Source: Gammaproteobacteria bacterium (GTDB taxonomy: Bacteria; Pseudomonadota; Gammaproteobacteria; Ga0077536). Taken from it: a stretch of 64,000 nucleotides of DNA. The stretch spans positions 186,001 through 250,000 of the forward strand of contig JAJFJQ010000051.1 in NCBI GenBank assembly GCA_021773835.1. Direction: 5' to 3'. Shown here in pieces: positions 1-64,000 of the stretch. Below the pieces are notes generated by a model. That model did not search any database and was not told where the DNA came from. It saw nothing but the letters and a program-made list of their open reading frames with translations. The position numbers and the translations under genes were made by a program. Each line of letters starts with the position of its first letter. Position 1 is the first letter of the stretch.

Positions 1-756
1 TCCAAGCATCATTCCAATGATGAAACTGCCGAGTGCCATCGATAGCCCCACGCTATGGGTCAACCAGGCGGCCAGCAAGGCGATGACAAGTGTTGTGAGT
101 AAAAAAACCTCATCGGAACGGGTGCCGGCGACCTCGTGATAGATCTTTGGCAACAGCCATTTGCCGATACTCATCAACACTGTGAGCAACAGGACTCCGC
201 GCAACAATGCGGAGCCCAGCTCAGCGGTAATGTTCGTACTTTCCTGTCCGGCGAAAACGGGGACAAGAATCAAAAAGACGATCGCTACCAAGTCCTGGAA
301 CAGTAGCACTGCGACTGCCAATTGCGCATATCGAGAATCGAGCTGCTGGGAAACGGCAAGTTCGCGGGTCACTACCGCTGTTGACGATAAGGCGAGCGCA
401 CCGGCAATAACAATTGCCGCTTCAATTGTCGTGCCCCATAGGTAGACAGCAAGCGCGAATATTCCAGTCGTAACGAATACTTGCGCACCGCCGAGACCGA
501 AAACCGGGCCTTTCAAGGTCAACATACGAGGTAAGGAAAATTCTAGGCCCAGCGAAAATAGCAAAAACACGACACCGAATTCCGCAATCAAGGCAAAACC
601 CTGTGGGTCGACCCAAGCTAGCAAATGCGGTCCGATGACAACCCCGGCGACCATATACGCGATGATGGATGGCAGGCGAACGCGCGAAAAAATTATCGCG
701 ACCACGAGCGCAGCGCTGAATATCGTCGTTAGATCTTCGAAAAACTCAAATTCCAC
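1..756 (-). CDS. Kef-type cation:proton antiporter, N-terminal part (truncated by window edge)
   Basis: Membrane antiporter of the CPA2 family (KefB/KefC/YbaL type), exchanging K+ or Na+ for protons across the inner membrane. The 252 visible codons form consecutive hydrophobic helices with family motifs: IIAYMVAGVVIGP near residue 30, LLFSLGLEFSL near 70, a STAVVTREL stretch, QDLVAIVFLIL, and GSFIIGMMLG at the very edge. Family members are usually 550-650 residues, often with a C-terminal RCK/TrkA domain, so more than half of the gene lies left of base 1. The GTG at 756 is chosen because AGGCGA lies about 8 bases upstream and no better start follows. It is divergent from the AhpD-like gene, whose ATG is at 760, leaving three bases between the two start codons. 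Confidence 0.85.
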   Translation of the reverse strand, partial: MEFEFFEDLTTIFSAALVVAIIFSRVRLPSIIAYMVAGVVIGPHLLAWVDPQGFALIAEFGVVFLLFSLGLEFSLPRMLTLKGPVFGLGGAQVFVTTGIFALAVYLWGTTIEAAIVIAGALALSSTAVVTRELAVSQQLDSRYAQLAVAVLLFQDLVAIVFLILVPVFAGQESTNITAELGSALLRGVLLLTVLMSIGKWLLPKIYHEVAGTRSDEVFLLTTLVIALLAAWLTHSVGLSMALGSFIIGMMLG

Positions 757-759
757 CAG

Positions 760-1251
760 ATGTCGCCTGTAGAGATACCAGATTCATGCGGGATTCCATG
801 GCTGTATTCTAAGGCAGCCCACAGCTTGTCGCACGGCAGGGTGCAATTTGAATTGGAAACGCGAGGCGCCGTGAATACGAAGATCACGGAACTCGCGTGT
901 CTGATGGTTGCGCAGAAAAATAACTGCCGCCTCTGAATGCAAGCTCGCCTTGCGGTCGCAAGGGAAGAAGGTCTGACCGAAGCAGAGATTGCAGAGATCC
1001 CGAATTACCAAACCAGCACGCTGCTGTCGCCACGCGAAAAAACCGCGATCCAGTTCGCTGAAGTACTGGCAGGCGATGTTAATTCGGCGTCCGATGCACT
1101 GTTTGATGAGTTACGAGTGCATTTTACCGAGCCGGAGATCGCCGATCTCGGTTGGCGCATCGTGAGCTTCGTTGGCTATGGCAGATTGGTTAAAGTGTTA
1201 GGTCTCGAGATTGGCCAGACCTGCCCGCTGCCGCACACGTCGGCCGGGTAA
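760..1251 (+). CDS. AhpD/carboxymuconolactone decarboxylase-like protein with in-frame TGA; candidate selenoprotein (CxxU)
   Basis: One continuous frame from ATG 760 to the stop at 1249-1251 (163 residues), interrupted only by TGA at 934-936. Both sides of the TGA read as one CMD/AhpD domain: ITELACLMVAQ before it, the motif NNCRL-(TGA)-MQAR, then AREEGLTEAEIAEI and a helical C-terminal half with YGRLVKVLGLE. In AhpD-like enzymes this place is the redox C-x-x-C at the start of the active helix, so the TGA falls where the second Cys (residue 59, partner Cys56) belongs. A hairpin with a GGUC loop begins 12 bases after the TGA, as a bacterial SECIS should. The expected role is a thiol-dependent peroxidase or redox protein. 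Alternatives: a recent nonsense mutation, an assembly error, or a separate shorter protein started at ATG 937. No good ribosome site precedes ATG 760. No sel genes are in the window. Confidence 0.6.
937..967 (+). promoter_or_regulatory. Candidate bacterial SECIS hairpin after the in-frame TGA
   Basis: The arms CCTTGC (948-953) and GCAAGG (958-963) are perfectly complementary and close a GGTC tetraloop at 954-957. A weaker lower stem (CTC 944-946 with GA-G 964-967, one bulge on each side) extends it. The loop starts 17 bases after the TGA. Bacterial SECIS elements sit directly downstream of the UGA inside the coding sequence with a small loop containing G; the E. coli fdhF element, as I recall it, presents the same GGUC loop about 18 bases after its UGA. 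The bulged U of the fdhF upper stem is not evident here. Function is inferred from position and shape only. Confidence 0.5.
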
Positions 1252-1297
1252 GCTTGAGCTCAGCGATCGCATCACCGCGGTTTCATTAGTGCTAGGA

Positions 1298-3052
1298 TTA
1301 AATAGCACTGAACTCTGCCGGGGTTGCACTATGTACGTTCCGCCCCGCAATGCGCCCAAAGGTGAGCGCCGGGCCCAGCGTCGCGCCGCCACCCCAGTAG
1401 CCCGGGCCGGTTGGCGATGCCACGCAATTTCCAGCGCCGTATAGGCCGGGAATTGGCTGCCCGGCATTGTCCAACACCCGTGCCTGCGTATCAGTTTGTG
1501 GTCCACCTTTCGTGTCTAGCGTTCCGGGCGCCATCAATATTGCATAGTACGGCCCGGTATCCGAGATCGGGTGCATGGTGAGATTCGGCATTGGATTGGT
1601 GACGGCGCGTGGCCCATATTGGTGGAAATAGGTATCGATTGGAAAACTACCGCGGCCGAACTCTTCATCCTCTCCACTGCGCGCGAAACCATTAAAGCGT
1701 GTGATGCTTTCACGTAAATTGGACACAAAGTCCGCGTCGAGACCTAGCGCCCCGATATGTTCTTTCAACGTCGCGAACCTCTTGCCGATAGTTTTGGCTA
1801 GCCCTTCGAGGGTGTCGGCGCGCATCGCATAATTCGGCGCGGTACCCGCGGGCGGTATCGGCGGAAATCCGGCGTACTCCCGAGCCGTACGCTCGTCGTA
1901 GACCAGAATCGAAATTAAATTTGGGTAGGTGCCGGTTACCGCATCCCACTCGAAGTGCGCCTGGGTACGTTCGTTGTACACAAACTTCTCATCGAAGAAG
2001 CGGCGACCATAGCGGTTGACCTGGATCATGCTGTCTCCGGGCGAACACCAGATCCCGGAAGCGACGCTGCGCACGGCGATCGATTCTTCTAATGGGATCT
2101 GCACCCACCAAGCATTTTGCATATTGCCGAGGCGCGCGCCGGCGGCAGTCCCAATACCGATAAAATCACCTTCCGCCGAAGGCACGGCGCAGCCACCGTA
2201 AATCGGACCTTTGAGGAACTGATGACACATCTCAACGTTATGAGTAAAGCCGCCGGTCGCAAAAACCACTCCCTTGCGTGCGCCAATGCGACGCGTGCGT
2301 CCGTGTTCACCTTGTACAGTGACGCCAACGACCCGGCCAGACTTATCCTGGATGGCGACGTCCACGCGCTGTCCGAGTTCGATCGAAACGCCGCGCGTCC
2401 CGGCCACGCGCGCCAGACCGCGGATCATGGCCGCACCACCGCCAAAGGACCCATCGTCGTTCATCGGAAACATGATGCGGCCGTTAGTCACGCGGCATTC
2501 GGGCAAGTGTGCGAAGTAGTCGGGCATCAACACGTTTCGAGGCGCGATGATGTTCGTCACATTGAGCGCACCAAGGTTTACTAGCGACTCGACGGTGGGC
2601 GCGACCTCATCGAAGAAAGTCGCAATTAAATCGTAGCCCGCCTCGGTCGCGCCGAAGTGCGGGTGCTCGGGGTCATAATGCTCCGGGAAAGACAAACGCA
2701 CCATGTAACGGATTGCATCCTCGCGTTTGTCGACAGTGCCTTGCGCGCGCAAGAGGTGTGAATTCGGCGTCCAGATCCCGCCGGTTGATTTGGCCGTGGT
2801 ACCGCCGGCCACGGTAGATTTCTCTAAGACGATCACTTTGTCGCCAAGTTGACTAGCGGAAACCGCAGCACTCAGGGCGCCTGCGCCGCTGCCGACCACC
2901 ACAACGTCTGTTATCGCGTCCCATCCGGAGATCCCAGTGGCGGCGGCGACAGCCTGTTGGACGACGCTCGGTAGCGTTGCGCCTGCGGCGACACCGCCGA
3001 GGAATCTTCGACGCGATACCGAGCTGTGGCGGTCCTTTTTACTACTACTCAT
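1298..3052 (-). CDS. Tat-exported FAD-dependent oxidoreductase (ketosteroid dehydrogenase/fumarate reductase flavoprotein family)
   Basis: 584-residue flavoprotein. A twin-arginine leader is plain at the N-terminus (SRRRFLGG, residues 13-20, then an Ala-rich hydrophobic stretch ending near 38), so it is probably folded in the cytoplasm and sent to the periplasm. The dinucleotide-binding motif VVGSGAGAL lies at 52-60, followed by the ribose-binding Glu in VIVLEKS, and the C-terminal FAD motif PIPGLYGAGN plus the GPGYWGGGATLG segment typical of 3-ketosteroid delta-1-dehydrogenase-like proteins. Length fits KstD-like enzymes with an added leader. The family dehydrogenates or reduces C=C bonds next to carbonyls; the substrate cannot be read from sequence. 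It converges on the AhpD-like gene with 46 bases between them and shares its strand with the MFS carrier upstream. Confidence 0.8.
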   Translation of the reverse strand: MSSSKKDRHSSVSRRRFLGGVAAGATLPSVVQQAVAAATGISGWDAITDVVVVGSGAGALSAAVSASQLGDKVIVLEKSTVAGGTTAKSTGGIWTPNSHLLRAQGTVDKREDAIRYMVRLSFPEHYDPEHPHFGATEAGYDLIATFFDEVAPTVESLVNLGALNVTNIIAPRNVLMPDYFAHLPECRVTNGRIMFPMNDDGSFGGGAAMIRGLARVAGTRGVSIELGQRVDVAIQDKSGRVVGVTVQGEHGRTRRIGARKGVVFATGGFTHNVEMCHQFLKGPIYGGCAVPSAEGDFIGIGTAAGARLGNMQNAWWVQIPLEESIAVRSVASGIWCSPGDSMIQVNRYGRRFFDEKFVYNERTQAHFEWDAVTGTYPNLISILVYDERTAREYAGFPPIPPAGTAPNYAMRADTLEGLAKTIGKRFATLKEHIGALGLDADFVSNLRESITRFNGFARSGEDEEFGRGSFPIDTYFHQYGPRAVTNPMPNLTMHPISDTGPYYAILMAPGTLDTKGGPQTDTQARVLDNAGQPIPGLYGAGNCVASPTGPGYWGGGATLGPALTFGRIAGRNVHSATPAEFSAI

Positions 3053-3163
3053 TAAGATCAGCTCCCGAAAGCAGTGTACATCGCTATGTTAAATCAAATA
3101 TCGGGCAAATTTGGCTGGCCAGGATATCGATCAATGTCTCCGAATCAATATTAACCTGAGCGG

Positions 3164-4732
3164 CTACGCAAAGGTTTCGCCCGCCGCGCGGGCGCGTTCG
3201 CGCAAACTGCGTTCATCTTCTACCAAGTAGCGGGCCGCCAATACGATGAGCGTTGCCGCCACCAGATTTACGCATAACGCTACCACCAAACCATTACGCA
3301 AATCGCCCGTTAGGTCCGAGATTAGGCCAACCGTGAACGGACCGATTGCCTGGCCGAGTAGGGTTATGGCCAAGATGTAAACAGCGGTTGCGCTACCACG
3401 CATACGAGGTAGTACGAGATCCGTAACGGTCGATCCGCCAACCCCAAGCCACGCCGCACCCGTAAACGCGACCACCGCGTTGAGCATAAACGCTAAGGTC
3501 GTGGAGGTGGTGTACAGCATCCAAAATCCGATCGGGATAGGGAGCAGCGCGGCAATGATCGCAACGTATAGCCGTCCGCATGGGTGGCGCGCGCGCCAAT
3601 AGTCCGCCGCGAATCCGCCGGTAGTGACCCCGAGGAACCCAAACGCCGCGGTGATCCCGCCAAGCGTAAACCCAAGCTCCCCGATCGGGACCGAGTGGTA
3701 GCGAATAAAAAATGGTGCAGTGAAATAGGCGAGGCCGTAGGTTGAGAAGCCGAGCAGGGATATCCCTAAAACGAACAGCACCCATGCGCGGGATTTCAAA
3801 ATTAGGGTCGCCGTTGGTGGGTCGCGCAAGGCTAAGCCTTGGGCCCAGGACATTGTCGCGTAGAAACCGATGGCCAGTGCAATCCATTGCGCGGGGTTAT
3901 CAAAGATTCCAATAAATAACCAGGCTGCCAATGAAAATCCGATCAGCGCGACAACATTAGCGATGAGTGCCTTTCTACTGGCTCCGCGACGGTACAAATT
4001 TACGATCGAAAAACCCGGCAGTACTGCGAACAACTCGGCACCGAATTCCCGAAATGGGTGTGGCTCGGGCGGTGAAATAATGCCGTCCATCGCGCCGCGG
4101 GGTGGTTCGCGTAAGGTTCGGACCCATAGAGCGAGTACTAAGCCAGGGAGACCGATGACAAAAAACGCTATCTGCCACCCGGCAAAACCGAAGGGGGCGG
4201 TTCCTACAGGAAATGCATCGTTCCAGCGTTGAACGATCTGCCCGCCAACAAAAATACCGAGACCCGCACCGACGTAGATGCCGCTGGTTAAGATGGCGAT
4301 CACCGTAGCGCGCCGGGCCGGAACGAAGGAGTCTGAAAGGAGCGAGTACGCACACGGGCCAGTGGCGGCTTCACCAACCCCTACCGCGATCCGGGCGGCA
4401 CCGAGCTCAAAGAAATTTCGTGCAAAGCCCGATAGCGCAGTGGCCAAGCTCCAAAACGCGACGGCATAGGCGACCAAAGTGCGTCGTATCCAAACATCAG
4501 CCAGACGTCCCAATGGGATGCAGAACAAGGCGTAGAACACGGCAAAGGCCGTGCCATACAGAAATCCCATTTGGGCATCGGTGAGGCCGAGATCGCCTTT
4601 AATTTCTTCGTTGAGGATCGCCAGGATCTGGCGGTCAATAAAATTGACGATGTAGACCACCATGAGGATGAATAGCGTATAGCACGAGTAGCGGAATTCG
4701 GCTGGCGTTTGTGTTGGTTCTTCCGGATCCAT
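3164..4732 (-). CDS. MFS transporter, Spinster-like
   Basis: 522-residue major facilitator with about twelve hydrophobic segments and a long central loop. The N-terminal pattern NFIDRQILAILNEEIKGDLGLT followed by QMGFLYGTAFAVFYALFCIPLGRLAD, and the VGEAATGPCAYSLL helix, are hallmarks of the Spinster/GudP-like group that commonly sits in catabolic clusters and imports organic acids or exports lipid-like compounds. The gene starts at ATG 4732. It is upstream of and on the same strand as the Tat flavoprotein (111-base gap), so the two may be co-transcribed and the carrier may handle that enzyme's substrate or product; that link is inference. No binding-site residue identifies the cargo. Confidence 0.85.
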   Translation of the reverse strand: MDPEEPTQTPAEFRYSCYTLFILMVVYIVNFIDRQILAILNEEIKGDLGLTDAQMGFLYGTAFAVFYALFCIPLGRLADVWIRRTLVAYAVAFWSLATALSGFARNFFELGAARIAVGVGEAATGPCAYSLLSDSFVPARRATVIAILTSGIYVGAGLGIFVGGQIVQRWNDAFPVGTAPFGFAGWQIAFFVIGLPGLVLALWVRTLREPPRGAMDGIISPPEPHPFREFGAELFAVLPGFSIVNLYRRGASRKALIANVVALIGFSLAAWLFIGIFDNPAQWIALAIGFYATMSWAQGLALRDPPTATLILKSRAWVLFVLGISLLGFSTYGLAYFTAPFFIRYHSVPIGELGFTLGGITAAFGFLGVTTGGFAADYWRARHPCGRLYVAIIAALLPIPIGFWMLYTTSTTLAFMLNAVVAFTGAAWLGVGGSTVTDLVLPRMRGSATAVYILAITLLGQAIGPFTVGLISDLTGDLRNGLVVALCVNLVAATLIVLAARYLVEDERSLRERARAAGETFA

Positions 4733-5321
4733 GGTGCAGTCACGTATTCTCGGGTTGGGATTGTGACCAAGTATAAGCGTAAATGCTTAGATCGCTGTTT
4801 GGAGATAGGCGGCACATCGATCACTATCCTAAAGACACGAAATCCAACACTGTAAATAACGCCAACCAAACTTGAACATCGTTACCCCAGGTGATGGAAC
4901 CACCGCCCTCTAGATGCTAACCATGTCACCCTAGACGTCACTAGCGTCACCCCAAACGCCGACAACGTCACTCTGGACGCCAATAGCGTCACCCCGGACT
5001 TGATCCGGGGTCCACTGCACACGTTCCCAACCTGGGGTTCGAAATAATCTCGACTGAGGGCCGCATTCTGGATAGAGTTGCCGCCCAATACGCGGGTTCT
5101 CATCAATTCAACAGGAACGCCCAGAATGCTTAGTCATGGCTTGTCCTCTACACAGCTCACTTGTGCCAAGCGGCAAGCAGGAGACGACGGGAGGGACGCA
5201 ACCCAACATCACGGTTTACTCAACCATTTGGGTGAGCCGATGCGAGTTGCAGAGGTATTAGCGGCCGCACTTCGACAACGCGCGTCGCAGGCCATCGGTT
5301 AGTGGTGGGAACCGTTACGAC
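4733..5321. other. Gene-poor interval (589 bases) with tandem repeat and hairpin
   Basis: This stretch separates the divergent MFS gene and the epimerase-led operon. Its centre holds a 21-bp tandem repeat and a palindrome, listed separately. Short open frames here (for example on the plus strand at 5078-5302) have no recognisable domain, no convincing ribosome site and low-complexity composition. Promoters for both flanking transcription units must lie here, but I cannot pick out clear -35/-10 boxes. Confidence 0.6.
4917..5010. repeat. Four-unit 21-bp tandem repeat ending in a REP-like palindrome
   Basis: Four degenerate units lie end to end at 4917-4938, 4939-4959, 4960-4980 and 4981-5001. 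They share a core close to NNCGTCACYCYGGACGC. Because the period is 21 bases, the minus strand reads as a seven-residue repeat of the type (R/G)VTLxxS. The last unit runs into a palindrome with arms CCCCGGA (4992-4998) and TCCGGGG (5004-5010) around CTTGA. Palindromes of this general form (GGACTTGATCC core) are common dispersed intergenic elements in proteobacteria. It is not a CRISPR: there are no unique spacers. Confidence 0.7.
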
Positions 5322-6281
5322 ATGCGTGTAGCAGTAACCGGGGCACTCGGCGTGAATGGCGTGTTTGTTGTGCGCGGTTTACTTCAGGCTGGGGTCGAGG
5401 TTCTGGCGACGAATTGGGTCGAGGACTATTCGCTCGCGCCGGATTTTGAGGGCGAAATCGATTTTCGCCTCGCCGATGTAACCGACCGGGAGCGATTGCA
5501 CACGACCTTGCGGGGCTTTCGACCGGACGTCGTCATTCATCTCGCCGCGATCTTACCCGTCGAAGCGCAGGCGGATCCCTACCGGGGTTACACGGTCAAC
5601 ATTATGGGCACCGCAAATGTGCTGGCGGTTGCGCGTGATATTGACGTTAACCGAGTTGTATTCACGAGTTCAAAGGCCGCCTACGGCGAGGTCACTGGGA
5701 TCCATGCGCACCCAAGGTATCAAGCCTTGACCGAGGACGATGCGGTCTACCCAAAAAACATTTACGATCACGCAAAAGTCGCATCCGAAGGGCTTGGTAT
5801 GAATTATCAGCGCACCGGTGGCCCGGAGTTTGCGGCGCTACGCTTCGCTACGATATTCGGTCCGGGTAAGGTTGGAAAGCACGGACCGATGTCGCAGATC
5901 TCCGGCATTGTTGAGGACGCGGTCGCGGGACGGCCGGTCCGTATTGAGCAAGGTGGAGATCAGGGCGATGATTATCTCTATGTGCGTGATGCCGCAGCGG
6001 CGATTGTAGCCGCAGCCCTACATGAAAAGCCGTTGCCACATTCGATCTATAACATCGGTAGTGGTATCGCGCGCACGTTGTTTCATTACGCCGATATCGT
6101 GCGCACGCTAGTGCCAACCGCGGACATTAAAATCGGACCGGGGCTCGACCCGATGGGATTCGGTGTGTCTTACTACTCGGCGCTCAATTCGAATCGGGCA
6201 AAAGAGGATTTTGGATTTGAGGCACCCGAGCTTGCATCGGCGTTGCACGATTACGTTGAAACACTAAAGGAACGCACATGA
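5322..6281 (+). CDS. NAD-dependent epimerase/dehydratase (extended SDR)
   Basis: 319-residue extended short-chain dehydrogenase. The Rossmann glycine motif is VTGALGVNG at residues 5-13, the acidic segment FRLADVTD follows, then HLAAILPVEAQ, the VVFTSSKAAYG strand (Ser) and YDHAK, which supplies the catalytic Tyr-x3-Lys. This is the UDP-sugar epimerase-type arrangement, but bacterial relatives in catabolic operons often act on non-sugar hydroxy or keto compounds. Its stop overlaps the start of hyuA (ATGA at 6278-6281), so it is translated with the downstream hydantoinase-like pair and is probably a step in the same pathway. The ATG at 5322 opens the Rossmann strand directly. Confidence 0.85.
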   Translation: MRVAVTGALGVNGVFVVRGLLQAGVEVLATNWVEDYSLAPDFEGEIDFRLADVTDRERLHTTLRGFRPDVVIHLAAILPVEAQADPYRGYTVNIMGTANVLAVARDIDVNRVVFTSSKAAYGEVTGIHAHPRYQALTEDDAVYPKNIYDHAKVASEGLGMNYQRTGGPEFAALRFATIFGPGKVGKHGPMSQISGIVEDAVAGRPVRIEQGGDQGDDYLYVRDAAAAIVAAALHEKPLPHSIYNIGSGIARTLFHYADIVRTLVPTADIKIGPGLDPMGFGVSYYSALNSNRAKEDFGFEAPELASALHDYVETLKERT

Positions 6282-8404
6282 GCTACCGCATTGGTGTCGA
6301 TATTGGCGGCACATTTACCGACTGTGTGGTGGTCGATGATAGCGGACAGCGATCGATCTCTAAATCGTTGACTACCCATGGCGCACTTTATGACGGGGTG
6401 GTCAATGCAGTTACCGTCAACGCCGAAGAACGCGGGATCTCACTGACCGCGCTGCTTGACCAGACAACGCAATTTGTCCACGGCACAACGGTCGCAACAA
6501 ATGCCGTGTTGACCCATCGTGGTGCCAAGACCGGCTTGATTACGACTCGTGGCCACGAGGACGCACTGATCATTGGTAAGGTATTTGCCAAGAGCGCTGG
6601 GCTCGATGAGCGCGAGTTGATCCATGCCTCGCAACTGCACAAGCCAGTACCAATAGTAGAGCCGGAACACATCTTTGGCGTCGCCGAGCGGATCGACGTC
6701 GAGGGCGAGATCCTCGCGCCGCTTGATGAGGCCAGCGTGATAGCGGCAATCGATGCCGCGCTTGCGGCGAAACTCGATGCCGTTGCCGTTTGTCTACTGT
6801 GGTCGTTCGTAAATAATGCACATGAGCGGCGCATCGCCGAACTGTTGCGCGATCGCGCACCGGATCTATTTTGTACTTTCTCGCATGAATTGGCGCCCGT
6901 ACTCGGTGAATACGAACGTGCTGTCACTACTGTTTTAAATGCTTATGTCGGTCCTGAAGTGGCGGGTTATCTGCGCGTGCTGGAACGCCGTTTGCACGAT
7001 TCCGGTCTCAAGCATCCGTTACTCGTCATGCAAGCGAGCGACGGATTGACGTCCGTGGCCGATGCTGCCCGACGACCCATTGTCACCTTAGACTCGGGAC
7101 CGACCGGCGGTATACTCGGTTGCCAGTATCTTTCTGACCTATACAGCGAACCCAATATGATTTGCACTGACGTCGGCGGTACGTCATTCGATGTCGGCTT
7201 GATCACAGCCGGTCAGGTGCCGCTTGAAGACGAACCGGTGGTCTCGCAGTATAGCTTCCGGCTACCAAAAGTCGCGGTGCGTTCGATCGGCGCCGGCGGC
7301 GGCAGCGTTGGTTGGGTTGATGATGGCGGCATCTTACGTGTCGGACCGCAAAGTGCAGGATCGCGACCAGGCCCGGCGTGTTACGGGCAAGGTGGCAGTG
7401 AGCCTACGGTGACCGATGCCGACGTCGCTCTGGGATATTTCGACGCTGAAACGTTTCTCGGCGGCCGCATGCAGCTCGATGTCGCGAGCGCCTTTGCCGC
7501 CTTGGAACGCCTCGGGAAGCCACTCGGGATGGATGCCGAACTGGTCGCGATAGGGATGGTCCGGATCATCAACGCCCATATGGCCGATTTAATCCGCCGG
7601 GCAACGATTGAACAGGGCAACGATCCGCGCGACTGCGTGTTGGTTGCCTATGGTGGTGCGGGCCCGACTCACGCCGGTTTTTACGGTGACGACATCAACG
7701 CCAAGGGGATATTGATCCCAGCTGACTCCACCGTATTTTCCGCCGAAGGTATGTTGACCTGCCAAGTAGTGCACAGCGCGGAGACCTCGCACGCGCTCAC
7801 CTCGCCGTTTGATCAAAGTGACTATGCGGCCTTAAGCGCGCAATTCAAAAGCCTTGAAGCGAGTGTGCAAGATCAGTTTCGGGTTGAGGGCACAGACCCG
7901 GATGCGGTGACACTACGGCGAAGCTTGAAAGTACGATACGGACTGCAAGTCCACACTGTGAATGTTGAAGTACCGTCGGGAACCTTAACGCTCGAACACG
8001 GCAAGCTCATTGCTGAGCGTTTCGAGGAACGTTACGCACAAATATTCGGTGCAGGCTCGCTCTACCAAAGCAGCGGTCTCGCCTATGAGGCCTGTCGGGT
8101 CACCGGTACGTTGAGCACTGAGCCCCTGCGTTTTGCCCCAGTCGCCCGTACGACTGAACCGGTTAGCGTTGCCGAGAGTGGCTCGCGTCGTGCTTACTTC
8201 GAACGTCTCGGCTTTGTTACCACGCCGGTATATGACGGTCGCCGGCTCGATAATGGACATATTGTGAACGGTCCTGCGATCATCGAACGTATGGGTGACA
8301 GTGTAGTCGTGCCACCCGGTATGATTGCGACGATGGACGAATACCAAAGCTTATTATTGCAGCCCCGACCTAATGCCGATCTCGGCGGTGGAGAACGCTC
8401 ATGA
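6278..8404 (+). CDS. hyuA: Hydantoinase A/oxoprolinase family protein (HyuA; ketone carboxylase-like)
   Basis: 708-residue HyuA-type protein of the ASKHA-fold, ATP-using group that includes 5-oxoprolinase, N-methylhydantoinase A and the large subunits of acetone and acetophenone carboxylase. Its N-terminus carries the phosphate motif VDIGGTFTDCVV (residues 6-17), followed by FVHGTTVATNAV near 68, then TLDSGPTGGILG and CTDVGGTSFDVGLI in the second half and AYGGAGPTHA near 460. Overlaps of 4 bases on both sides (epimerase upstream, hyuB downstream) show tight translational coupling. It would activate a lactam, cyclic imide or ketone (enol) with ATP; the family does not settle which. Length matches the family's usual 680-720. 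Confidence 0.9.
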   Translation: MSYRIGVDIGGTFTDCVVVDDSGQRSISKSLTTHGALYDGVVNAVTVNAEERGISLTALLDQTTQFVHGTTVATNAVLTHRGAKTGLITTRGHEDALIIGKVFAKSAGLDERELIHASQLHKPVPIVEPEHIFGVAERIDVEGEILAPLDEASVIAAIDAALAAKLDAVAVCLLWSFVNNAHERRIAELLRDRAPDLFCTFSHELAPVLGEYERAVTTVLNAYVGPEVAGYLRVLERRLHDSGLKHPLLVMQASDGLTSVADAARRPIVTLDSGPTGGILGCQYLSDLYSEPNMICTDVGGTSFDVGLITAGQVPLEDEPVVSQYSFRLPKVAVRSIGAGGGSVGWVDDGGILRVGPQSAGSRPGPACYGQGGSEPTVTDADVALGYFDAETFLGGRMQLDVASAFAALERLGKPLGMDAELVAIGMVRIINAHMADLIRRATIEQGNDPRDCVLVAYGGAGPTHAGFYGDDINAKGILIPADSTVFSAEGMLTCQVVHSAETSHALTSPFDQSDYAALSAQFKSLEASVQDQFRVEGTDPDAVTLRRSLKVRYGLQVHTVNVEVPSGTLTLEHGKLIAERFEERYAQIFGAGSLYQSSGLAYEACRVTGTLSTEPLRFAPVARTTEPVSVAESGSRRAYFERLGFVTTPVYDGRRLDNGHIVNGPAIIERMGDSVVVPPGMIATMDEYQSLLLQPRPNADLGGGERS

Positions 8405-10638
8405 GCACAGCGACAAAAGCGAAAGAATTTGATGCCAGCGCGGGTGGCCCGATCGATCCGGTGACCTTTGAAGTCATGCGTCATCGTCTGTGGGCAATTA
8501 ATGATGAGCAAGCGATGATGGCGGCGCGCGTGTCCGGCTCACCGGTGGTCTACGAGGCCTACGATTTTAACAGTGGGATCTTGACTGGCGACGGCCGCGG
8601 CTTGTTCGTCGGCGTCTACATCGTGCACCACGCGGTACCGCTCGACATCATGGTGCGCACCGTACTCGAGCAGTGGGAACTGGATGACATTCGCGAAGGT
8701 GACATGTTTTTCTCCAACGATCCTTGGGCAGGTGCCCTGCATGCGAACGACGGCATTATGGTATCGCCGATCTTTTGGAATGGAGACATCGTTGCATGGA
8801 CCGGAATCGTCATGCATGACTCCGATGTTGGTAGTCCAGTTCCGGGCAGCTTCGTTGTCGGTGCCGTGGATCGGTTTGGTGAGGCGCCGTTGTTTCCGCC
8901 GGTCAAAATGGTTGAGAACTTTGCTATCCGTCCGGATCTCGAGCGCGCATTCTTGCGTAATTCGCGTACCGAAGCGTTAAACGCGCTCAACATGCGAGCA
9001 CGGGTCGCCGCGCTCACAATTACGCATCAACGCATTCACGAATTGATCGAGCAATACGGGATCGACACCTTTCTAGCCTGCCAGGAAGAAGTCATCGATT
9101 ATGTCGATCGCATAGTGCGCCAGCGCGTGCGGGAAATACCCGATGGTTCGTGGTTCGAACAGGCCTACATCGACCACGATGGCAACAACAACGAGCTGTA
9201 TCCGATGTGCGCTCGCCTGACGAAAACCGGCGATCGGATCACCCTCGACTTTACCGGCACCGCGCCCCAGGCCCCCGGATCGATTAACTGCACTCGAGCC
9301 GGCCTCGAGGGTGGCGCATTCGGCGTGTTCTTGTTGTTCTTGTGTTACGACATTCCGTGGTCGGTTGGTGCGCTACGCCAGATTGTCGATATCGTATCGG
9401 AAGAGGGCACCTTAAATAATGCGCGCAGCCCTGCCGCGGTCAGCATGGGCTCGGTCATGGGCACTTGGGTGACGCAAAATGTCGTGTCGAATGTCGCGGC
9501 GAAAATGCTCATGTCCTCGAGTGCGTATCGGGGAGAAGCGCAAGCGTGTTGGCAACCGAGTCTGAACGGCCAGGTGATCGCGGGTGCGGATCGGCGAGGA
9601 GACCCGTTCGCGTCGATTTTAATGGACTGTTGTGGCGGCGGCGCCGGCGCACGCACGTTCGCCGACGGCATTGACACTGGCGGCTTCATGCAATCGATGT
9701 CCGCAAGCATTCCAAATGTTGAAACCACGGAGAGTCGTTATCCGGTATTGCAGGTGTATCGGCGCCAACGCTGTGATAGCGGTGGACCCGGACGTTTTCG
9801 CGGTGGCGTCGCGGTGGAATACGGATTGTTACCACATAAAAGTGTAGGTCCGATTGCGGATGTCGTGTTCACCTCCGGCGCTAGCCAACCCGAAGGCCAC
9901 GGTCTATCGGGTGGTGGACCAGCCAGTCTTGCTTTGAATATGGTGTTGCGCTCATCGAACGTGAGAGAAATGTACGCGGCCGGAAAAATTCCGTGCAGCG
10001 CCGACGAAATCCAAGCCGACGTACGCGAGGTCCTGGCGGCTAAAGACCAGACGATGCTTGCGGCTGATGATTGTCATATCTGCTTACAGACTGGTGGTGG
10101 TGGCTACGGTGATCCGCTGAGGCGTGATCCGGACGCGGTTGAACTAGATGTTCAACGCGGTTTAGTTTCCGCTGCTGCTGCGAAATCGATATATGGCGTT
10201 GTTGTAACCGATGGCGTACTTGATGCAGACGCGACGCAGCGGGAGCGCGAGCGTGCGATCGCCGCGCGCCTTGCAGACGCTTCGCCAGTGCTGCCGGCGC
10301 AGTTGGTCGAGCGAAATGCTGCAGTAGACACCGACAAAGCAACCCATTTGCACCCGGTTGCAGACACCCTCGAAGCGGTACATCTTGCGGGTCGCGATGT
10401 CGTGCGTTGCACGGTCTGCGCCACAACGTTGTCGCCTTACGGGCACGACTATAAGCGCGGCGCTAGTATGCGCGAGTTGCCGATCAGTGCGATGAGCCCC
10501 TTGAACGGGCACAACACGCTGGACGACATTGTGTTGCGTGAGTTTCTGTGTCCGACCTGCGGTACCGCGATCGCGCTCGACGTCCAACGCAAGGCAGAGC
10601 CGGTATTGGATGAAGCAACATTTGGATCGCCCAAATGA
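8401..10638 (+). CDS. hyuB: Hydantoinase B/oxoprolinase family protein with fused C-terminal zinc ribbon
   Basis: 745 residues, longer than the usual 520-600 of HyuB. Residues from about 16 to 580 are HyuB proper (DPVTFEVMRHRLW near the start, FFSNDPWAGALHANDG, DFTGTAPQAPGSINC, and RRQRCDSGGPGRFRGG followed by TGGGGYGDPLRRD). After it comes a tail with paired cysteines C670-x2-C673 and C717-x2-C720, a likely zinc ribbon. Acetone and acetophenone carboxylases use a separate small zinc-binding subunit, so this looks like a fusion of the beta-like and small subunits. It pairs with HyuA as the catalytic partner. Stop and start overlap with the next gene (ATGA at 10635-10638). The zinc assignment is an inference from the Cys spacing. 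Confidence 0.88.
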   Translation: MSTATKAKEFDASAGGPIDPVTFEVMRHRLWAINDEQAMMAARVSGSPVVYEAYDFNSGILTGDGRGLFVGVYIVHHAVPLDIMVRTVLEQWELDDIREGDMFFSNDPWAGALHANDGIMVSPIFWNGDIVAWTGIVMHDSDVGSPVPGSFVVGAVDRFGEAPLFPPVKMVENFAIRPDLERAFLRNSRTEALNALNMRARVAALTITHQRIHELIEQYGIDTFLACQEEVIDYVDRIVRQRVREIPDGSWFEQAYIDHDGNNNELYPMCARLTKTGDRITLDFTGTAPQAPGSINCTRAGLEGGAFGVFLLFLCYDIPWSVGALRQIVDIVSEEGTLNNARSPAAVSMGSVMGTWVTQNVVSNVAAKMLMSSSAYRGEAQACWQPSLNGQVIAGADRRGDPFASILMDCCGGGAGARTFADGIDTGGFMQSMSASIPNVETTESRYPVLQVYRRQRCDSGGPGRFRGGVAVEYGLLPHKSVGPIADVVFTSGASQPEGHGLSGGGPASLALNMVLRSSNVREMYAAGKIPCSADEIQADVREVLAAKDQTMLAADDCHICLQTGGGGYGDPLRRDPDAVELDVQRGLVSAAAAKSIYGVVVTDGVLDADATQRERERAIAARLADASPVLPAQLVERNAAVDTDKATHLHPVADTLEAVHLAGRDVVRCTVCATTLSPYGHDYKRGASMRELPISAMSPLNGHNTLDDIVLREFLCPTCGTAIALDVQRKAEPVLDEATFGSPK

Positions 10639-11717
10639 GCGTTCGCGCGCTCTGGATGGACGGGCCGAATAGCGCTGCCTTGCGCGATATCGAGCGTCCA
10701 CAGATCGGTGACGAAGACGGGTTACTCCGTGTCGAACTTGCCGGTGTGTGTGGCACGGACGTGAAAATCTACCATGGCCAGTTTGCCGGACGCTTAGGCA
10801 TGCCGCTGATCCCGGGGCACGAGATCTGCGGCGTGGTCGAAGAGATCGGTGATAGTGCGGCGGAGCGATGGGGTGTCGAGGTTGGTAGTCGCGTCGCAGT
10901 TGATTCGTTTCTTACCTGCGGTGCCTGCGAAGCGTGTATGCGTGGGGATAGCCGTTATTGCACGACGCTCGGCGACTATGGTGTATCGATGTCTTCGGCG
11001 CTCGCACCGCATTTGTGGGGTGGGTTCGCGGAGCATTTATATCTAGCACCCGGCGCACAGGTACATCCGCTTGCTGACACCTGTTCCTTCGAACTCGGTA
11101 TCTTGGTGCCGGCGGTGGTATCGAACGCACTGCGCTGGATCGGTGACGCCGGAGGCGTGACGATCGGTTCGAGTGTCTTGATCCAAGGACCGGGACCGAT
11201 TGGTTTGGCCGGGGTTGTCGTGGCGCGAGCCCTGGGCGCGGAGAAAATTATCGTCAGCGGCCTAGCGAGCGACACCAAACGCCTGGCAATGGCGAAGCGA
11301 CTTGGCGCCGATACGGTGCTCAAGTTCGGCCCCGAGTTACAAGAGGCGGTGAAGGCCGAGACCGCTGGGCACGGGGTCGATGTCGTCGTCGATGTCTCTG
11401 GATCGGTAGAGGCTATTGCTGTGGCACCGCTGCTGGTGCGTCAACAAGGCGTCATTGTTCTTGCCGGTCTATCGGGCAAGAAGGCAGCTGCGCTCCCAAC
11501 GGATCTGCTCGCACTGCAAGAAATTACCCTCAAAGGTGTTTTTAGTCATGACCGTACGGCGGTAAAGCGCGCACTGCACTTTGCCACCGAGCGACACGAA
11601 CTCTTCGATGATTTCGTCACGCACCGTTACGATTTGGATCGGACCATCGATGCGATCGAAGTGATCGGCGCCAACGATACCGAATTAGTCAAAGCTGTGG
11701 TCACACCGCTTACTTAA
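10635..11717 (+). CDS. Zinc-dependent alcohol/polyol dehydrogenase (MDR family)
   Basis: 360-residue medium-chain dehydrogenase with a full zinc set: catalytic Cys39 (AGVCGTD) and His62-Glu63 (PGHE), and structural Cys95, Cys98, Cys101 and Cys109 (CGACEACMRGDSRYC). The NAD(P)-binding motif is GPGPIGLAG near residue 190. It resembles threonine/sorbitol dehydrogenase-type enzymes that interconvert secondary alcohols and ketones. As the fourth gene of a run with 4-base overlaps it probably produces or removes the ketone or alcohol handled by HyuAB: a secondary alcohol oxidised to a ketone and then carboxylated would be one coherent route, though this is inference. Confidence 0.88.
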   Translation: MSVRALWMDGPNSAALRDIERPQIGDEDGLLRVELAGVCGTDVKIYHGQFAGRLGMPLIPGHEICGVVEEIGDSAAERWGVEVGSRVAVDSFLTCGACEACMRGDSRYCTTLGDYGVSMSSALAPHLWGGFAEHLYLAPGAQVHPLADTCSFELGILVPAVVSNALRWIGDAGGVTIGSSVLIQGPGPIGLAGVVVARALGAEKIIVSGLASDTKRLAMAKRLGADTVLKFGPELQEAVKAETAGHGVDVVVDVSGSVEAIAVAPLLVRQQGVIVLAGLSGKKAAALPTDLLALQEITLKGVFSHDRTAVKRALHFATERHELFDDFVTHRYDLDRTIDAIEVIGANDTELVKAVVTPLT

Positions 11718-11742
11718 AAACTCTCGCCTGGAAAATTAATTT

Positions 11743-12783
11743 ATGGAATTTGCAATATTCGATGAGATGAATGCGATCGACGGCGTAAGTCCGACCGACG
11801 TGTTTGAAGCCCATCTGCAACAGGTCGAGCTTGCCGAGCAACTCAATTACCACTCGTATTGGTTTGCCGAACATCACTTCTCGCCACATCGCATGGCGCC
11901 GAGCCCAAATCTATTGATCGCGGCTGCGGCATCGCGAACCTCACGGATCTTGCTCGGCAACATGGTCAACGTGCTGCCGTTTCATTACCCAATGCGGCTA
12001 GCAGAAGAGTGCGCCATGCTCGATCACCTAACGCATGGCCGCTTGCAGGTCGGAATCGGCCGCGGGGTGCAACCGCCAGAGTTCAAAAGCTATGAAGTCG
12101 ACATGTCGGCGAGCCGCGAGATGTTTCAGGAATCCTACGAGATGCTGAAACAAGTGTGGACCGATACCAACGCAACGGCCCAGGGTAAGTATTGGAAATA
12201 TCGCGACGCGAAGCTCATGCCGCCGGTGCGGCAGACACCCTATCCGCCGCTATGGTTTACCGGTATTTCGATTGAATCTGCCAAATGGGCTGCGGCCGAA
12301 GGTCTACCGCTCGCTAGTGCCTTTCTCGGTCCTGATGAGATCGAAGAGATGGGCGTCATCTATCGCGAACAATATCAACCAAGCGAACAGTGGCCGGAGC
12401 CGTATTTTTGTGTGATGCGACATGTCTATGTGAGTGACACCTTCGATGACGCGAAAGCCGAGGTGGGCGAGATTTATGACCGGCTGTTCGCCCATTGGCT
12501 TAATGTTGCGCTAACCAGTCAGGCCCACGTACCTGATTCTTACAAGGCTTATCCGGAACGTCACGCGCGCCTGGGTGCGATGAATCTGCAAGAATTGTTG
12601 CGCGAAGGCATGATTTTGTTCGGCGGGCCGGATGAAGTTGCGACCGGGGTCGAGGATCTGCGGCGACGTGGAACGGATTGTTTGATCCTATGGGTCTCGC
12701 CCGCAGGGATCCCGGCCGATCGATCGAAAAAATGTTTATCGAAATTCGCGTCCGGCGTGATGCCCCGTTTTAGGGGCACCTAA
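11743..12783 (+). CDS. LLM class flavin-dependent oxidoreductase
   Basis: 346-residue bacterial luciferase-like monooxygenase (TIM barrel using FMN or F420). Typical marks: WFAEHHFSPHRMAPSP near residue 40, LGNMVNVLPFHYPMRLAEECAMLDHLTHGRLQ as the barrel strand-helix pair, GIGRGVQPPEF, and a C-terminal FGGPDEVATGVEDL segment that is common in this group. It follows the dehydrogenase by 25 bases and is the last gene of the plus-strand operon. The usual chemistry is oxygenation next to a carbonyl or C-N/C-S bond, or hydride transfer if F420-dependent. It converges with the EthD gene, 4 bases away. Confidence 0.88.
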   Translation: MEFAIFDEMNAIDGVSPTDVFEAHLQQVELAEQLNYHSYWFAEHHFSPHRMAPSPNLLIAAAASRTSRILLGNMVNVLPFHYPMRLAEECAMLDHLTHGRLQVGIGRGVQPPEFKSYEVDMSASREMFQESYEMLKQVWTDTNATAQGKYWKYRDAKLMPPVRQTPYPPLWFTGISIESAKWAAAEGLPLASAFLGPDEIEEMGVIYREQYQPSEQWPEPYFCVMRHVYVSDTFDDAKAEVGEIYDRLFAHWLNVALTSQAHVPDSYKAYPERHARLGAMNLQELLREGMILFGGPDEVATGVEDLRRRGTDCLILWVSPAGIPADRSKKCLSKFASGVMPRFRGT

Positions 12784-12787
12784 CAAC

Positions 12788-13180
12788 TTATGCGGCTTCC
12801 GAAGTTTGGAAGTCGCTGATCATGCCGTCCATATCCGATAACTCGTGCACGCGGGAAATGATCACCTCCGGCGCACTTGGGGTGTAATTCGCGAAATCCT
12901 CTGATAGCCGCTGTGCCGCTTCTTCGAAGGTAAATAAGGTGGCAAATGTTTTGGCGTCTTGTTCGGACGCAAAGTAGCAGCTACTGATCGCGCAATAAGG
13001 CGATGAGGACAGTTCGCCATCGCCGCCGGTTATCGGTGTAAATACGACGATCTTCTCCGGCTTGATCTTGAGATATTTTTTGGTCAAGCCGACACCCATC
13101 GGCAAATGTACGTTGACGAAATGATCATAGTCGAACGGTTGTTCGCCGGCTGATGGGTACATGAACGCGACTATATACAT
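12788..13180 (-). CDS. EthD-domain protein
   Basis: 130-residue dimeric alpha-beta barrel protein of the EthD family. The start MYIVAFMYP and the segment FDYDHFVNVHLPMG match the conserved opening of EthD domains (strand, then an H-x3-H-type helix ending in P). EthD was named from the ethyl tert-butyl ether locus, where it assists a P450; relatives are small decarboxylases, isomerases or chaperone-like partners in aromatic and ether degradation. It lies 11 bases downstream of the Rieske oxygenase on the same strand, so it is probably an accessory or next-step enzyme of that oxygenase. The specific reaction is unknown. Confidence 0.78.
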   Translation of the reverse strand: MYIVAFMYPSAGEQPFDYDHFVNVHLPMGVGLTKKYLKIKPEKIVVFTPITGGDGELSSSPYCAISSCYFASEQDAKTFATLFTFEEAAQRLSEDFANYTPSAPEVIISRVHELSDMDGMISDFQTSEAA

Positions 13181-13191
13181 TGCTATCTCCT

Positions 13192-14235
13192 TTAGGCCGA
13201 TTCGGCCTCGAGCAGTCTACTGTTAATCCGACGTGCCTGTTGCTGCAACATATCGCCGGCGAACGACACAGGTTTTTGGTTGAATAGATCAATTTCACCG
13301 ACCCGAAGCTGCTGCGCTTCCAGCAGCGGCTTGTCTTGCTCGAATATCGCCTTTACCCCTTGCATGAAAGGTTCGATCAATTCCGGTGGGCCATAGTCTT
13401 TGACCGAGCGGTAAAAATAATGCGACGTATATTCTGTTGCCGGTGTAATGGCGTGCATGTTACTCACTTGTACGCCCTGTTCTCGAGGCTGCCCGGCGGG
13501 GCGCGCATTTAACAGAAAGGCCGTGAACGTGGGTGCCGCCCAGCTGACCTCCATATCGAGGTCAATGGGGTCGACATATTCGTCTTTGCCCATGCTGGTT
13601 GCCACCATCCAGCGATAAAACGGGCCACCGGTCATATTCAATGATTGCATGCGGAATACGATCTCGCGTTCATCTACGGTGTAGGTAGTTTTTTGATCAA
13701 CGTAAGCGTCGCCCGGCTCCGAGTTACGGTAGATGCGCATTTCTTCAGCGCCGAACGACTCGGGGTGTACGTATTCTGCATGGGTAATATCAAACAGATT
13801 GTCATTGATGAGATTAAAGTTCACGTTTAGTGATTCGAAATGGCCATAGCCGCCGTCCCACGCCGGATCGTCACTGCGATAGAAACACGCGGGAATTGAA
13901 CTCAAGTCGTGCGCCAGCTCTGGGTTGCCCATCCAGATCCAAATGTAGCCTTGCTTCTCAACCACTGGAAACGATCGAACACAGGCGTTGGCGGGTGCGG
14001 TGGATTGGCCGGGCACGTTTACGCATTTCCCGGTTTGGTCAAATTCTGCACCGTGATAACCGCATTGCAGGTTTTCACCGACGACGCGACCGATAGACAG
14101 CGGCGCAAACCGATGGGGGCAGCGATCTTCGAGTGCAAAGGGTATACCAGACTCCGTGCGGCCTATCACAACCTGCTCGTTGAGGATCTGGCGCGAGAGT
14201 AATTTGTCGGCGATTTCACCGGGTTCGGCAGCCAC
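13192..14235 (-). CDS. Rieske 2Fe-2S aromatic ring-hydroxylating oxygenase, VanA-like
   Basis: Terminal oxygenase component. The Rieske cluster ligands are Cys39-x-His41 (RCPHR) and Cys58-x2-His61 (QCGYH), followed by the mononuclear iron signature NDNLFDITHAEYVH (Asp and two His near residue 150). This pattern and the 347-residue length fit vanillate O-demethylase oxygenase and related demethylases or hydroxylases; a separate reductase is needed and is not nearby. The GTG at 14235 starts inside the conserved family opening: the upstream codons in frame read LIRNTWYV, normally the first residues of the family. With GGGAGA placed at the right distance, the true start is probably the ATT at 14259 or CTG at 14256. 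Co-transcribed with the EthD gene. Confidence 0.88.
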   Translation of the reverse strand: MAAEPGEIADKLLSRQILNEQVVIGRTESGIPFALEDRCPHRFAPLSIGRVVGENLQCGYHGAEFDQTGKCVNVPGQSTAPANACVRSFPVVEKQGYIWIWMGNPELAHDLSSIPACFYRSDDPAWDGGYGHFESLNVNFNLINDNLFDITHAEYVHPESFGAEEMRIYRNSEPGDAYVDQKTTYTVDEREIVFRMQSLNMTGGPFYRWMVATSMGKDEYVDPIDLDMEVSWAAPTFTAFLLNARPAGQPREQGVQVSNMHAITPATEYTSHYFYRSVKDYGPPELIEPFMQGVKAIFEQDKPLLEAQQLRVGEIDLFNQKPVSFAGDMLQQQARRINSRLLEAESA

Positions 14236-14326
14236 ATACCAAGTGTTACGGATCAGAATTGCAGGTCTCCCGTCAAAGCAATACGCAAGCTAACTATAGC
14301 GCTAAAACAAACCGGACCGAAACGAT

Positions 14327-16063
14327 TTACGCTGGGCTGACATCCTGCCGACCACGAACTAGGCGCCCCGGCAATTCCCCAGTCGCTTCGCCGTTTTCGA
14401 AGGTCACAGTGCCTTTGAGTAAGGTAGCATGGTAGCCGTTTGCGCGTTGGATCAATCGTTTTCCAGACGCAGGGAGATCGCTAACGAGTTCCGGTGACGG
14501 CAGGGCAAGACCGGCCAAGTCAATCAAGTTCAGGTCCGCGCGCATACCGGGTTCGATCAGGCCGCGATCGAGGAAGCCATATAGCTCTGCCGTTTCGCGG
14601 GTTTGCATGCGGATCGCATGTTCGAGATCTATTCGCGGACCGCGGTCGCGATCGCGCACCCAATGGGTCAACAAGTATGTAGGTGCACTCGCATCGCAGA
14701 TCACCCCGCAGTGTGCACCGCCGTCGCTGATCCCTAGGATGGTGTTCGGGTGGATCATCATTTCACGTGCGACGTCGTAGTTGCCGGCGTTGTAGTTGAA
14801 CAGTGGCGTATATAGAAACGCCTTGCCGGCATTTTCGAGTAGCCGATCGTAAGCCACAGCCTCCGGCGTTGAGCCTTCTCGTGCCGCGATTACGGTCATA
14901 CTTAACTCCGGCCCTGGTTCGTAGTTGGGCGGATCGCCGAGCCAGAAAATGCGATCATAGTCAGAAATGGAAGAGCGCATTTCCTTGCCTTCCACGAACA
15001 GTAGTCGCAGCAGGCGCTCCGAATTCCCAGTCGCTTCATCGAGTATGCGCTGGCGCACTTCGGGCTTGCGCATCTCCGCGACTCGCGCGGCTAATGGCAG
15101 ATTGGCGATCGCCTTGTAACTGGGGCGAGCAACAAACGGGTGAGACCCATCGAGGCACATCAACATGCCTGGAGGTCGGATCGCGACCTGCGGATACATA
15201 CCGGGGCTACGTTGCGCGGCATAGTCGACCAAGCGCTGCCATTGCCCCGGGTCGATGTCGTTTTGCACGCAAGCGTAGGTGACCGGACATTGCATCTCAT
15301 CGATGATGCGGTCCATCCAAGTAAATTCATTTAGCTCGGGTGCGAGATCCGAGGCTACTTCGAAAACGGCAGATCCGGCCTCACGCATGGCCTCGGCAAT
15401 CGTTAGTAACTCGAGCGCGTCGGCGTCCGTGCCTGGGACCGTCTCACCTTCGATTGAGCGATGCAAAACCGTGCGTGAGGTCGTGAACCCGACGGCTCCC
15501 GCGTTCACCGCTTCTTTGACGATCTGTCCCATCGCGGCACGCTCTTCGGCGTTCGCCTCGACGTCAGCAGCGCCGCGTTCGCCCATCACGTAGACGCGAA
15601 CGGAACCGTGCGGTACTTGGGCTGCTATGTCGATCGCGTAGTTCGAACGATCAAGCGCATCCAAATATTCCGGGAAGGTCTCCCAAGACCAATCGATGCC
15701 TTCCGCAAGTGCGGTGCCGGGAATGTCTTCCACCCCCTCCATCAAACCAATTAGCCAATCTCGTTTCGCTGGATCAGCTGGTGCGAAGCCAACCCCGCAA
15801 TTTCCCATTACCGCTGTGGTTACGCCATGCCAACACGATGGCGTGAGAAACGGATCCCAGGTCGCTTGGCCGTCGTAATGCGTATGTACATCGACCCAGC
15901 CTGGCGCGAGCATGAGTCCGTCGGCATCAATTTCGCGCTTGGTCCGGCCGATTTTGCATCCAACATCGGCGATCTCCGCGCCCTTAACTGCAACGTCGCC
16001 GTGATAGGCGGGTTTACCCGAACCGTCGACAATGTGGGCATTGCGAATGACTAAATCGTGCAT
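14327..16063 (-). CDS. N-acyl-D-amino-acid deacylase family amidohydrolase
   Basis: 578-residue metal-dependent hydrolase of the amidohydrolase superfamily. It opens with the small beta-domain ([15 protein letters not shown]), then the metal-binding [11 protein letters not shown] near 58, the D-aminoacylase mark GNCGVGFAP, a VGFTTSRT strand, and a late ISDGGAHCG Asp motif near 460. These match D-aminoacylase-like proteins (usually 480-590), which cleave amide bonds of N-acyl-D-amino acids or related carbamoyl compounds in the cytoplasm. ATG 16063 is preceded by AAGGAATCTAACC. It lies 91 bases upstream of the Rieske gene and divergent from the AhpD-like gene at 16199. Confidence 0.85.
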
Positions 16064-16198
16064 GGTTAGATTCCTTTTGGCTCGATTGTAGCGTATTTGG
16101 CTTGCCTGACTTACTCATTCTGCGTCGACATACGGTTCTGGAAGTGGTCACTCGAGTGGTGGCTATAATCCCCTACTTCAGTTTAATTGAGGTGAATC

Positions 16199-16819
16199 AT
16201 GGCCAGAGTAGCCATCATAAAACCGGAAAGTGTAGAGGACCCGGCGATCCGGGAAATTTTCGCATGGGTAACGGAAGTCGAGGGCGCAGTCCCTAATCAT
16301 TTTTACCTTGAGATGAATTTCCCCGAATTTCTCAAGGTAAAGCTTGGAGCGACCCAGGTGTTGTGGCAGATGGGCGAACTGTCGCTGCCAGAAATCCAAC
16401 ACATTGGGATCCTCGTCTCCCAGGCGAACGGTTGTCCGTATTGCACCGCTGCATTTTACACGATCCTGAACTATGGTTTGCAGACCGCTGAAGACTACGT
16501 GCAGGAATTGGTTACCAATGGCATTGCAACGGTGGAAGACGCGCGATTGAAAACTATCCTCGACTTTGCGCTAAAGGTAAATGTCGATGCCAAAGGTATC
16601 TCCGATGCAGATACCGACAGTCTGCGCCAGGTAGGATTATCGGATAAAGGGATCGTGCAGCTGGTCCACCTGGTCAGCGATTTTGCGGCGTACAACCGGC
16701 TGAACCTCGCGCTCGATACTGATTACGATTACCGCGACATGTGGCGTGCGTTCGCCTTCGATTGGATACAACAGCCGGGCGAGGCTGCGGGGGACAATTC
16801 CCGTGGTTTGAGGCAATAG
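16199..16819 (+). CDS. Carboxymuconolactone decarboxylase/AhpD-like protein
   Basis: 206-residue CMD-family protein. The redox pair is intact here: ANGCPYCTAAFY near residue 80 carries Cys-x2-Cys, unlike the paralogous gene at 760-1251 where the second position is TGA. Upstream is an N-terminal helical region (RVAIIKPESVEDPAIREIFAW); downstream helices end near residue 190. Such two-part proteins act as alkylhydroperoxidase-like or gamma-carboxymuconolactone decarboxylase-like enzymes; the CxxC favours a redox role. ATG 16199 follows a strong ribosome site (GAGGTGA, 6 bases). Divergent from the D-aminoacylase-type gene, with 135 bases between for regulation. Confidence 0.87.
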   Translation: MARVAIIKPESVEDPAIREIFAWVTEVEGAVPNHFYLEMNFPEFLKVKLGATQVLWQMGELSLPEIQHIGILVSQANGCPYCTAAFYTILNYGLQTAEDYVQELVTNGIATVEDARLKTILDFALKVNVDAKGISDADTDSLRQVGLSDKGIVQLVHLVSDFAAYNRLNLALDTDYDYRDMWRAFAFDWIQQPGEAAGDNSRGLRQ

Positions 16820-17056
16820 CGAAACGCGAACGTTGTAGCAATCGCGTTAGGCGAGCGCGGGCTCACTGAGAACTGTACGAATTTATCTAGATCGCCGAGG
16901 CTGGTGTTGGCGCTATGACGGCCGCACCTGGTCTTTACATATCCGTTTTGTGGTTCGGGTGGTCGGCTGAATACTTGGATGAGGATCGTTACCGTCCGTT
17001 GATGGTATGAAATCGACCGGCTACAGGGCGTTCGAGACCATCGCGAATTCGACCCC

Positions 17057-17758
17057 TTATTTACCCACCACTACAGAATCATTCCATAGTTTATTAAACA
17101 CCGCTGCAAAGGAGTCGATCAGTCTAGAATCGGTCGTGACCACAATATTCTCTTGGTTATAGGTCGAAGCGCTTCTCGTCCAATTAAAACTGCCATTCAC
17201 CAACTGTGTTTGATCGAAGATTGCGAATTTATGGTGCATATGATTAGGACTGTGGTCGATTCGGACCATTAAGCCTTGGCTCGACAGTGCGTAAATATCG
17301 CTGCCGCGGTCATTCGCTTTGTCGTTATCACTCACGATTCGAATTTTTACTCCGCGCCTATGGGCCGATGCGATCGCCTCAGATATTCTGTCATCCGAAA
17401 TCGTAAAGACGCAGACATCGACCGAGGATTTCGCCCGGCCAAGGAGCGAAATTATTCTATCAGCACAATCAGTCCCGGGGCTAAAATGGCTACCAGATTC
17501 ACTACTATTGGACTGGCGAATTGCATCTATGGATTTAACCACTTTTTCTAACCACTTAAGCGACGCGGTGAATTGCGCCTTGTCCGAGCGAAAGTTATTG
17601 GCAACCATCGAGAATGCCCGGTTGCGAAGGTAGTTCAGGTTTTCAGTCGCGTATTCCCGTTCTCCGAGTATGGATTTGAGTTCGTGCCTTTCATCGCTAG
17701 AAAGTTTGAAATCATCGTAGCTGTCGACTAATAGTGACTCTAATATGCTGATGGACAT
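17057..17758 (-). CDS. Phospholipase D-like (single HKD) protein
   Basis: 233 residues. The C-terminal half is one PLD domain: SSVDVCVFTISDDRISEAI near 112-128, then the HKD motif His175-x-Lys177-x4-Asp182 (HHKFAIFD) followed by LVNGSFNWT. A single-HKD protein works as a dimer, as in Nuc endonuclease and mitochondrial cardiolipin hydrolase. The first 90 residues are helical, charged and not recognised. No signal peptide or membrane helix is apparent, so it is likely cytoplasmic. Functions in the family include nucleic acid cleavage and phospholipid hydrolysis. It stands alone, with 237 bases on its downstream side in which I see no gene. Confidence 0.8.
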   Translation of the reverse strand: MSISILESLLVDSYDDFKLSSDERHELKSILGEREYATENLNYLRNRAFSMVANNFRSDKAQFTASLKWLEKVVKSIDAIRQSNSSESGSHFSPGTDCADRIISLLGRAKSSVDVCVFTISDDRISEAIASAHRRGVKIRIVSDNDKANDRGSDIYALSSQGLMVRIDHSPNHMHHKFAIFDQTQLVNGSFNWTRSASTYNQENIVVTTDSRLIDSFAAVFNKLWNDSVVVGK

Positions 17759-17880
17759 AAGCTTTCCAATATTGGTGCGGTAGTGCTCGCAAAAATACGA
17801 ACTATGGAAATAAATCGCGTAATTTTCAAATAACCACCCATTAATCGAGTAAACCTAGATTTATCGTTGGGAGAAGTTAG

Positions 17881-18555
17881 ATGGACATGGATACGCTGTG
17901 GCAGGAAATTGGAGCAGTTAATGCGGAGTACGGGATCAGCAATCACCCGCTGCATCAGATGATCCGAGATGGTTCGGCCGGGATGGAACACATCAAGGGA
18001 TTTGCGATTCAGCATTATGAGATGACGATCCGCGACTCCGGTCCCTATATGGCGCAGGGATACATCAGTATGTCCAAAGTTGACGAGGAAGGTACGAAGC
18101 TCATCGGCGAGAATTTCGCCGAAGAGGCGATGGGTCTATTTAGTAAAACGACCGGACATTGCGAGCAACTCCACGAATTTTGGGAAGCATTGGGGCTGCC
18201 ACTGGATGAACTTCGAAATGCAATTGCATCACCTGCTGCGCGGGCGTTTAATGCCTACTTCTGGGTGCTTATGAGTCAAAAAATAAGATATTCCGGCGCG
18301 TTGGGTTTACTCGAAGGCGAGTTTGCCACTGCGGCGGAAAACATGTTCCAAGGCTTGCAAGCGCACTACGGGCTTACGCCAGAGCAGTTGCGTTTTTTCT
18401 CAACGCACATCGAGGCCGATCGGGAACATGCTGAGACCGGCAAAAAGCTGATCGCGCGGCTCCTCCCCGAGCCGCCCCATCGTGCTAATTTTGTGGCCGA
18501 AGCGCGTTGTGCAATCGAGTTATACCGCCGTGCCTGGGATTCGATGATGCCGTGA
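17881..18555 (+). CDS. TenA/PqqC-like protein, candidate heme-oxygenase-like diiron oxidase
   Basis: 224-residue all-helical protein of the heme oxygenase-like fold (PqqC/TenA/CADD relatives). Residues that could bind two irons appear in the order expected for the heme-oxygenase-like diiron oxidase group (UndA, BesC, CADD, SznF): a Glu at 81 or 82 (FAEEAMG), His93, Glu145, then His176, Asp180 and His183 (THIEADREH). PqqC itself lacks such a set. Possible chemistry includes oxidative C-C or C-N cleavage, desaturation or N-oxygenation of a small amino acid-like substrate. It converges with the alpha/beta hydrolase of the 3-hydroxyanthranilate operon, 8 bases away. Family call is firm; the iron set and role are inference. 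Confidence 0.78.
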   Translation: MDMDTLWQEIGAVNAEYGISNHPLHQMIRDGSAGMEHIKGFAIQHYEMTIRDSGPYMAQGYISMSKVDEEGTKLIGENFAEEAMGLFSKTTGHCEQLHEFWEALGLPLDELRNAIASPAARAFNAYFWVLMSQKIRYSGALGLLEGEFATAAENMFQGLQAHYGLTPEQLRFFSTHIEADREHAETGKKLIARLLPEPPHRANFVAEARCAIELYRRAWDSMMP

Positions 18556-18563
18556 AACCGCTT

Positions 18564-19295
18564 CTATTTCCGCCCGGCCTCAACGAGTTTTTGTGCCAAT
18601 AGCTCAGGCGACGTTAGTAGCGATTCGTGATCGCCAGGCATTTGTACCAATCGATATAAGCCCAGTCGCTGAGATAGGCGTGGATGCCAACCATATTCCG
18701 GGCCCGGCGGTAAGGCGATATCTTCCGTGCAGTTAAGGTAGCTACGCGGAATATCCAGGCTATAGAAGCGTTTCAAATCCAGCTTGTCACGAAACGGTTG
18801 CGCCGGTTGAGGTGAAAAATAGCGGTGCCACAGCTCGCTCGCCGTGTCGCGATCGACGGAATTAAAAAACGCTTCGCGGCAAATGTCGAAAGGGAGAAGA
18901 AACGTGTCGTCGGGGCTTGCGGCGCACAATTGTGTGGCCAAATCGCGATAGTGCGGCGGATTTTCGTCGAATAGGCACTGCCCATCTTCAAGCACAAACG
19001 CGTTATAGAAGACCAGCCTTGAAATCCGCTCCGCGCAGATCTCGGCAACTTTTTGTATCACCGACCCGCCGTAACTGTGGCCGACGAGCACCGTATCGTG
19101 CAGGTTCTCGCGCTCGAATAAATCTACCACGACTTGCCGGGAAACCGCGTGAGTAATGCCATGCTTGTCCACGTCATGTCCGTGACCGACAAGGGTCGGA
19201 GCGAACGCCCTATGCCCCATACGTTCCAACTTGTTGACAACAGATCGCCAGCCCTCACCCGTATGCCAACCACCATGTACCAGCACGAAATGCAT
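18564..19295 (-). CDS. Alpha/beta hydrolase (esterase/hydroxynitrile lyase-like)
   Basis: 243-residue alpha/beta hydrolase of the short esterase/hydroxynitrile-lyase type. The oxyanion strand FVLVHGGWH opens the protein, the nucleophile elbow is GHSYGG with Ser74, and the late catalytic His sits in MPGDHESL near residue 225. Length is typical (230-270). Its start lies 1 base after the stop of the decarboxylase upstream, so it is the third gene of the operon with the 3-hydroxyanthranilate dioxygenase and ACMSD-type genes. It may hydrolyse an ester or amide (for example an N-formyl or N-acyl aromatic) before ring cleavage; the substrate is not determined. Confidence 0.82.
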   Translation of the reverse strand: MHFVLVHGGWHTGEGWRSVVNKLERMGHRAFAPTLVGHGHDVDKHGITHAVSRQVVVDLFERENLHDTVLVGHSYGGSVIQKVAEICAERISRLVFYNAFVLEDGQCLFDENPPHYRDLATQLCAASPDDTFLLPFDICREAFFNSVDRDTASELWHRYFSPQPAQPFRDKLDLKRFYSLDIPRSYLNCTEDIALPPGPEYGWHPRLSQRLGLYRLVQMPGDHESLLTSPELLAQKLVEAGRK

Positions 19296-19296
19296 A

Positions 19297-20307
19297 TTAG
19301 GCCGCTACCGTGTCACTGACATGAAGATTAAAGAAGCTTAATGCGTTGGTGCCAAACAATTGGTCGCGCTCTTTCGGACCAAGCCCTGCGTGGTCTTTGA
19401 TCAGCTGACCCGGTGTCTGTTCTCCGAGCGGAAAGGGATGGTCGGTTCCAAACATCACGCGCCCCGAACCCATGGTCTCGACCAATAAGGTCAAAGCGTT
19501 CGCTTCGAACACAATCGAGTCGGTGAAGAACCTATTAGTGTAACTGGAAGGTAATTCTGGACAGTCACACCTGACGATATCCCTATTTCGCCACGCATTA
19601 TCAACCCGTCCAAGGAGGAAGGCGAAGCTACCGCCGCCATGGGCGAAGCAAAGTTTTAGGGATGTCGGGAGGCGTGCAAATGCACCTGACAATATGAGGT
19701 ATAGGATCGACAGCTGAGTTTCCGCCGGCATTCCAACAAGCCATTGAAGCATATAGCGATCCATGCGTTCACGCGCCATCATGTCCCAGGGGTGAACGAG
19801 AACGGGCGCGCCGATGGTGCCGCAGTGCTGCAGAAATTCGATCAATGCGCCGTCGTCCATGTCACGTGAGCCGACGTGATTGCCGATTTGCACACCAACG
19901 TGTCCGCTCGCCATGGCTCGATCGAGTTCATCACAGGCGAGTCCTAAATCTTGCAGCGGTACCTGACATAACGACTTCAGGCGTTTGGTATCCACCGCGC
20001 AGTGTGCGAGCGATAGATCATTAATATGTCGCGCGGATGCGGCAGCTTCCGCCGGATCGTTTTCGTATCCGAATAAGGCAGGCGTTGCGGAGATTATTTG
20101 TAGGTCTACGCCATGCCTATCGAGATCCGCAACGCGCGCGATTGGATCCCACAGGGGCGCAGTCACTGGGCGGAACAGTTCGGCCCCGCGCATGATGGTG
20201 CCTGTTGCGTCGTCGTGTACAGACAACCAAGGCAAACTACTACTTAAGTCCCTGGCCTCTTCACGCGACAAGCGCGGAAAGAAGTGGCTATGAATATCGA
20301 CGATCAT
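19297..20307 (-). CDS. ACMSD-type amidohydrolase (2-amino-3-carboxymuconate-6-semialdehyde decarboxylase-like)
   Basis: 336-residue metal-dependent decarboxylase of the ACMSD branch of the amidohydrolase superfamily. Metal ligands are visible: IVDIHSHFFP (H-x-H at residues 5-7), the LVHPWDMM His, the CFAHGGGSF His and the late Asp in MFGTDHPFPLG. ACMSD removes CO2 from the ring-opened product of 3-hydroxyanthranilate dioxygenase, giving 2-aminomuconate semialdehyde. The gene directly upstream encodes that dioxygenase (14-base gap), which makes this assignment strong by context. The enzyme is cytoplasmic. Known relatives are 330-340 residues. The next enzyme of the classic route, 2-aminomuconate semialdehyde dehydrogenase, is not adjacent. 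Confidence 0.88.
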   Translation of the reverse strand: MIVDIHSHFFPRLSREEARDLSSSLPWLSVHDDATGTIMRGAELFRPVTAPLWDPIARVADLDRHGVDLQIISATPALFGYENDPAEAAASARHINDLSLAHCAVDTKRLKSLCQVPLQDLGLACDELDRAMASGHVGVQIGNHVGSRDMDDGALIEFLQHCGTIGAPVLVHPWDMMARERMDRYMLQWLVGMPAETQLSILYLILSGAFARLPTSLKLCFAHGGGSFAFLLGRVDNAWRNRDIVRCDCPELPSSYTNRFFTDSIVFEANALTLLVETMGSGRVMFGTDHPFPLGEQTPGQLIKDHAGLGPKERDQLFGTNALSFFNLHVSDTVAA

Positions 20308-20321
20308 GTTTGCTTATTCGG

Positions 20322-20864
20322 TTACAGATCAACCCAGCCGGCGGGCGCCTGCTTGCCCGGATGAAGCGCGCCGCAGCGGGAACAGGTTCTCGCCGTCTCG
20401 TTTTCAAAAAAAGCATTGAACAAGGGTGGTAGATCTTGAACGATGTCGTTGATGATGAGTTCAACTCGATGTACGAGCCTGCCACAATCGAAACAATACC
20501 ATTCGAAGCCGTCTAACTGGTTTTGCTGGCGATTGCCTTCTAGTACAAGACCGACGGACCCGGGAAGTGGACGCTGTGGTGAATGCCGCACGTGCGGTGG
20601 CAAATAGAAAACTTCTCCTTCGCGGACTGGCACATCGTAGAATTTATCATCCTCCGTGACCTTCAGTAGCATGTCCCCGCGTACTTGAAAGAAAAACTCT
20701 TCGACCGGGTCATCGTGGTAATCCGTCCGCTGATTAGGACCGCCGATCACCATAATGACCATATCGGTCTCATGATCGAACAAGTGCCGGTTTCCAACCG
20801 GCGGCTTTAAATACTGCTCATTGTCGGCAATCCAGCGCTGAAAATTGAACGCTTTGCGTGTCAT
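20322..20864 (-). CDS. nbaC: 3-hydroxyanthranilate 3,4-dioxygenase
   Basis: 180-residue cupin that opens 3-hydroxyanthranilate to 2-amino-3-carboxymuconate semialdehyde using Fe(II) and O2. Every residue I know from the Cupriavidus enzyme is present with an offset of one: iron ligands His50, Glu56 and His94; substrate-binding Arg46, Arg98 and Glu109; and the rubredoxin-like site Cys124/Cys127 (CFDC) and Cys161/Cys164 (CSRC). It is the first gene of an operon with the ACMSD-type decarboxylase and a hydrolase, and is divergent from a LysR regulator. This is the entry point of tryptophan/kynurenine or 2-nitrobenzoate-type catabolism. Complete and apparently functional; also known as haaO/kynurenine-pathway HAO. 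Confidence 0.95.
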   Translation of the reverse strand: MTRKAFNFQRWIADNEQYLKPPVGNRHLFDHETDMVIMVIGGPNQRTDYHDDPVEEFFFQVRGDMLLKVTEDDKFYDVPVREGEVFYLPPHVRHSPQRPLPGSVGLVLEGNRQQNQLDGFEWYCFDCGRLVHRVELIINDIVQDLPPLFNAFFENETARTCSRCGALHPGKQAPAGWVDL

Positions 20865-20974
20865 TGATCCCCACCGAGAACCGAGTATGGAGCTAAAGCC
20901 TAGTCGAACTTAGATATTACTAAAAGTGAATATTTATGAACTATAGTTAACAATATGGAATGCAGGAGGCCGTC
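20865..20974. promoter_or_regulatory. Divergent control region between the dioxygenase operon and lysR
   Basis: The intergenic DNA is AT-rich compared with its surroundings and contains a perfect 10-bp palindrome AACTATAGTT at 20939-20948, with ATATT and AATAT on either side. LysR proteins bind T-N11-A dyads between divergent promoters, so this is the natural operator candidate. AGGAGG at 20964-20969 lies 5 bases before TTG 20975, which is therefore favoured as the lysR start over ATG 20960, which has no ribosome site. Confidence 0.5.
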
Positions 20975-21925
20975 TTGAATATTGCTGAAATCAGTCAATC
21001 GCCACTCCGGAGTCTGCGCATCCAGCAACTATTGCTGGTGCGCGAAATCAACCGTTTGGAAACACTTGCGGCTGCCGCCGCTGCGCTAAACATCACGCAG
21101 TCGGCGGCGACGAAAAACCTGCAATCGATTGAAGCGGCACTCGGTGCGCGGCTTTTTGAACGCTCGCGTGCTGGTTTGAAGCCTACTGCCGTAACGCAGC
21201 GATTTTTGGTGGCCTGTGAACGCATCCTAACGGAATTATGTCGCGCCGAGGACGACGTTGCTGGACTCGCATCGGGTCAGCAGGGAAGAGTGCGTGTCGG
21301 CGCACTTATCGCAGCGACCCCCATATTACTCCCACGAGCCTTGCGGAAAGTGCGTGATAACCACCCGGATATCGGTGTGGAAATTGTGGAAGGCACGCTT
21401 GATGTGCTGATGCCGGCACTGAGTCGCGGCGAACTCGATTTAGTTGTCGGCCGCTTGGACAGTCGGCCAAAGAGTGATCAATCCGTCCAGCAGGTATTGT
21501 ACGAAGACGATATTGTCTTCGCCGTTCGAGAAGGCCATTCTGCGTTATCGAGGCGACGCCTCACCTTGGCGTCGTTATGCGACACCGATTGGATATTCCC
21601 ACCTGTTGGTACATCGTTGCGCGACGAGCTCGAAGAGGCGTTTCGCGATGCGGGTGTTGATGTTCCCAATGCACGAATTGAATCGGTAGCGCTCTCGACC
21701 AATCTAGCCCTAGTGGAACAGATGGATTGCGTGCTTGCGCTTCCGGGCCAGGTGTATCGTGTCCACAGCGAACGTTACGGGCTTCATCGGTTACCGATCA
21801 AGCTCAACACAATACGGACGCAAGTCGGATATACCGTGATGGACGCCAATGTTCCGAACCCAGCGGCTCGCACCTTTATCGAGATTCTAAAAGGTGAGGC
21901 AACAGCGCTAAAAACCTTGTACTGA
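20975..21925 (+). CDS. LysR family transcriptional regulator
   Basis: About 317 residues. The N-terminal winged helix-turn-helix is clear (REINRLETLAAAAAALNITQSAATKNLQSIEAALG, followed by LFERSRAGLKPT), then the periplasmic-binding-protein-like effector domain with RVRVGALIAATP and DLVVGRLDS. The ATG at 20960 adds five residues but lacks a ribosome site; TTG 20975 has AGGAGG at ideal spacing. It is divergent from the 3-hydroxyanthranilate dioxygenase operon and is most likely its activator, responding to a pathway intermediate, in the usual LysR layout. It converges on the VPLPA-tailed gene with 16 bases between. Confidence 0.9.
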   Translation: MNIAEISQSPLRSLRIQQLLLVREINRLETLAAAAAALNITQSAATKNLQSIEAALGARLFERSRAGLKPTAVTQRFLVACERILTELCRAEDDVAGLASGQQGRVRVGALIAATPILLPRALRKVRDNHPDIGVEIVEGTLDVLMPALSRGELDLVVGRLDSRPKSDQSVQQVLYEDDIVFAVREGHSALSRRRLTLASLCDTDWIFPPVGTSLRDELEEAFRDAGVDVPNARIESVALSTNLALVEQMDCVLALPGQVYRVHSERYGLHRLPIKLNTIRTQVGYTVMDANVPNPAARTFIEILKGEATALKTLY

Positions 21926-21941
21926 ATTGTCGACTTCGTGC

Positions 21942-22535
21942 CTAAGATTGCCCGCGGGGTCGCGTGAATCTAACCAAGGCAGCTATGCCGGAAACACCAA
22001 ACCAGAATGCTGCCGGAATTGGGACTGTGCTGAACTGTAAATTGTCAATCGTGAGATTACCGCTAGGTTGGGTCCACGAGAACGACGTGATGCCCTCCCA
22101 AATGCCGAGGCCCTTGATACTGACGTCGAAGAAATCATCGACTACGTCGACATTGAAGGTTCCACCGGCGTCGCTTAGGAAATCATTATTGGTGCCTAAG
22201 CCACCACTCTCATCGACAACATCAAACCCTAGGATATTGACCGGTTGGCTAAACGTCAGCGTCTGAGTGATATCGGCATGGTTGTACAGGTCCGGACTGC
22301 CGTCGCCGTCCCAATCGCCGATGTGAATATGGTCTGCTGGAGGTGCCGTCACCGTTACCGTGACGCCTGCTACAGTCTCTACATAAGGATCCGTCGCTAG
22401 TTCCGTTGCAAGCGGATGGTCGTCAAAGGTGATGGTACCAAACACGATCGCCGCATTGGCCGGAGCAATAAGGATGCTGAACAGAAGGCCGGTTCCGGCC
22501 AGAATGGCGCTACGGCGTACCTGGAATAGTTGCAT
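21942..22535 (-). CDS. Secreted protein with VPLPA/PEP-CTERM-type sorting tail
   Basis: 197 residues. A signal peptide covers about 1-28 (hydrophobic run ending in PANA). The middle is beta-rich, with Asp-rich stretches such as DWDGDGSPDLYNH (calcium-binding look) and no recognised enzyme motif. The C-terminus has the sorting signal VPIPAAFWFGVSG, a hydrophobic helix and a short basic end (RFTRPRGQS). In gammaproteobacteria such tails are processed by exosortase/archaeosortase-like enzymes and linked to extracellular polysaccharide. No exosortase is in the window. CTCCTCCTT on the plus strand before the start is a strong minus-strand ribosome site (AAGGAGGAGG). Confidence 0.75.
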   Translation of the reverse strand: MQLFQVRRSAILAGTGLLFSILIAPANAAIVFGTITFDDHPLATELATDPYVETVAGVTVTVTAPPADHIHIGDWDGDGSPDLYNHADITQTLTFSQPVNILGFDVVDESGGLGTNNDFLSDAGGTFNVDVVDDFFDVSIKGLGIWEGITSFSWTQPSGNLTIDNLQFSTVPIPAAFWFGVSGIAALVRFTRPRGQS

Positions 22536-22885
22536 GGCTTCCTCCTCCTTAAGGGATTGCTATGGGTATTAGTCGCTTCTCAGTTGGTTTTACTAACTGA
22601 GTCGGGAAAATACCTCGTCCACTGCGGCACGCTACTCAGCGCGTCGGCCGCTCGTCCTTGTGTTTTCTTACACTACCAGGCTCATGTAAATGTGCCAGCA
22701 GGTAGCACTGCAAATTAGTAACACTGTGACGGAGTTCCTAGTTCTGCAAGGGAGTTCATCCACAGGTGTCTGCACATTGCGACAGACACGTTGATGCGTA
22801 GTCGTCGCGGTCAGTGTAAATAGACGGGTCATTTATGTTGTCCGGTATTAACTGTCGGTCAACTTCGGCGCAGTTTCGACGGGGA
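22536..22885. other. Gene-free interval (350 bases) with one inverted repeat
   Basis: No credible gene is seen. An inverted repeat with arms CTCAGTT (22579-22585) and AACTGAG (22595-22601) around 9 bases lies about 45 bases upstream of the VPLPA-tailed gene and could be a regulatory dyad or part of its leader. Upstream sequence must also hold that gene's promoter; no clear -35/-10 pair stands out. The other end lies downstream of the gamma-glutamyltransferase gene; no T-rich terminator hairpin is evident. Confidence 0.45.
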
Positions 22886-24451
22886 TCAAAAACCGACGGC
22901 CAGCCCTTCCTTACGATGATCGGATCCCGCGACATAACCGTCGTCAGTGCGTACGATGAGCTGTGCGCCGCCGAATTGATGGTCATCGCTCGCAAAGGCA
23001 ATTGAATGACCTCGACTGGCCAATTCCTGTGCAACGTCGCGATCAAATCCCGGCTCTAAGCTAACGCTGAAATCGTCATTCACGAGCCAGCGTGGTGCAT
23101 CACTAGCTGCTTGTGGATTCTGTCCGTAATCGACCAGGCGGGTGACCATCTGTACGTGCCCTTGCGGCTGCATCGGCCCACCCATTACGCCAAAACTCGC
23201 AAACGGCTGAGCTTCCGATGTTAGGAACCCCGGGATGATGGTATGGAAGGGCCGCTTGTTCGGACCGACTTCATTTGGATGGCCTGGCTCAAGGGTAAAT
23301 CCAAACCCGCGGTTCTGCATCGCAATGCCGGTGCCGGGTATGACAATGCCGGATCCGAAACCGTAATAATTAGATTGGATAAAAGAAACCATCATGCCGT
23401 TAGCATCGGCGGCGGTTAAATAAACCGTGTCAAGGCTTGTCGGCAATGCTGCGGGGTTCAAGGTCGCCGCATCCGGTTTAATTCGTTTCGCCCCGGCCGC
23501 CAAGGCAACAGGGTCCAGAAGTTCTGCGACGGTGATGTTCATGAAGTCCGGATCGGCTACATGTGTGGCTGCGGTACGGATCCCAATCTTCATCGCCTCG
23601 ATTTGCAGGTGTACGGCATCGGCCGTGTCTATGTCGGCCACTTCGAGTTGATCGAGAATACCGAGTGCAACCAGCGCGGCGATCCCTTGGCCGTTCGGCG
23701 GGATCTCGTGCGCGGCCACATCGCGGTAATTCGTTGAAATCGGGTTCACCCAGTCGGCCGAATGCGTTGCAAGATCGGCGGCGCGAAGGGCACCACCACC
23801 CTTAATCGCGGCTTGCTCTATCTTCTCCGCTATCGCGCCGCGGTAAAAAGATTCGCCGTGCGTTGCTGCGATATCCCGTAAAGTCTTGCCCATCCCGGCT
23901 CTGATGACGCGCTCCCCCATTACTGGGGCTGGGTGGAAATGCGCGATGAAATCCGGAAAACTGGCTTGTGCCGGCGGTTGGTTCTGCCATAGATAGGCGG
24001 TTCTCGGTCCGACCTGAAATCCGTTCTCGGCATATTCGATTGCGCGTTCAAACAGATCGGTAAATGGTAACTTGCCATAGCGCTTCGAGAGCGCCGCCCA
24101 CACGCTTACTGCACCGGGCACGGTGACCGTATCCCATCCGAACATGGGCATCTCATCGTATTGAGCGAATCGATCCCGTTGCCATTCGGCGGGCGCGCGT
24201 CCGGAGCCATTAATCCCGACAAGTTCTTTTCCGTCCCAGAGTAACGCGAACGCGTCAGAGCCGAGGCCATTGCCACTGGGTTCGACGACGGTGAGCGTGA
24301 TGGCCGCAGCGATTGCCGCGTCCGCCGCATTGCCGCCACGCTTAAGCGCTTCAAGACCGGCATTTGCCGCCAGCGGTTGCGAGGTGGCGACAACATTTGC
24401 GGCGCAAAGCGGGGCGCGTTGCGACGGATAGGGCAGCGTCGGATCAATCAT
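22886..24451 (-). CDS. Gamma-glutamyltransferase family protein
   Basis: 521-residue Ntn-hydrolase. The N-terminal marks are ANVVATSQPLAANAGLEAL and GGNAADAAIAAA, and VEPSGNGLGSDAF near 55. The self-cleavage site and nucleophilic Thr are expected at SLDTVYLTAADANGMMVS near residue 345, in place of the classic TTH. It is cytoplasmic by sequence: no signal peptide is visible, unlike periplasmic Ggt. The family hydrolyses gamma-glutamyl bonds, glutathione conjugates or cephalosporin-type amides. It is the last gene of a minus-strand run after the MetE-like protein and the cupin (33-base gap), so it may process a glutathione- or amide-linked compound. Exact substrate unknown. Confidence 0.87.
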   Translation of the reverse strand: MIDPTLPYPSQRAPLCAANVVATSQPLAANAGLEALKRGGNAADAAIAAAITLTVVEPSGNGLGSDAFALLWDGKELVGINGSGRAPAEWQRDRFAQYDEMPMFGWDTVTVPGAVSVWAALSKRYGKLPFTDLFERAIEYAENGFQVGPRTAYLWQNQPPAQASFPDFIAHFHPAPVMGERVIRAGMGKTLRDIAATHGESFYRGAIAEKIEQAAIKGGGALRAADLATHSADWVNPISTNYRDVAAHEIPPNGQGIAALVALGILDQLEVADIDTADAVHLQIEAMKIGIRTAATHVADPDFMNITVAELLDPVALAAGAKRIKPDAATLNPAALPTSLDTVYLTAADANGMMVSFIQSNYYGFGSGIVIPGTGIAMQNRGFGFTLEPGHPNEVGPNKRPFHTIIPGFLTSEAQPFASFGVMGGPMQPQGHVQMVTRLVDYGQNPQAASDAPRWLVNDDFSVSLEPGFDRDVAQELASRGHSIAFASDDHQFGGAQLIVRTDDGYVAGSDHRKEGLAVGF

Positions 24452-24484
24452 ATTGTGTTTAGAGGATGTCGGCGGCCGGTACGT

Positions 24485-25051
24485 CTACGCTTCCGGTAGG
24501 GCGACCACTTGACGAAACTCTTCGACGATCGGCTCTCCATAAGTATCGCGCAGATGTTGTGTGACTGCGGACGGGACATTCACGTCATCTCTAGCATTCG
24601 GATCGCCGTTGATGATGGTTAACAGTATCGCTTGTTCAGAATCACTCGCATTATTGAAACCACGGTAGGCTTCGGGCGGACAAGAAAACGTATCCCAACG
24701 ATTGAGTGTCACGTGCTCCTCCGCTCCAGGTTCACCGACATGAAACGTAATGCTGCCTTCAAGCACGAAGAACGTTTCGAAAGTCGCATTGTGTGCGTGC
24801 AAGCAAGGCCCTTGGTTTGGAGGTAGTACGGAAATATTCATTGCCATACCGTTAGCACCATATATCGCGCCGACATCGCCAAAGGGGTTTTTCGATTTCT
24901 CCATAATGATTGGCAATATATTCCGTGCGAAGATCACATCCATCGCGTCCTGTGATACTAATTCTCGGTCGATTGGAACATGCATGGATTGCAGATCGGC
25001 AAATCGTGCCGTCCGTTCGGCGATCTCCGCGCTTGTCATGCTTCTTTTCAT
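24485..25051 (-). CDS. Cupin domain protein
   Basis: 188 residues from ATG 25051, which has GGTGAGG just upstream overlapping the stop of the MetE-like gene; a longer frame exists but would run into that gene. The cupin core has LHAHNATFETFFVLEGSITFHVG: His, His and Glu of motif 1 are present. In motif 2 the usual His is replaced (PPEAYRGFNN has Arg or Tyr there), so the metal site would be incomplete or unusual. Cupins of this shape are dioxygenases, isomerases or sensors. It is coupled to the MetE-like gene (4-base gap), which suggests a shared pathway. Function not assigned. Confidence 0.8.
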   Translation of the reverse strand: MKRSMTSAEIAERTARFADLQSMHVPIDRELVSQDAMDVIFARNILPIIMEKSKNPFGDVGAIYGANGMAMNISVLPPNQGPCLHAHNATFETFFVLEGSITFHVGEPGAEEHVTLNRWDTFSCPPEAYRGFNNASDSEQAILLTIINGDPNARDDVNVPSAVTQHLRDTYGEPIVEEFRQVVALPEA

Positions 25052-25055
25052 GGCC

Positions 25056-26249
25056 TCACCCCCAAAGCTTCTTTGATGCAATTGCTGCGCCCTCGGACAG
25101 CGAGCCGAGTTTGGCCCAGGCGACGTCTGGCGCCACCATGACGTAGCCAGCAAACGTCGAGAACCCGCAATCCGTGCTTGCGATCACGCGCTCGCGGTCG
25201 CCAATGACATCAACGAATTCGCAGATGCGTTTGGCGACCACCTCTGGATGCTCCAAATAATTGTAGGTTACATCGATGCAACCCGGATATAGGACCATGT
25301 CTGGCGGTGGTTGGTATTTTCGAAACAACTCTATTTCATGTTGGTGGCGGGGGTTCGCGCAAGCCAGGGACAGCCCGCCAACGTTTGCCTTGTACAAAAA
25401 TGGCAGTAGGGGTTCGAGGTCGATGTCGTCGCAATGTGGACCTTCCCAGTTGCCCCAGCATAGGTGTAAGCGCAATTTCTCAGGGGGAATGTCCGCGATC
25501 GCCAGGTTGAGCGCATCGATATGTAACTCGACGCGTTCTAGAAATTCGTTTAGCGGTCGGTCGAGATACATAATTTGACGCTCAAGGGCGAGATCGGGCG
25601 CATCGAGCTGCAGTACGTGGCCCCGAGCGATAATCATTTCGTATTCTTTCTTCATTTCACGCGCGATCGCGTAGACGTAATCGCTGTCATTAGCGTAGGT
25701 GGGGTGATCCGGATGGCGGAGTAAGGTGGTTGACAATATACCGGGAGTCGCGGCCGTTACGAATGTGTGATCGAAGCTTGTCGCGGCGTCTGATTCCGCA
25801 GCTAGAACCTGTTCGAATAAATCGAGTTCTTCCAATGCCTGCGCGTCGTTATATAGAAGCTTGTCAATGCATTGCGGCATTTGCCAGGTTGTTGCGGACT
25901 CGGCGATGTTGTCAATTCCTGCACGTTTTCCCATAAACGCCGCAAACTCAGGAAACTTGACGAAATCCGTTACCGTCCCGCGTACTGTCTTACCGCCGAA
26001 GCCGCTCATGCGATTTTTCGCGTAAATTGAAAAACCGAGACGTGGGATTTCGCCATCGCACGGGATGTCGATTCCCTGCGTCGCTTGCATGCGCACGGCT
26101 TCCGCGATTTCGGCTCGCGCTTGGGCGACAAATTCTGCCCGATCAACAGCCAGGCCGGCTTCTATATCGCTTAGCTTCTTTAGCAACCCGTCTGAGCGGG
26201 GCAGACTGCCGACATGCGTAGTGAGGATCCGATCTTCGCTAGTTGGCAT
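25056..26249 (-). CDS. MetE-like (cobalamin-independent methionine synthase II family) protein
   Basis: About 397 residues from ATG 26249 (AGGGGG 5 bases upstream; a GTG at 26255 is the alternative). It resembles the catalytic C-terminal barrel of MetE: TTHVGSLPRS at the start, then zinc-binding candidates in LHLCWGN and the late STDCGFSTF. Stand-alone proteins of this size do not make methionine from methyltetrahydrofolate-triglutamate in the usual way; members include epoxyalkane:coenzyme M transferase-like and other thiol alkyl- or methyltransferases. A zinc-bound thiol would attack an alkyl donor. Neighbours (porin, LLM oxygenase, cupin, gamma-glutamyltransferase) support a catabolic, not biosynthetic, role; this is inference. 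Confidence 0.82.
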   Translation of the reverse strand: MPTSEDRILTTHVGSLPRSDGLLKKLSDIEAGLAVDRAEFVAQARAEIAEAVRMQATQGIDIPCDGEIPRLGFSIYAKNRMSGFGGKTVRGTVTDFVKFPEFAAFMGKRAGIDNIAESATTWQMPQCIDKLLYNDAQALEELDLFEQVLAAESDAATSFDHTFVTAATPGILSTTLLRHPDHPTYANDSDYVYAIAREMKKEYEMIIARGHVLQLDAPDLALERQIMYLDRPLNEFLERVELHIDALNLAIADIPPEKLRLHLCWGNWEGPHCDDIDLEPLLPFLYKANVGGLSLACANPRHQHEIELFRKYQPPPDMVLYPGCIDVTYNYLEHPEVVAKRICEFVDVIGDRERVIASTDCGFSTFAGYVMVAPDVAWAKLGSLSEGAAIASKKLWG

Positions 26250-26315
26250 TTGCACCCCCTATTGTAGATACTGCGAATTAGGCCTCTACCATACCGCACA
26301 GAACGCAGCTGATCA

Positions 26316-27485
26316 TCACGGTAGTTCCAGCACGATCCGGACGCCGGCGACCACTGCATCGTCGATGCCGTTGGCACTACCTGGATCAACGACGAGTTGA
26401 ATATCCGGCTGCAGTACTAACCAACTATTTACCTGGTAGGCATAGGTTAGCTCGATGGCCGTTTCAGCTTTGCGTAGCAATTCCTCCGCACGCCGGTGTT
26501 TATCCGATAGACGGGCGTGGGCGATACCGACGCTTAGCTGATCCTCGCTGCGTCCCGATAATGGTGCTGCCCAATGCAAACCGCCGCCAAAGTAGCTCGA
26601 GATCTGATTGCGGCTGGCACGTGCGAGGCCATACTGGAAGAAAATACCGAGATCCCCGTCAGCGCGAAAATAGGTAAGTGGCATCTCGGTGATGATATAC
26701 CCACCGGAATTGTTGTCACGCCTCAGCCCGGCGATGTCCTCGAAGTTTGCGGTGCTATGCCATAGACCAATTGCCGCTTTTGCCGGGATCGCCTGCCCCG
26801 TATCAAGATATCCGAACTCGCCAATCAAAAAAACGCCATCTCCGTCATCGAAGCGAATGTGTGTACCGAACTTATCCGTCGGACTTCCCGGAACACCGTC
26901 GTAGACCGCGGTCGAGAGATAGGTTTGCTCGCTCGGCGCGAGGCGCAACACTGCGCCGAGCGCTGTGACGGGGAATATCGACACGTTTCCTTGAGAAATC
27001 TCTGGCCCGTTGCCGAAAGAACTGTGTACGAGGCTTGATGCACGCTCCAATACATAAAACTCAGTGTTCGCGTCATGCAATCCGAGCAGCAACGAGGCGC
27101 GTTTCTCGGGCAAGCTGTATTCATACCAAGCCTCAAACAGTTTTCCCGTATTTGCCGCTTCGATACTACTAGCGGTTTGAATATCACCAACATGGTCGGC
27201 ACTCAAATGGCCGCCGATGGTCCCGAGTACATTGAGCTTGATGTGATGCGCGCTACCGTGATCCGGATCACCCCAAACTAGATCGCCGATTACTTCAGCG
27301 GTACTGGGGGCTTCTATCCCGCGTTTTCGGCCGCCGCTGAGATTGGCCAGGAGATCGAAGGTTGCGACCAGCTCTAGTGACCAATCAATCGTTGTGTCTT
27401 CGGTCGCGCTGGCCTCAATTTCGGCACTACACAGAAAAATCGCGATGAGCGACTGTAACGCAATCCTTATTCGCATTTCTCGCAT
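26316..27485 (-). CDS. OprB-family carbohydrate-selective porin
   Basis: 389 residues with an N-terminal signal peptide (cleavage likely after IEASA near 27) and alternating beta strands. The pattern KLFEAWYEYSLPEKRASLLLGLHDANTEFY and the closing ELTYAYQVNSWLVLQPDIQLVVDPG are typical of OprB porins, which form outer-membrane channels for sugars and other small neutral or acidic solutes. It is shorter than the ~420-450 of the pseudomonad proteins but retains the terminal aromatic-hydrophobic ending. It lies 66 bases upstream of the MetE-like gene on the same strand and probably lets the substrate of that cluster into the periplasm. Two ATGs (27485, 27476) are possible starts. Confidence 0.85.
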   Translation of the reverse strand: MREMRIRIALQSLIAIFLCSAEIEASATEDTTIDWSLELVATFDLLANLSGGRKRGIEAPSTAEVIGDLVWGDPDHGSAHHIKLNVLGTIGGHLSADHVGDIQTASSIEAANTGKLFEAWYEYSLPEKRASLLLGLHDANTEFYVLERASSLVHSSFGNGPEISQGNVSIFPVTALGAVLRLAPSEQTYLSTAVYDGVPGSPTDKFGTHIRFDDGDGVFLIGEFGYLDTGQAIPAKAAIGLWHSTANFEDIAGLRRDNNSGGYIITEMPLTYFRADGDLGIFFQYGLARASRNQISSYFGGGLHWAAPLSGRSEDQLSVGIAHARLSDKHRRAEELLRKAETAIELTYAYQVNSWLVLQPDIQLVVDPGSANGIDDAVVAGVRIVLELP

Positions 27486-27543
27486 GAAACGACGATGAAG
27501 AAAAACTTGGAATGGCGTTATTCTAACCGAGCTAAAGGATCGC

Positions 27544-28524
27544 TCATAAATTCGGCGCTAAGACAGTGACCGCTTTTCGCGTCGCAATCAATCGATCTTC
27601 ATTGACCGGGCTCACGGCGAGTAATGGAAGGTCTGCACCGGCATCGCGAAAGGCTTGTAATTGTTGTCGGCAGCGATTGGGCGTTCCAAAGACGCAAACC
27701 TGATCGATCAACTCGTCGGGGATCTGCGCCGCGGCTTCCTTTCGTGTTCCTGCTTTCAAGGTCTTCTGCACCGAATCCATCGCACGCTTAAATCCGGCGC
27801 GTCGCCATTGTCGGCGGTAGTTCGGCAGTTGGGCAAAAAAGGCGAGGTTATAGCGGGCGGCGGATCGGGCGGCCACTTCGTCTTCACTAACAAACGTGGG
27901 AATACTCAATATGCAACCGAACTTTCCGTCATCGCGATTTGCCGCCGTGCGCGCGGTGTTTGCTGCATCGAGTAAGGTCGGCAAATGTGATTGCGGTGTT
28001 AGAAACGGCATCAACCCATTACCAATAGTACCGGCGATCGCGGCGCTCTCAACGGTGTTTCCAGCGACATAAATTGGCACGGGAAATTTCGCTGGAGGTT
28101 GTTTGAAGATCCCTGATCCCGCCTCGCCCTGTAGGCCGTCGGCGACAGACTTCACGTAGCCTTGCAGGGCCTCCCTGGCGTCGCCCATGTCGATGCCGAT
28201 CGAAGCAAGCAGACCGCGGTGGCTCATGCCGAGCCCCAATATTAAGCGGCCGTTACTGAGTTCAGCGATAGTTCGCGCGCTCGAGGCGGTTAAAAATGGG
28301 TGGCGAAAATAGATGTTTGCGATATTCGTGCCGACATTGATTGTCGTCGTTCCAAGGGCGATGGCTTCGCTACAGGCGAGTGCATCGCCACGTCCTTCAT
28401 TCACAAATACAGACTCGTAGCCGTATGATTCTGCCAATTGCCCTATCTCGACGAATTCCTGCGGCGGACCCTCGGTGACCGTCGACAAGACGATGCCTAA
28501 GCGATTGCTTGATTTATTCGTCAT
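27544..28524 (-). CDS. LLM class flavin-dependent oxidoreductase
   Basis: 326-residue luciferase-like protein: LGIVLSTVTEGPP, YESVFVNEGRGDALACSEAIALGTTTINVGTNIANIYFRHPFLTASSARTIAEL (barrel), and RLILGLGMSHRGLL near residue 95. C-terminal VCVFGTPNRCRQQLQAFRDAGADLPLL is the usual ending of F420- or FMN-using members of this family. Its last bases are 58 upstream of the porin start, and it follows the DUF1932 dehydrogenase by 10 bases, so it belongs to the same minus-strand run that ends with gamma-glutamyltransferase. Either monooxygenase or hydride-transfer chemistry is possible. Confidence 0.86.
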   Translation of the reverse strand: MTNKSSNRLGIVLSTVTEGPPQEFVEIGQLAESYGYESVFVNEGRGDALACSEAIALGTTTINVGTNIANIYFRHPFLTASSARTIAELSNGRLILGLGMSHRGLLASIGIDMGDAREALQGYVKSVADGLQGEAGSGIFKQPPAKFPVPIYVAGNTVESAAIAGTIGNGLMPFLTPQSHLPTLLDAANTARTAANRDDGKFGCILSIPTFVSEDEVAARSAARYNLAFFAQLPNYRRQWRRAGFKRAMDSVQKTLKAGTRKEAAAQIPDELIDQVCVFGTPNRCRQQLQAFRDAGADLPLLAVSPVNEDRLIATRKAVTVLAPNL

Positions 28525-28534
28525 GCTGCCGATG

Positions 28535-29383
28535 CTAGTTCTCTCGACTATCCAGCATCGTTCTCAGTACTTCGTCTAATTCCGGTGGAACGTCCACACC
28601 TTTGTAACTCGACAGTAATGCATAGGTCTCGGCGGCGGCGGAAAAGAAATCATGTGGGAGGCTATGGGCCTTAGACATCGCCGCTATTTCATGCATCTCA
28701 CCCTCGAAGCGCCACGCTTTTGCGGCATTGCGTTGTGCTGTGCGTTGCAGCCGTGAGCTCAGGTCTGGAATCGAGAGGGCCCATTCATCGTGCAGGGCAT
28801 CGGTTACGTTCGCGGCTTTGGCCAGCGCGCCAACGCTGAGCAGCAGCGCGGCTGATCCCTTCGACCACGCGGCATAACACATCTTTAATGCCGAGGCGGC
28901 AGTTTGGGAGCCGCCAATATCAATTGCTTCGAGTGCGCCATAGTTAAAAAGCTCGATAATGTTGCTGACACGCGCACCCGATAGGTACAGACGTGTCGTA
29001 CCCTGACGCAGCGCCGGCGGGCCAATAATGCCGCCGTCGACATAGCTTGCACCGGCCGCTTCGACAACTTCGCTGATCGCAATGGCGGTATTTGGCGAGA
29101 TCGCATTGGCATCTAAATAGATACCATTGAATTGAGTTGCGGCGACCTCTTTGGCTGTGTTCACGGCCGCGGCAGGTGGGCACACAGAGACCACGACGGC
29201 ACTCTCTGTAAGTAATTTCTCGAGCGTATCGTATGTCTTGAATCCAGCAGCACTGGCGCGACGATGGGTTGCTTCGCTACGTTCAATCGACGTCCAACCG
29301 ACGCCTACTCCCCCAGCCAATAAACACGCGCCGATGGTGACGCCCATTTCACCTGGGTGTAGTAACGCAATTTGATCTGCCAT
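28535..29383 (-). CDS. NAD(P)-dependent 3-hydroxyisobutyrate dehydrogenase-like protein (DUF1932)
   Basis: About 282 residues. The Rossmann start is QIALLHPGEMGVTIGACLLAGG, so ATG 29383 (or 29389) is preferred; an upstream extension of ~97 codons in the same frame is Arg-, Trp- and Cys-rich, unlike the family, and would cross the divergent promoter region. The C-terminal half is the DUF1932 helical domain, with the family patterns KMCYAAWSKGSAALLLSV and YVDGGIIGPPA in the middle. Relatives are beta-hydroxyacid dehydrogenases and an imine reductase-like group, typically acting on small hydroxyacids with NAD(P). It is the first gene of a minus-strand run with an LLM oxidoreductase and, further on, porin and thiol-chemistry genes. 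Confidence 0.84.
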   Translation of the reverse strand: MADQIALLHPGEMGVTIGACLLAGGVGVGWTSIERSEATHRRASAAGFKTYDTLEKLLTESAVVVSVCPPAAAVNTAKEVAATQFNGIYLDANAISPNTAIAISEVVEAAGASYVDGGIIGPPALRQGTTRLYLSGARVSNIIELFNYGALEAIDIGGSQTAASALKMCYAAWSKGSAALLLSVGALAKAANVTDALHDEWALSIPDLSSRLQRTAQRNAAKAWRFEGEMHEIAAMSKAHSLPHDFFSAAAETYALLSSYKGVDVPPELDEVLRTMLDSREN

Positions 29384-29544
29384 GTTCATACCGTACCGGT
29401 TCGACGGCGATCCGGCCAGGAATTTTGACCATACTCCGCTTGTACAACGCCTTGTCGCGTTTGCCGAGACTATGCTATGAGTGGACTCTAGATTCGAATG
29501 ATCGTACCAGCAGTTTTGCCAATCTTGAGCTAAGGAATTACCCG

Positions 29545-30393
29545 ATGAAGTTTGCCACCATGCTTTACTCGACGGATTACGCCATGCGTCCCGATAAATT
29601 TGCGGTCGCCTGCGAAGAGCGCGGCTTTGAATCGGTTTGGTTTCCCGAGCACACGCATATCCCTGCCAGCCGGCGCACACCTTTTCCGGGTGGCGGCGAT
29701 CTTCCTCAAGATTACTGGCATATGCACGATCCGTTCATCGCCTTGACTGCCGCGGCAATTGCAACCACGACCATCAAGGTGGGCACTGGAGTGTGTCTCA
29801 TCACAGAGCGCGATCCCATCGTCACGGCAAAAGAAGTGGCGTCGCTCGACATGTTGTCGAACGGTCGTTTTTTATTCGGTATCGGAACCGGATGGAATGC
29901 GGAAGAAATGGAAAATCACGGAACGGTATTCAAGAAACGCTGGAAGGTTTTAGAAGAACGCATTGACGCGATGAAGGCGTGCTGGACGCAGGATGATTCT
30001 GAATTCCATGGAAAATACGTGGACTTCGATGCAATTTGGTCCTGGCCGAAGCCGGTGCAAAAACCGCATCCACCAATCATTATGGGTGCGGCTTCGTCTT
30101 GGGGTCGCGAACGCGTTGCGCGCTATTGTGACGGGTGGATCCCGCTACCGGCGCAAATGAAAAACATCGAAGAAGACTTGGCCGATCTTGAGCAACGTCT
30201 GCAGAATCATGGCCGCAAACTATCGGATATCGAGATCTCGTTTTTTTGGGCGCCGGAAAATATCGATAAACTCAAGCGTTATCGCGATATGGGGATCGAC
30301 CGCGCGATCTTAGCCTGTCCGGCAGATCCGGAAGCAGATACCTTGGCGTTGTTGGATAAGCACGCTGCCTTAATGCAGGCAGTAGCCGCTTAA
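29545..30393 (+). CDS. LLM class F420/flavin-dependent oxidoreductase
   Basis: 282 residues from ATG 29545, which follows AAGGA by 8 bases; an upstream extension in frame starting at 29425 is not family-like. Motifs: SVWFPEHTHIPASRRTPFPGG, IKVGTGVCLITERDPIVTAKEVASLDMLSNGRFLFGIG (barrel and coenzyme contact) and GWNAEEMENHG. The length and the PEHTHIP motif match the TIGR03619-like F420-dependent group. It is divergent from the DUF1932 gene (161 bases) and convergent with the FrnE gene. In proteobacteria without F420 these proteins use FMN; which applies here is unknown. Confidence 0.86.
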   Translation: MKFATMLYSTDYAMRPDKFAVACEERGFESVWFPEHTHIPASRRTPFPGGGDLPQDYWHMHDPFIALTAAAIATTTIKVGTGVCLITERDPIVTAKEVASLDMLSNGRFLFGIGTGWNAEEMENHGTVFKKRWKVLEERIDAMKACWTQDDSEFHGKYVDFDAIWSWPKPVQKPHPPIIMGAASSWGRERVARYCDGWIPLPAQMKNIEEDLADLEQRLQNHGRKLSDIEISFFWAPENIDKLKRYRDMGIDRAILACPADPEADTLALLDKHAALMQAVAA

Positions 30394-30418
30394 CGAAGCA
30401 AGCTCTAGTTCGATGAAC

Positions 30419-31078
30419 TTAAGTAAGCTCCGGCTGCTGTTCGGCGATCTGACGTAAGGCCCGTTCGAACACTTCGACCGGTTGTCCGCCCTCGATGAGA
30501 TGACGGTTGTTGATGATCACCGCGGGAACCGCATGGATCCCTTGGCTTTGATAGAACTGCTCCTGTTTGCGTACATCGTCAGCATAGTTATCTGACGCCA
30601 ACAGCTCGCGGGTTTCTGTGACGTCGAGCCCGACTTGTTCGGCTAATCGGATCAGCACATCGTGGTCACTCGGATTTTCTCCGTCAGTGAAATAGGCGTC
30701 GAATAGCGCGTGCTTTAGTTCGGTTTGACAACCCTTGAGTGAGGCAAAATGTAGTAATCGATGGGTATCGAAGGTGTTGTAGATCCGTTCCAATCTGTCC
30801 ATGCGAAAGGTAAAGCCGAGCGCTTCCCCGCGCGCCCGGATGGCCTCGCGATTCTGCTCAGATTGCTCAACGGTCGAGCCGTATTTTTGCGCAAGATGCT
30901 CAAATAGATCCTGCCCTTCAGGGCCCATCTGCGGGTTCAGTTCAAACGGTTGGAAGGTCACATCAACATTGATGTCGTCGCCAATCTTGTCAACTGCTTG
31001 TTCCAATGCCTTAAGACCGATGATGCACCACGGGCAGGAAACGTCGGAAACAAAGTCAATTTTCATTTGCGTTGCCAT
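30419..31078 (-). CDS. DsbA family oxidoreductase, FrnE-like
   Basis: 219 residues from ATG 31078, with AAGGAG 7 bases upstream; a longer GTG-type start at 31096 would place the ribosome site inside the gene. A thioredoxin-fold start is clear: MKIDFVSDVSCPWCIIG with the CPWC redox pair, then an inserted helical domain and the cis-Pro region IHAVPAVIIN near 185. FrnE-like proteins are cytoplasmic disulfide isomerases or glutathione-dependent isomerase relatives (2-hydroxychromene-2-carboxylate isomerase group); no signal peptide is visible. It precedes no partner gene in a tight operon: the SDR upstream is 40 bases away on the same strand. Confidence 0.87.
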   Translation of the reverse strand: MATQMKIDFVSDVSCPWCIIGLKALEQAVDKIGDDINVDVTFQPFELNPQMGPEGQDLFEHLAQKYGSTVEQSEQNREAIRARGEALGFTFRMDRLERIYNTFDTHRLLHFASLKGCQTELKHALFDAYFTDGENPSDHDVLIRLAEQVGLDVTETRELLASDNYADDVRKQEQFYQSQGIHAVPAVIINNRHLIEGGQPVEVFERALRQIAEQQPELT

Positions 31079-31118
31079 GGGGGATCTCCTTACCAATTGG
31101 CTCGATTCTACCAGCGTG

Positions 31119-31847
31119 CTACCAGGGGTGTTCGCCGCCCTCTAGGGTGGAGGAGAAAAAGCACCCGGTTGGCCCGTCGGCGTCTAAGGTCGCCAACCAG
31201 ATTGCGGTTGCCGCGCCTTCTTCGACGCTTAATGGCGCATTCTCACCGCCCATATCGGTTCGGCATAACCCAGGCGAGGCGGAATTCACTTTTATCGCAG
31301 TGTCGCCCAATTCCTTGGCGAATTGCCGAGTGAGAACGTTCAACGCGCACTTTGATGCTTGGTAGCCGGCGGCAAAGGCGTCGTACTGCATATGCTCGGG
31401 ATCGCCCATCGCCGTGAGTGACCCGAGGTCGCTGGTCATGTTGACGATCCGGCCGGCCTGCGACTTTCTAATGAGCGGTAGGAATGCTTGCGTCGTTTCA
31501 AACGCGCCAAAAAAATTGGTCTCGAAGCTTGCGCGAAGATCGGCGAGTGGTAATGCACTGGCGGTGACACCAAAGTCGTTGAGTAGGCCCGCGTTGTTGA
31601 CTAACACATCTAGGTGTTGGTGTTGCTCTGCGACGGTCTTCGCAGCGGCATGGATGCTGGCACTATTACTGACGTCGATACTGACGCATTCGGCAGTGAT
31701 GTTCTGCTCACCAAGCGTGTCGAGTGCCGCGCGCCCTTTGTCAGCATCGCGCACGCCTAAGATGATGTGCATTCCACGCCGGCCAAGCGATTGCGCAATT
31801 TCAAAACCTAATCCGCGATTCGCGCCGGTGATAAGTGCGATGTTCAT
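31119..31847 (-). CDS. SDR family oxidoreductase (carbonyl reductase-like)
   Basis: 242-residue classical short-chain dehydrogenase. The cofactor motif is TGANRGLG at residues 7-14, NNAG follows near 90, and a YQASKCALN segment supplies the catalytic Tyr-x3-Lys with a Ser in the MTSDLGS strand just before. It resembles the carbonyl reductase/CsgA-type subgroup that reduces small ketones or quinones with NADPH. The C-terminal LSVEEGAATAIWLATLDADGPTGCFF is typical of that group. It is on the same strand as the FrnE gene and 41 bases upstream of it. Cytoplasmic; substrate not determined. Confidence 0.86.
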   Translation of the reverse strand: MNIALITGANRGLGFEIAQSLGRRGMHIILGVRDADKGRAALDTLGEQNITAECVSIDVSNSASIHAAAKTVAEQHQHLDVLVNNAGLLNDFGVTASALPLADLRASFETNFFGAFETTQAFLPLIRKSQAGRIVNMTSDLGSLTAMGDPEHMQYDAFAAGYQASKCALNVLTRQFAKELGDTAIKVNSASPGLCRTDMGGENAPLSVEEGAATAIWLATLDADGPTGCFFSSTLEGGEHPW

Positions 31848-31898
31848 GTCAAATACTCTCCAGAGTCATGCGCATACATAGAAAACGTAGCGCGATGA

Positions 31899-33407
31899 TC
31901 AATATACCACCTGGCGAAAACGTAGCATGCCGAGACCGGCAAGCGCGAACGCCATCATCGGCAGGGCCGCAGGTAGCGGAACCGCTTGTAGTTGCCAAGC
32001 AAGCCCGTAATCCCAGTTAAAATCAGTTCCGCCCCCGTTTACGACGCGCAATGCGAAGTTGCTATCTGGGTCCAGGTTTGTCCACAGATTTTCTGTGTTA
32101 TCGATGGCGCTGAACGAACCCGAAATCATGGTCTCGGTCGGACCATCGATCATCCACAACTCCAGGTCTAAATTATGCAGGATGGGATCCGGGTCGAATG
32201 CACCGCCGTCATCGACCGATAAATTCCACACTAGCGCTACCGTCAGGCGCGCTGCGGTTGCCGCCGTTGAGAACAGATAATTCGCTACATCGTTGCTGCT
32301 GTCCGCACCTCCAAATTCAGGATCATAGTCAAACCCCGACCACAGCACTGAGCCGCCGCCATCTTCCAGACTATTTTGTTCACCTGCGATTAGGATTTCA
32401 TAGCTCGTGTTGATATTCAGTTGTCCGGCGCCGAAGCGGGTATCCAAGCCGTTTTGTGTTTGATTGACCGCCCCTTGGCGGTAATCGGTAATATTCGCGG
32501 CGGTCGGGTTCTGGGTAGACCGATCCGCGCCCGCCATCAGCAGTGCCTTGATCACCTCGGAGGTTTCGGCGCTTCTGATCGATTGTGCAGCGGCGTGACG
32601 CGGCGTCCGATCCGGTTCCAATGACAAGCTCGGCTTCTGATGTGCCGTATCGATAAGTAAGGTCGCAGCCGAGGTCGCGACTGCAGTCGCAGAGCTGCTA
32701 GACCCCAGGGGCGCAACAAGATGCGGGTTGGCCCGATCGGCGACATAGTTGGCATCAAGGTCTAAAGAACCAGTTGAGTGAGAGCCATCGGTGCGGCCTA
32801 CCGCGATGACATTGTAGGCATTGGCTAATAGCGGTTTTATTGGACTACCGTTGGTATTGCCGACAACTTGAACAAATTCATCGCGCTCCACCAACCAATC
32901 AACTCGTTGCAGGGCATCGATATTAAGGTCCGGGTCACTGGTTGGCGCCTGGCCGAAATCACCAACCCAGCTATGGTTGGCGATGCGGCTCGCCGACGCC
33001 AACGGCTCGGGCATTGAGTCGACCTGCAAGAAATTTATCAGCCAATCGGTGGCATCATAGACCTCGACGCTTGCGACCCCCGGGGTCATCGATCCGCTTG
33101 TGCCGGCCATTCGGATCGCGGTGCTGGTGGCGTGTGGCGAATAGAGGCCGGCTAACGGTGCCGGGATTGGGGTTTTGTCGATAAATGTGACATCACTAAT
33201 GTCCGCATTCGTTGGATCGGGGGCCCACACATCTAGCATTTCGCCGACATTGACCCGCGCTTCGACCAAGGTCGGTAAGACGCCGGATCCATCTGCGAGC
33301 CCGACCCCGTGAATCATTTGCAATTGGGAAAACCCGACGTCGTCTAGAAATGCCGCCGATACGTTCGTCAATGAGGCGGCAAGGATCAGTGTTATGAGTT
33401 TCTTCAT
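31899..33407 (-). CDS. Subtilisin-like (S8) protein with VPLPA sorting tail
   Basis: 502 residues. Signal peptide about 1-19 (LTNVSAA). The S8 fold is divergent but the triad can be placed: Asp39 (GLADGSGV), His92 (YSPHATSTA) and Ser238 in LGSSSSATAVATSAATLL, with the oxyanion Asn184 in VVGNTNGSP. The C-terminal half (from about 340) is beta-rich with an SFDYDPEF-type sandwich region, ending with VPLPAALPMMAFALAGLG and a basic RFRQVVY tail. That tail marks export and sorting to the surface by an exosortase-like enzyme, possibly trimmed. The Ser-rich substitute for the usual GTSMAAP motif is odd and may lower or alter peptidase activity. Confidence 0.72.
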   Translation of the reverse strand: MKKLITLILAASLTNVSAAFLDDVGFSQLQMIHGVGLADGSGVLPTLVEARVNVGEMLDVWAPDPTNADISDVTFIDKTPIPAPLAGLYSPHATSTAIRMAGTSGSMTPGVASVEVYDATDWLINFLQVDSMPEPLASASRIANHSWVGDFGQAPTSDPDLNIDALQRVDWLVERDEFVQVVGNTNGSPIKPLLANAYNVIAVGRTDGSHSTGSLDLDANYVADRANPHLVAPLGSSSSATAVATSAATLLIDTAHQKPSLSLEPDRTPRHAAAQSIRSAETSEVIKALLMAGADRSTQNPTAANITDYRQGAVNQTQNGLDTRFGAGQLNINTSYEILIAGEQNSLEDGGGSVLWSGFDYDPEFGGADSSNDVANYLFSTAATAARLTVALVWNLSVDDGGAFDPDPILHNLDLELWMIDGPTETMISGSFSAIDNTENLWTNLDPDSNFALRVVNGGGTDFNWDYGLAWQLQAVPLPAALPMMAFALAGLGMLRFRQVVY

Positions 33408-33795
33408 CCTGAAAACATATCCATCATCAATTCGTGATAATTATGCCCGATCGAATTGACCGAAGGTATATCGGCGCCTTCTAGACAGTGTTGTTGACGA
33501 CGAGGCCGCGACGATGGCCAGACGCGGCGACGACTGTCGGTGGGATCGCAAGCTGCTCGGCCTCGAAGTTGACTTCAAGCTCTAATCAGACCTACCCAAA
33601 ATGCCCGTCTCATTCGCGCTTGGGCTGTAAATAGCGCTAAATATTCGGACAATTCTTGCCGATACAAATAATTCTCCCGTAATCGTCGAGCAACAGTCCC
33701 GCCCTTTTGTATCCGGCGGGCGATGGGCATCGGATGGCGAAATATATAGTGCGCTGAAAAGGCGTTCTTTAGTTAGGCGAAGCTAAGTACCAGAA
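33408..33795. other. Gene-free interval (388 bases)
   Basis: It lies between the divergent S8-like and cyclase-like genes and must carry promoters for both, but I see no confident -35/-10 boxes. A short open stretch around 33480-33585 reads DDCRWDRKLLGLEVDFKL then stops; it has a coding-like look but no start, length or match that I recognise, and may be a gene remnant. Nothing else stands out. Confidence 0.4.
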
Positions 33796-35076
33796 ATGAC
33801 TACCGCGAGCGACCGTTTTTCCAGTACACCAAAATTACCAAAGCGAGTTTCTTGGTTGGATCATTTTGCAGGATTCGCGTTACCCGATGGTGTCTCGGAA
33901 GAGCAAAGCCGGCGGTATACGATCGCGTTTGATCAACTCTTATACGAAAACTGGGAACTCGGAAAAAATGTCGTACTCGCATGGACGGTAAGTACCGTCG
34001 GGATAGGCATTGATTTATTGATGTGCAAACACTCGGATATCGTCGAGTTCGTAAGCTCAAGCTCAGACCCGTTAGTACGAGACGAGCGGAGCGCATACAT
34101 TGAATCGTTGTTCGCAATTGATCAGCGTGTTGATGCGGACGACTTCCGCCAAATTTCACAACATCTTCAAATCCCGCCGACACATATGCAGTTACCCTTT
34201 GTGCCGGAGCGTGAGCTGAATGTTGATCTGATGGCCGCCGTCGCGCGGCGATATGGAATTAGCCTTGTAGACGATCGGGCCGTAATTTTATTCGATGCAG
34301 TCGGATTTTCCTTATTGCCGCCGCTCGAGCAAATGACTCAGCTAAATAGCCTTTCATGTTCGATAAATTCTGCATATGCCAAACTTCTGGGGAAGGAGAT
34401 CGACATTGATTTCGCACGTACCACCACGGGGGATGGGTTTTACATCTGGAATCGGAGGCGTGGGATCGATGCCAATGTCGAGCTTTATCATCTGATGTTG
34501 ATGGTGTTGGCGATAAATGCGATCGAACATCGAGATGCGCCTAATCCGAATCTCGTGCCAAAGTTGAGGGCATGCATGCACGTTGGGTCGCACTATGAAT
34601 TTTATCAGCCGGAGGCTTTGAGCCCCACGACATTTAGCTATTTGGTTGGTGAGGTAACGATCGAGCTAGCGCGGATGATCGAACACGGGTTGCCGGGACA
34701 AATAATGATTGGTGATTTTCGAACACCGATGTACGACTACGAAACAGGTGGTGTCGAAATTATCGACAGCATCGGGTTTATCGATCGGGCACGGAAATCG
34801 CTATCTCAACTCAAGGGAATGAAGCTTTCGAGGACGAGAATAGAGGACATTAAATGTTATCTTACTGGAAATCGATGTGGTGACGGAAATTTCGATATCA
34901 AGCAATATGCGGTCGCCGACAAACACGGCATGCTTCATAAGGTCTATAACGCCAAGTTGAATATTCATCAGCGCGATGGCGAGCCGATCTATCTCGGGAT
35001 CCAAAATGAAGCTATCCCTGACTTCGCGGATGAGACTATGGAGCTCGTGAAAATTCACGCGGGGGGGCCTAACTAG
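33796..35076 (+). CDS. Class III nucleotide cyclase-like protein (divergent)
   Basis: 426 residues. Residues from about 160 to 330 look like a class III cyclase homology domain: AVILFDAVGFSLL with the first metal Asp167, TTGDGFYIW with Asp213 (46 residues later, as in true cyclases), then CMHVGSHYEFYQP, a VGEVTIELARMI helix with Arg293, and LPGQIMIGDF. The transition-state Asn that normally lies four residues before the Arg is Ile289, so activity is uncertain. The first 160 residues are an unknown helical domain with one hydrophobic stretch (VVLAWTVSTVGIGIDLL) that could cross the membrane. The last 80 residues are also unassigned. It stands alone between gene-free intervals, so its signal is unknown. 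Confidence 0.6.
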   Translation: MTTASDRFSSTPKLPKRVSWLDHFAGFALPDGVSEEQSRRYTIAFDQLLYENWELGKNVVLAWTVSTVGIGIDLLMCKHSDIVEFVSSSSDPLVRDERSAYIESLFAIDQRVDADDFRQISQHLQIPPTHMQLPFVPERELNVDLMAAVARRYGISLVDDRAVILFDAVGFSLLPPLEQMTQLNSLSCSINSAYAKLLGKEIDIDFARTTTGDGFYIWNRRRGIDANVELYHLMLMVLAINAIEHRDAPNPNLVPKLRACMHVGSHYEFYQPEALSPTTFSYLVGEVTIELARMIEHGLPGQIMIGDFRTPMYDYETGGVEIIDSIGFIDRARKSLSQLKGMKLSRTRIEDIKCYLTGNRCGDGNFDIKQYAVADKHGMLHKVYNAKLNIHQRDGEPIYLGIQNEAIPDFADETMELVKIHAGGPN

Positions 35077-35513
35077 TCGCGCATTATTCCCTCATGGATA
35101 TTTAAATCGCGATGTCCGGTAGATCTCGCGTTAAAACGTAGTCGTCTTCGCCGCCCTCCAAAAGAAGAACCGTAGTTATTAAGTCTGACGATGTTTGCAT
35201 TTCGCCTATCTATTATTGGGCTTAATTGAATTTGCCACCAATTTGCGCAACAGCATAATCGACTGGAGCTGAGCGATACCTGAGTTGCACGCACCCAAGA
35301 CCCTGGTGGCGAGCGATCTGTCACTGAAAGTTTGGACCAGGCGGGCCAGCTTAAAATGGTCGGGCTTTAGCGTAGGCCGCTGCTGGATATTGTGACTAGA
35401 ATGTCCATGGTGACAAGGTAGCTGTCGTCGGGATAAGACGCGGGCGCGAAGCCTGCGGGGTCGTGCTACGCTATCCTTCGACAACTCGATAGAACGCAAA
35501 ACAGGGGAAACAC
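35077..35513. other. Gene-free interval (437 bases)
   Basis: No gene, RNA or repeat is recognised. Short open frames on the minus strand here are rich in Arg, Ser and Cys and have no domain. The right end holds AGGGGA 7 bases before the ATG of the SDR gene at 35514 and presumably its promoter. Confidence 0.5.
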
Positions 35514-36299
35514 ATGAAGCTCGATTCGTCCGTAATCGCCGTCGTGACCGGCGGTGCATCTGGTCTCGGCGAGGCCACAACCCGCGCATTGGCGGAGAAA
35601 GGCGCTAAAGTCGCGATTTTTGATTTCAATGAAGATAAGGGCGAGGCCGTTGCCGCTGACGTCGGCGGTATCTTTTGCAAGGTCGATGTAACTGCCGAAG
35701 CCACGGTGAAGGCCGGATTCGAAAAATCGCGTGCTGGCCTCGGGCAGGAGCGGGTGTTGATCAATTGCGCCGGAACTGGGGATGCGTTTAAGACGGCCGG
35801 ACGGGACAAGAAGACGGGCGAGATAAATCACTACCCCCTGGATAAATTCGAACGCATCATCCAAATCAATCTGCTTGGGACCTTTCGCTGCATCGCGATG
35901 TCGGCGGCCGGCATGTTGACCCTCGATCCGGTCGACGAGTTTGGCGAGCGGGGCGCGATAGTGAATACAGCGAGCGTCGCCGCCGAAGACGGCCAGATTG
36001 GCCAGGCCGCGTACTCGGCCTCGAAGGCCGGGGTCGTGGGCATGACTTTACCGATCGCGCGCGACCTCATGAGCGAAGGGATCCGGGTGAACACCATATT
36101 GCCCGGCATTTTTGGCACGCCATTACTGGATACCTTGCCGGACAATGTGCGGGCGGCGTTAGCTGCCTCCGTGTCGTTTCCGAAGCGGCTCGGCGTGCCG
36201 GCTGAATACGCGCACCTCGCGATGACGATGATTGAGAACGGCTACTTTAATGGTGAAAGCGTCAGACTCGATGGTGCGATCCGGATGGCGCCGCGGTGA
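35514..36299 (+). CDS. SDR family, 3-hydroxyacyl-CoA dehydrogenase type 2-like
   Basis: 261 residues. It has TGGASGLG at 12-19, an acidic FDFNED cofactor contact (NAD preferred), INCAGTGDAFKT, and SVAAEDGQIGQAAYSASKAGV with the catalytic Ser, Tyr and Lys. The long insert KTGEINHYPLDKF and the end NGYFNGESVRLDGAIRMAPR are diagnostic of the HSD17B10/3-hydroxyacyl-CoA dehydrogenase type 2 group, which oxidises 3-hydroxyacyl-CoA or hydroxysteroids. The ATG is preceded by AGGGGAAACAC. It fits the CoA-linked chemistry of the acyl-CoA dehydrogenases in the following 10 kb, although it is not in an operon with them. Confidence 0.88.
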   Translation: MKLDSSVIAVVTGGASGLGEATTRALAEKGAKVAIFDFNEDKGEAVAADVGGIFCKVDVTAEATVKAGFEKSRAGLGQERVLINCAGTGDAFKTAGRDKKTGEINHYPLDKFERIIQINLLGTFRCIAMSAAGMLTLDPVDEFGERGAIVNTASVAAEDGQIGQAAYSASKAGVVGMTLPIARDLMSEGIRVNTILPGIFGTPLLDTLPDNVRAALAASVSFPKRLGVPAEYAHLAMTMIENGYFNGESVRLDGAIRMAPR

Positions 36300-36381
36300 T
36301 TGTGTCGGCACATGCGTTGTAGTCCTTCAGCAGGTGCGTCGTCCAAGCACGGCGAGATCTCACTAACCGGGTAGTACGACG

Positions 36382-36762
36382 TTGCCGGCGCAACGACATC
36401 TGTTTGTGTGCAACACCTGTGATCGCAATGCTCAGATCGGACCTGAGGGGCGCCCTGCAGGTCAGGTTTTAGCAAGCGATATTCGTGCATATATTGAATC
36501 GGTTGACGCGACGGCGAGTTGGTGCGTGCGGGACATCTCGTGCCTCAATGGGTGCCTACGGCCATGCAACGTAGCGTTTCGCGGGGGTGGCCGGTTTACC
36601 TACCGTTTTAGCCGCGTAGTTGCCGCCGACGCCGCTGCGCTATTGCGATTCGGCAACGATTACTGGGACGCTGCACAGGGGGTGGTCAATGATGATCGGC
36701 TCCCCAATGCACTTCGGACTAAAATGACTGTGTGCATGCCGCCGCCAGGGGTTAAGTACTAG
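36382..36762 (+). CDS. DUF1636 family metal-binding protein
   Basis: 126 residues starting at a TTG (36382) with a weak ribosome site. Cysteines follow the DUF1636 pattern: FVCNTCDRN near the start, then DISCLNGCLRPCNVAF in the middle. This arrangement resembles (2Fe-2S) ferredoxin-like metal-binding proteins often found in cobalamin or metal-uptake loci. No cobalamin gene is nearby here. The gene is on the same strand as the methyltransferase 40 bases downstream. Role unknown beyond likely metal or cluster binding. Confidence 0.75.
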   Translation: MPAQRHLFVCNTCDRNAQIGPEGRPAGQVLASDIRAYIESVDATASWCVRDISCLNGCLRPCNVAFRGGGRFTYRFSRVVAADAAALLRFGNDYWDAAQGVVNDDRLPNALRTKMTVCMPPPGVKY

Positions 36763-36802
36763 TCATTAGGCTTGTGGGGATCTTAATTTTAGGTGATTGA
36801 TT

Positions 36803-37852
36803 ATGAATGAAGAGAAACTTAATGCGCTGGTCGGCCAGATCCTGCAAGACCTCGGTGGCGCCGCGAGTACGCCGTTGGTACGGATAGGTGACCAACTTGG
36901 CATTTACCGAGCCTTGCAAAATGTCGATCCCATGACCTCAGCCGAGTTGGCTCAAGCTACGGGGCTTGCCGAGCGCTATCTGCGTGAGTGGTTATCCGCC
37001 CAAGCGGCCTCGGGCTATGTGTCCTATGACGCGAGCGCACAGACGTTTTCCTTGTCGCCGGAACAAGCGGCTGTTTTTGCAGACGAAGACAGCCCGACAT
37101 TTCTTGCCCCCGCATTTGATGCCGTCGCGGCCTACCTAGGTAATCAGGATGCCGTCGCCGAAGGCTTTAAAAGTGGCGCGGGGCTCGGCTGGGGCGACCA
37201 AACAGAATGTCTATTTTGTGCCGTCGCAAAATTTTTCCGACCGGGCTATGAGGCCAATTTAGTTGGATCGTGGTTACCGGCGCTCGACGGCATTGTCGAG
37301 AAATTGGAACGCGGTATTAACGTTGCCGATGTCGGCTGTGGTCATGGGCTGTCGACGGTGATTATGGCGAAAGCGTTCCCCAATTCTCAATTTACAGGTT
37401 TCGACTTTCATGAGGGGTCGATCATTGAGGCCCGCGGTCACGCCAAGAAACATGGTCTCGACAACTTAAAGTTTGAGGTTGCCCTCGCGAAAGAATACCC
37501 AGGCACCTACGATTTTGTCTGCATCTTCGATTGTTTGCACGATATGGGCGATCCGATCGGTGCTATGTCGCATGTGAACTCGTCGTTGGCGAGAGACGGT
37601 ACGTGCATGGTGGTGGAGCCGCAAGCGGGCGATTCGCTCGAGCAAAATATTAATCCAATCGGCAGACTGTTCTACTCTGCGTCGACGATGGTATGCGTGC
37701 CGACTTCATTGTCCCAGGAGGTTGGTGCGGCCTTAGGCGCCCAGGCCGGTGAGCGACGACTTCGCGAAGTGATGGTCGACGGTGGGGGATTTAAGCAGTT
37801 TCGACGCGCCACCGAGACACCTTTTAACATGGTGTTGGAACTGCGGCCGTAG
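36803..37852 (+). CDS. Class I SAM-dependent methyltransferase with N-terminal winged helix
   Basis: 349 residues from ATG 36803, which has AGGTGA 6 bases upstream (TTG 36797 is less likely). Residues 1-95 form a winged-helix dimerisation domain of the Rv2258c/O-methyltransferase type (LVRIGDQLGIYRAL, AELAQATGLAERYLREWL). The SAM motif I is NVADVGCGHGLSTVIMA, motif II FTGFDFHEGSI, then DFVCIFDCLHDMG. Members methylate small natural products or carboxylates. It may form a small unit with the DUF1636 gene upstream and the dimethylformamidase-like gene 51 bases downstream; an N- or O-methyl substrate would tie methyltransferase and amidase, but this is speculation. Confidence 0.85.
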   Translation: MNEEKLNALVGQILQDLGGAASTPLVRIGDQLGIYRALQNVDPMTSAELAQATGLAERYLREWLSAQAASGYVSYDASAQTFSLSPEQAAVFADEDSPTFLAPAFDAVAAYLGNQDAVAEGFKSGAGLGWGDQTECLFCAVAKFFRPGYEANLVGSWLPALDGIVEKLERGINVADVGCGHGLSTVIMAKAFPNSQFTGFDFHEGSIIEARGHAKKHGLDNLKFEVALAKEYPGTYDFVCIFDCLHDMGDPIGAMSHVNSSLARDGTCMVVEPQAGDSLEQNINPIGRLFYSASTMVCVPTSLSQEVGAALGAQAGERRLREVMVDGGGFKQFRRATETPFNMVLELRP

Positions 37853-37903
37853 TGCGTCGTCGGTTGCCTGAGCTTGACCGTTGTCTCTGTGGGGAAATAA
37901 CAA

Positions 37904-40036
37904 GTGAGCGACGCCGACAGCGTTAAGGTCATCACCGGATATTCCGAGCCGCTGTCGCTGAGGGCGGGCGAGACGGTACAGCTAATGGCGTCTAGCCATC
38001 GCCCCGGACCGGCGACATTAGACCTGGTGCAGATCATCTGTGGTGATCCGACCCGTACCGGCCCTGGTTTTCATGAAATCGAAATTTCGTCGGCGCTGCC
38101 GGCCACGATTGATTTGACCGAGCAGCCGTTGGTTCCGGGATCGTTCGCCGAAATCGATCTAAGCGGCCTCGTTCTCAGCCAACGTCTCGAAATTGATTGC
38201 TATTTAAGACCGACGCAGCCGAGTATCGACCAAACGGCGTTGTCCATCGACAACGGCGCGGGAATAGAGATCGCGTTACAGATCAGAGATGGATGTTTTA
38301 GCTTGAAGTGCGGCGATCACCGATCCGCGTTGTCGCAAAGCGAGATCGTCGCCAATCGCTGGTACAGGATCCAGGTACACCTTGAAGGCTCACCAATGGC
38401 GACGGTCGAGACCGTCGTCGAATGTTTGCCGAGTCGATCACCGGGTCGCGATCTGATTGAATTGGTGCCGCCATGTATAACCCAGGCCGCGGTGACGATG
38501 CCCGCCGTTGGCGAACTAAAAAGATGCCTGTTTGCGGCCTCGATTGATGGCGAGCGCTTTGACGGACGCATAGCGCGCCCGCAGATCTGCGTTGACGGGA
38601 CAAGTTTGCAATGGGATCTAGCGCAAGACATTGTCGGATCTCAGGTGATTGATTCAAGTGGTAACGAACGTCACGGGCGCCTCCATCAATTACCCGCGCG
38701 CGGCGTTACCGGTCCAGGGTGGGATGGTAGCCATCACGCATGGACGAGCAAGCCAAGCCATTACGACGCGGTGCACTTTCATAGCGATGACTTGTACGAT
38801 GCGGGATGGCCAATATCGGCGGAACTCGATCTTAGTGACGACCTTCCGAGCGGGATCTACGCGTTTCGTTTGCACTCCACACACGGAATCGATCGCGTGC
38901 CGTTTTTCGTTCGACCAGCGAAGGCGGCGCCAACGGCAGACATTGCGCTGCTGATGCCGTCGTGTACCTATATGGCCTATGCGAACCATCGGATGTTGTT
39001 CGAAGGTGCAGATTTTGTCGCTGCGCGCTCGCGTCTGCGGCCGGAGCATGAGTACCTGCGAAACCACCCGGAGCTCGGTCCATCGATGTATGAGAAGCAC
39101 AGCGACGGCAGTGGCGTGATGTACAGTTCACGGCGAAGGCCGAACCTGCAATTGCGGCCCGGCGCCGATGGTTGGAATTTCACGCCTGACACCGATATCA
39201 ACGCGTTCATGGATCATTTGGCGCTAGGCCACGACGTCATTGCCGATGAAGACGTGCACGCTGAGGGACTCGCAGCGCTCGCGCCTTACCGGGTTATTGT
39301 CACCGGTAGCCATCCAGAATACTGGTCAACGGCGATGCTCGATGCGCTCGATCAATGGCAGCGTAGCGGCGGTCGCTTGCTCTACCTTGGCGGAAACGGA
39401 TTTTATTGGCGCGTTGCTTTCAGCGACGCGTGGCCGGGAGCGATCGAACTACGACGCGCTGAAGATGGTGTGCGTAATTGGCAAACCGATACGGGGGAGT
39501 CCTATCACTCGTTTAATGGTGAGTACGGCGGTATGTGGCGGCGACTCGGCCGTGCACCTAACGAATTAGTCGGGGTGGGGTTTGCAGCGCAAGGATTTGA
39601 GCGCGCCATCGGATATGCGCGCTGTCCTGCAAGCTATGATTCACGCGCGGCATGGATTTTCGACGGCGTGGCCGAGGAAAACATCGGTACCTCCGGTCTT
39701 GGTGGCGGTGCCGCGGGTCAAGAAATCGATAACTACAATCCTGCACTCGGATCGCCTGCCCATGCGCTCATACTGGCATCGGCGACCGATTACGGTCCCG
39801 AGATGACACGCACGAAAGAAGAGCTCGAGGCGGCAACGATCGTACCTTCACCGGATCCAGTCGTGCGTGCGGACATGGTGTTTTTCGAGACACCTTCGGG
39901 TGGTGCGGTTTTTTCCGTTGGCTCGATCTCATGGTTCGGTGCATTAGCACGCAATGATTTTGATAACGATGTCGCCAAAATTACCGAGAATGTGCTCCGT
40001 CGATTCGTTGATCCGGCGGAATTTCCATTACCTTGA
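37904..40036 (+). CDS. N,N-dimethylformamidase large-subunit-like protein
   Basis: 710 residues from GTG 37904. The C-terminal two thirds match the DMFase beta-type domain: LPSGIYAFRLHSTHGIDRVPFFVRP, SCTYMAYANHRM (354-365), YRVIVTGSHPEYWS (Tyr473), GGRLLYLGGNGFYWRV, FNGEYGGMWRRLG and a late GGAVFSVGSISWFGAL. The middle (about 90-260) reads as a LamG/concanavalin-like beta domain (DLAQDIVGSQVIDSSGNERHG). DMFase uses a mononuclear iron held by Tyr and Glu; I cannot assign those ligands with certainty. The known enzyme needs a small alpha subunit of about 130 residues, and no such gene is adjacent. The substrate is probably an N-alkyl amide. Confidence 0.78.
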   Translation: MSDADSVKVITGYSEPLSLRAGETVQLMASSHRPGPATLDLVQIICGDPTRTGPGFHEIEISSALPATIDLTEQPLVPGSFAEIDLSGLVLSQRLEIDCYLRPTQPSIDQTALSIDNGAGIEIALQIRDGCFSLKCGDHRSALSQSEIVANRWYRIQVHLEGSPMATVETVVECLPSRSPGRDLIELVPPCITQAAVTMPAVGELKRCLFAASIDGERFDGRIARPQICVDGTSLQWDLAQDIVGSQVIDSSGNERHGRLHQLPARGVTGPGWDGSHHAWTSKPSHYDAVHFHSDDLYDAGWPISAELDLSDDLPSGIYAFRLHSTHGIDRVPFFVRPAKAAPTADIALLMPSCTYMAYANHRMLFEGADFVAARSRLRPEHEYLRNHPELGPSMYEKHSDGSGVMYSSRRRPNLQLRPGADGWNFTPDTDINAFMDHLALGHDVIADEDVHAEGLAALAPYRVIVTGSHPEYWSTAMLDALDQWQRSGGRLLYLGGNGFYWRVAFSDAWPGAIELRRAEDGVRNWQTDTGESYHSFNGEYGGMWRRLGRAPNELVGVGFAAQGFERAIGYARCPASYDSRAAWIFDGVAEENIGTSGLGGGAAGQEIDNYNPALGSPAHALILASATDYGPEMTRTKEELEAATIVPSPDPVVRADMVFFETPSGGAVFSVGSISWFGALARNDFDNDVAKITENVLRRFVDPAEFPLP

Positions 40037-40067
40037 TCGACGTCGCTTCTGCGAGGAATAGGCGAGC

Positions 40068-41216
40068 ATGATTTCGAGAACATTGTTTGACGACGGCCAC
40101 GAGGCATTTCGCGAAACGGTCTGCCGATTCATCGCAAAAGAGATTGAACCCAATTACGCGAGGTGGGAAAAAGAAGGTGTCGTTAGTCGCGACGTATGGC
40201 TTGCCGCTGGCGAAGCAGGGTTGTTGTGCACCTGGGTGCCGGAGGAATATGGCGGCGCCGGGGCCGATTTTCTCTATAGCGCGGTCGTCGTCGAAGAGAT
40301 GGGTCGCTCGGGCTACGCTGGCGTCGCTTTCCACTTGCATTCCGATATTGTTGCCCCGTACGTCTACCACTACGGCAGCGAAACGCAGAAAGCGAAATGG
40401 CTGCCAAAACTTGTCTCTGGTGAGGTGATTTCGGCGGTCGCGATGAGTGAGCCCGCGGCCGGCTCCGATCTTCAAGGCATGAAGACACATGCGCGACGCG
40501 ATGGCGACGAGTATGTGATCAACGGCCAGAAGATTTTCATCTCAAACGGTCAGCTTGCCGATCTGGTCGTGCTCGCGTGCAAGACGGATCCGAGTGCCCG
40601 CGCAAAGGGAATCAGTCAAATCTTGGTGGAAGGTGACGTACCAGGATTTGAACGCGGTAAAAATTTGGAGAAGGTTGGCTACCACGCACAGGATACATCA
40701 GAGCTATTCTTTGCCGATTGCCGTGTGCCAATCGAGAATTTACTGGGCGAGGAAGGGAAGGGCTTTGTGCAAATGGTGCAGCAACTCCCGCAGGAGCGAC
40801 TCGTGATTGCGGTGAGATCCGCCGCGATCATCAACTCGGCGCTCGAATGGACGACCCGCTATGTCAACGAACGTGAAGCCTTTGGCAAAACGTTGGCGAA
40901 TTTTCAAAATACGCGATTCAAGCTTGCCGAAATGAAAACCAAGGCGGTCGTCACCCAAGCCTTCGTTGATGTCTGTACCGCACACCACCTATCCGGTAAG
41001 TTAGACGCGATCGACGCCGCGATGGCTAAGCTGCATAGCACGGAGATGATGTGTGAAGTATTGGATGAGTGCGTTCAATTGCACGGCGGATACGGCTATA
41101 TGTGGGAATTTCCAATCGCACGCGCCTGGGCCGACAATCGCATGGCGCGCATCGCCGGCGGATCGTCGGAGATCATGAAGGAGATCATCGGCCGCACGAT
41201 GACCGATTCCAAATAG
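40068..41216 (+). CDS. Acyl-CoA dehydrogenase
   Basis: 382 residues with a complete fold: N-terminal helical part, SEPAAGSDLQGMKT and the FAD-binding YVINGQKIFISNG, then FFADCRVPIENLLGEEGKGF, TTRYVNEREAFGKTLANFQNTRFKLAEM and the C-terminal LHGGYGYMWEFPIARAWAD. The Glu in GYMWEFP is the catalytic base position of this subgroup; the later AGGSSEIMKEIIGR motif contacts FAD. It oxidises an acyl-CoA to the trans-2-enoyl-CoA. ATG 40068 follows the dimethylformamidase-like gene by 31 bases on the same strand, with GAGGAATAGGCGAGC upstream. Chain-length specificity is not readable. Confidence 0.9.
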   Translation: MISRTLFDDGHEAFRETVCRFIAKEIEPNYARWEKEGVVSRDVWLAAGEAGLLCTWVPEEYGGAGADFLYSAVVVEEMGRSGYAGVAFHLHSDIVAPYVYHYGSETQKAKWLPKLVSGEVISAVAMSEPAAGSDLQGMKTHARRDGDEYVINGQKIFISNGQLADLVVLACKTDPSARAKGISQILVEGDVPGFERGKNLEKVGYHAQDTSELFFADCRVPIENLLGEEGKGFVQMVQQLPQERLVIAVRSAAIINSALEWTTRYVNEREAFGKTLANFQNTRFKLAEMKTKAVVTQAFVDVCTAHHLSGKLDAIDAAMAKLHSTEMMCEVLDECVQLHGGYGYMWEFPIARAWADNRMARIAGGSSEIMKEIIGRTMTDSK

Positions 41217-41255
41217 TTCCGGTGGCTACCGATACGCGGGCGCCATCTTCTCGCG

Positions 41256-42173
41256 TCAAAATACCTTGACGATGTTGCTTGCGATGGCGTTCAGTGTATT
41301 GTCGAAATCCTCATCGGCGCAGGCCGCCGAAAGCAGCACCGTCCGTGCGCCGGCGTCTATGTATTCTTTGAGCCTGGCTTGCACTTGATCGGGATCGCCC
41401 ACCAGCGCATATTTGTGCACGAGTTGCGTGAAATCCTGCGCATAGGTCCGCCCGAGCATTTCCGCGGCCTGGGCGACGGCGGTTTTGCCGTCTTCATTCA
41501 CATTCGTAAAAATAAATAATCCGGGCTGAAAATCAGTCATGTCGCGACCAATTTCGGCGCCAAAGGCTTTGATCTTGTCGAAGCTGTCGGCGAGCTGTTC
41601 TGGGGTGTACATGTAGGGTAACCAGCCGTCGCCATAGCGAGCCGCGCGGCGCATCGCCACTTCTTTTCTTCCCGAAATCCAGATCGGTGGTCGCGGTTTT
41701 TGAATCGGAAGCGGTTTTAGGCTGAAATCGTCCAAAGTCGTATAGCGACCTTGATAGGTCACATTCGTTTGTGCCCATACACGTTCCAATACTTCCAAGC
41801 AGTCGTCCGTGCGCGATCCGCGTTGCTTTACCGGTACGCTGCACGCCTCAAACTCTTTTGGGTTTTCGCCTCCCACCCCAACGCCTAAGATAAATCGACC
41901 ACCGGAGGCGATGTCGAGTGCCGCACCCATCTTTGCGAGTAGGGCCGGCGGATAAAGCGGAAGTAAGGTGATCGAACTCATCAGCTTGATATGGTTTGTC
42001 GCGCCGGCGGCGACCGACAGCGACACGATGCCGTTAGCGCTATCGCCATGAAATGTGACGTGCTCACCGCACGAAAGGATGTCGAACCCGAGTGCTTCGA
42101 TTCGTGCGGCTGCTGTCGCCACATCGTAAGGCGATCGCAGTGCGGTGCCGAAGCTAATGTTGTCGTTACTCAT
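41256..42173 (-). CDS. LLM class F420/flavin-dependent oxidoreductase
   Basis: 305 residues. Luciferase-family features: ALGFDILSCGEHVTFHG, IKLMSSITLLPLYPPALLAKMGAALDIASGGRFILGVGVGG (barrel and coenzyme segment), PRPPIWISGRKEVAMRRAARYGDGWLPYMYTPE and the C-terminal ALVGDPDQVQARLKEYIDAGARTVLLSA. This resembles the TIGR03619/F420-dependent group more than the monooxygenase group. It lies 18 bases downstream of the quinone reductase-like gene on the same strand and ends the CoA-metabolism cluster. It may reduce an enone or catalyse an oxidative step on a side chain. Confidence 0.86.
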   Translation of the reverse strand: MSNDNISFGTALRSPYDVATAAARIEALGFDILSCGEHVTFHGDSANGIVSLSVAAGATNHIKLMSSITLLPLYPPALLAKMGAALDIASGGRFILGVGVGGENPKEFEACSVPVKQRGSRTDDCLEVLERVWAQTNVTYQGRYTTLDDFSLKPLPIQKPRPPIWISGRKEVAMRRAARYGDGWLPYMYTPEQLADSFDKIKAFGAEIGRDMTDFQPGLFIFTNVNEDGKTAVAQAAEMLGRTYAQDFTQLVHKYALVGDPDQVQARLKEYIDAGARTVLLSAACADEDFDNTLNAIASNIVKVF

Positions 42174-42191
42174 ATTGCGGTATCCGTAAGT

Positions 42192-43235
42192 TTATGAAGA
42201 TTTGGCATGCCCGAGCCGTTCGGCTTCTTGGCCCATCACGACAGCGACCCGTCCAATCGCGCGGCGCGACAATACCTCATCCATCGCATCGCGAAAACCG
42301 CTAAGTGGATAGGTCTTCGCAACAGTCGGGTCGATGCTACCGTCCAAGAACCAGCCGAACAATTTGTCCATCGTCTCACGCATGAGATCTTCGTATTCAT
42401 AGCGCATATCTTTTGGGGTCCAGCCGAAATACAGACCCATGTTTAGTCCACACACGGTGAGATTTTTGACCAATAAGATGTTCGCCGGGATCTGAGGAAT
42501 TTCACCGCCGGCAAAGCCGACCGGCATGATCCGTCCCTCCGGCGCCATGCATCGCAGTGACTGGGTGAATACGTCGCCCCCGACCGGATCGTAGACCGCA
42601 TCGACCCCGCGGCCGTTGGTGATTTCGAGTACGGCGTCGCGAAAGTCATCCTCGCGATAGTTAACCAGATGATCAGCGCCGTGGTCGCGTGCGGCATCAA
42701 GCTTGACTGGTGAGCCGGCGCTTGCGATCACTGTTGCGCCCATGATTTTTCCGATCTCTACCGCAGCAAGACCCACGCCGCCGCCGGCCCCGTGGACCAA
42801 TAGCCAGTCGTCCTTGCGCACATCAAGTAGCCTCGGCCAGGTGATTGCCGCACAGGTCGTCGCATAAGAATTGGTTAGTCCGACAGCCGAGGCGAACTCG
42901 AAAGTATCAGGTAATGCGTACACGTTCACCGCTTTAGCCACAACCTTTTCGGCGAGTCCGCCCCAGTCGACAACGGCCACAACCCGGTCACCAAGTTTGA
43001 AGCGGGTATTGTCACTCCCGATGCCGGTGACAATACCCGCGACCTCGGTTCCTGGTACAAAGGGTAATGGCGGTTTGCGTTGATACTTGCCTTGAACGAC
43101 AAGACTCATTGCGAAACCGATGCCCACCGCTTGCACGGTGATTTGGACTTCTTTCGGCCCCGCTTGGGGGACGGGGAGATCGGTCAAGCTCAAGGTGTCA
43201 AACGGCGCCCAATTCGAAACCAATACGCCCTTCAT
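42192..43235 (-). CDS. NADPH:quinone oxidoreductase-like MDR protein
   Basis: 347 residues from ATG 43235, which has GGAG 7 bases upstream; an earlier start at 43271 would overlap the acyl-CoA dehydrogenase gene. It is a zinc-free medium-chain reductase: no catalytic Cys/His pair, the FVPGTEVAGIV entry, LTNSYATTCAAI, HGAGGGVGLAAVEIGK nucleotide motif and DPVGGDVFTQSLRC. The NADPH:quinone/zeta-crystallin group reduces quinones or alpha,beta-unsaturated carbonyls. It follows the paired acyl-CoA dehydrogenases (25 bases), so an enoyl-type substrate of the same pathway is plausible. Confidence 0.87.
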   Translation of the reverse strand: MKGVLVSNWAPFDTLSLTDLPVPQAGPKEVQITVQAVGIGFAMSLVVQGKYQRKPPLPFVPGTEVAGIVTGIGSDNTRFKLGDRVVAVVDWGGLAEKVVAKAVNVYALPDTFEFASAVGLTNSYATTCAAITWPRLLDVRKDDWLLVHGAGGGVGLAAVEIGKIMGATVIASAGSPVKLDAARDHGADHLVNYREDDFRDAVLEITNGRGVDAVYDPVGGDVFTQSLRCMAPEGRIMPVGFAGGEIPQIPANILLVKNLTVCGLNMGLYFGWTPKDMRYEYEDLMRETMDKLFGWFLDGSIDPTVAKTYPLSGFRDAMDEVLSRRAIGRVAVVMGQEAERLGHAKSS

Positions 43236-43260
43236 TGTCGTCTCCGTGCCCGTGGCCATC

Positions 43261-44403
43261 TCACAAACCAATCAGATCTGCAAAGCGTTGGCGGTGAAAA
43301 ACGACGTCGCCATATAGCTGCTGTGCCACGCGCGCGCGTTTAAGAAATAGTCCGACATCGGCCTCGTCTGTCATCCCGATGCCGCCATGCATTTGCACGG
43401 CCTCATTACTGACCAACTCAAGCATATCGCAGGCCTTGGCTTTAGCGACGCATACGAGTTCCGCCGCGTCGCGTGCCTTTTGATCGAGTGCGTCTAGTGC
43501 CGCGTACACGGCCGAACGGGCCAGCTCTATTTCGCAATACATTTCCGCCGCGCGATGCTTGAGCGCTTGAAATGAGCCGATCGGTGCGCCAAATTGCTCG
43601 CGCACTTTTAGATATTCGACCGTGATATCGAATGCTTCCTGCCCTGATCCAAGCATCTCAGCGGCGACCCCAGCGCGGGCGCCGTCGAGAACCGGATCGA
43701 GGATGTCTGCACCGCCGCCGACGGTGCCGATGATCGACCCGGCGGGAATCTGCACATTATTAAATCGGATATTAGCGGCGTTGCGGCTATCTACCATCCG
43801 CGTACGCTTTATTCGGATCCCGGGTAATGCGTTGTCAATGAGAAAGAGACTGATCCCTTCCCGTTGGTCGTCTTCGCAGCTGGTTCGCGCAACCAATAGC
43901 AGGCGATCGGCGACATGGCCGTCCAATACGAACGTTTTCTTGCCGTTAATTACGTATCCATCATCGTTTTTTACGGCTCGTGTCGCGATTCGATGTGGCG
44001 CATGGCGAGGGCACTCTTCATGCGCAAGTGCAATCATAAGCGCGCCATCGGCGACGGCACTGAGCGTGTCCGCGCGCTGCGCCTCGTTGCCGGCCCTGGA
44101 AATAATGGGCGTCGCGCTTAATACGGTCGACAGGAGAGGGGAGGCCGTCAGCGTTCGGCCCGATTGTTCCAATATGGTCCCGAGCGCCCGATAGCCCAAG
44201 TCGACGCCGCCATCGGCTTCATCGATTAGGATCCCGGCCCACCCCATCTCGGACATTTCGCGCCAAACCTCACGATCGAAACCCACTTCGTTTTGCTCGT
44301 CGCGCAGTTGGCGCATTGCGCCGAGGGGCGATCGCTCGCCGAAAAATCGCGCCGCGGTGTCACGCAGTAATTCGTGGTCTTGTTGGGTGAGTTGATCGGC
44401 CAT
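43261..44403 (-). CDS. Acyl-CoA dehydrogenase, probable partner subunit
   Basis: 380 residues. Fold motifs are present (AGILIDEADGGVDLGYRALGTILEQ, YVINGKKTFVLDG, TVEYLKVREQFGAPIGSFQALKHRAAEMYCEIE, VQMHGGIGMTDEADVGLFLKRA), but the final FAD and catalytic-Glu segment EGGTSE is absent: the end reads QLYGDVVFHRQRFADLIGL. It sits directly after, and almost touches, another acyl-CoA dehydrogenase gene (44404) with a complete end. Such adjacent pairs form alpha2beta2 enzymes in steroid and branched-side-chain degradation, in which one subunit supplies the base. Pairing is inference. Confidence 0.87.
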   Translation of the reverse strand: MADQLTQQDHELLRDTAARFFGERSPLGAMRQLRDEQNEVGFDREVWREMSEMGWAGILIDEADGGVDLGYRALGTILEQSGRTLTASPLLSTVLSATPIISRAGNEAQRADTLSAVADGALMIALAHEECPRHAPHRIATRAVKNDDGYVINGKKTFVLDGHVADRLLLVARTSCEDDQREGISLFLIDNALPGIRIKRTRMVDSRNAANIRFNNVQIPAGSIIGTVGGGADILDPVLDGARAGVAAEMLGSGQEAFDITVEYLKVREQFGAPIGSFQALKHRAAEMYCEIELARSAVYAALDALDQKARDAAELVCVAKAKACDMLELVSNEAVQMHGGIGMTDEADVGLFLKRARVAQQLYGDVVFHRQRFADLIGL

Positions 44404-45576
44404 CTAATCAGGGAGTCCTAAGATGCGCTTCGCAATCACGTTAAGTTGCACTTCTGAGGTTCCGCCCTCGATTGAATTGCCTTTGGAGCGTAGCCACGAC
44501 CGGCATAAAACGAGATCGTTATCATCGAATTCTTCGCCTTCCCAGCCAAGGCCGGCATAGCCCGCGCATTTCATGATCACCTCCATCTTGCGTTTGTTTT
44601 GCTCGGTCCCGTAGTACTTGAGCATGGAGGCGACCCCGGCGGCGGCATCCGCACTGCCTATGGCGCGTTTAGAGGTAGACTCGAACGCGCGATCGTTGAT
44701 CAGCTGGCGTGCGACCAAGTCGCGTAACAGGGGATCGGCGATACGCCCGTTGGCATCGCCGGCATATCGTCTTGCCATGTCTTTAAACGGCGGGAGTCGG
44801 TTGCCGCCACGTGCACCGAGTTGGGAAATCATCGCCCTTTCATGCGCGAGCAGCTGTTTTGCGATTGCCCAGCCGCCGTTTACTTCGCCGACGAGTTGAT
44901 CTTTGGGTACCTTCACATTATCGAAAAACGTTTCGCAAAATGCCGACGCGCCGCTGATAAGTTTTATCGGACGTACTTCAACCCCAGGACTGTGCATATC
45001 AAACAATAGAAAGCTGATCCCGGCGTGCTTGACCGAGGTGTCGGTGCGCACTAGGCAAAATATCCAGTCGGCATGATGCGCGTAGGAGGTCCATACCTTC
45101 TGGCCATTGACTAAATAGTGATCGCCTTTGTCTTCGGCACGGGTTTGCAAACCGGCCAGATCCGAGCCGGCACCCGGCTCGCTGTAACCCTGGCACCACC
45201 GGATTTCACCGCGCGTAATTGGCGCTAGGTAGCGTTCCTTTTCCGCTTGGGTGCCGATATCAAGTAATAGCGGGCCGAGCATCCCAAGGCCGAAACTAAA
45301 CAAGGGTGGACGGGCGCTGATCCGATTCATCTCTTCGGTCAAGATCGCCGCTTCGGCTCGACTCAGACCGCCGCCGCCATATTCCCGTGGCCACTGGGGC
45401 GCGGTCCAGCCACGTTCGACCATGCGCTCCATCCAGACCTTCGATTCGGGGTGCTTGAAGACCGGGTTTTTCCCGCCCCATACGCGTTCGTCATCGGGCA
45501 TTGGCGTGCGCATGCCAGGTGGACAATTTTCTTCCAGCCAGGCACGGGTTTCACTGCGAAAATCCTCAAGGGTCAT
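44404..45576 (-). CDS. Acyl-CoA dehydrogenase, probable catalytic subunit of a pair
   Basis: 390 residues. N-terminal motif WPREYGGGGLSRAEAAILTEE, then WCQGYSEPGAGSDLAGLQTRAE, VNGQKVWTSYAHHAD (FAD site), FETFF-type segment FCETFFDNVKVP and the end NSIEGGTSEVQLNVIAKRILGLP with the Glu expected as the base. This subgroup (FadE26/27-like, about 390 residues) acts on bulky acyl-CoA chains such as steroid or terpenoid side chains. It is the first gene of a minus-strand run: this gene, the second dehydrogenase (adjacent), quinone reductase-like and LLM genes. It is divergent from the CaiB-type CoA transferase. Confidence 0.9.
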   Translation of the reverse strand: MTLEDFRSETRAWLEENCPPGMRTPMPDDERVWGGKNPVFKHPESKVWMERMVERGWTAPQWPREYGGGGLSRAEAAILTEEMNRISARPPLFSFGLGMLGPLLLDIGTQAEKERYLAPITRGEIRWCQGYSEPGAGSDLAGLQTRAEDKGDHYLVNGQKVWTSYAHHADWIFCLVRTDTSVKHAGISFLLFDMHSPGVEVRPIKLISGASAFCETFFDNVKVPKDQLVGEVNGGWAIAKQLLAHERAMISQLGARGGNRLPPFKDMARRYAGDANGRIADPLLRDLVARQLINDRAFESTSKRAIGSADAAAGVASMLKYYGTEQNKRKMEVIMKCAGYAGLGWEGEEFDDNDLVLCRSWLRSKGNSIEGGTSEVQLNVIAKRILGLPD

Positions 45577-45753
45577 GATGCGATCCCGACATTTGTTGTT
45601 CTGTAACGGACAATATTGGAGCGCCTACTATATTCGATCGGTCCCCCCGAAGAGAATGCCGTTAGGGTCGTGTTGATTAATAATCGAATTGTACGGCCCT
45701 TGCCGAACTCGAATGACAAGGCTATGTTCCTCCCGGCAAATTGGAGAGAACGT

Positions 45754-46962
45754 ATGGCTGGTCTATTAGACGGTATTCGCGTGATTGAGATCGCGACCTA
45801 TGTGTTCATGCCCGGTGCTGGCACGGTAATGGCTGACTTTGGCGCTGAGGTGATTCATGTTGAACCCCCAGGACATGGTGATCCATATCGCGCGCTGTAC
45901 AAAATGAAGCCGCTTCCGCAGGGCGAGGACAACTACTGTTGGGAGATGGACAGCCGTAACAAAAAAAGCCTGGTGTTGGACCTCAAGTCTGAGCTCGGCC
46001 ATGAGATCATTGTAGACCTGGTCAAAAACTCGGATGTTCTGATCACAAATTTCCACCCATCTGTGCTTAACGATTTGCGCATCAGCTATGAGGCACTATC
46101 GGCGATCAATCCGCGCCTTATCTATGCGCACGGAACAGGCTACGGCGAAAATGGGGAAGAAGTTGAGAAACCCGGCTACGATGCGACCGCGTGGTGGGCG
46201 CGCAGCGGACTGATGGATGCCGTGAGGCCGGCGGAGGGTGATTTGGCTTTCTCAACCGCCGGCATGGGGGACCACCCGAGCAGTATGACGGCCTTTGGTG
46301 CGATCGCCTTGGCGCTTTATGCGCGCGAACGCACGGGTAAGGGCACGAAAATATCGACCTCACTTTTGGCTAACGGCGCTTGGTCAAACAGCCTCCTCAT
46401 CCAGGCGGCCTTAAGCGGTTGTACGACCTATATTCCGCCGACGCAAACGAATACGTCTAATGCTGTTTTCAATCATTATTGCTGCTCAGATGGACGATCA
46501 TTTTTTCTGGTGTTGATTAAGGAAGCGGAAGAATTCGTAAAATTTTGCAATGCCATCGAACGACCTGAGCTAGCCGATGACCCGCGTTTCGCGGAGCTGA
46601 GTGATCGGCGCGAGAACTCAGCGATATTAGCGGGCATCCTGTCCGATTGGTTTGCCCAACGTCCACTGGCGGTGTGGCGGAAAATTCTAGACGACAACGC
46701 GATCACCTTCGGTGATATCGCTACCTATGAAGAGACAATCGTCGATCAACAAATGATCCAAAATGGCATCTTTGTTGAATTCGCCGATCAACCGGGCAGA
46801 AAAACCATCAACAGTCCGTTCGAACTCAAAGACTTTCCAAAGCGCCAACCAACAGCGCCGCCGACGCTAGGGCAACACACCACGGAGATCCTTCAAGGCC
46901 TCGGCTATGATGAAGCCCGGATTGCCGATTTGCAGGCGGCGAAGGTAGTACAAAGCGGCTAA
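45754..46962 (+). CDS. CaiB/BaiF family CoA transferase
   Basis: 402 residues from ATG 45754, with TTGGAGAGAACG upstream; a longer frame from 45616 adds 46 residues that are not family-like. Class III CoA transferase marks: LLDGIRVIEIATYVFMPGAGTVMADFGAEVIHVEPPGHGDPYR at the start, RNKKSLVLDL, GMGDHPSSMTAFGAIALALYARERTGKGTKI (the catalytic Asp is the one in GMGDHPS), and GNRG-like ending. It moves CoA between carboxylates, so it likely activates or deactivates the acid handled by the dehydrogenase genes facing it. Divergent from the acyl-CoA dehydrogenases, with 177 bases between. Confidence 0.9.
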   Translation: MAGLLDGIRVIEIATYVFMPGAGTVMADFGAEVIHVEPPGHGDPYRALYKMKPLPQGEDNYCWEMDSRNKKSLVLDLKSELGHEIIVDLVKNSDVLITNFHPSVLNDLRISYEALSAINPRLIYAHGTGYGENGEEVEKPGYDATAWWARSGLMDAVRPAEGDLAFSTAGMGDHPSSMTAFGAIALALYARERTGKGTKISTSLLANGAWSNSLLIQAALSGCTTYIPPTQTNTSNAVFNHYCCSDGRSFFLVLIKEAEEFVKFCNAIERPELADDPRFAELSDRRENSAILAGILSDWFAQRPLAVWRKILDDNAITFGDIATYEETIVDQQMIQNGIFVEFADQPGRKTINSPFELKDFPKRQPTAPPTLGQHTTEILQGLGYDEARIADLQAAKVVQSG

Positions 46963-47062
46963 ACACGTCCTCATGTAACACAGTATCGAACATCTTGGTG
47001 CTGCCAATCGGACTAAGGTGGCGGATCGATATTAGCGGCAGCATGTTAAGGTCAACACAATC

Positions 47063-48091
47063 GTGAACAAGCCATCACCCTCCGATCAAGATCGTTTGAT
47101 CGCTGCCTCGAGCTGGCGCTCGAGGGCGATACGTGCCGTGACGTGGCTAATCGCCGGCGCCTGCTTCTACCTGGTGTTCGCTAACATTCAGGCGGCTGCG
47201 GGCCGTGAAGAAATGACGGCAGTGGATTATCTAGTGCGCTTTTTCGGAGATGCGAACTGGTTGGCGTGGCTTGGCTTGATGGTTCCGTATTCGTGCTTGT
47301 TTTTCTTGATCGACGCACATGTGACCTGGCGCGTCGTGCGATGGTTTAACGCCCCCGATTTTCGCTTTCGGCGCATGCTGCCGATCCGCGCTAGCGCGTA
47401 TATCCTATCTCTGGTAAACGAGCAGATCGGCAAAGGCGCGATCACCTTATATCTGTGGCGTCGCCACGCCGTGCCCGCCTGGCAAGCGTTATCGAGTATG
47501 GTGCTGCTCGGTATGATGGAGGTCTACCAGCTATTGTTATTCTCGGCGGTGGGAACATTGCTGTACTTCGATCTGGTCGAGGCTGCTTCGACGGTGCTGC
47601 CATTAAGCACGATCCTGGTAACGGTCTTCGCGATCGCGGCGTTGTACTTCCCGTTGCATTTGATGTATTTCAGCGGAGCGGTATTGCCGAAAAACGGTGT
47701 CCGCGATCTGCAGATCTTCCGAGCCTTTCGCCTGGCTCGGCTGCGACATTACGTTCTCGTCGTATTGTTCAAGGCACCGAATCTCATCGCGGCGGTATTG
47801 GTCTATACGCTTGCACTTGATCTGTTCAACGTCGACGTCGAATTTGGTCAGATGCTGGCTTTTCTACCCGTGATCTTCCTGGCCGCGGCGTTGCCACTGC
47901 CGTTTCATGCTGGAGCGCTATTGTTGTGGACCGTGCTGTTTCCTGATTTTCCGGAAGTCGGCGCCTTTAGTTTGGTCATGCATACGTTTTTTGTCTTGTT
48001 TAACGCAGTGATCGGGCTGGTGTTTTTGCCGATCGCCAACCGCGAGTTGATCGTTGATCCGGATGGTCGCGGACAACCACTAGAGCCGTGA
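47063..48091 (+). CDS. Multi-pass membrane protein, LPG synthase TM/UPF0104-like
   Basis: 342 residues starting at GTG 47063, with no strong ribosome site. Eight or more hydrophobic helices are visible, for example WLIAGACFYLVF, LAWLGLMVPYSCLFFLID and FAIAALYFPLHLMYF. The pattern SLVNEQIGKGAITLYLWRRH followed by an ALSSMVLLGMMEVYQ helix resembles the lysylphosphatidylglycerol synthase TM domain (PF03706), whose members flip lipids or lipid-linked molecules. It lies next to a CDP-alcohol phosphatidyltransferase, which supports a lipid role. Family assignment is moderate. Confidence 0.6.
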   Translation: MNKPSPSDQDRLIAASSWRSRAIRAVTWLIAGACFYLVFANIQAAAGREEMTAVDYLVRFFGDANWLAWLGLMVPYSCLFFLIDAHVTWRVVRWFNAPDFRFRRMLPIRASAYILSLVNEQIGKGAITLYLWRRHAVPAWQALSSMVLLGMMEVYQLLLFSAVGTLLYFDLVEAASTVLPLSTILVTVFAIAALYFPLHLMYFSGAVLPKNGVRDLQIFRAFRLARLRHYVLVVLFKAPNLIAAVLVYTLALDLFNVDVEFGQMLAFLPVIFLAAALPLPFHAGALLLWTVLFPDFPEVGAFSLVMHTFFVLFNAVIGLVFLPIANRELIVDPDGRGQPLEP

Positions 48092-48640
48092 CCGAGCAGA
48101 TAAGAAATGCCGCGCACGCTGCGCAATCGAGATAAGGGTGCTTAGGACGAGCAGCCAACCGCAACCCGTAAGCGCCATTGCGAATGCAGGATCGGATGAA
48201 AAGTGATGGATAAATATTGCACCGCCGGTTACGACGAAATAGGCGATCCCATTCCATCGCCCAATGCTGGACGGCCGTAAGACGGCTCCGGCAAAAACGT
48301 GAGAGTCTAAGGCGTATTGTATAAACGCAATTCCGATCAGAGGTGGCAGCATCCACGGTATTAATCCGAGCCAGGAAAATAGCGCGGTGACACAAACAAC
48401 AAATAATGCATCAGCGCCATGGTCAATCAGCGTACCCAAGCGCGTTTCCTGTCCCGTGTTCCGGGCGATGACCCCATCGACAATGTCGCTTGCCACGACA
48501 GCTAGAAACAGTCCGACGGTTAGTGCAGCGTAGTTGTTTATGATGGTCCAGAGGATTACCGGAATGAGAGCAACTCGCGAACAACTCACAAGATTTGGCA
48601 GTGTAAAAATTGTGATCGCATTGACTTCGCGAGTGTTCAT
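48080..48640 (-). CDS. CDP-alcohol phosphatidyltransferase
   Basis: 186 residues with six hydrophobic segments. The diagnostic motif D-x2-D-G-x2-A-R-x8-G-x3-D-x3-D is complete (SDIVDGVIAR, then RLGTLIDHGADALF). These inner-membrane enzymes join a CDP-alcohol (usually CDP-diacylglycerol) to an alcohol acceptor such as glycerol phosphate, inositol phosphate or serine. The motif is intact, so activity is likely, but the acceptor cannot be read. Its 3' end overlaps the end of the plus-strand membrane protein by 12 bases. It is divergent from the NAD(P)-binding gene with 3 bases between starts at the extreme, or about 57 with the preferred start. Confidence 0.86.
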   Translation of the reverse strand: MNTREVNAITIFTLPNLVSCSRVALIPVILWTIINNYAALTVGLFLAVVASDIVDGVIARNTGQETRLGTLIDHGADALFVVCVTALFSWLGLIPWMLPPLIGIAFIQYALDSHVFAGAVLRPSSIGRWNGIAYFVVTGGAIFIHHFSSDPAFAMALTGCGWLLVLSTLISIAQRARHFLSARSRL

Positions 48641-48697
48641 GGTTTGCAGTGTACTGCGTGGGGCAACACCTCGCGAATCGTCACGATTGTAGTGCTA

Positions 48698-49609
48698 GTG
48701 AGCAGAAGGCTTCTCATAACAGGCGCGAATGGCCATCTCGGGCGTCGGCTTATCGCGACACTACCACCGACCTATGCCGTGGAAGCAGTTGTGCGCAGCA
48801 AACGGGCTCGGGCAACATTGGTCGCGCACGTGGGCGACAGAGAACAGCTCAACATCACGATCACCGATCCCACTGATGCGGATGCAATTGCCGAGATCGG
48901 AACCAACTGCGACGCCGCGGTACATTTGATCGGAACCATTAAGGAGGCGCGCGACAGCCGCTACGCCGATGCCGATGAGAAACCGGCGCGAGCGCTGGCC
49001 GAGGCAACATCACGCCTGGCCCTTAACCAAATTGTATACCTAAGTATCCTCGGTGCAGACCATGCAAGCGACAGCCGATGTTTGCGCTCGCGTGCAGCCG
49101 CAGAAGAAATCTTACGCTCGGCGCCGACCGCGGTAACAGTGATCCGGGTACCAATGGTCTTGGGTGAGAAAGATCGCGCAAGTCTAGCGCTCGCGCGACG
49201 TGCGTCGGCGAAGCGCGTCGTGTTATTTAAAGCCGGCTGTCTCGAGCAACCAATCTATGCGGGCGACGTCATAGCTGCGATCGCCAATAGCTTGCAGGTC
49301 AGTGAACCGCTTAGCCAGGCGTTCGACTTGGCCGGTCCAAGGTCACTGAGCCGACGGGAACTCGTCATGCGTGCGGCGGCGTTACAGAACAATCGACCCT
49401 CGATCTACCCGCTACCGCAATTTCTCGGTTTCGCGCTTGCATACGTATTGGAAATAATAAAACGCAAACCGCGGTTGACCCGCGAAATGCTACGGGTTCT
49501 GAATCACGATGATGCCATTGATCCAGGCGAGGCGGCGGACGCACTCGGGATCACCTTGACCCCGCTCGCCGATACTTTGCAGCGTTGTATCGTGAATCGA
49601 CTGCCTTAG
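48698..49609 (+). CDS. NAD(P)-binding NmrA/atypical SDR protein
   Basis: About 303 residues. The Rossmann motif RRLLITGANGHLGRRL starts right after GTG 48698 (GTG 48692 is equally possible; an extension to a TTG at 48644 would touch the divergent gene). HLIGTIKEARDSRYADADE and QIVYLSILGADHASDSRCLRSRAAAEEILRSA give the Ser and the modified active site of atypical SDRs related to complex I assembly factor NDUFA9/NmrA. The end is helical. The catalytic Tyr-x3-Lys is not retained, so it may bind NAD(P) as a sensor or act as a reductase. It converges with the PNPOx-like gene, which overlaps it by 4 bases. Confidence 0.78.
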   Translation: MSRRLLITGANGHLGRRLIATLPPTYAVEAVVRSKRARATLVAHVGDREQLNITITDPTDADAIAEIGTNCDAAVHLIGTIKEARDSRYADADEKPARALAEATSRLALNQIVYLSILGADHASDSRCLRSRAAAEEILRSAPTAVTVIRVPMVLGEKDRASLALARRASAKRVVLFKAGCLEQPIYAGDVIAAIANSLQVSEPLSQAFDLAGPRSLSRRELVMRAAALQNNRPSIYPLPQFLGFALAYVLEIIKRKPRLTREMLRVLNHDDAIDPGEAADALGITLTPLADTLQRCIVNRLP

Positions 49610-50109
49610 CTGCTGACCTTATAACGCAGCATCACGCGCGACCCGTCCGCGAGTCCCTTGTTAAAGCGCGGACCCCAGGAGCCCCATTCATCCGCGTACT
49701 TTTTAGCGTAAATCGCGAGCACCTCTTCGTGCACCGAAGCCTTGTCTTCGAGTCGCCCTTCTAAGGTTAAGTGCGGCGCCGATCGATAGTTATCTTTGGC
49801 CTTCTTCCATGGGCCGAATTCTCCGATCCATATTGAGGCGCGGGAGTGACCGCGTCGAACGGCTTCTGCACGCCAGGCGTCGGCTTGCGTAACAACAAAA
49901 ATCTCGTTGTTATCATGAACGAACCAGACCTCCCCTTTGCACGTGCTCTCCTGCCCTTTCGACAATAACGGCGTGAGATAGATCAGTGCGGACTTATCGA
50001 GAAATGCGACGGCGGGGGAATCGCCCGCCAGTGCTATGCGGCTATTACTTAATCCGGCCAGGATGACAGCGGCGGTGCCGCCGATGGCTTGTCTTCGATT
50101 AATACTCAT
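49606..50109 (-). CDS. Tat-exported FMN-barrel (PNPOx-like) protein
   Basis: 167 residues from ATG 50109, with GGAGG 8 bases upstream. A twin-arginine leader is at the N-terminus (INRRQAIGGTAAVILAGL), so it is folded before export, which fits a flavin cargo. The body is a split beta-barrel: SALIYLTPLLSKGQESTCKGEVWFVHDNNEIFVVTQ, RASIWIGEFGPW and APHLTLEGRLEDKAS, as in pyridoxamine 5'-phosphate oxidase-like proteins. The usual cofactor is FMN, sometimes F420 or heme. The substrate is unknown. It ends within 4 bases of the convergent NmrA-like gene. Confidence 0.7.
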   Translation of the reverse strand: MSINRRQAIGGTAAVILAGLSNSRIALAGDSPAVAFLDKSALIYLTPLLSKGQESTCKGEVWFVHDNNEIFVVTQADAWRAEAVRRGHSRASIWIGEFGPWKKAKDNYRSAPHLTLEGRLEDKASVHEEVLAIYAKKYADEWGSWGPRFNKGLADGSRVMLRYKVSS

Positions 50110-50197
50110 TTCCAATTCCTCCGCTAATTGTAATTTTAAATTCGGAAATTCCAGAGGCCGATTCTAGTAGAACCCAACCGGTCATGGCAGCTCCCCA

Positions 50198-50659
50198 TCA
50201 GGCTTTCAGTCTTCCGCGTAGCTCTCTCCGCGACTTTGCACTGCCGGCGAATCGATCCTTTGCACGCCATAGCGCGACGGTTGGAATAGCGAACAGAATC
50301 GCGGCGATGATGCCCGCGATCCAGCCCCTACCGTTGGGGTTCACAATGTTCCAAACGAGCATTGCAATCGTCACTTGGCCGCTGTACACCGAGGCCCAAG
50401 GCCACATCCAGGATTTCATTTTCCAAAATCCATAGGCGCCGGCACCATAAATGAGCCAATGCACCGGTTCCGTTAATTTGGCCCACCAACCAGTTAAGGC
50501 AAACCCGAACCATATTTCATGGTCATCGGCGACCGGTTTCAAAAAGAGATCGAATGGCATGTAGAGGAAGGTCATGTAGACGCAAAAGTAAAAGAGCAAA
50601 TTCATCCACCACGGGCGGTGCGACCAATCGCTTTTTAGTGCGTCAATTGATTTAGTCAT
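50198..50659 (-). CDS. Small multi-pass membrane protein, unknown
   Basis: 153 residues from ATG 50659 (a longer frame to 50761 adds 34 residues without membrane segments). About four hydrophobic helices: WWMNLLFYFCVYMTFLYMPFDLF, HWLIYGAGAYGFW, MWPWASVYSGQVTIAMLVWNIV and GWIAGIIAAILFAIPTVALW, with a basic cytoplasmic tail (RRELRGRLKA). I do not recognise the family. It lies between the kinase and the Tat FMN-barrel gene on the same strand and could be co-transcribed with the FMN-barrel protein (88-base gap), but nothing ties their functions. Confidence 0.55.
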   Translation of the reverse strand: MTKSIDALKSDWSHRPWWMNLLFYFCVYMTFLYMPFDLFLKPVADDHEIWFGFALTGWWAKLTEPVHWLIYGAGAYGFWKMKSWMWPWASVYSGQVTIAMLVWNIVNPNGRGWIAGIIAAILFAIPTVALWRAKDRFAGSAKSRRELRGRLKA

Positions 50660-50779
50660 CGATGATTCCACATGTAAGTTTTCATCCCTTTGTTCACTGT
50701 CGATATTCGAATGCGCGAGCAAGCTCTCGCGAGAAAAGCTATTAACCGGTAGCGAAAACAAAAGTCCATACGGTTTTCC

Positions 50780-52192
50780 TTAGTTTCGTCGCGGTGGGGG
50801 CGGCCGGCGGTGTCTATGGTGATCCGGGATGCAGGCGAGGTCGCTTGCGCCGCGCACCGTGCGGCAAGTCCCCTGTTCCATTCCATGCGGTGCCGCGAAA
50901 GAACAAACGTCGCCTAGAGCAATACTGCGACACGCCTCAGTAGATTCGCGTGGTGGGCGTGGCGCGCCCTTAGGGCTGTTTGACGGCGGCCCGCGCCAGG
51001 TCACCTCCGCTTGTGGCATCGGCGCCGATGCGTTGGATCCACCGCTTGGCGCAGCGTTTGGCGAGACGATTCTGCGTTGGTCGCTCACACTCGGCGATGG
51101 ACTATCGCGCGTCATCCAGACCACGAACAATCCCGCAACGATTAGCAGCAGTACTAAACTTGTGGCCACGGTTACCGTGGTCAGTCGTGTTGGTTTGGAA
51201 CGATTGATCTCCCCAGGTTCGCGACTGCGTGCCCTTATGAGCGCATCTTTGAATGCGGTCGCGCTTGCGGAGCGCGCCGCCGGTGTTCTCGAGAGTTCTC
51301 GCATTATCACAGCGCTTACTGCGGGAGATACTGCGTGATTGAGTGAGTCAAGTGGCACGATTTCGTCGCTAGTTTCCCGATCCAGAGCGGGCGGCGGTCG
51401 CACACCGCTCAAGGCAAAGTACAGCGTCGCGGCGCAGCTGTAGATATCGGTCCATGGGCCTTGTTTTCCCTTGCGGAAATATTGCTCGAAAGGCGCGTAA
51501 CCCGGAGTCAGTATTACCGAGAGACTCTCCGTCTCTTCGCCAAGCGAATGTCTTGCCGCACCGAAGTCTAGCAATATTGGCGTTTTCTCCGCCGCGATAT
51601 AGATATTCGCGGGCTTGATATCACGATGCAGATAACCGAGCTCGTGCACGGTCGCGAGCCCATCCAAGACTGGCGTAATCAGGTCGATCGCTTCAGCTTG
51701 GGTCATGGCGGCGGAGCGCTGTTTTAGGTGTTCTGACAACGACATCCCTGCGTAGTAGTCCATCACGAGATAAGCGGAATTGTTTTGCTGAAAAAAATCT
51801 CGGACCCGAACAATATTGGGATGGGAAAAGCGAACCAGTGTCCGTGCCTCATCCAGAAACTCTTCTAGCCCTTCCGTATAGACGATGGCATCGTCGGTAG
51901 ACACTGGGGTGATCTCGGTATCGCCGGGTTTGCGGCTTGCCAGCCTTTGCGGGAGATATTCCTTGATGGCTGCTGTAGTTTGTAATGTCAGGTCCCATGC
52001 GAGATACGTAATGCCGTACCCGCCGGGCTTCCCAAGCACCGCACCGACATAAAACCGGTCGTTGAGTAGTGTCCGTTCCGGGAGCGCGATTGGGTTACGT
52101 TCCACGCTCTCCGGATACCCGCAGTGCGCGCAGATTTCGTTCTTTGCGACCTCTGTCATACACCCGAGACAGAGCGTTTCGACATCCACCAT
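50780..52192 (-). CDS. Transmembrane Ser/Thr protein kinase with N-terminal zinc ribbon
   Basis: 470 residues. The first 25 contain a CxxC pair set (Cys8, Cys11, Cys21, Cys24), a likely zinc ribbon. The kinase domain follows (about 45-320): GKPGGYGITYLAWD as glycine loop, Lys77 (AAIKEYL), HRDIKPANI with Asp191 and Asn196, and DFGAAR with Asp209. All catalytic residues are present. One helix (338-360) crosses the membrane, leaving a Pro/Ser-rich, Cys-containing outside tail (361-470). This resembles PknB-type bacterial receptors that sense an outside signal. It is divergent from a second kinase gene, with 215 bases between. Confidence 0.87.
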   Translation of the reverse strand: MVDVETLCLGCMTEVAKNEICAHCGYPESVERNPIALPERTLLNDRFYVGAVLGKPGGYGITYLAWDLTLQTTAAIKEYLPQRLASRKPGDTEITPVSTDDAIVYTEGLEEFLDEARTLVRFSHPNIVRVRDFFQQNNSAYLVMDYYAGMSLSEHLKQRSAAMTQAEAIDLITPVLDGLATVHELGYLHRDIKPANIYIAAEKTPILLDFGAARHSLGEETESLSVILTPGYAPFEQYFRKGKQGPWTDIYSCAATLYFALSGVRPPPALDRETSDEIVPLDSLNHAVSPAVSAVIMRELSRTPAARSASATAFKDALIRARSREPGEINRSKPTRLTTVTVATSLVLLLIVAGLFVVWMTRDSPSPSVSDQRRIVSPNAAPSGGSNASAPMPQAEVTWRGPPSNSPKGAPRPPRESTEACRSIALGDVCSFAAPHGMEQGTCRTVRGASDLACIPDHHRHRRPPPPRRN

Positions 52193-52407
52193 GGCATCAT
52201 CCTACTAGAATGAAGACCTTGATTCAGTCGATACAATTTCTCAGGCACCCAGTGTGATCAACCACACGCCGCTTGAGTGCGCTAAATTGGCGGCGGCAGC
52301 ATAGATAATGACCGTTACGTGGGATGCCGTTAGAATTAGGTGCCGAAAGTTTTCTCTTAGCGCCACCTCGGGCGTATATCCATCATGAGGGCAGATCAAC
52401 ATCAGCC

Positions 52408-53640
52408 ATGGCAACGCTTGACCAAAAATTAGAAGAATTTGCCCAGGGTCGGATCGTGTTCGATGCGTTAAATGAAACGGTCGAGGAGATGAGCGCGAGT
52501 GACTTTTCGGCGACGACACATTTTATGTCGACCTTGAGCACCGCGCGTGACTCGGGATTGCTCAATCAGGAGCAATATCACGGCTTGCTCTCCCGGGTGA
52601 TCAGCGCAGATGCAATCGATGTGACGCCGCCAGTTGTGGCTAACGACTTGATGGCAACGCAGTCGTTCTCGGCAACCCAAAACACCGGACAATCGGTGGC
52701 AGTCGGGGCCGGCAGCATTGTCAAAGATCGATTTGTCCTCGAGCGCCTGCTGGGGGCCGGCGGCATGGGCGTCGTCTATCAAGCACGTGACCGGATCAAG
52801 GTCGAAGCCAAGGATCGAAATCCTAGTATCGCGATCAAGGTGTTAAACGAGGACTTCAAGCTTCATCCTGAGTCGTTTATTTCGCTACAGCGCGAGTGCA
52901 GTAAGGCGCAAAAACTGGCCCATCCCAATATTGCGACCGTCTACGACTTTGATCGCACCGGTGGGATGGCATTCATGACGATGGAAATGTTGAAGGGTCA
53001 ACCCCTCAACGAGTACCTTGCCACGGATCTACCCGATAGTGGGCTACTGTTTGACGAAGCTTGGCCAATCATACAGGGCTTGGCGTCGGCCTTGGACTAT
53101 GCCCATAAGAACAACATCGTGCATTCGGATTTTAAACCTGCGAATGCGTTTCTGTGTGAGAACGGTGAGGTTAAGGTGCTCGACTTTGGTATCGCGCGCG
53201 CGATTAGTAACCCAGGCCAAACCGAGACCACCGTATTTGATGCCGGTAGCCTTGGCGCACTCACCCCTAGTTACGCAAGCCCCGAGATGTTGGAAGGCCA
53301 GCCACCGGACCCGCGTGACGACATTTATGCGCTCGGTGTTGTGTCTTACATCCTGCTCGCCTCAGCGCACCCCTACGATCGCCACGCGGCGAATTTGGCT
53401 AAGGCACTTGAGCTCACACCCGCGCCAATTCCGACGCTGAGTCCGGCGCAAAATGCTGCCTTAGCGCGAAGCTTGCACCTGGAGCAAAATGAGCGATCGC
53501 CCGACGTCGAAACCTTTCTTCGGGAACTCGGCGATAGCGCGATTGAGAAAAAATTAAAATCACAATCGCGCCTACTGGCCGTGCTAGCTGTCGGATTTGT
53601 GATATTAATCCTTTGTGTTGTCTATCTATTACTCCGGTGA
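52408..53640 (+). CDS. Ser/Thr protein kinase with HSD catalytic loop
   Basis: 410 residues from ATG 52408; a frame from 52324 is open but not needed. Residues 1-100 are helical and Asp/Glu-rich (ATLDQKLEEFAQGRIVFDAL). The kinase domain (about 107-380) has GAGGMGVVYQARD, Lys144 (AIKVLN), then HSDFKPANAFL with Asp241: Ser240 replaces the Arg of the usual HRD motif, making this a non-RD kinase, which is normally not activated by loop phosphorylation. DFGIAR is intact (Asp259). A C-terminal helix LLAVLAVGFVILILCVVYLLL ends at the stop, so there is no outside domain. Divergent from the HRD-type kinase, possibly its regulator or antagonist. Confidence 0.86.
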   Translation: MATLDQKLEEFAQGRIVFDALNETVEEMSASDFSATTHFMSTLSTARDSGLLNQEQYHGLLSRVISADAIDVTPPVVANDLMATQSFSATQNTGQSVAVGAGSIVKDRFVLERLLGAGGMGVVYQARDRIKVEAKDRNPSIAIKVLNEDFKLHPESFISLQRECSKAQKLAHPNIATVYDFDRTGGMAFMTMEMLKGQPLNEYLATDLPDSGLLFDEAWPIIQGLASALDYAHKNNIVHSDFKPANAFLCENGEVKVLDFGIARAISNPGQTETTVFDAGSLGALTPSYASPEMLEGQPPDPRDDIYALGVVSYILLASAHPYDRHAANLAKALELTPAPIPTLSPAQNAALARSLHLEQNERSPDVETFLRELGDSAIEKKLKSQSRLLAVLAVGFVILILCVVYLLLR

Positions 53641-53758
53641 CGAACTCGGACCCATTATTGTTCGCGATCCCGCACGCCGCGAAATTTTCACGCATCCATT
53701 GTAATTATTAGGCGCCGCGGACGGATACGGCAATCGACAACCACAGGGGAATGTTTCT

Positions 53759-55210
53759 ATGACAATAAACGCATTTCTTAGCGCCTCTGAGATCGCAGCA
53801 GAACTCAGATCAGGCGCTACGACATCGGTCGATCTAACTGAGCAGTATATTAATCGGATCGAGCACTACGACGACAAGATCAATGCGGTCGTCGTGCGCA
53901 GGTTCGACGCCGCACGTGCAGAAGCCAGGGCCGCCGATGCAGCGATGGCCGCAGGACAAGTGCTCGGCCCTTTGCATGGTGTGCCGATGACGATAAAAGA
54001 GTCGTACGACATGGCCGGTACGCCGACCACATGGGGTTTCCCGGAATTCTCGGCCAACATCGCGACCTCCGATTCAGAGGTCGTGCGTCGCTGCAAGGCG
54101 GCCGGCGCACATTTTCTCGGCAAGACCAACGTACCGATGGGTCTAGGCGACTTTCAAAGTTATAACGACATCTACGGCACGACCGGTAACCCGTGGGATG
54201 TGGAACGCACTCCTGGTGGTTCTTCCGGTGGATCGGCGGCGGCATTAGCCGCAGGTTTTACGGCGCTGGAAGCGGGGTCCGATATCGGTGGATCGATTCG
54301 AAATCCGGCGCACTATTGTGGGGTCTACGGGCATAAACCGACGTGGGGGATCGTGTCCGATCTTGGCCATGGGCTACCCGGTAAATCGGCGCCTACCGAT
54401 ATTTCGGTTTGTGGACCGCTGGCGCGGAGCGCCGAAGACCTGGCAATTGCGATGCATGTTATGGCGGGCCCGGACGCACGCATTGCAGGTGGTTGGCAAC
54501 TCAATTTGCCTGATCCAAAGCACACGCGTCTGGCAGATTATCGAGTCGCCATTTGGCCGGAGGCAGATCATGCTCCGGTGTCGAATGAGGTTGCGTCTCG
54601 CGTACAAATGGTTGCCGACAAATTAGCAAAGGCTGGCGCGACAGTGTCCGATAGCGCCCGTCCAGTGATCGACATCGGTGAATCGCTTGAGACGTACTAC
54701 GCCTTGCTATGGGGTGTGATGGGCGCTGGCGTATCGGATGCAACACAGGCAACACGCAAAGCCGAGGCGGGCACGCTTGATCCGAGTGACGATAGCCCGC
54801 GCGCGAGGCTTGTGCGCCATGCGGTACAAGACCACCGAACATGGCTTCGGCAGCACCATCGTCGTTTTCGATTGCGTGATGCTTGGTCTAAATTCTTTGA
54901 CGATTGGGACATTCTTATTTGCCCGCAGATGGCGACCGCCGCATTCCCGCACGATCACACCGCGGCGATGGCTCGCCAGATCAGGGTAGATGATGCGGTA
55001 TATCCTTATTTTGATCAGTTGCATTGGTCTGGATTGATTACGGTCGCGCACCTACCGAGCACGGTTTTCCCAACCGGGCCATCGAGCGCGGGGCTACCGA
55101 TTGGATTGCAGGCGGTGGGCCGTGAGTTTGAGGATCTGACAACAATTGATTTTTGTCGCTTACTCGCGCGCGAAATAGGCGGCTTCCAAACGCCGCCTGG
55201 CTACAATTGA
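53759..55210 (+). CDS. Amidase (amidase signature family)
   Basis: 483 residues. The Ser-cisSer-Lys triad is visible: Lys in MTIKESYDM near residue 80, the glycine-rich [15 protein letters not shown] with the cis-Ser near 155, and the nucleophile in [17 protein letters not shown] near 180. This is the amidase signature family (AtzF, GatA, FAAH, aryl acylamidase), cytoplasmic, hydrolysing an amide to an acid and an amine or ammonia. It is not GatA: there are no GatB/C genes nearby. ATG 53759 has GGGGA 10 bases upstream. It is followed by an MDR reductase 22 bases after the stop, so the two probably form a unit that converts an amide-bearing substrate. Confidence 0.9.
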
Positions 55211-55232
55211 TGGCAGTATCGATTAAACGATA

Positions 55233-56237
55233 ATGAAAACCTATCAGATCATTTCCGACGGCGGCGTTGATGCGCTTGCGCAAGTCGAACTCGACGGACC
55301 AAAGCCAGGACCATTTGAGGTGTTGGTGCGTGTTCGCGCTTCGTCAATAAATTATCGAGATTTATCGACAGTAGAGGATCCTGTACCGCGCGGGATTGTA
55401 TATCCGCGAATACCAAATTCCGATGGCGCTGGCGAGGTGATCGCTATCGGCGAGGAGGTGACGCGTTTTGAAGTTGGCGATAGGGTGTGCGGCCTTTTCT
55501 TTCAAGGCTGGATCGACGGCGACATCAGCGCTTGTGATATGCAAAATGCACTTGGCGGAAGCCTGGATGGCATGCTTAGCGAACGCAAAGTGCTGCATGA
55601 AGATGGTCTTGTGCACACGCCGGATCATTTGTCTGATGTGGAAGCATCAACGCTGCCATGCGCTGCGCTAACGGCGTGGAATTCCTTGGTCGAGAAGGGC
55701 GGGGTGACGGCCGGCAGCACTGTGCTGCTATTAGGCACCGGTGGCGTATCGATGATCGCACTACAATTCTGCAACATGCTCGGCGCACGAGCGATTGTCA
55801 CCTCTTCTAGCGATGAGAAGCTTGCGCGCGCACGCGAGTTCGGCGCCTGGGAGACGATAAATTACCGAACCGATCTGAAATGGGACCGGATGGTGTTAGA
55901 CATGACCGATGGCCGTGGTGTCGACCATACAGTCGAAGTCGGTGGTGCCGGCACCTTGGCTAAATCGGTTAACGCAACGCGACTAGCAGGTTCAATTGGG
56001 TTAATCGGCGTTTTGACAGGAGGCGAGATCGACCCCACGCCGCTGTTGCGTAAATCCATTCGCTTGCAGGGAATCTATGTCGGCAATCGACGGATGTTTG
56101 AGGATATGAATCGTGCGGTCGCCCTGCACGAATGGCAGCCGGTGATTGATAAGACCTATGATTTTGGTGACGTGCGTCAGGCCTATCACGATATGCGCGC
56201 GGCGAGACATTTTGGGAAACTAGTGATTACGCTTTAA
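55233..56237 (+). CDS. Zinc-free MDR alcohol dehydrogenase/quinone reductase
   Basis: 334 residues. The medium-chain fold is clear: ASSINYRDLSTV, SDGAGEVIAIG, ALTAWNSLVEKG, LLLGTGGVSMIALQF (cofactor) and SSSDEKLARAREFGA. There is no catalytic Cys-Gly-x-Asp or structural Cys quartet, so no zinc; this places it in the zinc-independent group (YhdH, QOR and related NAD(P)-dependent reductases). The substrate is an aldehyde, ketone or enone. It follows the amidase by 22 bases and is probably co-transcribed. Confidence 0.87.
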   Translation: MKTYQIISDGGVDALAQVELDGPKPGPFEVLVRVRASSINYRDLSTVEDPVPRGIVYPRIPNSDGAGEVIAIGEEVTRFEVGDRVCGLFFQGWIDGDISACDMQNALGGSLDGMLSERKVLHEDGLVHTPDHLSDVEASTLPCAALTAWNSLVEKGGVTAGSTVLLLGTGGVSMIALQFCNMLGARAIVTSSSDEKLARAREFGAWETINYRTDLKWDRMVLDMTDGRGVDHTVEVGGAGTLAKSVNATRLAGSIGLIGVLTGGEIDPTPLLRKSIRLQGIYVGNRRMFEDMNRAVALHEWQPVIDKTYDFGDVRQAYHDMRAARHFGKLVITL

Positions 56238-56335
56238 GGTCGTGATCGCCGTAGTGTTGGATGCACGACACACCGAAGCGAGCGCATGTTTCACCACCAA
56301 GTCGCGTGGCGGCATAACTTATGGAGAAATTGCTT

Positions 56336-56911
56336 ATGAAATCAACGAACCGCCGGGGCTTCGGTCAAACGATCGCAGGTTTGTCCGTCGGCGCCTTGGG
56401 TGCGTCGGTGATGCCGGCCCATGCCGACGATACAAGTCCAGCAGCAGATGCGATGACGTCGATGAGTGATAAAGCAGGAAAAAACCTACGGAGTAAATCA
56501 ATGACTACCAATGCACACCGAATTAAAACCGACCCGGATAACTACGAACCATTCAAGATTGCGCAAGCCTATCGTGTCGGCGATTTGATTTTCGTATCAG
56601 GGCAGGCCGCAATCGATGACAATGGCGCGATCGTTGCGGTCGGTGACTTCGAAGCACAGGCGCGCCGCAGTATCGAGAATCTGGGTCGCGTACTCGAAGC
56701 CGGCGGGTCCGGGCTCGATAAGTTGGTGAAAGTCACAATCCTAGTAACCGATATTTCAAAGTTCGACATCGTTGTAAAGCTACGCGAAGAATATTTCACG
56801 GCACCATATCCGGCCGATACGATTTTCGAAGTCGGCTCTCTCGCCCTACCGGAGCTGCTCTTTGAGATAGAGGCCGTGGCGCTGGCGGACGGAAAAATCA
56901 TCGACGCGTAA
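56336..56911 (+). CDS. Tat-exported Rid-family protein lacking the catalytic Arg
   Basis: 191 residues from ATG 56336 (GGAG 9 bases upstream). The first 40 residues are a twin-arginine leader (NRRGFGQTIAGLSVGALG, cleavage probably after PAHA), which is unusual because RidA proteins are normally cytoplasmic. The rest is a full Rid domain: LIFVSGQAAIDDNG, QARRSIENLGRVLEAGGSGLDKLVKVTI and EVGSLALPELLFEIEAVAL. The Arg that binds the 2-iminoacid carboxylate in RidA (the R in PARSCVEV) is Asp here (YPADTIFEV), so it cannot act as an imine deaminase in the known way. Possibly a different hydrolase or ligand-binding member. Confidence 0.85.
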   Translation: MKSTNRRGFGQTIAGLSVGALGASVMPAHADDTSPAADAMTSMSDKAGKNLRSKSMTTNAHRIKTDPDNYEPFKIAQAYRVGDLIFVSGQAAIDDNGAIVAVGDFEAQARRSIENLGRVLEAGGSGLDKLVKVTILVTDISKFDIVVKLREEYFTAPYPADTIFEVGSLALPELLFEIEAVALADGKIIDA

Positions 56912-57047
56912 GATATTGCCGCACGCTTTGCAAACTAGAATGCCGCTGTACAATGAAAACCTGTAATGTAGCGGTTCGATCAGAGCGTGCGGACCTCTTG
57001 CAATGTAAGATCAACCAAGTCCACTGCAAACGAAGCGATTAACTTTA

Positions 57048-57803
57048 ATGACACTACTGACAAACCGTACGGCTTTGATTACTGGATCCAATCGTGGCAT
57101 CGGCGCCGGGGTCGCGCTTGCGTTCGCTGCAGAAGGAGCATCGGTTGCCATCAATTATCCTAATGCGGACAGTGCGGAGCAGGCGCACGCCTTGTGCGCG
57201 ACAATCACCGCTGAGGGCGGCACAGCAATCTCGATCGAGGCTGATGTAACGCAACCGGCAGCGGTGGAGTCGATGGTTGCCACCGCAATCGAATCGTTTG
57301 GCCAGTTGGATGTGCTCGTCAATAATGCGGGGATCGCACACGCTGGCGCCGTCGAAGACATCGATGTCGCACAATGGGATTCCGTCATCGCGGTGCATCT
57401 GCGCGGGACGTTTTTGACTTGCAAGTACGCGCTGCCACACATGTATCAGCGCGGCTCTGGTCGAATCATCAACACCGCATCGCAGCTGGCTTATCTCGGC
57501 GCCGCCGGTTTCGCGCATTACACCGCGGCGAAAGGCGCCATCGTTAGTTTCACCCGCTCGCTTGCACTCGAAGCGGCACCGCGGGGGGTCGGCGTTAACG
57601 CTGTGGCGCCTGGTGCTACGCGAACGCCGATGTTGGAAGATGTGCCCGAGGACATCCTCGAGGGCATCCGCAGTAGCATTCCGCTTGGGCGCTTAGCTGA
57701 GATAGACGACATCGTCCCGAGTTACGTTTTCCTCGCATCGGACAATGCACGACACTACGTCGGTCAAGTGATCAGTCCGAACGGTGGTGACGTCTTTCTA
57801 TAA
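57048..57803 (+). CDS. SDR family oxidoreductase
   Basis: 251 residues. Classical SDR: TGSNRGIG at 12-19, NNAGIAHAGAVEDI near 88, NTASQLAYLGAAGFAHYTAAKGA with the Ser, Tyr and Lys, and the end NARHYVGQVISPNGGDVFL. The subgroup resembles 3-oxoacyl-ACP reductase/glucose 1-dehydrogenase-type enzymes. The cofactor strand after TGSNRGIG (INYPNADSAEQ) lacks the acidic residue and favours NADPH. It stands between the exported Rid-family gene (137-base gap) and a convergent Nudix gene. Substrate unknown; likely a keto or hydroxy compound. Confidence 0.87.
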   Translation: MTLLTNRTALITGSNRGIGAGVALAFAAEGASVAINYPNADSAEQAHALCATITAEGGTAISIEADVTQPAAVESMVATAIESFGQLDVLVNNAGIAHAGAVEDIDVAQWDSVIAVHLRGTFLTCKYALPHMYQRGSGRIINTASQLAYLGAAGFAHYTAAKGAIVSFTRSLALEAAPRGVGVNAVAPGATRTPMLEDVPEDILEGIRSSIPLGRLAEIDDIVPSYVFLASDNARHYVGQVISPNGGDVFL

Positions 57804-57874
57804 CCGACGTTGCTTCGGCCTCAAGGACATTAGAAACTTCAATTTTTTTCGAGCGCGTGAGTCTGCTTGGCCAC

Positions 57875-58471
57875 TCACGGTGCGCGGTGACTAAATGGCC
57901 GTGGCCAAAGCTGATAAACCCGAGACAATCCCGACAGAGCGAGCGCGTGCTTCAACTCACCGCTCGTTACCGCCGCACACACCTCACTTTCAGACATTAG
58001 TTCTACGGAGATCATCTCGCCGTCGCCAAGTTCGGGATCGGCGCTACGGTAGGCATCCTGCGCTAGCCAATGGTGGCACAGATTGTTTTGGAAAGCCGGG
58101 TTCGGCTCAACGGCTCCGAGGTAGGTCCAATTGTCAGAGGCATACCCAGTCTCTTCAAGTAACTCTCGCGCAGCCGCGGTAAAGGAATCTTCGCCTGCAT
58201 CGACCATCCCGCCCGGGGTCTCTAAGGTCGTGTAGCCGACGCCGAAGCGGTATTGTCGGATCATGACGCAGCGGCCGTCGGGAACGACTGCAACCATATT
58301 GACCCAATCCACAGACTCGAGCACGAGCCGTTCGAACACTTGATTGTTACGTGGATTGCGTAATCGGTCGATTCGCTTCTCAAATAGAATCAATCCAGCC
58401 TGGGTGTCGTAGCTTGAATCGAGGTGCTCCCAATCTAGTTCGGAAGCGTTCGTTTTCTTGATGTTCGCCAC
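57875..58471 (-). CDS. Nudix hydrolase (ADP-ribose pyrophosphatase-like)
   Basis: 198 residues. The Nudix box is complete: GGMVDAGEDSFTAAARELLEETGYA, matching G-x5-E-x7-R-E-U-x-E-E-x-G-U with all metal-binding Glu present. N-terminal strands (FERLVLESVDWVNMVAVVPDG) and the DNWTYLGAVEPNPAF region match ADP-ribose or nucleoside-diphosphate-sugar pyrophosphatases. The enzyme is cytoplasmic and uses Mg2+ to split X-diphosphate linkages. It converges with the SDR gene at its 3' side; the opposite side, 58472-58746, is an intergenic region. Substrate range cannot be read. Confidence 0.88.
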   Translation of the reverse strand: MANIKKTNASELDWEHLDSSYDTQAGLILFEKRIDRLRNPRNNQVFERLVLESVDWVNMVAVVPDGRCVMIRQYRFGVGYTTLETPGGMVDAGEDSFTAAARELLEETGYASDNWTYLGAVEPNPAFQNNLCHHWLAQDAYRSADPELGDGEMISVELMSESEVCAAVTSGELKHALALSGLSRVYQLWPRPFSHRAP

Positions 58472-58668
58472 AGCGGTCTACCTCGTACAGCTAAGACACT
58501 CGTTGCTTGAAATATACGCGACCACTGCCGCGATAAAATGATCAGTTGATCGTAATGTGACCAATGTTCGCGGCGACATTTTGGTGGTAATCGGGCGCGG
58601 CATACGCCAAAGTAATGGCCTGCGCAGGACCCGACGCAAGGGTTAGGCAGACAAAATAGGACCGATAT

Positions 58669-58680
58669 TAATTCGAATTA
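58669..58680. promoter_or_regulatory. 12-bp perfect palindrome upstream of the SnoaL-like gene
   Basis: TAATTCGAATTA reads the same on both strands and sits 66 bases before ATG 58747, in the AT-rich part of the gap. It could be an operator half-site pair for a small homodimeric repressor. No regulator gene is adjacent, so function is not shown. Confidence 0.3.
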
Positions 58681-58746
58681 GAACAAGAAGCCCTTAGTGT
58701 AGCCGTCCGATGCTGCGAGCATTATACGGCTACAGGAGAAAATACT

Positions 58747-59124
58747 ATGGACCAATCAATTGCAGAGCGCGTATATGCAGACTTCGCCAAAGCCTTTAAC
58801 GCAGGCGATATGCAGGGACTCCTAGATTTGTACGAGCCGGACGCGGTGTTCGTGCGCGGACCCGGCGATCACGTCGCCGGTCATGACGCGCTGCGTGTCG
58901 AATTACAGGGGTTTTTGGATACCAAAGGCGAGATCTCCTTCAAGGTGCGTCATGCCGTACAGCACGGCGATATCGCGCTGTTGAGCAATGTCTATACACT
59001 CACAGGGACCGATCCTGAAGGTAAGCCGTTCACCATGTCTGGAAAAACATCGGAAGTCTTAAGACGGCAAGCGGATGGACGTTGGCTGTTTATCATTGAT
59101 CATCCTTCCGGCGCAGAAGATTAG
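58747..59124 (+). CDS. SnoaL-like/NTF2-superfamily protein (DUF4440-type)
   Basis: 125 residues of the cone-shaped NTF2-like fold. The start DQSIAERVYADFAKAFNAGDMQGLLDLYEPDAVFVRGPGDHVAGHDALR matches SnoaL/DUF4440 proteins (ketosteroid isomerase relatives), and the end VLRRQADGRWLFIIDHPS is the usual closing strand. Members are isomerases, hydrolases, lyases or ligand-binding helpers. A perfect ribosome site (AGGAG, 8 bases) precedes ATG 58747. It is 31 bases upstream of the LLM oxidoreductase and probably co-transcribed, so it may bind or isomerise that enzyme's product. Confidence 0.8.
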   Translation: MDQSIAERVYADFAKAFNAGDMQGLLDLYEPDAVFVRGPGDHVAGHDALRVELQGFLDTKGEISFKVRHAVQHGDIALLSNVYTLTGTDPEGKPFTMSGKTSEVLRRQADGRWLFIIDHPSGAED

Positions 59125-59155
59125 ATCAGTCTTAACCAGATATAGGAAGGTTGTT

Positions 59156-60142
59156 ATGAAGCTCGCACTGTATTTACCGAACTTTAGGGACAAGATCACG
59201 GTTGCCGAGATCGATGCGTTAACGGATGTCGCTGAAGAACTGGATTTCGATTCGATATGGACGCTGGATCGCATCGTCGTACCAGAAGCGTCGGACAGAG
59301 TAGAACTGGAAAAATCGTTCGGCTCGATGAAGGAGTTCCCGAACGCGCTTCCGGTGAGCTCGCGCGGAGAATATCTGCAAGGTTTGCCGCTCATCCCGTA
59401 CCTCGCCGCAAAAACAAAAAAAATTCGTCTGGGTGTCAGTATCATTGTAACGGCCTTTCGGGCGCCCGCCGTTATGGCTGCCGAGATCGCGACCTGGGAT
59501 CACTTGTCCGGTGGGCGCATTAATGTCGGGGTCGGTGCTGGCTGGATGCCGGAGGAATTCGAGGCTGCGGGTGCCGCACATATTTACAAGAAGCGAAACA
59601 AACATGTGCGTGAGACGATTGAGGTGATGCAAGGGATCTGGGGCAATGAACTATTCGAGTATCACGGCGAGTTCGCCTCATTTCAGAAATGTGGATTTGG
59701 TGCGAAACCGGTGCAGAAGCCGAGACCGCCAATGTTTTTCTCAGGCTTAGTTAATCCCGAAGTCTCGGCTAAGCGGGTGGCGAAATACGGGTTGGATGGT
59801 TGGATCGGGATCATGGATACGCCAGAGGCCATCGCCACGTGGCGTGGTGCAATCAGTGAGCAATTAGAAAAGATAGGGAGCTCGACGTCGATAGACGATC
59901 TCGAGATTTCAAGCATGATGCCCTTTGAAATTACCAGCGAGGAAACGGATCAAACGCCGAATGGGAAATTGACTCCCACGATGGTCGGCACCGCCGATCA
60001 AATCGCGCATAACCTCGCCCAGTACAAAGAGGCTGGCATGACAATGCCAATGCTATGGCCGCCGTTCAGCGGCACGCCGACGGAAAAGACGATTGACGAT
60101 CTTCGTCAGCTTAAGGAGGACATTCTACCGAAGATTCAATAA
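59156..60142 (+). CDS. LLM class flavin-dependent oxidoreductase
   Basis: 328 residues from ATG 59156, with AGGAAGG 5 bases upstream; an open frame from 59075 overlaps the previous gene. It opens with KLALYLPNFRDKITVAEIDAL and FDSIWTLDRIVVPE, then IRLGVSIIVTAFRAPAVMAAEIATWDHLSGGRINVGVGAGWMPEEF (barrel and coenzyme segment) and the end TPTMVGTADQIAHNLAQYKEAGM. It resembles F420-dependent N5,N10-methylene-H4MPT reductase-like and FMN members. It is the fifth LLM protein of the window. Confidence 0.86.
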   Translation: MKLALYLPNFRDKITVAEIDALTDVAEELDFDSIWTLDRIVVPEASDRVELEKSFGSMKEFPNALPVSSRGEYLQGLPLIPYLAAKTKKIRLGVSIIVTAFRAPAVMAAEIATWDHLSGGRINVGVGAGWMPEEFEAAGAAHIYKKRNKHVRETIEVMQGIWGNELFEYHGEFASFQKCGFGAKPVQKPRPPMFFSGLVNPEVSAKRVAKYGLDGWIGIMDTPEAIATWRGAISEQLEKIGSSTSIDDLEISSMMPFEITSEETDQTPNGKLTPTMVGTADQIAHNLAQYKEAGMTMPMLWPPFSGTPTEKTIDDLRQLKEDILPKIQ

Positions 60143-60277
60143 GGGAAGTTTGGGTGTCAAAAACAGAAGGACATGCACCTAATTACGGCATGGAAACCGA
60201 TCAGCCGTCGATGTCGCTGATGACATCCTCGGATATCGGGTCTGTGCTTAAAGCAATTCCGTGAGCAAATAGTTAAT

Positions 60278-60382
60278 GGGGTCGGAGTCAATTACGGTTT
60301 CTCGATGTGGTCGTAATTTTCTAAGGTAGGTGGACCTGTTACTTGTCCGCGATTAATCAACCGTAATAATTTACTCCGACCC
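60278..60382. repeat. Inverted-repeat element, copy 1
   Basis: 105 bases starting GGGGTCGGAGTCAATTACGG and ending with its near-complement (TAATTTACTCCGACCC). The flanking bases AGTTAAT just left of it are identical to those of copy 2 at 60759-60864, and the internal sequences are about 85-90% alike by eye (for example CGTAATTTTCTAA and CCTGTTACTTGT are shared). This looks like a non-autonomous mobile or REP-like element with terminal inverted repeats. No transposase gene is nearby. Copy 1 has a mismatch in its left arm (TCAATT against TAAATT). Confidence 0.75.
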
Positions 60383-60407
60383 TTATTATCCATGCAAGCG
60401 TCGGTGG

Positions 60408-60750
60408 TTAGAATTGATCTAACTGGCGATTCGCAGCCTTATCGTCGGAAGCCTTCAAGCGCTCTAGTTGGCTCGTGTACAAGGCGAGACGTTGCTGAGT
60501 TGCGTCGAGTTCACGCTGCCATTTACCGAGCAGTGCACGCCAATGCGTCCGCTTGATGCGCTTAGGATCACGGTAGGGTTTTTGTTCCGCCGCTGCAATA
60601 AACCCCTCGAATTTATGGATTTTCGCTTCTATCTCAGCCGCTTCTTGGCGTTAAGTTTCGATAGCGGCATTGTGCTCGGATTCCAGGGCCATTTGCGGAT
60701 TTTCAGAGGAGCCAGCCGCAAATGCAGTCTGCGCAATGACAGCGTAAGTG
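60408..60750 (-). pseudogene. Remnant of an exported coiled-coil protein gene
   Basis: Read on the minus strand, bases 60750 down to 60408 give TYAVIAQTAFAAGSSENPQ, which is the end of a signal peptide, then MALESEHNAAIET, an in-frame TAA at 60651-60653, then a charged helical region (RQEAAEIEAKIHKFEGF, HWRALLGKWQRELDATQQRL, TSQLERLKASDDK) and a stop at 60408. The start codon and the first residues are missing exactly where repeat copy 2 begins, and copy 1 begins just beyond the stop. So the gene lost its N-terminus and also carries a stop. The family is not recognised; a small periplasmic coiled-coil protein is likely. Confidence 0.65.
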
Positions 60751-60758
60751 TAGTTAAT

Positions 60759-60864
60759 GGGGTCGGAGTAAATTATAGTTTCTCAGAGTCGTCGTAATTT
60801 TCTAACTTAGGCGGGCCTGTTACTTGTGTGCGATCATTCAACCGTAATAATTTACTCCGACCCC
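60759..60864. repeat. Inverted-repeat element, copy 2
   Basis: 106 bases beginning GGGGTCGGAGTAAATTAT and ending in its exact complement ATAATTTACTCCGACCCC, giving 18-bp perfect terminal inverted repeats. It is a direct repeat of copy 1, preceded by the same AGTTAAT. It interrupts the signal-peptide region of the dead gene to its left. Such short elements with perfect ends usually move in trans by a transposase elsewhere in the genome. Related copies are to be expected outside the window. Confidence 0.8.
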
Positions 60865-60917
60865 TTATATCCTTATATCTTTAAGTAAATCCCGACTGAC
60901 CAGGGCTGAACGAACTG

Positions 60918-62213
60918 TTAACTGAGCCGATCTCGCAGCTGGAAGTAACGCACCGACGCGCCGAGGAGCCAGGGCTTGCCACTGTACAGGGACCGCGTGT
61001 GGAAAGCGGGATCACTGAAGGCGCAGTTACCCTCGGCCTTACCCAGCAGCTGCAAACCGAGCCGATTACCCATATAGCTCGCGAGGCATATACCCGAACC
61101 ACAGTAGCCCATCGCGTAGTAGGCGCCATCCTGTTTTCCCATATGCGGCAAACGGTCAAAGGTATAACCGACAAAACCCATCCAGGTATGACTGATCTTG
61201 ACGTCCTCAAGTTGCGGGAATATGCGCAGCATTTCCCGCCTGAGCGCAGGCAGACTTTTAACGGGGTCGGACTCAAACACCGATACCCGACCGCCAAACA
61301 ATAAACTGCGACCATCGGGTGAGCGCCGAAAATACACCACCACCTTGCGCGTATCGCCGAACACCCTCTGCCCAGGCATCAACTGGTTTGCACGCAACAG
61401 ATCCATCGGCTCGGTCGCCAGCATGTAACTGCCAATCGGAATAATCCGCCGTCGTTGCCATGGCGTTACGCTGCCGGTATAGCCATTGGTTGCTACAACC
61501 AGGTCTCGGGCATGAATAGCTCCGCGGTTAGTGCTGACCTTGAATCCGTCACTGGTTTTCTCGACCCGGGTAGCCTCGCAGTAAGAAATTACTTGTGACC
61601 CACTTTTTAACGCGAGTTTCAGCAGGCCCGAATGATACTTGAGCGGATCCAGCGAGCAATGGCGGTCATTTACGAGCCCTCCATAGTAATACTCGCTATC
61701 GATTTCACCGGCTTGGTCACGCGCTGTCACAACTCGTAAATCCTGCTCGAGCCCGGGTGGTTGCTGACGCGTAGAAGCGACAAGCTTGCGAAACTGGCGG
61801 GGACTATGTGCGCCAGTGAAGCGCCCACATTGTCGATAATCGCAATCGATATCCTGCTCGGCAACATACTCGCCCAGCCAGTCGAGCGCATTTCGCGCCT
61901 CCTTTACCAGCGCATACGCACCAGCATTGCCATAGCGTCGACTCAGTTCGTCATAGCCTGGTTTGATCTCACCACTAATCTGGCCACCGTTACGCGTACT
62001 GCAACCCCAGCCGGCAGCCTCCGCATCAATCACGGTAGTTTGTCGACCTGCGCTCGCAGTTAGCAGCGCACAATGCAAACCGGTGTACCCGGAACCAATC
62101 ACTAATACATCTGTTCTCGTGGGTAGCGAGTTATCACCCGTTTCCGATCTTTCCGTCCGATCCCACCAATACGGTTCGGACTTAAAGTCTTCACTGGTAA
62201 AAGGATAATTCAT
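60918..62213 (-). CDS. FAD-dependent amine/amino acid oxidase (DadA/PuuB-like)
   Basis: 431 residues. The FAD motif is DVLVIGSGYTGLHCALL near residue 35, followed by the Glu/Asp TTVIDAEAAGWGCSTRNGGQISGEIKPGY, which is the histidyl/Arg-rich segment of gamma-glutamylputrescine oxidoreductase (PuuB) and related proteins. The C-terminal GYTFDRLPHMGKQDGAYYAMGYCGSGICLASYMG closes the FAD site. These enzymes oxidise secondary or primary amines with release of H2O2 and an aldehyde or imine. No aminotransferase, aldehyde dehydrogenase or glutamylputrescine synthetase is adjacent, so the substrate is open. Confidence 0.87.
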   Translation of the reverse strand: MNYPFTSEDFKSEPYWWDRTERSETGDNSLPTRTDVLVIGSGYTGLHCALLTASAGRQTTVIDAEAAGWGCSTRNGGQISGEIKPGYDELSRRYGNAGAYALVKEARNALDWLGEYVAEQDIDCDYRQCGRFTGAHSPRQFRKLVASTRQQPPGLEQDLRVVTARDQAGEIDSEYYYGGLVNDRHCSLDPLKYHSGLLKLALKSGSQVISYCEATRVEKTSDGFKVSTNRGAIHARDLVVATNGYTGSVTPWQRRRIIPIGSYMLATEPMDLLRANQLMPGQRVFGDTRKVVVYFRRSPDGRSLLFGGRVSVFESDPVKSLPALRREMLRIFPQLEDVKISHTWMGFVGYTFDRLPHMGKQDGAYYAMGYCGSGICLASYMGNRLGLQLLGKAEGNCAFSDPAFHTRSLYSGKPWLLGASVRYFQLRDRLS

Positions 62214-62481
62214 CGAAATCCATACTAATTGCAGATGTTTTCAGGCTACATCAGGGTTGACTGTTTTCAAACAATTGCACTGCTTACGCGCTACGGCAGA
62301 CGAACTTCGGCGAACGGCGAGGGTCTCTTATGAAGCTTAGGGAACATCGCCCACATATCCACTTAAGCATGAAAATAAATCGATTAGCAAAAAAACTTTC
62401 TGCTTGGACAGAGGAACCAGGGCTCTGCGCTGCCGGCCCGCCGTGTTTGAAGTGCGGACCAAGATGCTTCGAAGGGAGTAC

Positions 62482-63720
62482 CTACTCCGCGGTCACCACT
62501 AGCGATGAGTTCTGACCACCGAATCCGAACGCGTTGACCTGGAGTGCCGCTATGCGGCCCTCGGCGGGCTGCTTTATTACGGCGTGAAGTTTTGCCACCT
62601 CCGGCATGAGCTCGCGCTCGTCGTAGGTGCCTGCGGTGGGCATGAGCGCGTTCTCGCGCATGCTATACAAGCCGACGAGTAATCCCAGCGCGCCGGCCGG
62701 GCCGTGGGGATGCCCGAAATTACCCTTCGGCGACATTACCCGCATCGGTGTGCTGCGCTCGCCATAGATCCGGTTAAGGGCCGCAAGCTCCGCGATGTCT
62801 CCGGCCGGGGTACCGGTTCCGTGCGCGACGACGGCATCGACGTCATCGGCGCCGCCCGGCAGGCTAGCGCTCGCGAGTGCCAATTCCATAACGCGTTGCT
62901 CCCATTTTCCCTCGGGCTCCGGCGACGACGGGTGGTAGCCGTCGGCGAGCGTCGCGTATCCGCGCAGCCGCCCATGGATCGTGGCGCCACGCTTGCGTGC
63001 ACGGTCGGCGCGTTCCAGCACGAACATTCCAGCACCCTCGCCGAGCATGACCCCAAAGCGCTCGATATTGAAGGGCCGGCAGGTTTTGTAGGGATCGGGT
63101 TGTGGCGTAAACATCTTGTTGTTTCTGGCACCGAAAAATAGCAGGGGGCTGATCGCGCAATCCGTACCCCCGGTGATGGCCACATCTACCTCACCCGATT
63201 CGATCATGCGGGCGGCGATGCCCATGGCGTCGTGGGAGGATGCGCAGGCGGTCGCAATGGACAGTAGCGGTCCATGCAGGCTCCAACGCAACGCAATGTG
63301 TGCGGCCGGCATATTGATCAACGATTTCACCATGAACTTCGAGTCCACCGCCTCCGGCCCATCGCAATCCAATCGACACTGATCCTCGGCATTGGTGTCG
63401 ACGCCGCCGAGTGCGCTGCCGACAACGACAGCAGTGCGGAAGGGATCAAAGGACTCAATGCCGGCGTCGACGACGGCCTGCACCGCGGCGGCAAGCGCGT
63501 ACTGGGAAAACGTCGCCGAGTTGCGGACGACCCGCTCCTCGGTCCATTTCAAAGGATCGAAGCCCTCGATGAGAGACATCCAGATATTTTCGTGCCCCTC
63601 ATCCTCCCAACGGACCGGTCCGGCTACGACCTTGCCTTGTGCAAGGTTACGGTTGAACGCTTCGATCTCCTGACCGATCGAAGAGATCACGCCGAGTCCC
63701 GTGATAGCTACGTTGTCCAA
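62482..63720 (-). CDS. Beta-ketoacyl-ACP synthase II-like (FabF family)
   Basis: 412 residues, complete. The thiolase-fold active site Cys-His-His is intact: Cys159 (IATACASSHDA), His300 (VVAHGTGTPAGD) and His337 (GNFGHPHGPAG), with Lys332 before the second His. The start DNVAITGLGVISSIGQ and the end NAFGFGGQNSSLVV are standard. KAS II extends acyl-ACP by two carbons using malonyl-ACP. No ACP, FabG or other fatty acid gene is adjacent, and the sequence diverges from housekeeping FabF (for example the DPYKTCRPFNIERFGVMLGEGAG segment), so it may belong to a specialised fatty acid or secondary lipid pathway. Confidence 0.88.
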   Translation of the reverse strand: MDNVAITGLGVISSIGQEIEAFNRNLAQGKVVAGPVRWEDEGHENIWMSLIEGFDPLKWTEERVVRNSATFSQYALAAAVQAVVDAGIESFDPFRTAVVVGSALGGVDTNAEDQCRLDCDGPEAVDSKFMVKSLINMPAAHIALRWSLHGPLLSIATACASSHDAMGIAARMIESGEVDVAITGGTDCAISPLLFFGARNNKMFTPQPDPYKTCRPFNIERFGVMLGEGAGMFVLERADRARKRGATIHGRLRGYATLADGYHPSSPEPEGKWEQRVMELALASASLPGGADDVDAVVAHGTGTPAGDIAELAALNRIYGERSTPMRVMSPKGNFGHPHGPAGALGLLVGLYSMRENALMPTAGTYDERELMPEVAKLHAVIKQPAEGRIAALQVNAFGFGGQNSSLVVTAE

Positions 63721-63804
63721 GTTGTCGCTCCTGATTAAGAGTTGCTCTGAGTATCTTGCGCCCGGTCGGTGCTTGATTCAAACGCGGCTAGGCCGCAGCT
63801 GCAA

Positions 63805-64000
63805 TTAAATGATCTGGCGCCAGGTATCTAAATCCTTAACGTTTAGATACGGGTTTTGGGCTTTCGTATCGGCCATGCTCGCAGTTGGGCTAGGTCCGTA
63901 GTTATGGCCCGGCAGCAGCAGCGTGTCGTCTGGTAAATTCCTCAGTTTTTCCATGCTGTGATACATGTCATCTTTGTTCGAGCCGGGCAAGTCAACCCGA
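63805..64000 (-). CDS. Metallo-beta-lactamase fold hydrolase, C-terminal part (truncated by window edge)
   Basis: Sixty-five codons of the C-terminus. The visible motif VDLPGSNKDDMYHSMEKLRNLPDDTLLLPGHNYGPSPT is the last part of the glyoxalase II/persulfide dioxygenase-type MBL fold, where LLPGHNY carries the final metal-binding His. The N-terminus with the H-x-H-x-D-H motif lies right of base 64000. Likely a Zn- or Fe-dependent hydrolase or sulfur dioxygenase; which one cannot be told. Confidence 0.75.
   Translation of the reverse strand, partial: RVDLPGSNKDDMYHSMEKLRNLPDDTLLLPGHNYGPSPTASMADTKAQNPYLNVKDLDTWRQII

Follow-up and report, generated by a model that had tools for sequence, protein, structure and literature searches.

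The locus at 760-1251 of the window (the whole stretch of 64,000 nucleotides analysed here) is in all likelihood, as judged from sequence comparison, a member by descent of a CMD/AhpD-like C-x-x-Sec selenoprotein family, with its 5′ end cut in the source genome. The in-frame TGA at codon 59 very probably encodes selenocysteine in an AhpD/CMD-like C-x-x-Sec redox protein. This reading, together with a SECIS element, had been put forward in an earlier note on this DNA and is now strengthened by the four Sec genes of the genome, by the TGA in homologues and by covariation in the hairpin that follows it. The features discussed below are listed in Table 1.

Table 1. Features at and around the selenoprotein locus, in window coordinates
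Feature	Position	Strand	Basis or remark
Start of a gene that we take to encode a cation/proton antiporter	1..756	-	Divergent from the selenoprotein remnant; runs off the window, 568-aa frame on the contig
Stretch without gene-family homology, from the antiporter start to the homologous part	757..849	+	Truncation, rearrangement or assembly join
CMD/AhpD-like region of the selenoprotein gene, conserved in relatives	850..1251	+	Residues 31-163 plus stop; identity to relatives, Pfam CMD
Codon 47, TGT (Cys)	898..900	+	Arg in 20/20 compared relatives
Cys56 codon of C-x-x-U	925..927	+	Cys in 21/22 relatives, Arg in L039
In-frame TGA, codon 59, very probably a selenocysteine codon by descent	934..936	+	TGA in homologues; selA, selB, selC and selD
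SECIS-like hairpin with a GGUC loop on a 6-bp stem, loop 17 nt from the TGA	948..963	+	Covariation; published bSECIS rules
Distant paralogue with C-P-Y-C	16199..16819	+	TIGR01926 is the best NCBIfam model, 67.5 bits, below the cut-off of 81.8

Translation of the frame agrees with the earlier note that the TGA is its sole interruption and that it replaces the second Cys of a C-x-x-C motif, here C56-R-L-U59. Pfam CMD (PF02627) matches residues 34-101 of the window protein with 39.2 bits against a cut-off of 23, and the CMD domain thus spans the TGA. The further claim of a single CMD domain running through both sides of the TGA stands from about base 850 onwards and falls for 760-849, since residues 1-30 align with no relative found. 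As had been foreseen for a conventional annotation, which would start at ATG 937, an open reading frame list made without Sec readthrough gives 937-1251 alone, the part 3′ of the TGA.

The source genome (6.1 Mb in 74 contigs) was searched for selA, selB, selC and selD, as the earlier note had proposed, and carries all four. The first three lie side by side at C47:431451-434939, on the same contig as the window, and the profile scores of selA (599 bits), selB (421) and selD (295) are each above the respective cut-off. The tRNA-Sec gene (selC), with anticodon tca, adjoins selA-selB; it came from other searches, an Rfam search of the selA locus having given no match. On contig C55, selD (L025, G000:C55:135839-136750) belongs to an 804-aa frame, the SelD half of which has CGGC and the front half of which, judged by eye, looks oxidoreductase-like; in both respects it resembles the CxxC-containing Ndh-SelD fusions reported in the accessible part of PMC2398784. 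A second match to the tRNA-Sec family was seen at G000:C26:124873-124958 (L018; 49.3 bits, gathering score 47), which may stem from a different long-arm tRNA.

Seven relatives (L002-L008, 64-68% identical) came from a scan of named genomes, six of them in records titled Candidatus Binatia or Binatota and one in a Desulfurellaceae record, and all seven have TGA at the codon. The search of 76 genomes, the source genome included, gave matches in 16 genomes (21 rows), and 20 of these rows, with that of the window, cover the codon: 16 have TGA, two have Cys (L031, L042) and two Tyr (L046, L047). Besides the window and the named genomes, TGA is found in 15 of 19 homologues covering the codon, the other four being the two with Cys and the two with Tyr. 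The homologue alignment suggested in the earlier note hence shows TGA in 22 of 26 homologues covering the codon with the window excluded, counted without L040, in which the codon is not covered, and without L064. The latter is a copy with the motif C-V-L-C in G338, which besides the source genome was the only one of 398 genomes of the phylum to match the L028 protein at E of at most 1e-20. Across 122-126 aligned codons, the window copy is 59-75% identical in amino acids to its 13 nearest relatives (L002-L008, L028-L033). The named-genome relatives are about as near to it as the copies from its own family. In the family tree, drawn without L039 and with three of the seven named-genome rows, 10 of the 20 inner branches are unresolved. 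A transfer between phyla would fit the sequences.

It is scarcely conceivable that a Cys gene has here merely acquired a nonsense mutation or been misread in sequencing: a single base change would turn TGC or TGT into TGA, but the TGA is common to the 22 homologues counted above, with a covarying hairpin and a full Sec machinery. The plain nonsense mutation was rejected because so many homologues have the TGA. All 20 genomes with a TGA copy (13 from the 76-genome search, the source genome included, and the seven named ones) have selA, and neither of the two genomes with a Cys copy (G012, G049) has it. However, the genomes are related and selA is common in the family in any case (30 of 35 members), so that the match between selA and TGA carries less weight than a count of 20 of 20 would imply, and the co-occurrence supports the link without proving it.

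The perfect 6-bp hairpin with a GGUC loop and a 17-base spacing, recorded in the earlier note, is present in every particular and is made up of CCTTGC (948-953), the loop GGTC (954-957) and GCAAGG (958-963). The bSECIS rules given in the accessible part of PMC13188914 ask for a loop of 3-9 nt, a stem of 4-16 bp, a G in the first two loop positions, a distance of 16-37 nt from the UGA and an MFE of at most -7.5. Scored against these, as had been proposed, the window hairpin fits with its 4-nt loop GGUC, 6 bp and 17 nt, the MFE being -11.1 kcal/mol when 33 nt are folded and -7.7 when the hairpin is folded by itself. A rule-fitting hairpin also lies 3′ of other TGA trinucleotides in the window (16 of 1835 on both strands, 934-936 counted), so the hairpin alone is a modest signal. 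It shows compensatory changes among the relatives, in which two subgroups (alignments A1 and A2) keep hairpins in different registers, with the loop 17 nt or 20 nt after the TGA. In the group of the window hairpin (6 sequences), 92.9% of the cells pair, a level reached in 2 of 500 shuffles, and two pairs are changed on both sides, making 4 cells. This cell count and the covariation score were each likewise matched by 2 of 500 shuffles; as many doubly changed pairs arose in 170 of 500 shuffles and as many pair types in 500 of 500, and neither of these counts rose above the shuffles. The other group (9 sequences) pairs in 93.7% of the cells and has four doubly changed pairs (1 of 500 shuffles) in 6 cells (0 of 500). 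When the partner was slid by 1 to 3 columns, pairing fell to 24-57% in both groups. The seven named-genome loci entered these alignments as one row, as did L035 and L037, which are identical there, and L041 was left out. In our view, the source family and Candidatus Binatota hold a well-supported subfamily of CMD-like CxxU selenoproteins whose SECIS covaries.

Homology to the relatives begins abruptly at residue 31 (base 850). A conserved N-terminal part lies before this shared point in all 20 intact near relatives (L002-L008, L028-L038, L043, L044), with an extra length of 53 residues in L028 and about 53 in the intact near relatives, and it is absent from the window copy, which is not a full-length gene with that region. 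The Pfam CMD match likewise starts from profile position 16 in the window copy, as against position 1 in the Binatia relative, leaving the first 15 positions unmatched. No Shine-Dalgarno-like site was seen at ATG 760, which is preceded by CTCAAATTCCACCAG; among relatives, by contrast, GGAGG lies ahead of the start in all 7 loci of one set, and of 13 homologue starts surveyed, L035 and L037 not being among them, 10 have GGAG or GAGG. On these three counts, the reading of 760-1251 as an intact gene in the earlier note is not supported.

When the N-termini of three relatives were searched against the six frames of bases 1-1400, ELETRG at 850 matched best (E 0.18) and the rest had E of at least 2.5. 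Across the whole window nothing was better than E 1.7, and elsewhere in the genome only the two distant tandem paralogues gave matches, both weak (E 0.02 and 0.37). The idea of an N-terminus lying upstream in another frame was rejected on these searches. The openness of the stretch 733-849 is not notable, as 34% of the 39-codon stretches in the window are open (all frames, coding ones included) and composition alone gives 15%. The AlphaFold2 model of the window protein, which rests on 4 sequences, has pLDDT below 50 over residues 1-35. That of the Binatia relative, also from 4 sequences, has helices at 14-27, 30-36 and 40-55 with pLDDT of 52-57 there, so that the role of the N-terminal helices is not firm.

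The antiporter is found in three other genomes, and the junction was compared at the DNA level with two of them, G001 and G045, G050 being left out. In G001, which is of the same genus, the match between the antiporter gene and the window ends at the start codon of that gene, and upstream of it lies an unrelated gene on the same strand, presumably for a CoxE-type protein; in G045 only short chance-level matches were obtained. The end of the match at the start codon in G001 points to a rearrangement or an assembly join within 757-850. The source copy would have lost about 53 conserved codons with the ribosome-binding site ahead of them, and the rest would have been joined to the upstream region of the antiporter gene.

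The window copy is 5′-truncated, and it may be recently dead, a shortened working protein or the product of an assembly join. The last of these, in which the junction near 757-850 would be an artefact of a 74-contig draft and the true gene would be whole, seems to us improbable. In its favour, all 20 intact near relatives have the N-terminus, and the number of contigs leaves room for it, but a true N-terminal copy is absent elsewhere in the assembly. Moreover, bases 700-880 occur once, the only other match being of 27 bases at E 0.97, so that there is no repeat at the junction to prompt a false join.

As to the state of the copy itself, we are evenly divided on whether it was recently truncated and is probably not working. 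The shared part evolved under purifying selection: compared with L028, dN is 0.21 and dS 1.63, the latter near saturation, and the differences at the three codon positions are 24, 14 and 52%. Between L028 and L030, dN is 0.10 and dS 1.17, the ratio for the window and L028 being a little higher. Among 29 columns invariant in 20 relatives (counted without L039 and L045), a single one is changed in the window copy, Arg47 to Cys, and the remaining frame runs for 133 codons with no stop besides the TGA, which argues against long-standing decay. Given the purifying selection and the few changes at invariant columns, decay is recent if there is any, or the short form works.

The second of these options is possible, and we hold it tentatively: the copy would be shortened but alive, another start giving a working Sec protein of about 126-163 residues, a small AhpD-like enzyme. 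Candidate starts are GTG 871, GTG 841, TTG 853 and ATG 760, and GTG 871 is preceded by GCGAGGCGCC, with a GAGG like that ahead of the start of L028, so that the in-frame GTG and TTG codons at 841, 853 and 871 and the GAGG before 871 make a shorter product possible. The frame is open, C-x-x-U and the hairpin are intact and dN is well below dS. At columns invariant in 13 near relatives the copy has 2 deviations, when those relatives, likewise tested, have 0-6, and in Foldseek the model still hits PA0269/AhpD of P. aeruginosa. However, the start region of the CMD profile is lost, 760 is without a ribosome-binding site, the change of Arg47 to Cys is unique and residues 1-35 are of low confidence in the model. 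Rather doubtful is the fuller view of a short, N-terminally remodelled selenoprotein that has kept the Sec codon and the SECIS, has lost the original start and the first helices and has gained a new start at or near the antiporter upstream region, in a CxxU subfamily shared between the source family and Candidatus Binatota.

Returning to recent truncation with probable loss of function, the decay of such genes does happen, as is seen in two relatives. L039 (G009) has lost its N-terminus and has Arg in place of Cys56 with the TGA kept, and L040 (G019) has in-frame TAA stops. The earlier note had named plainly decayed homologues as evidence that would speak against a selenoprotein; decay is found in these two and in none of the other relatives. 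The 38 selenoprotein loss events in sister genomes reported in the accessible part of PMC1794560 make selenoprotein loss an expected process. The window copy seems to show a selenoprotein gene being lost while its host retains the Sec machinery.

For the intact relatives, we propose that the UGA would be decoded as selenocysteine by SelB together with tRNA-Sec, aided by a hairpin loop 17-20 nt downstream. Within an all-helical AhpD-type fold, the Cys-Sec pair would then serve as a thiol-selenol redox centre for peroxide or disulphide reduction, and by analogy with their family the intact members are likely to be thiol-selenol peroxide or disulphide reductases. Both the Sec insertion at codon 59 and the redox chemistry are what we infer for this protein. 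The neighbours in the window gave no clue to a substrate: genes for an FAD-binding oxidoreductase and an MFS transporter lie on the other strand, and there is also an epimerase-like gene. The open reading frame listing of the gene surroundings of the relatives gave no lead.

AhpD-like selenoproteins have been reported in bacterial surveys, as the earlier note had stated, and this is borne out by the accessible parts of three sources: CMD-domain CxxU selenoproteins were described in 2005 from the Sargasso Sea with 4 sequences (PMC1088965), AhpD-like 2 (pfam02627, CxxU) was found in the Global Ocean Sampling data with 70 selenoproteins and 207 Cys homologues (PMC2398784), and a CMD domain-containing selenoprotein stands in the table of a 2026 review (PMC13188914). 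PF02627, CxxU and a SECIS after the TGA are all common to the window copy and the CMD-like CxxU selenoprotein as it appears in the accessible text of PMC1088965 and PMC13188914. The published example of that type is MBW1767730.1; the likeness is one of domain, motif and SECIS, and the window copy differs in being cut at its 5′ end. AhpD-like 2 is alike in domain and CxxU, compared by description only, from the accessible text of PMC2398784. The type has been known since 2005, and the window copy is a further member with its 5′ end missing. In the literature searched we found no paper on Binatota selenoproteins, and among the matches listed one Binatota paper has selenocysteine in its reference list only.

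The best NCBIfam match, NF053654 (GroundWater_YciW, YciW-related (seleno)protein), scored 52.8 bits for the window copy and 64.2 for L028, far below the curated cut-off of 310, and membership was not assigned. The nearest solved structures by sequence and fold are those of PA0269/AhpD of P. aeruginosa (2ijc, 2o4d, 7xw1), with 25-30% identity in the Foldseek matches, and their C-x-x-C aligns with the C-x-x-U of the window copy, Cys standing in place of Sec.

The paralogue at 16199-16819 scored 22.5 bits on PF02627, just below the cut-off of 23, and the Cys-x-x-Cys ascribed to it in the earlier note is there as C-P-Y-C. Also in the source genome, tandem CMD-like paralogues occur at G000:C71:623643-624614 (L045, L047, L061), one of which has C-F-T-U (TGA) and a hairpin with compensatory changes, its neighbour L047 having C-S-A-Y in the same place. 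An equivalent tandem pair (L041, L046) is carried by G003, a genome of the same genus.
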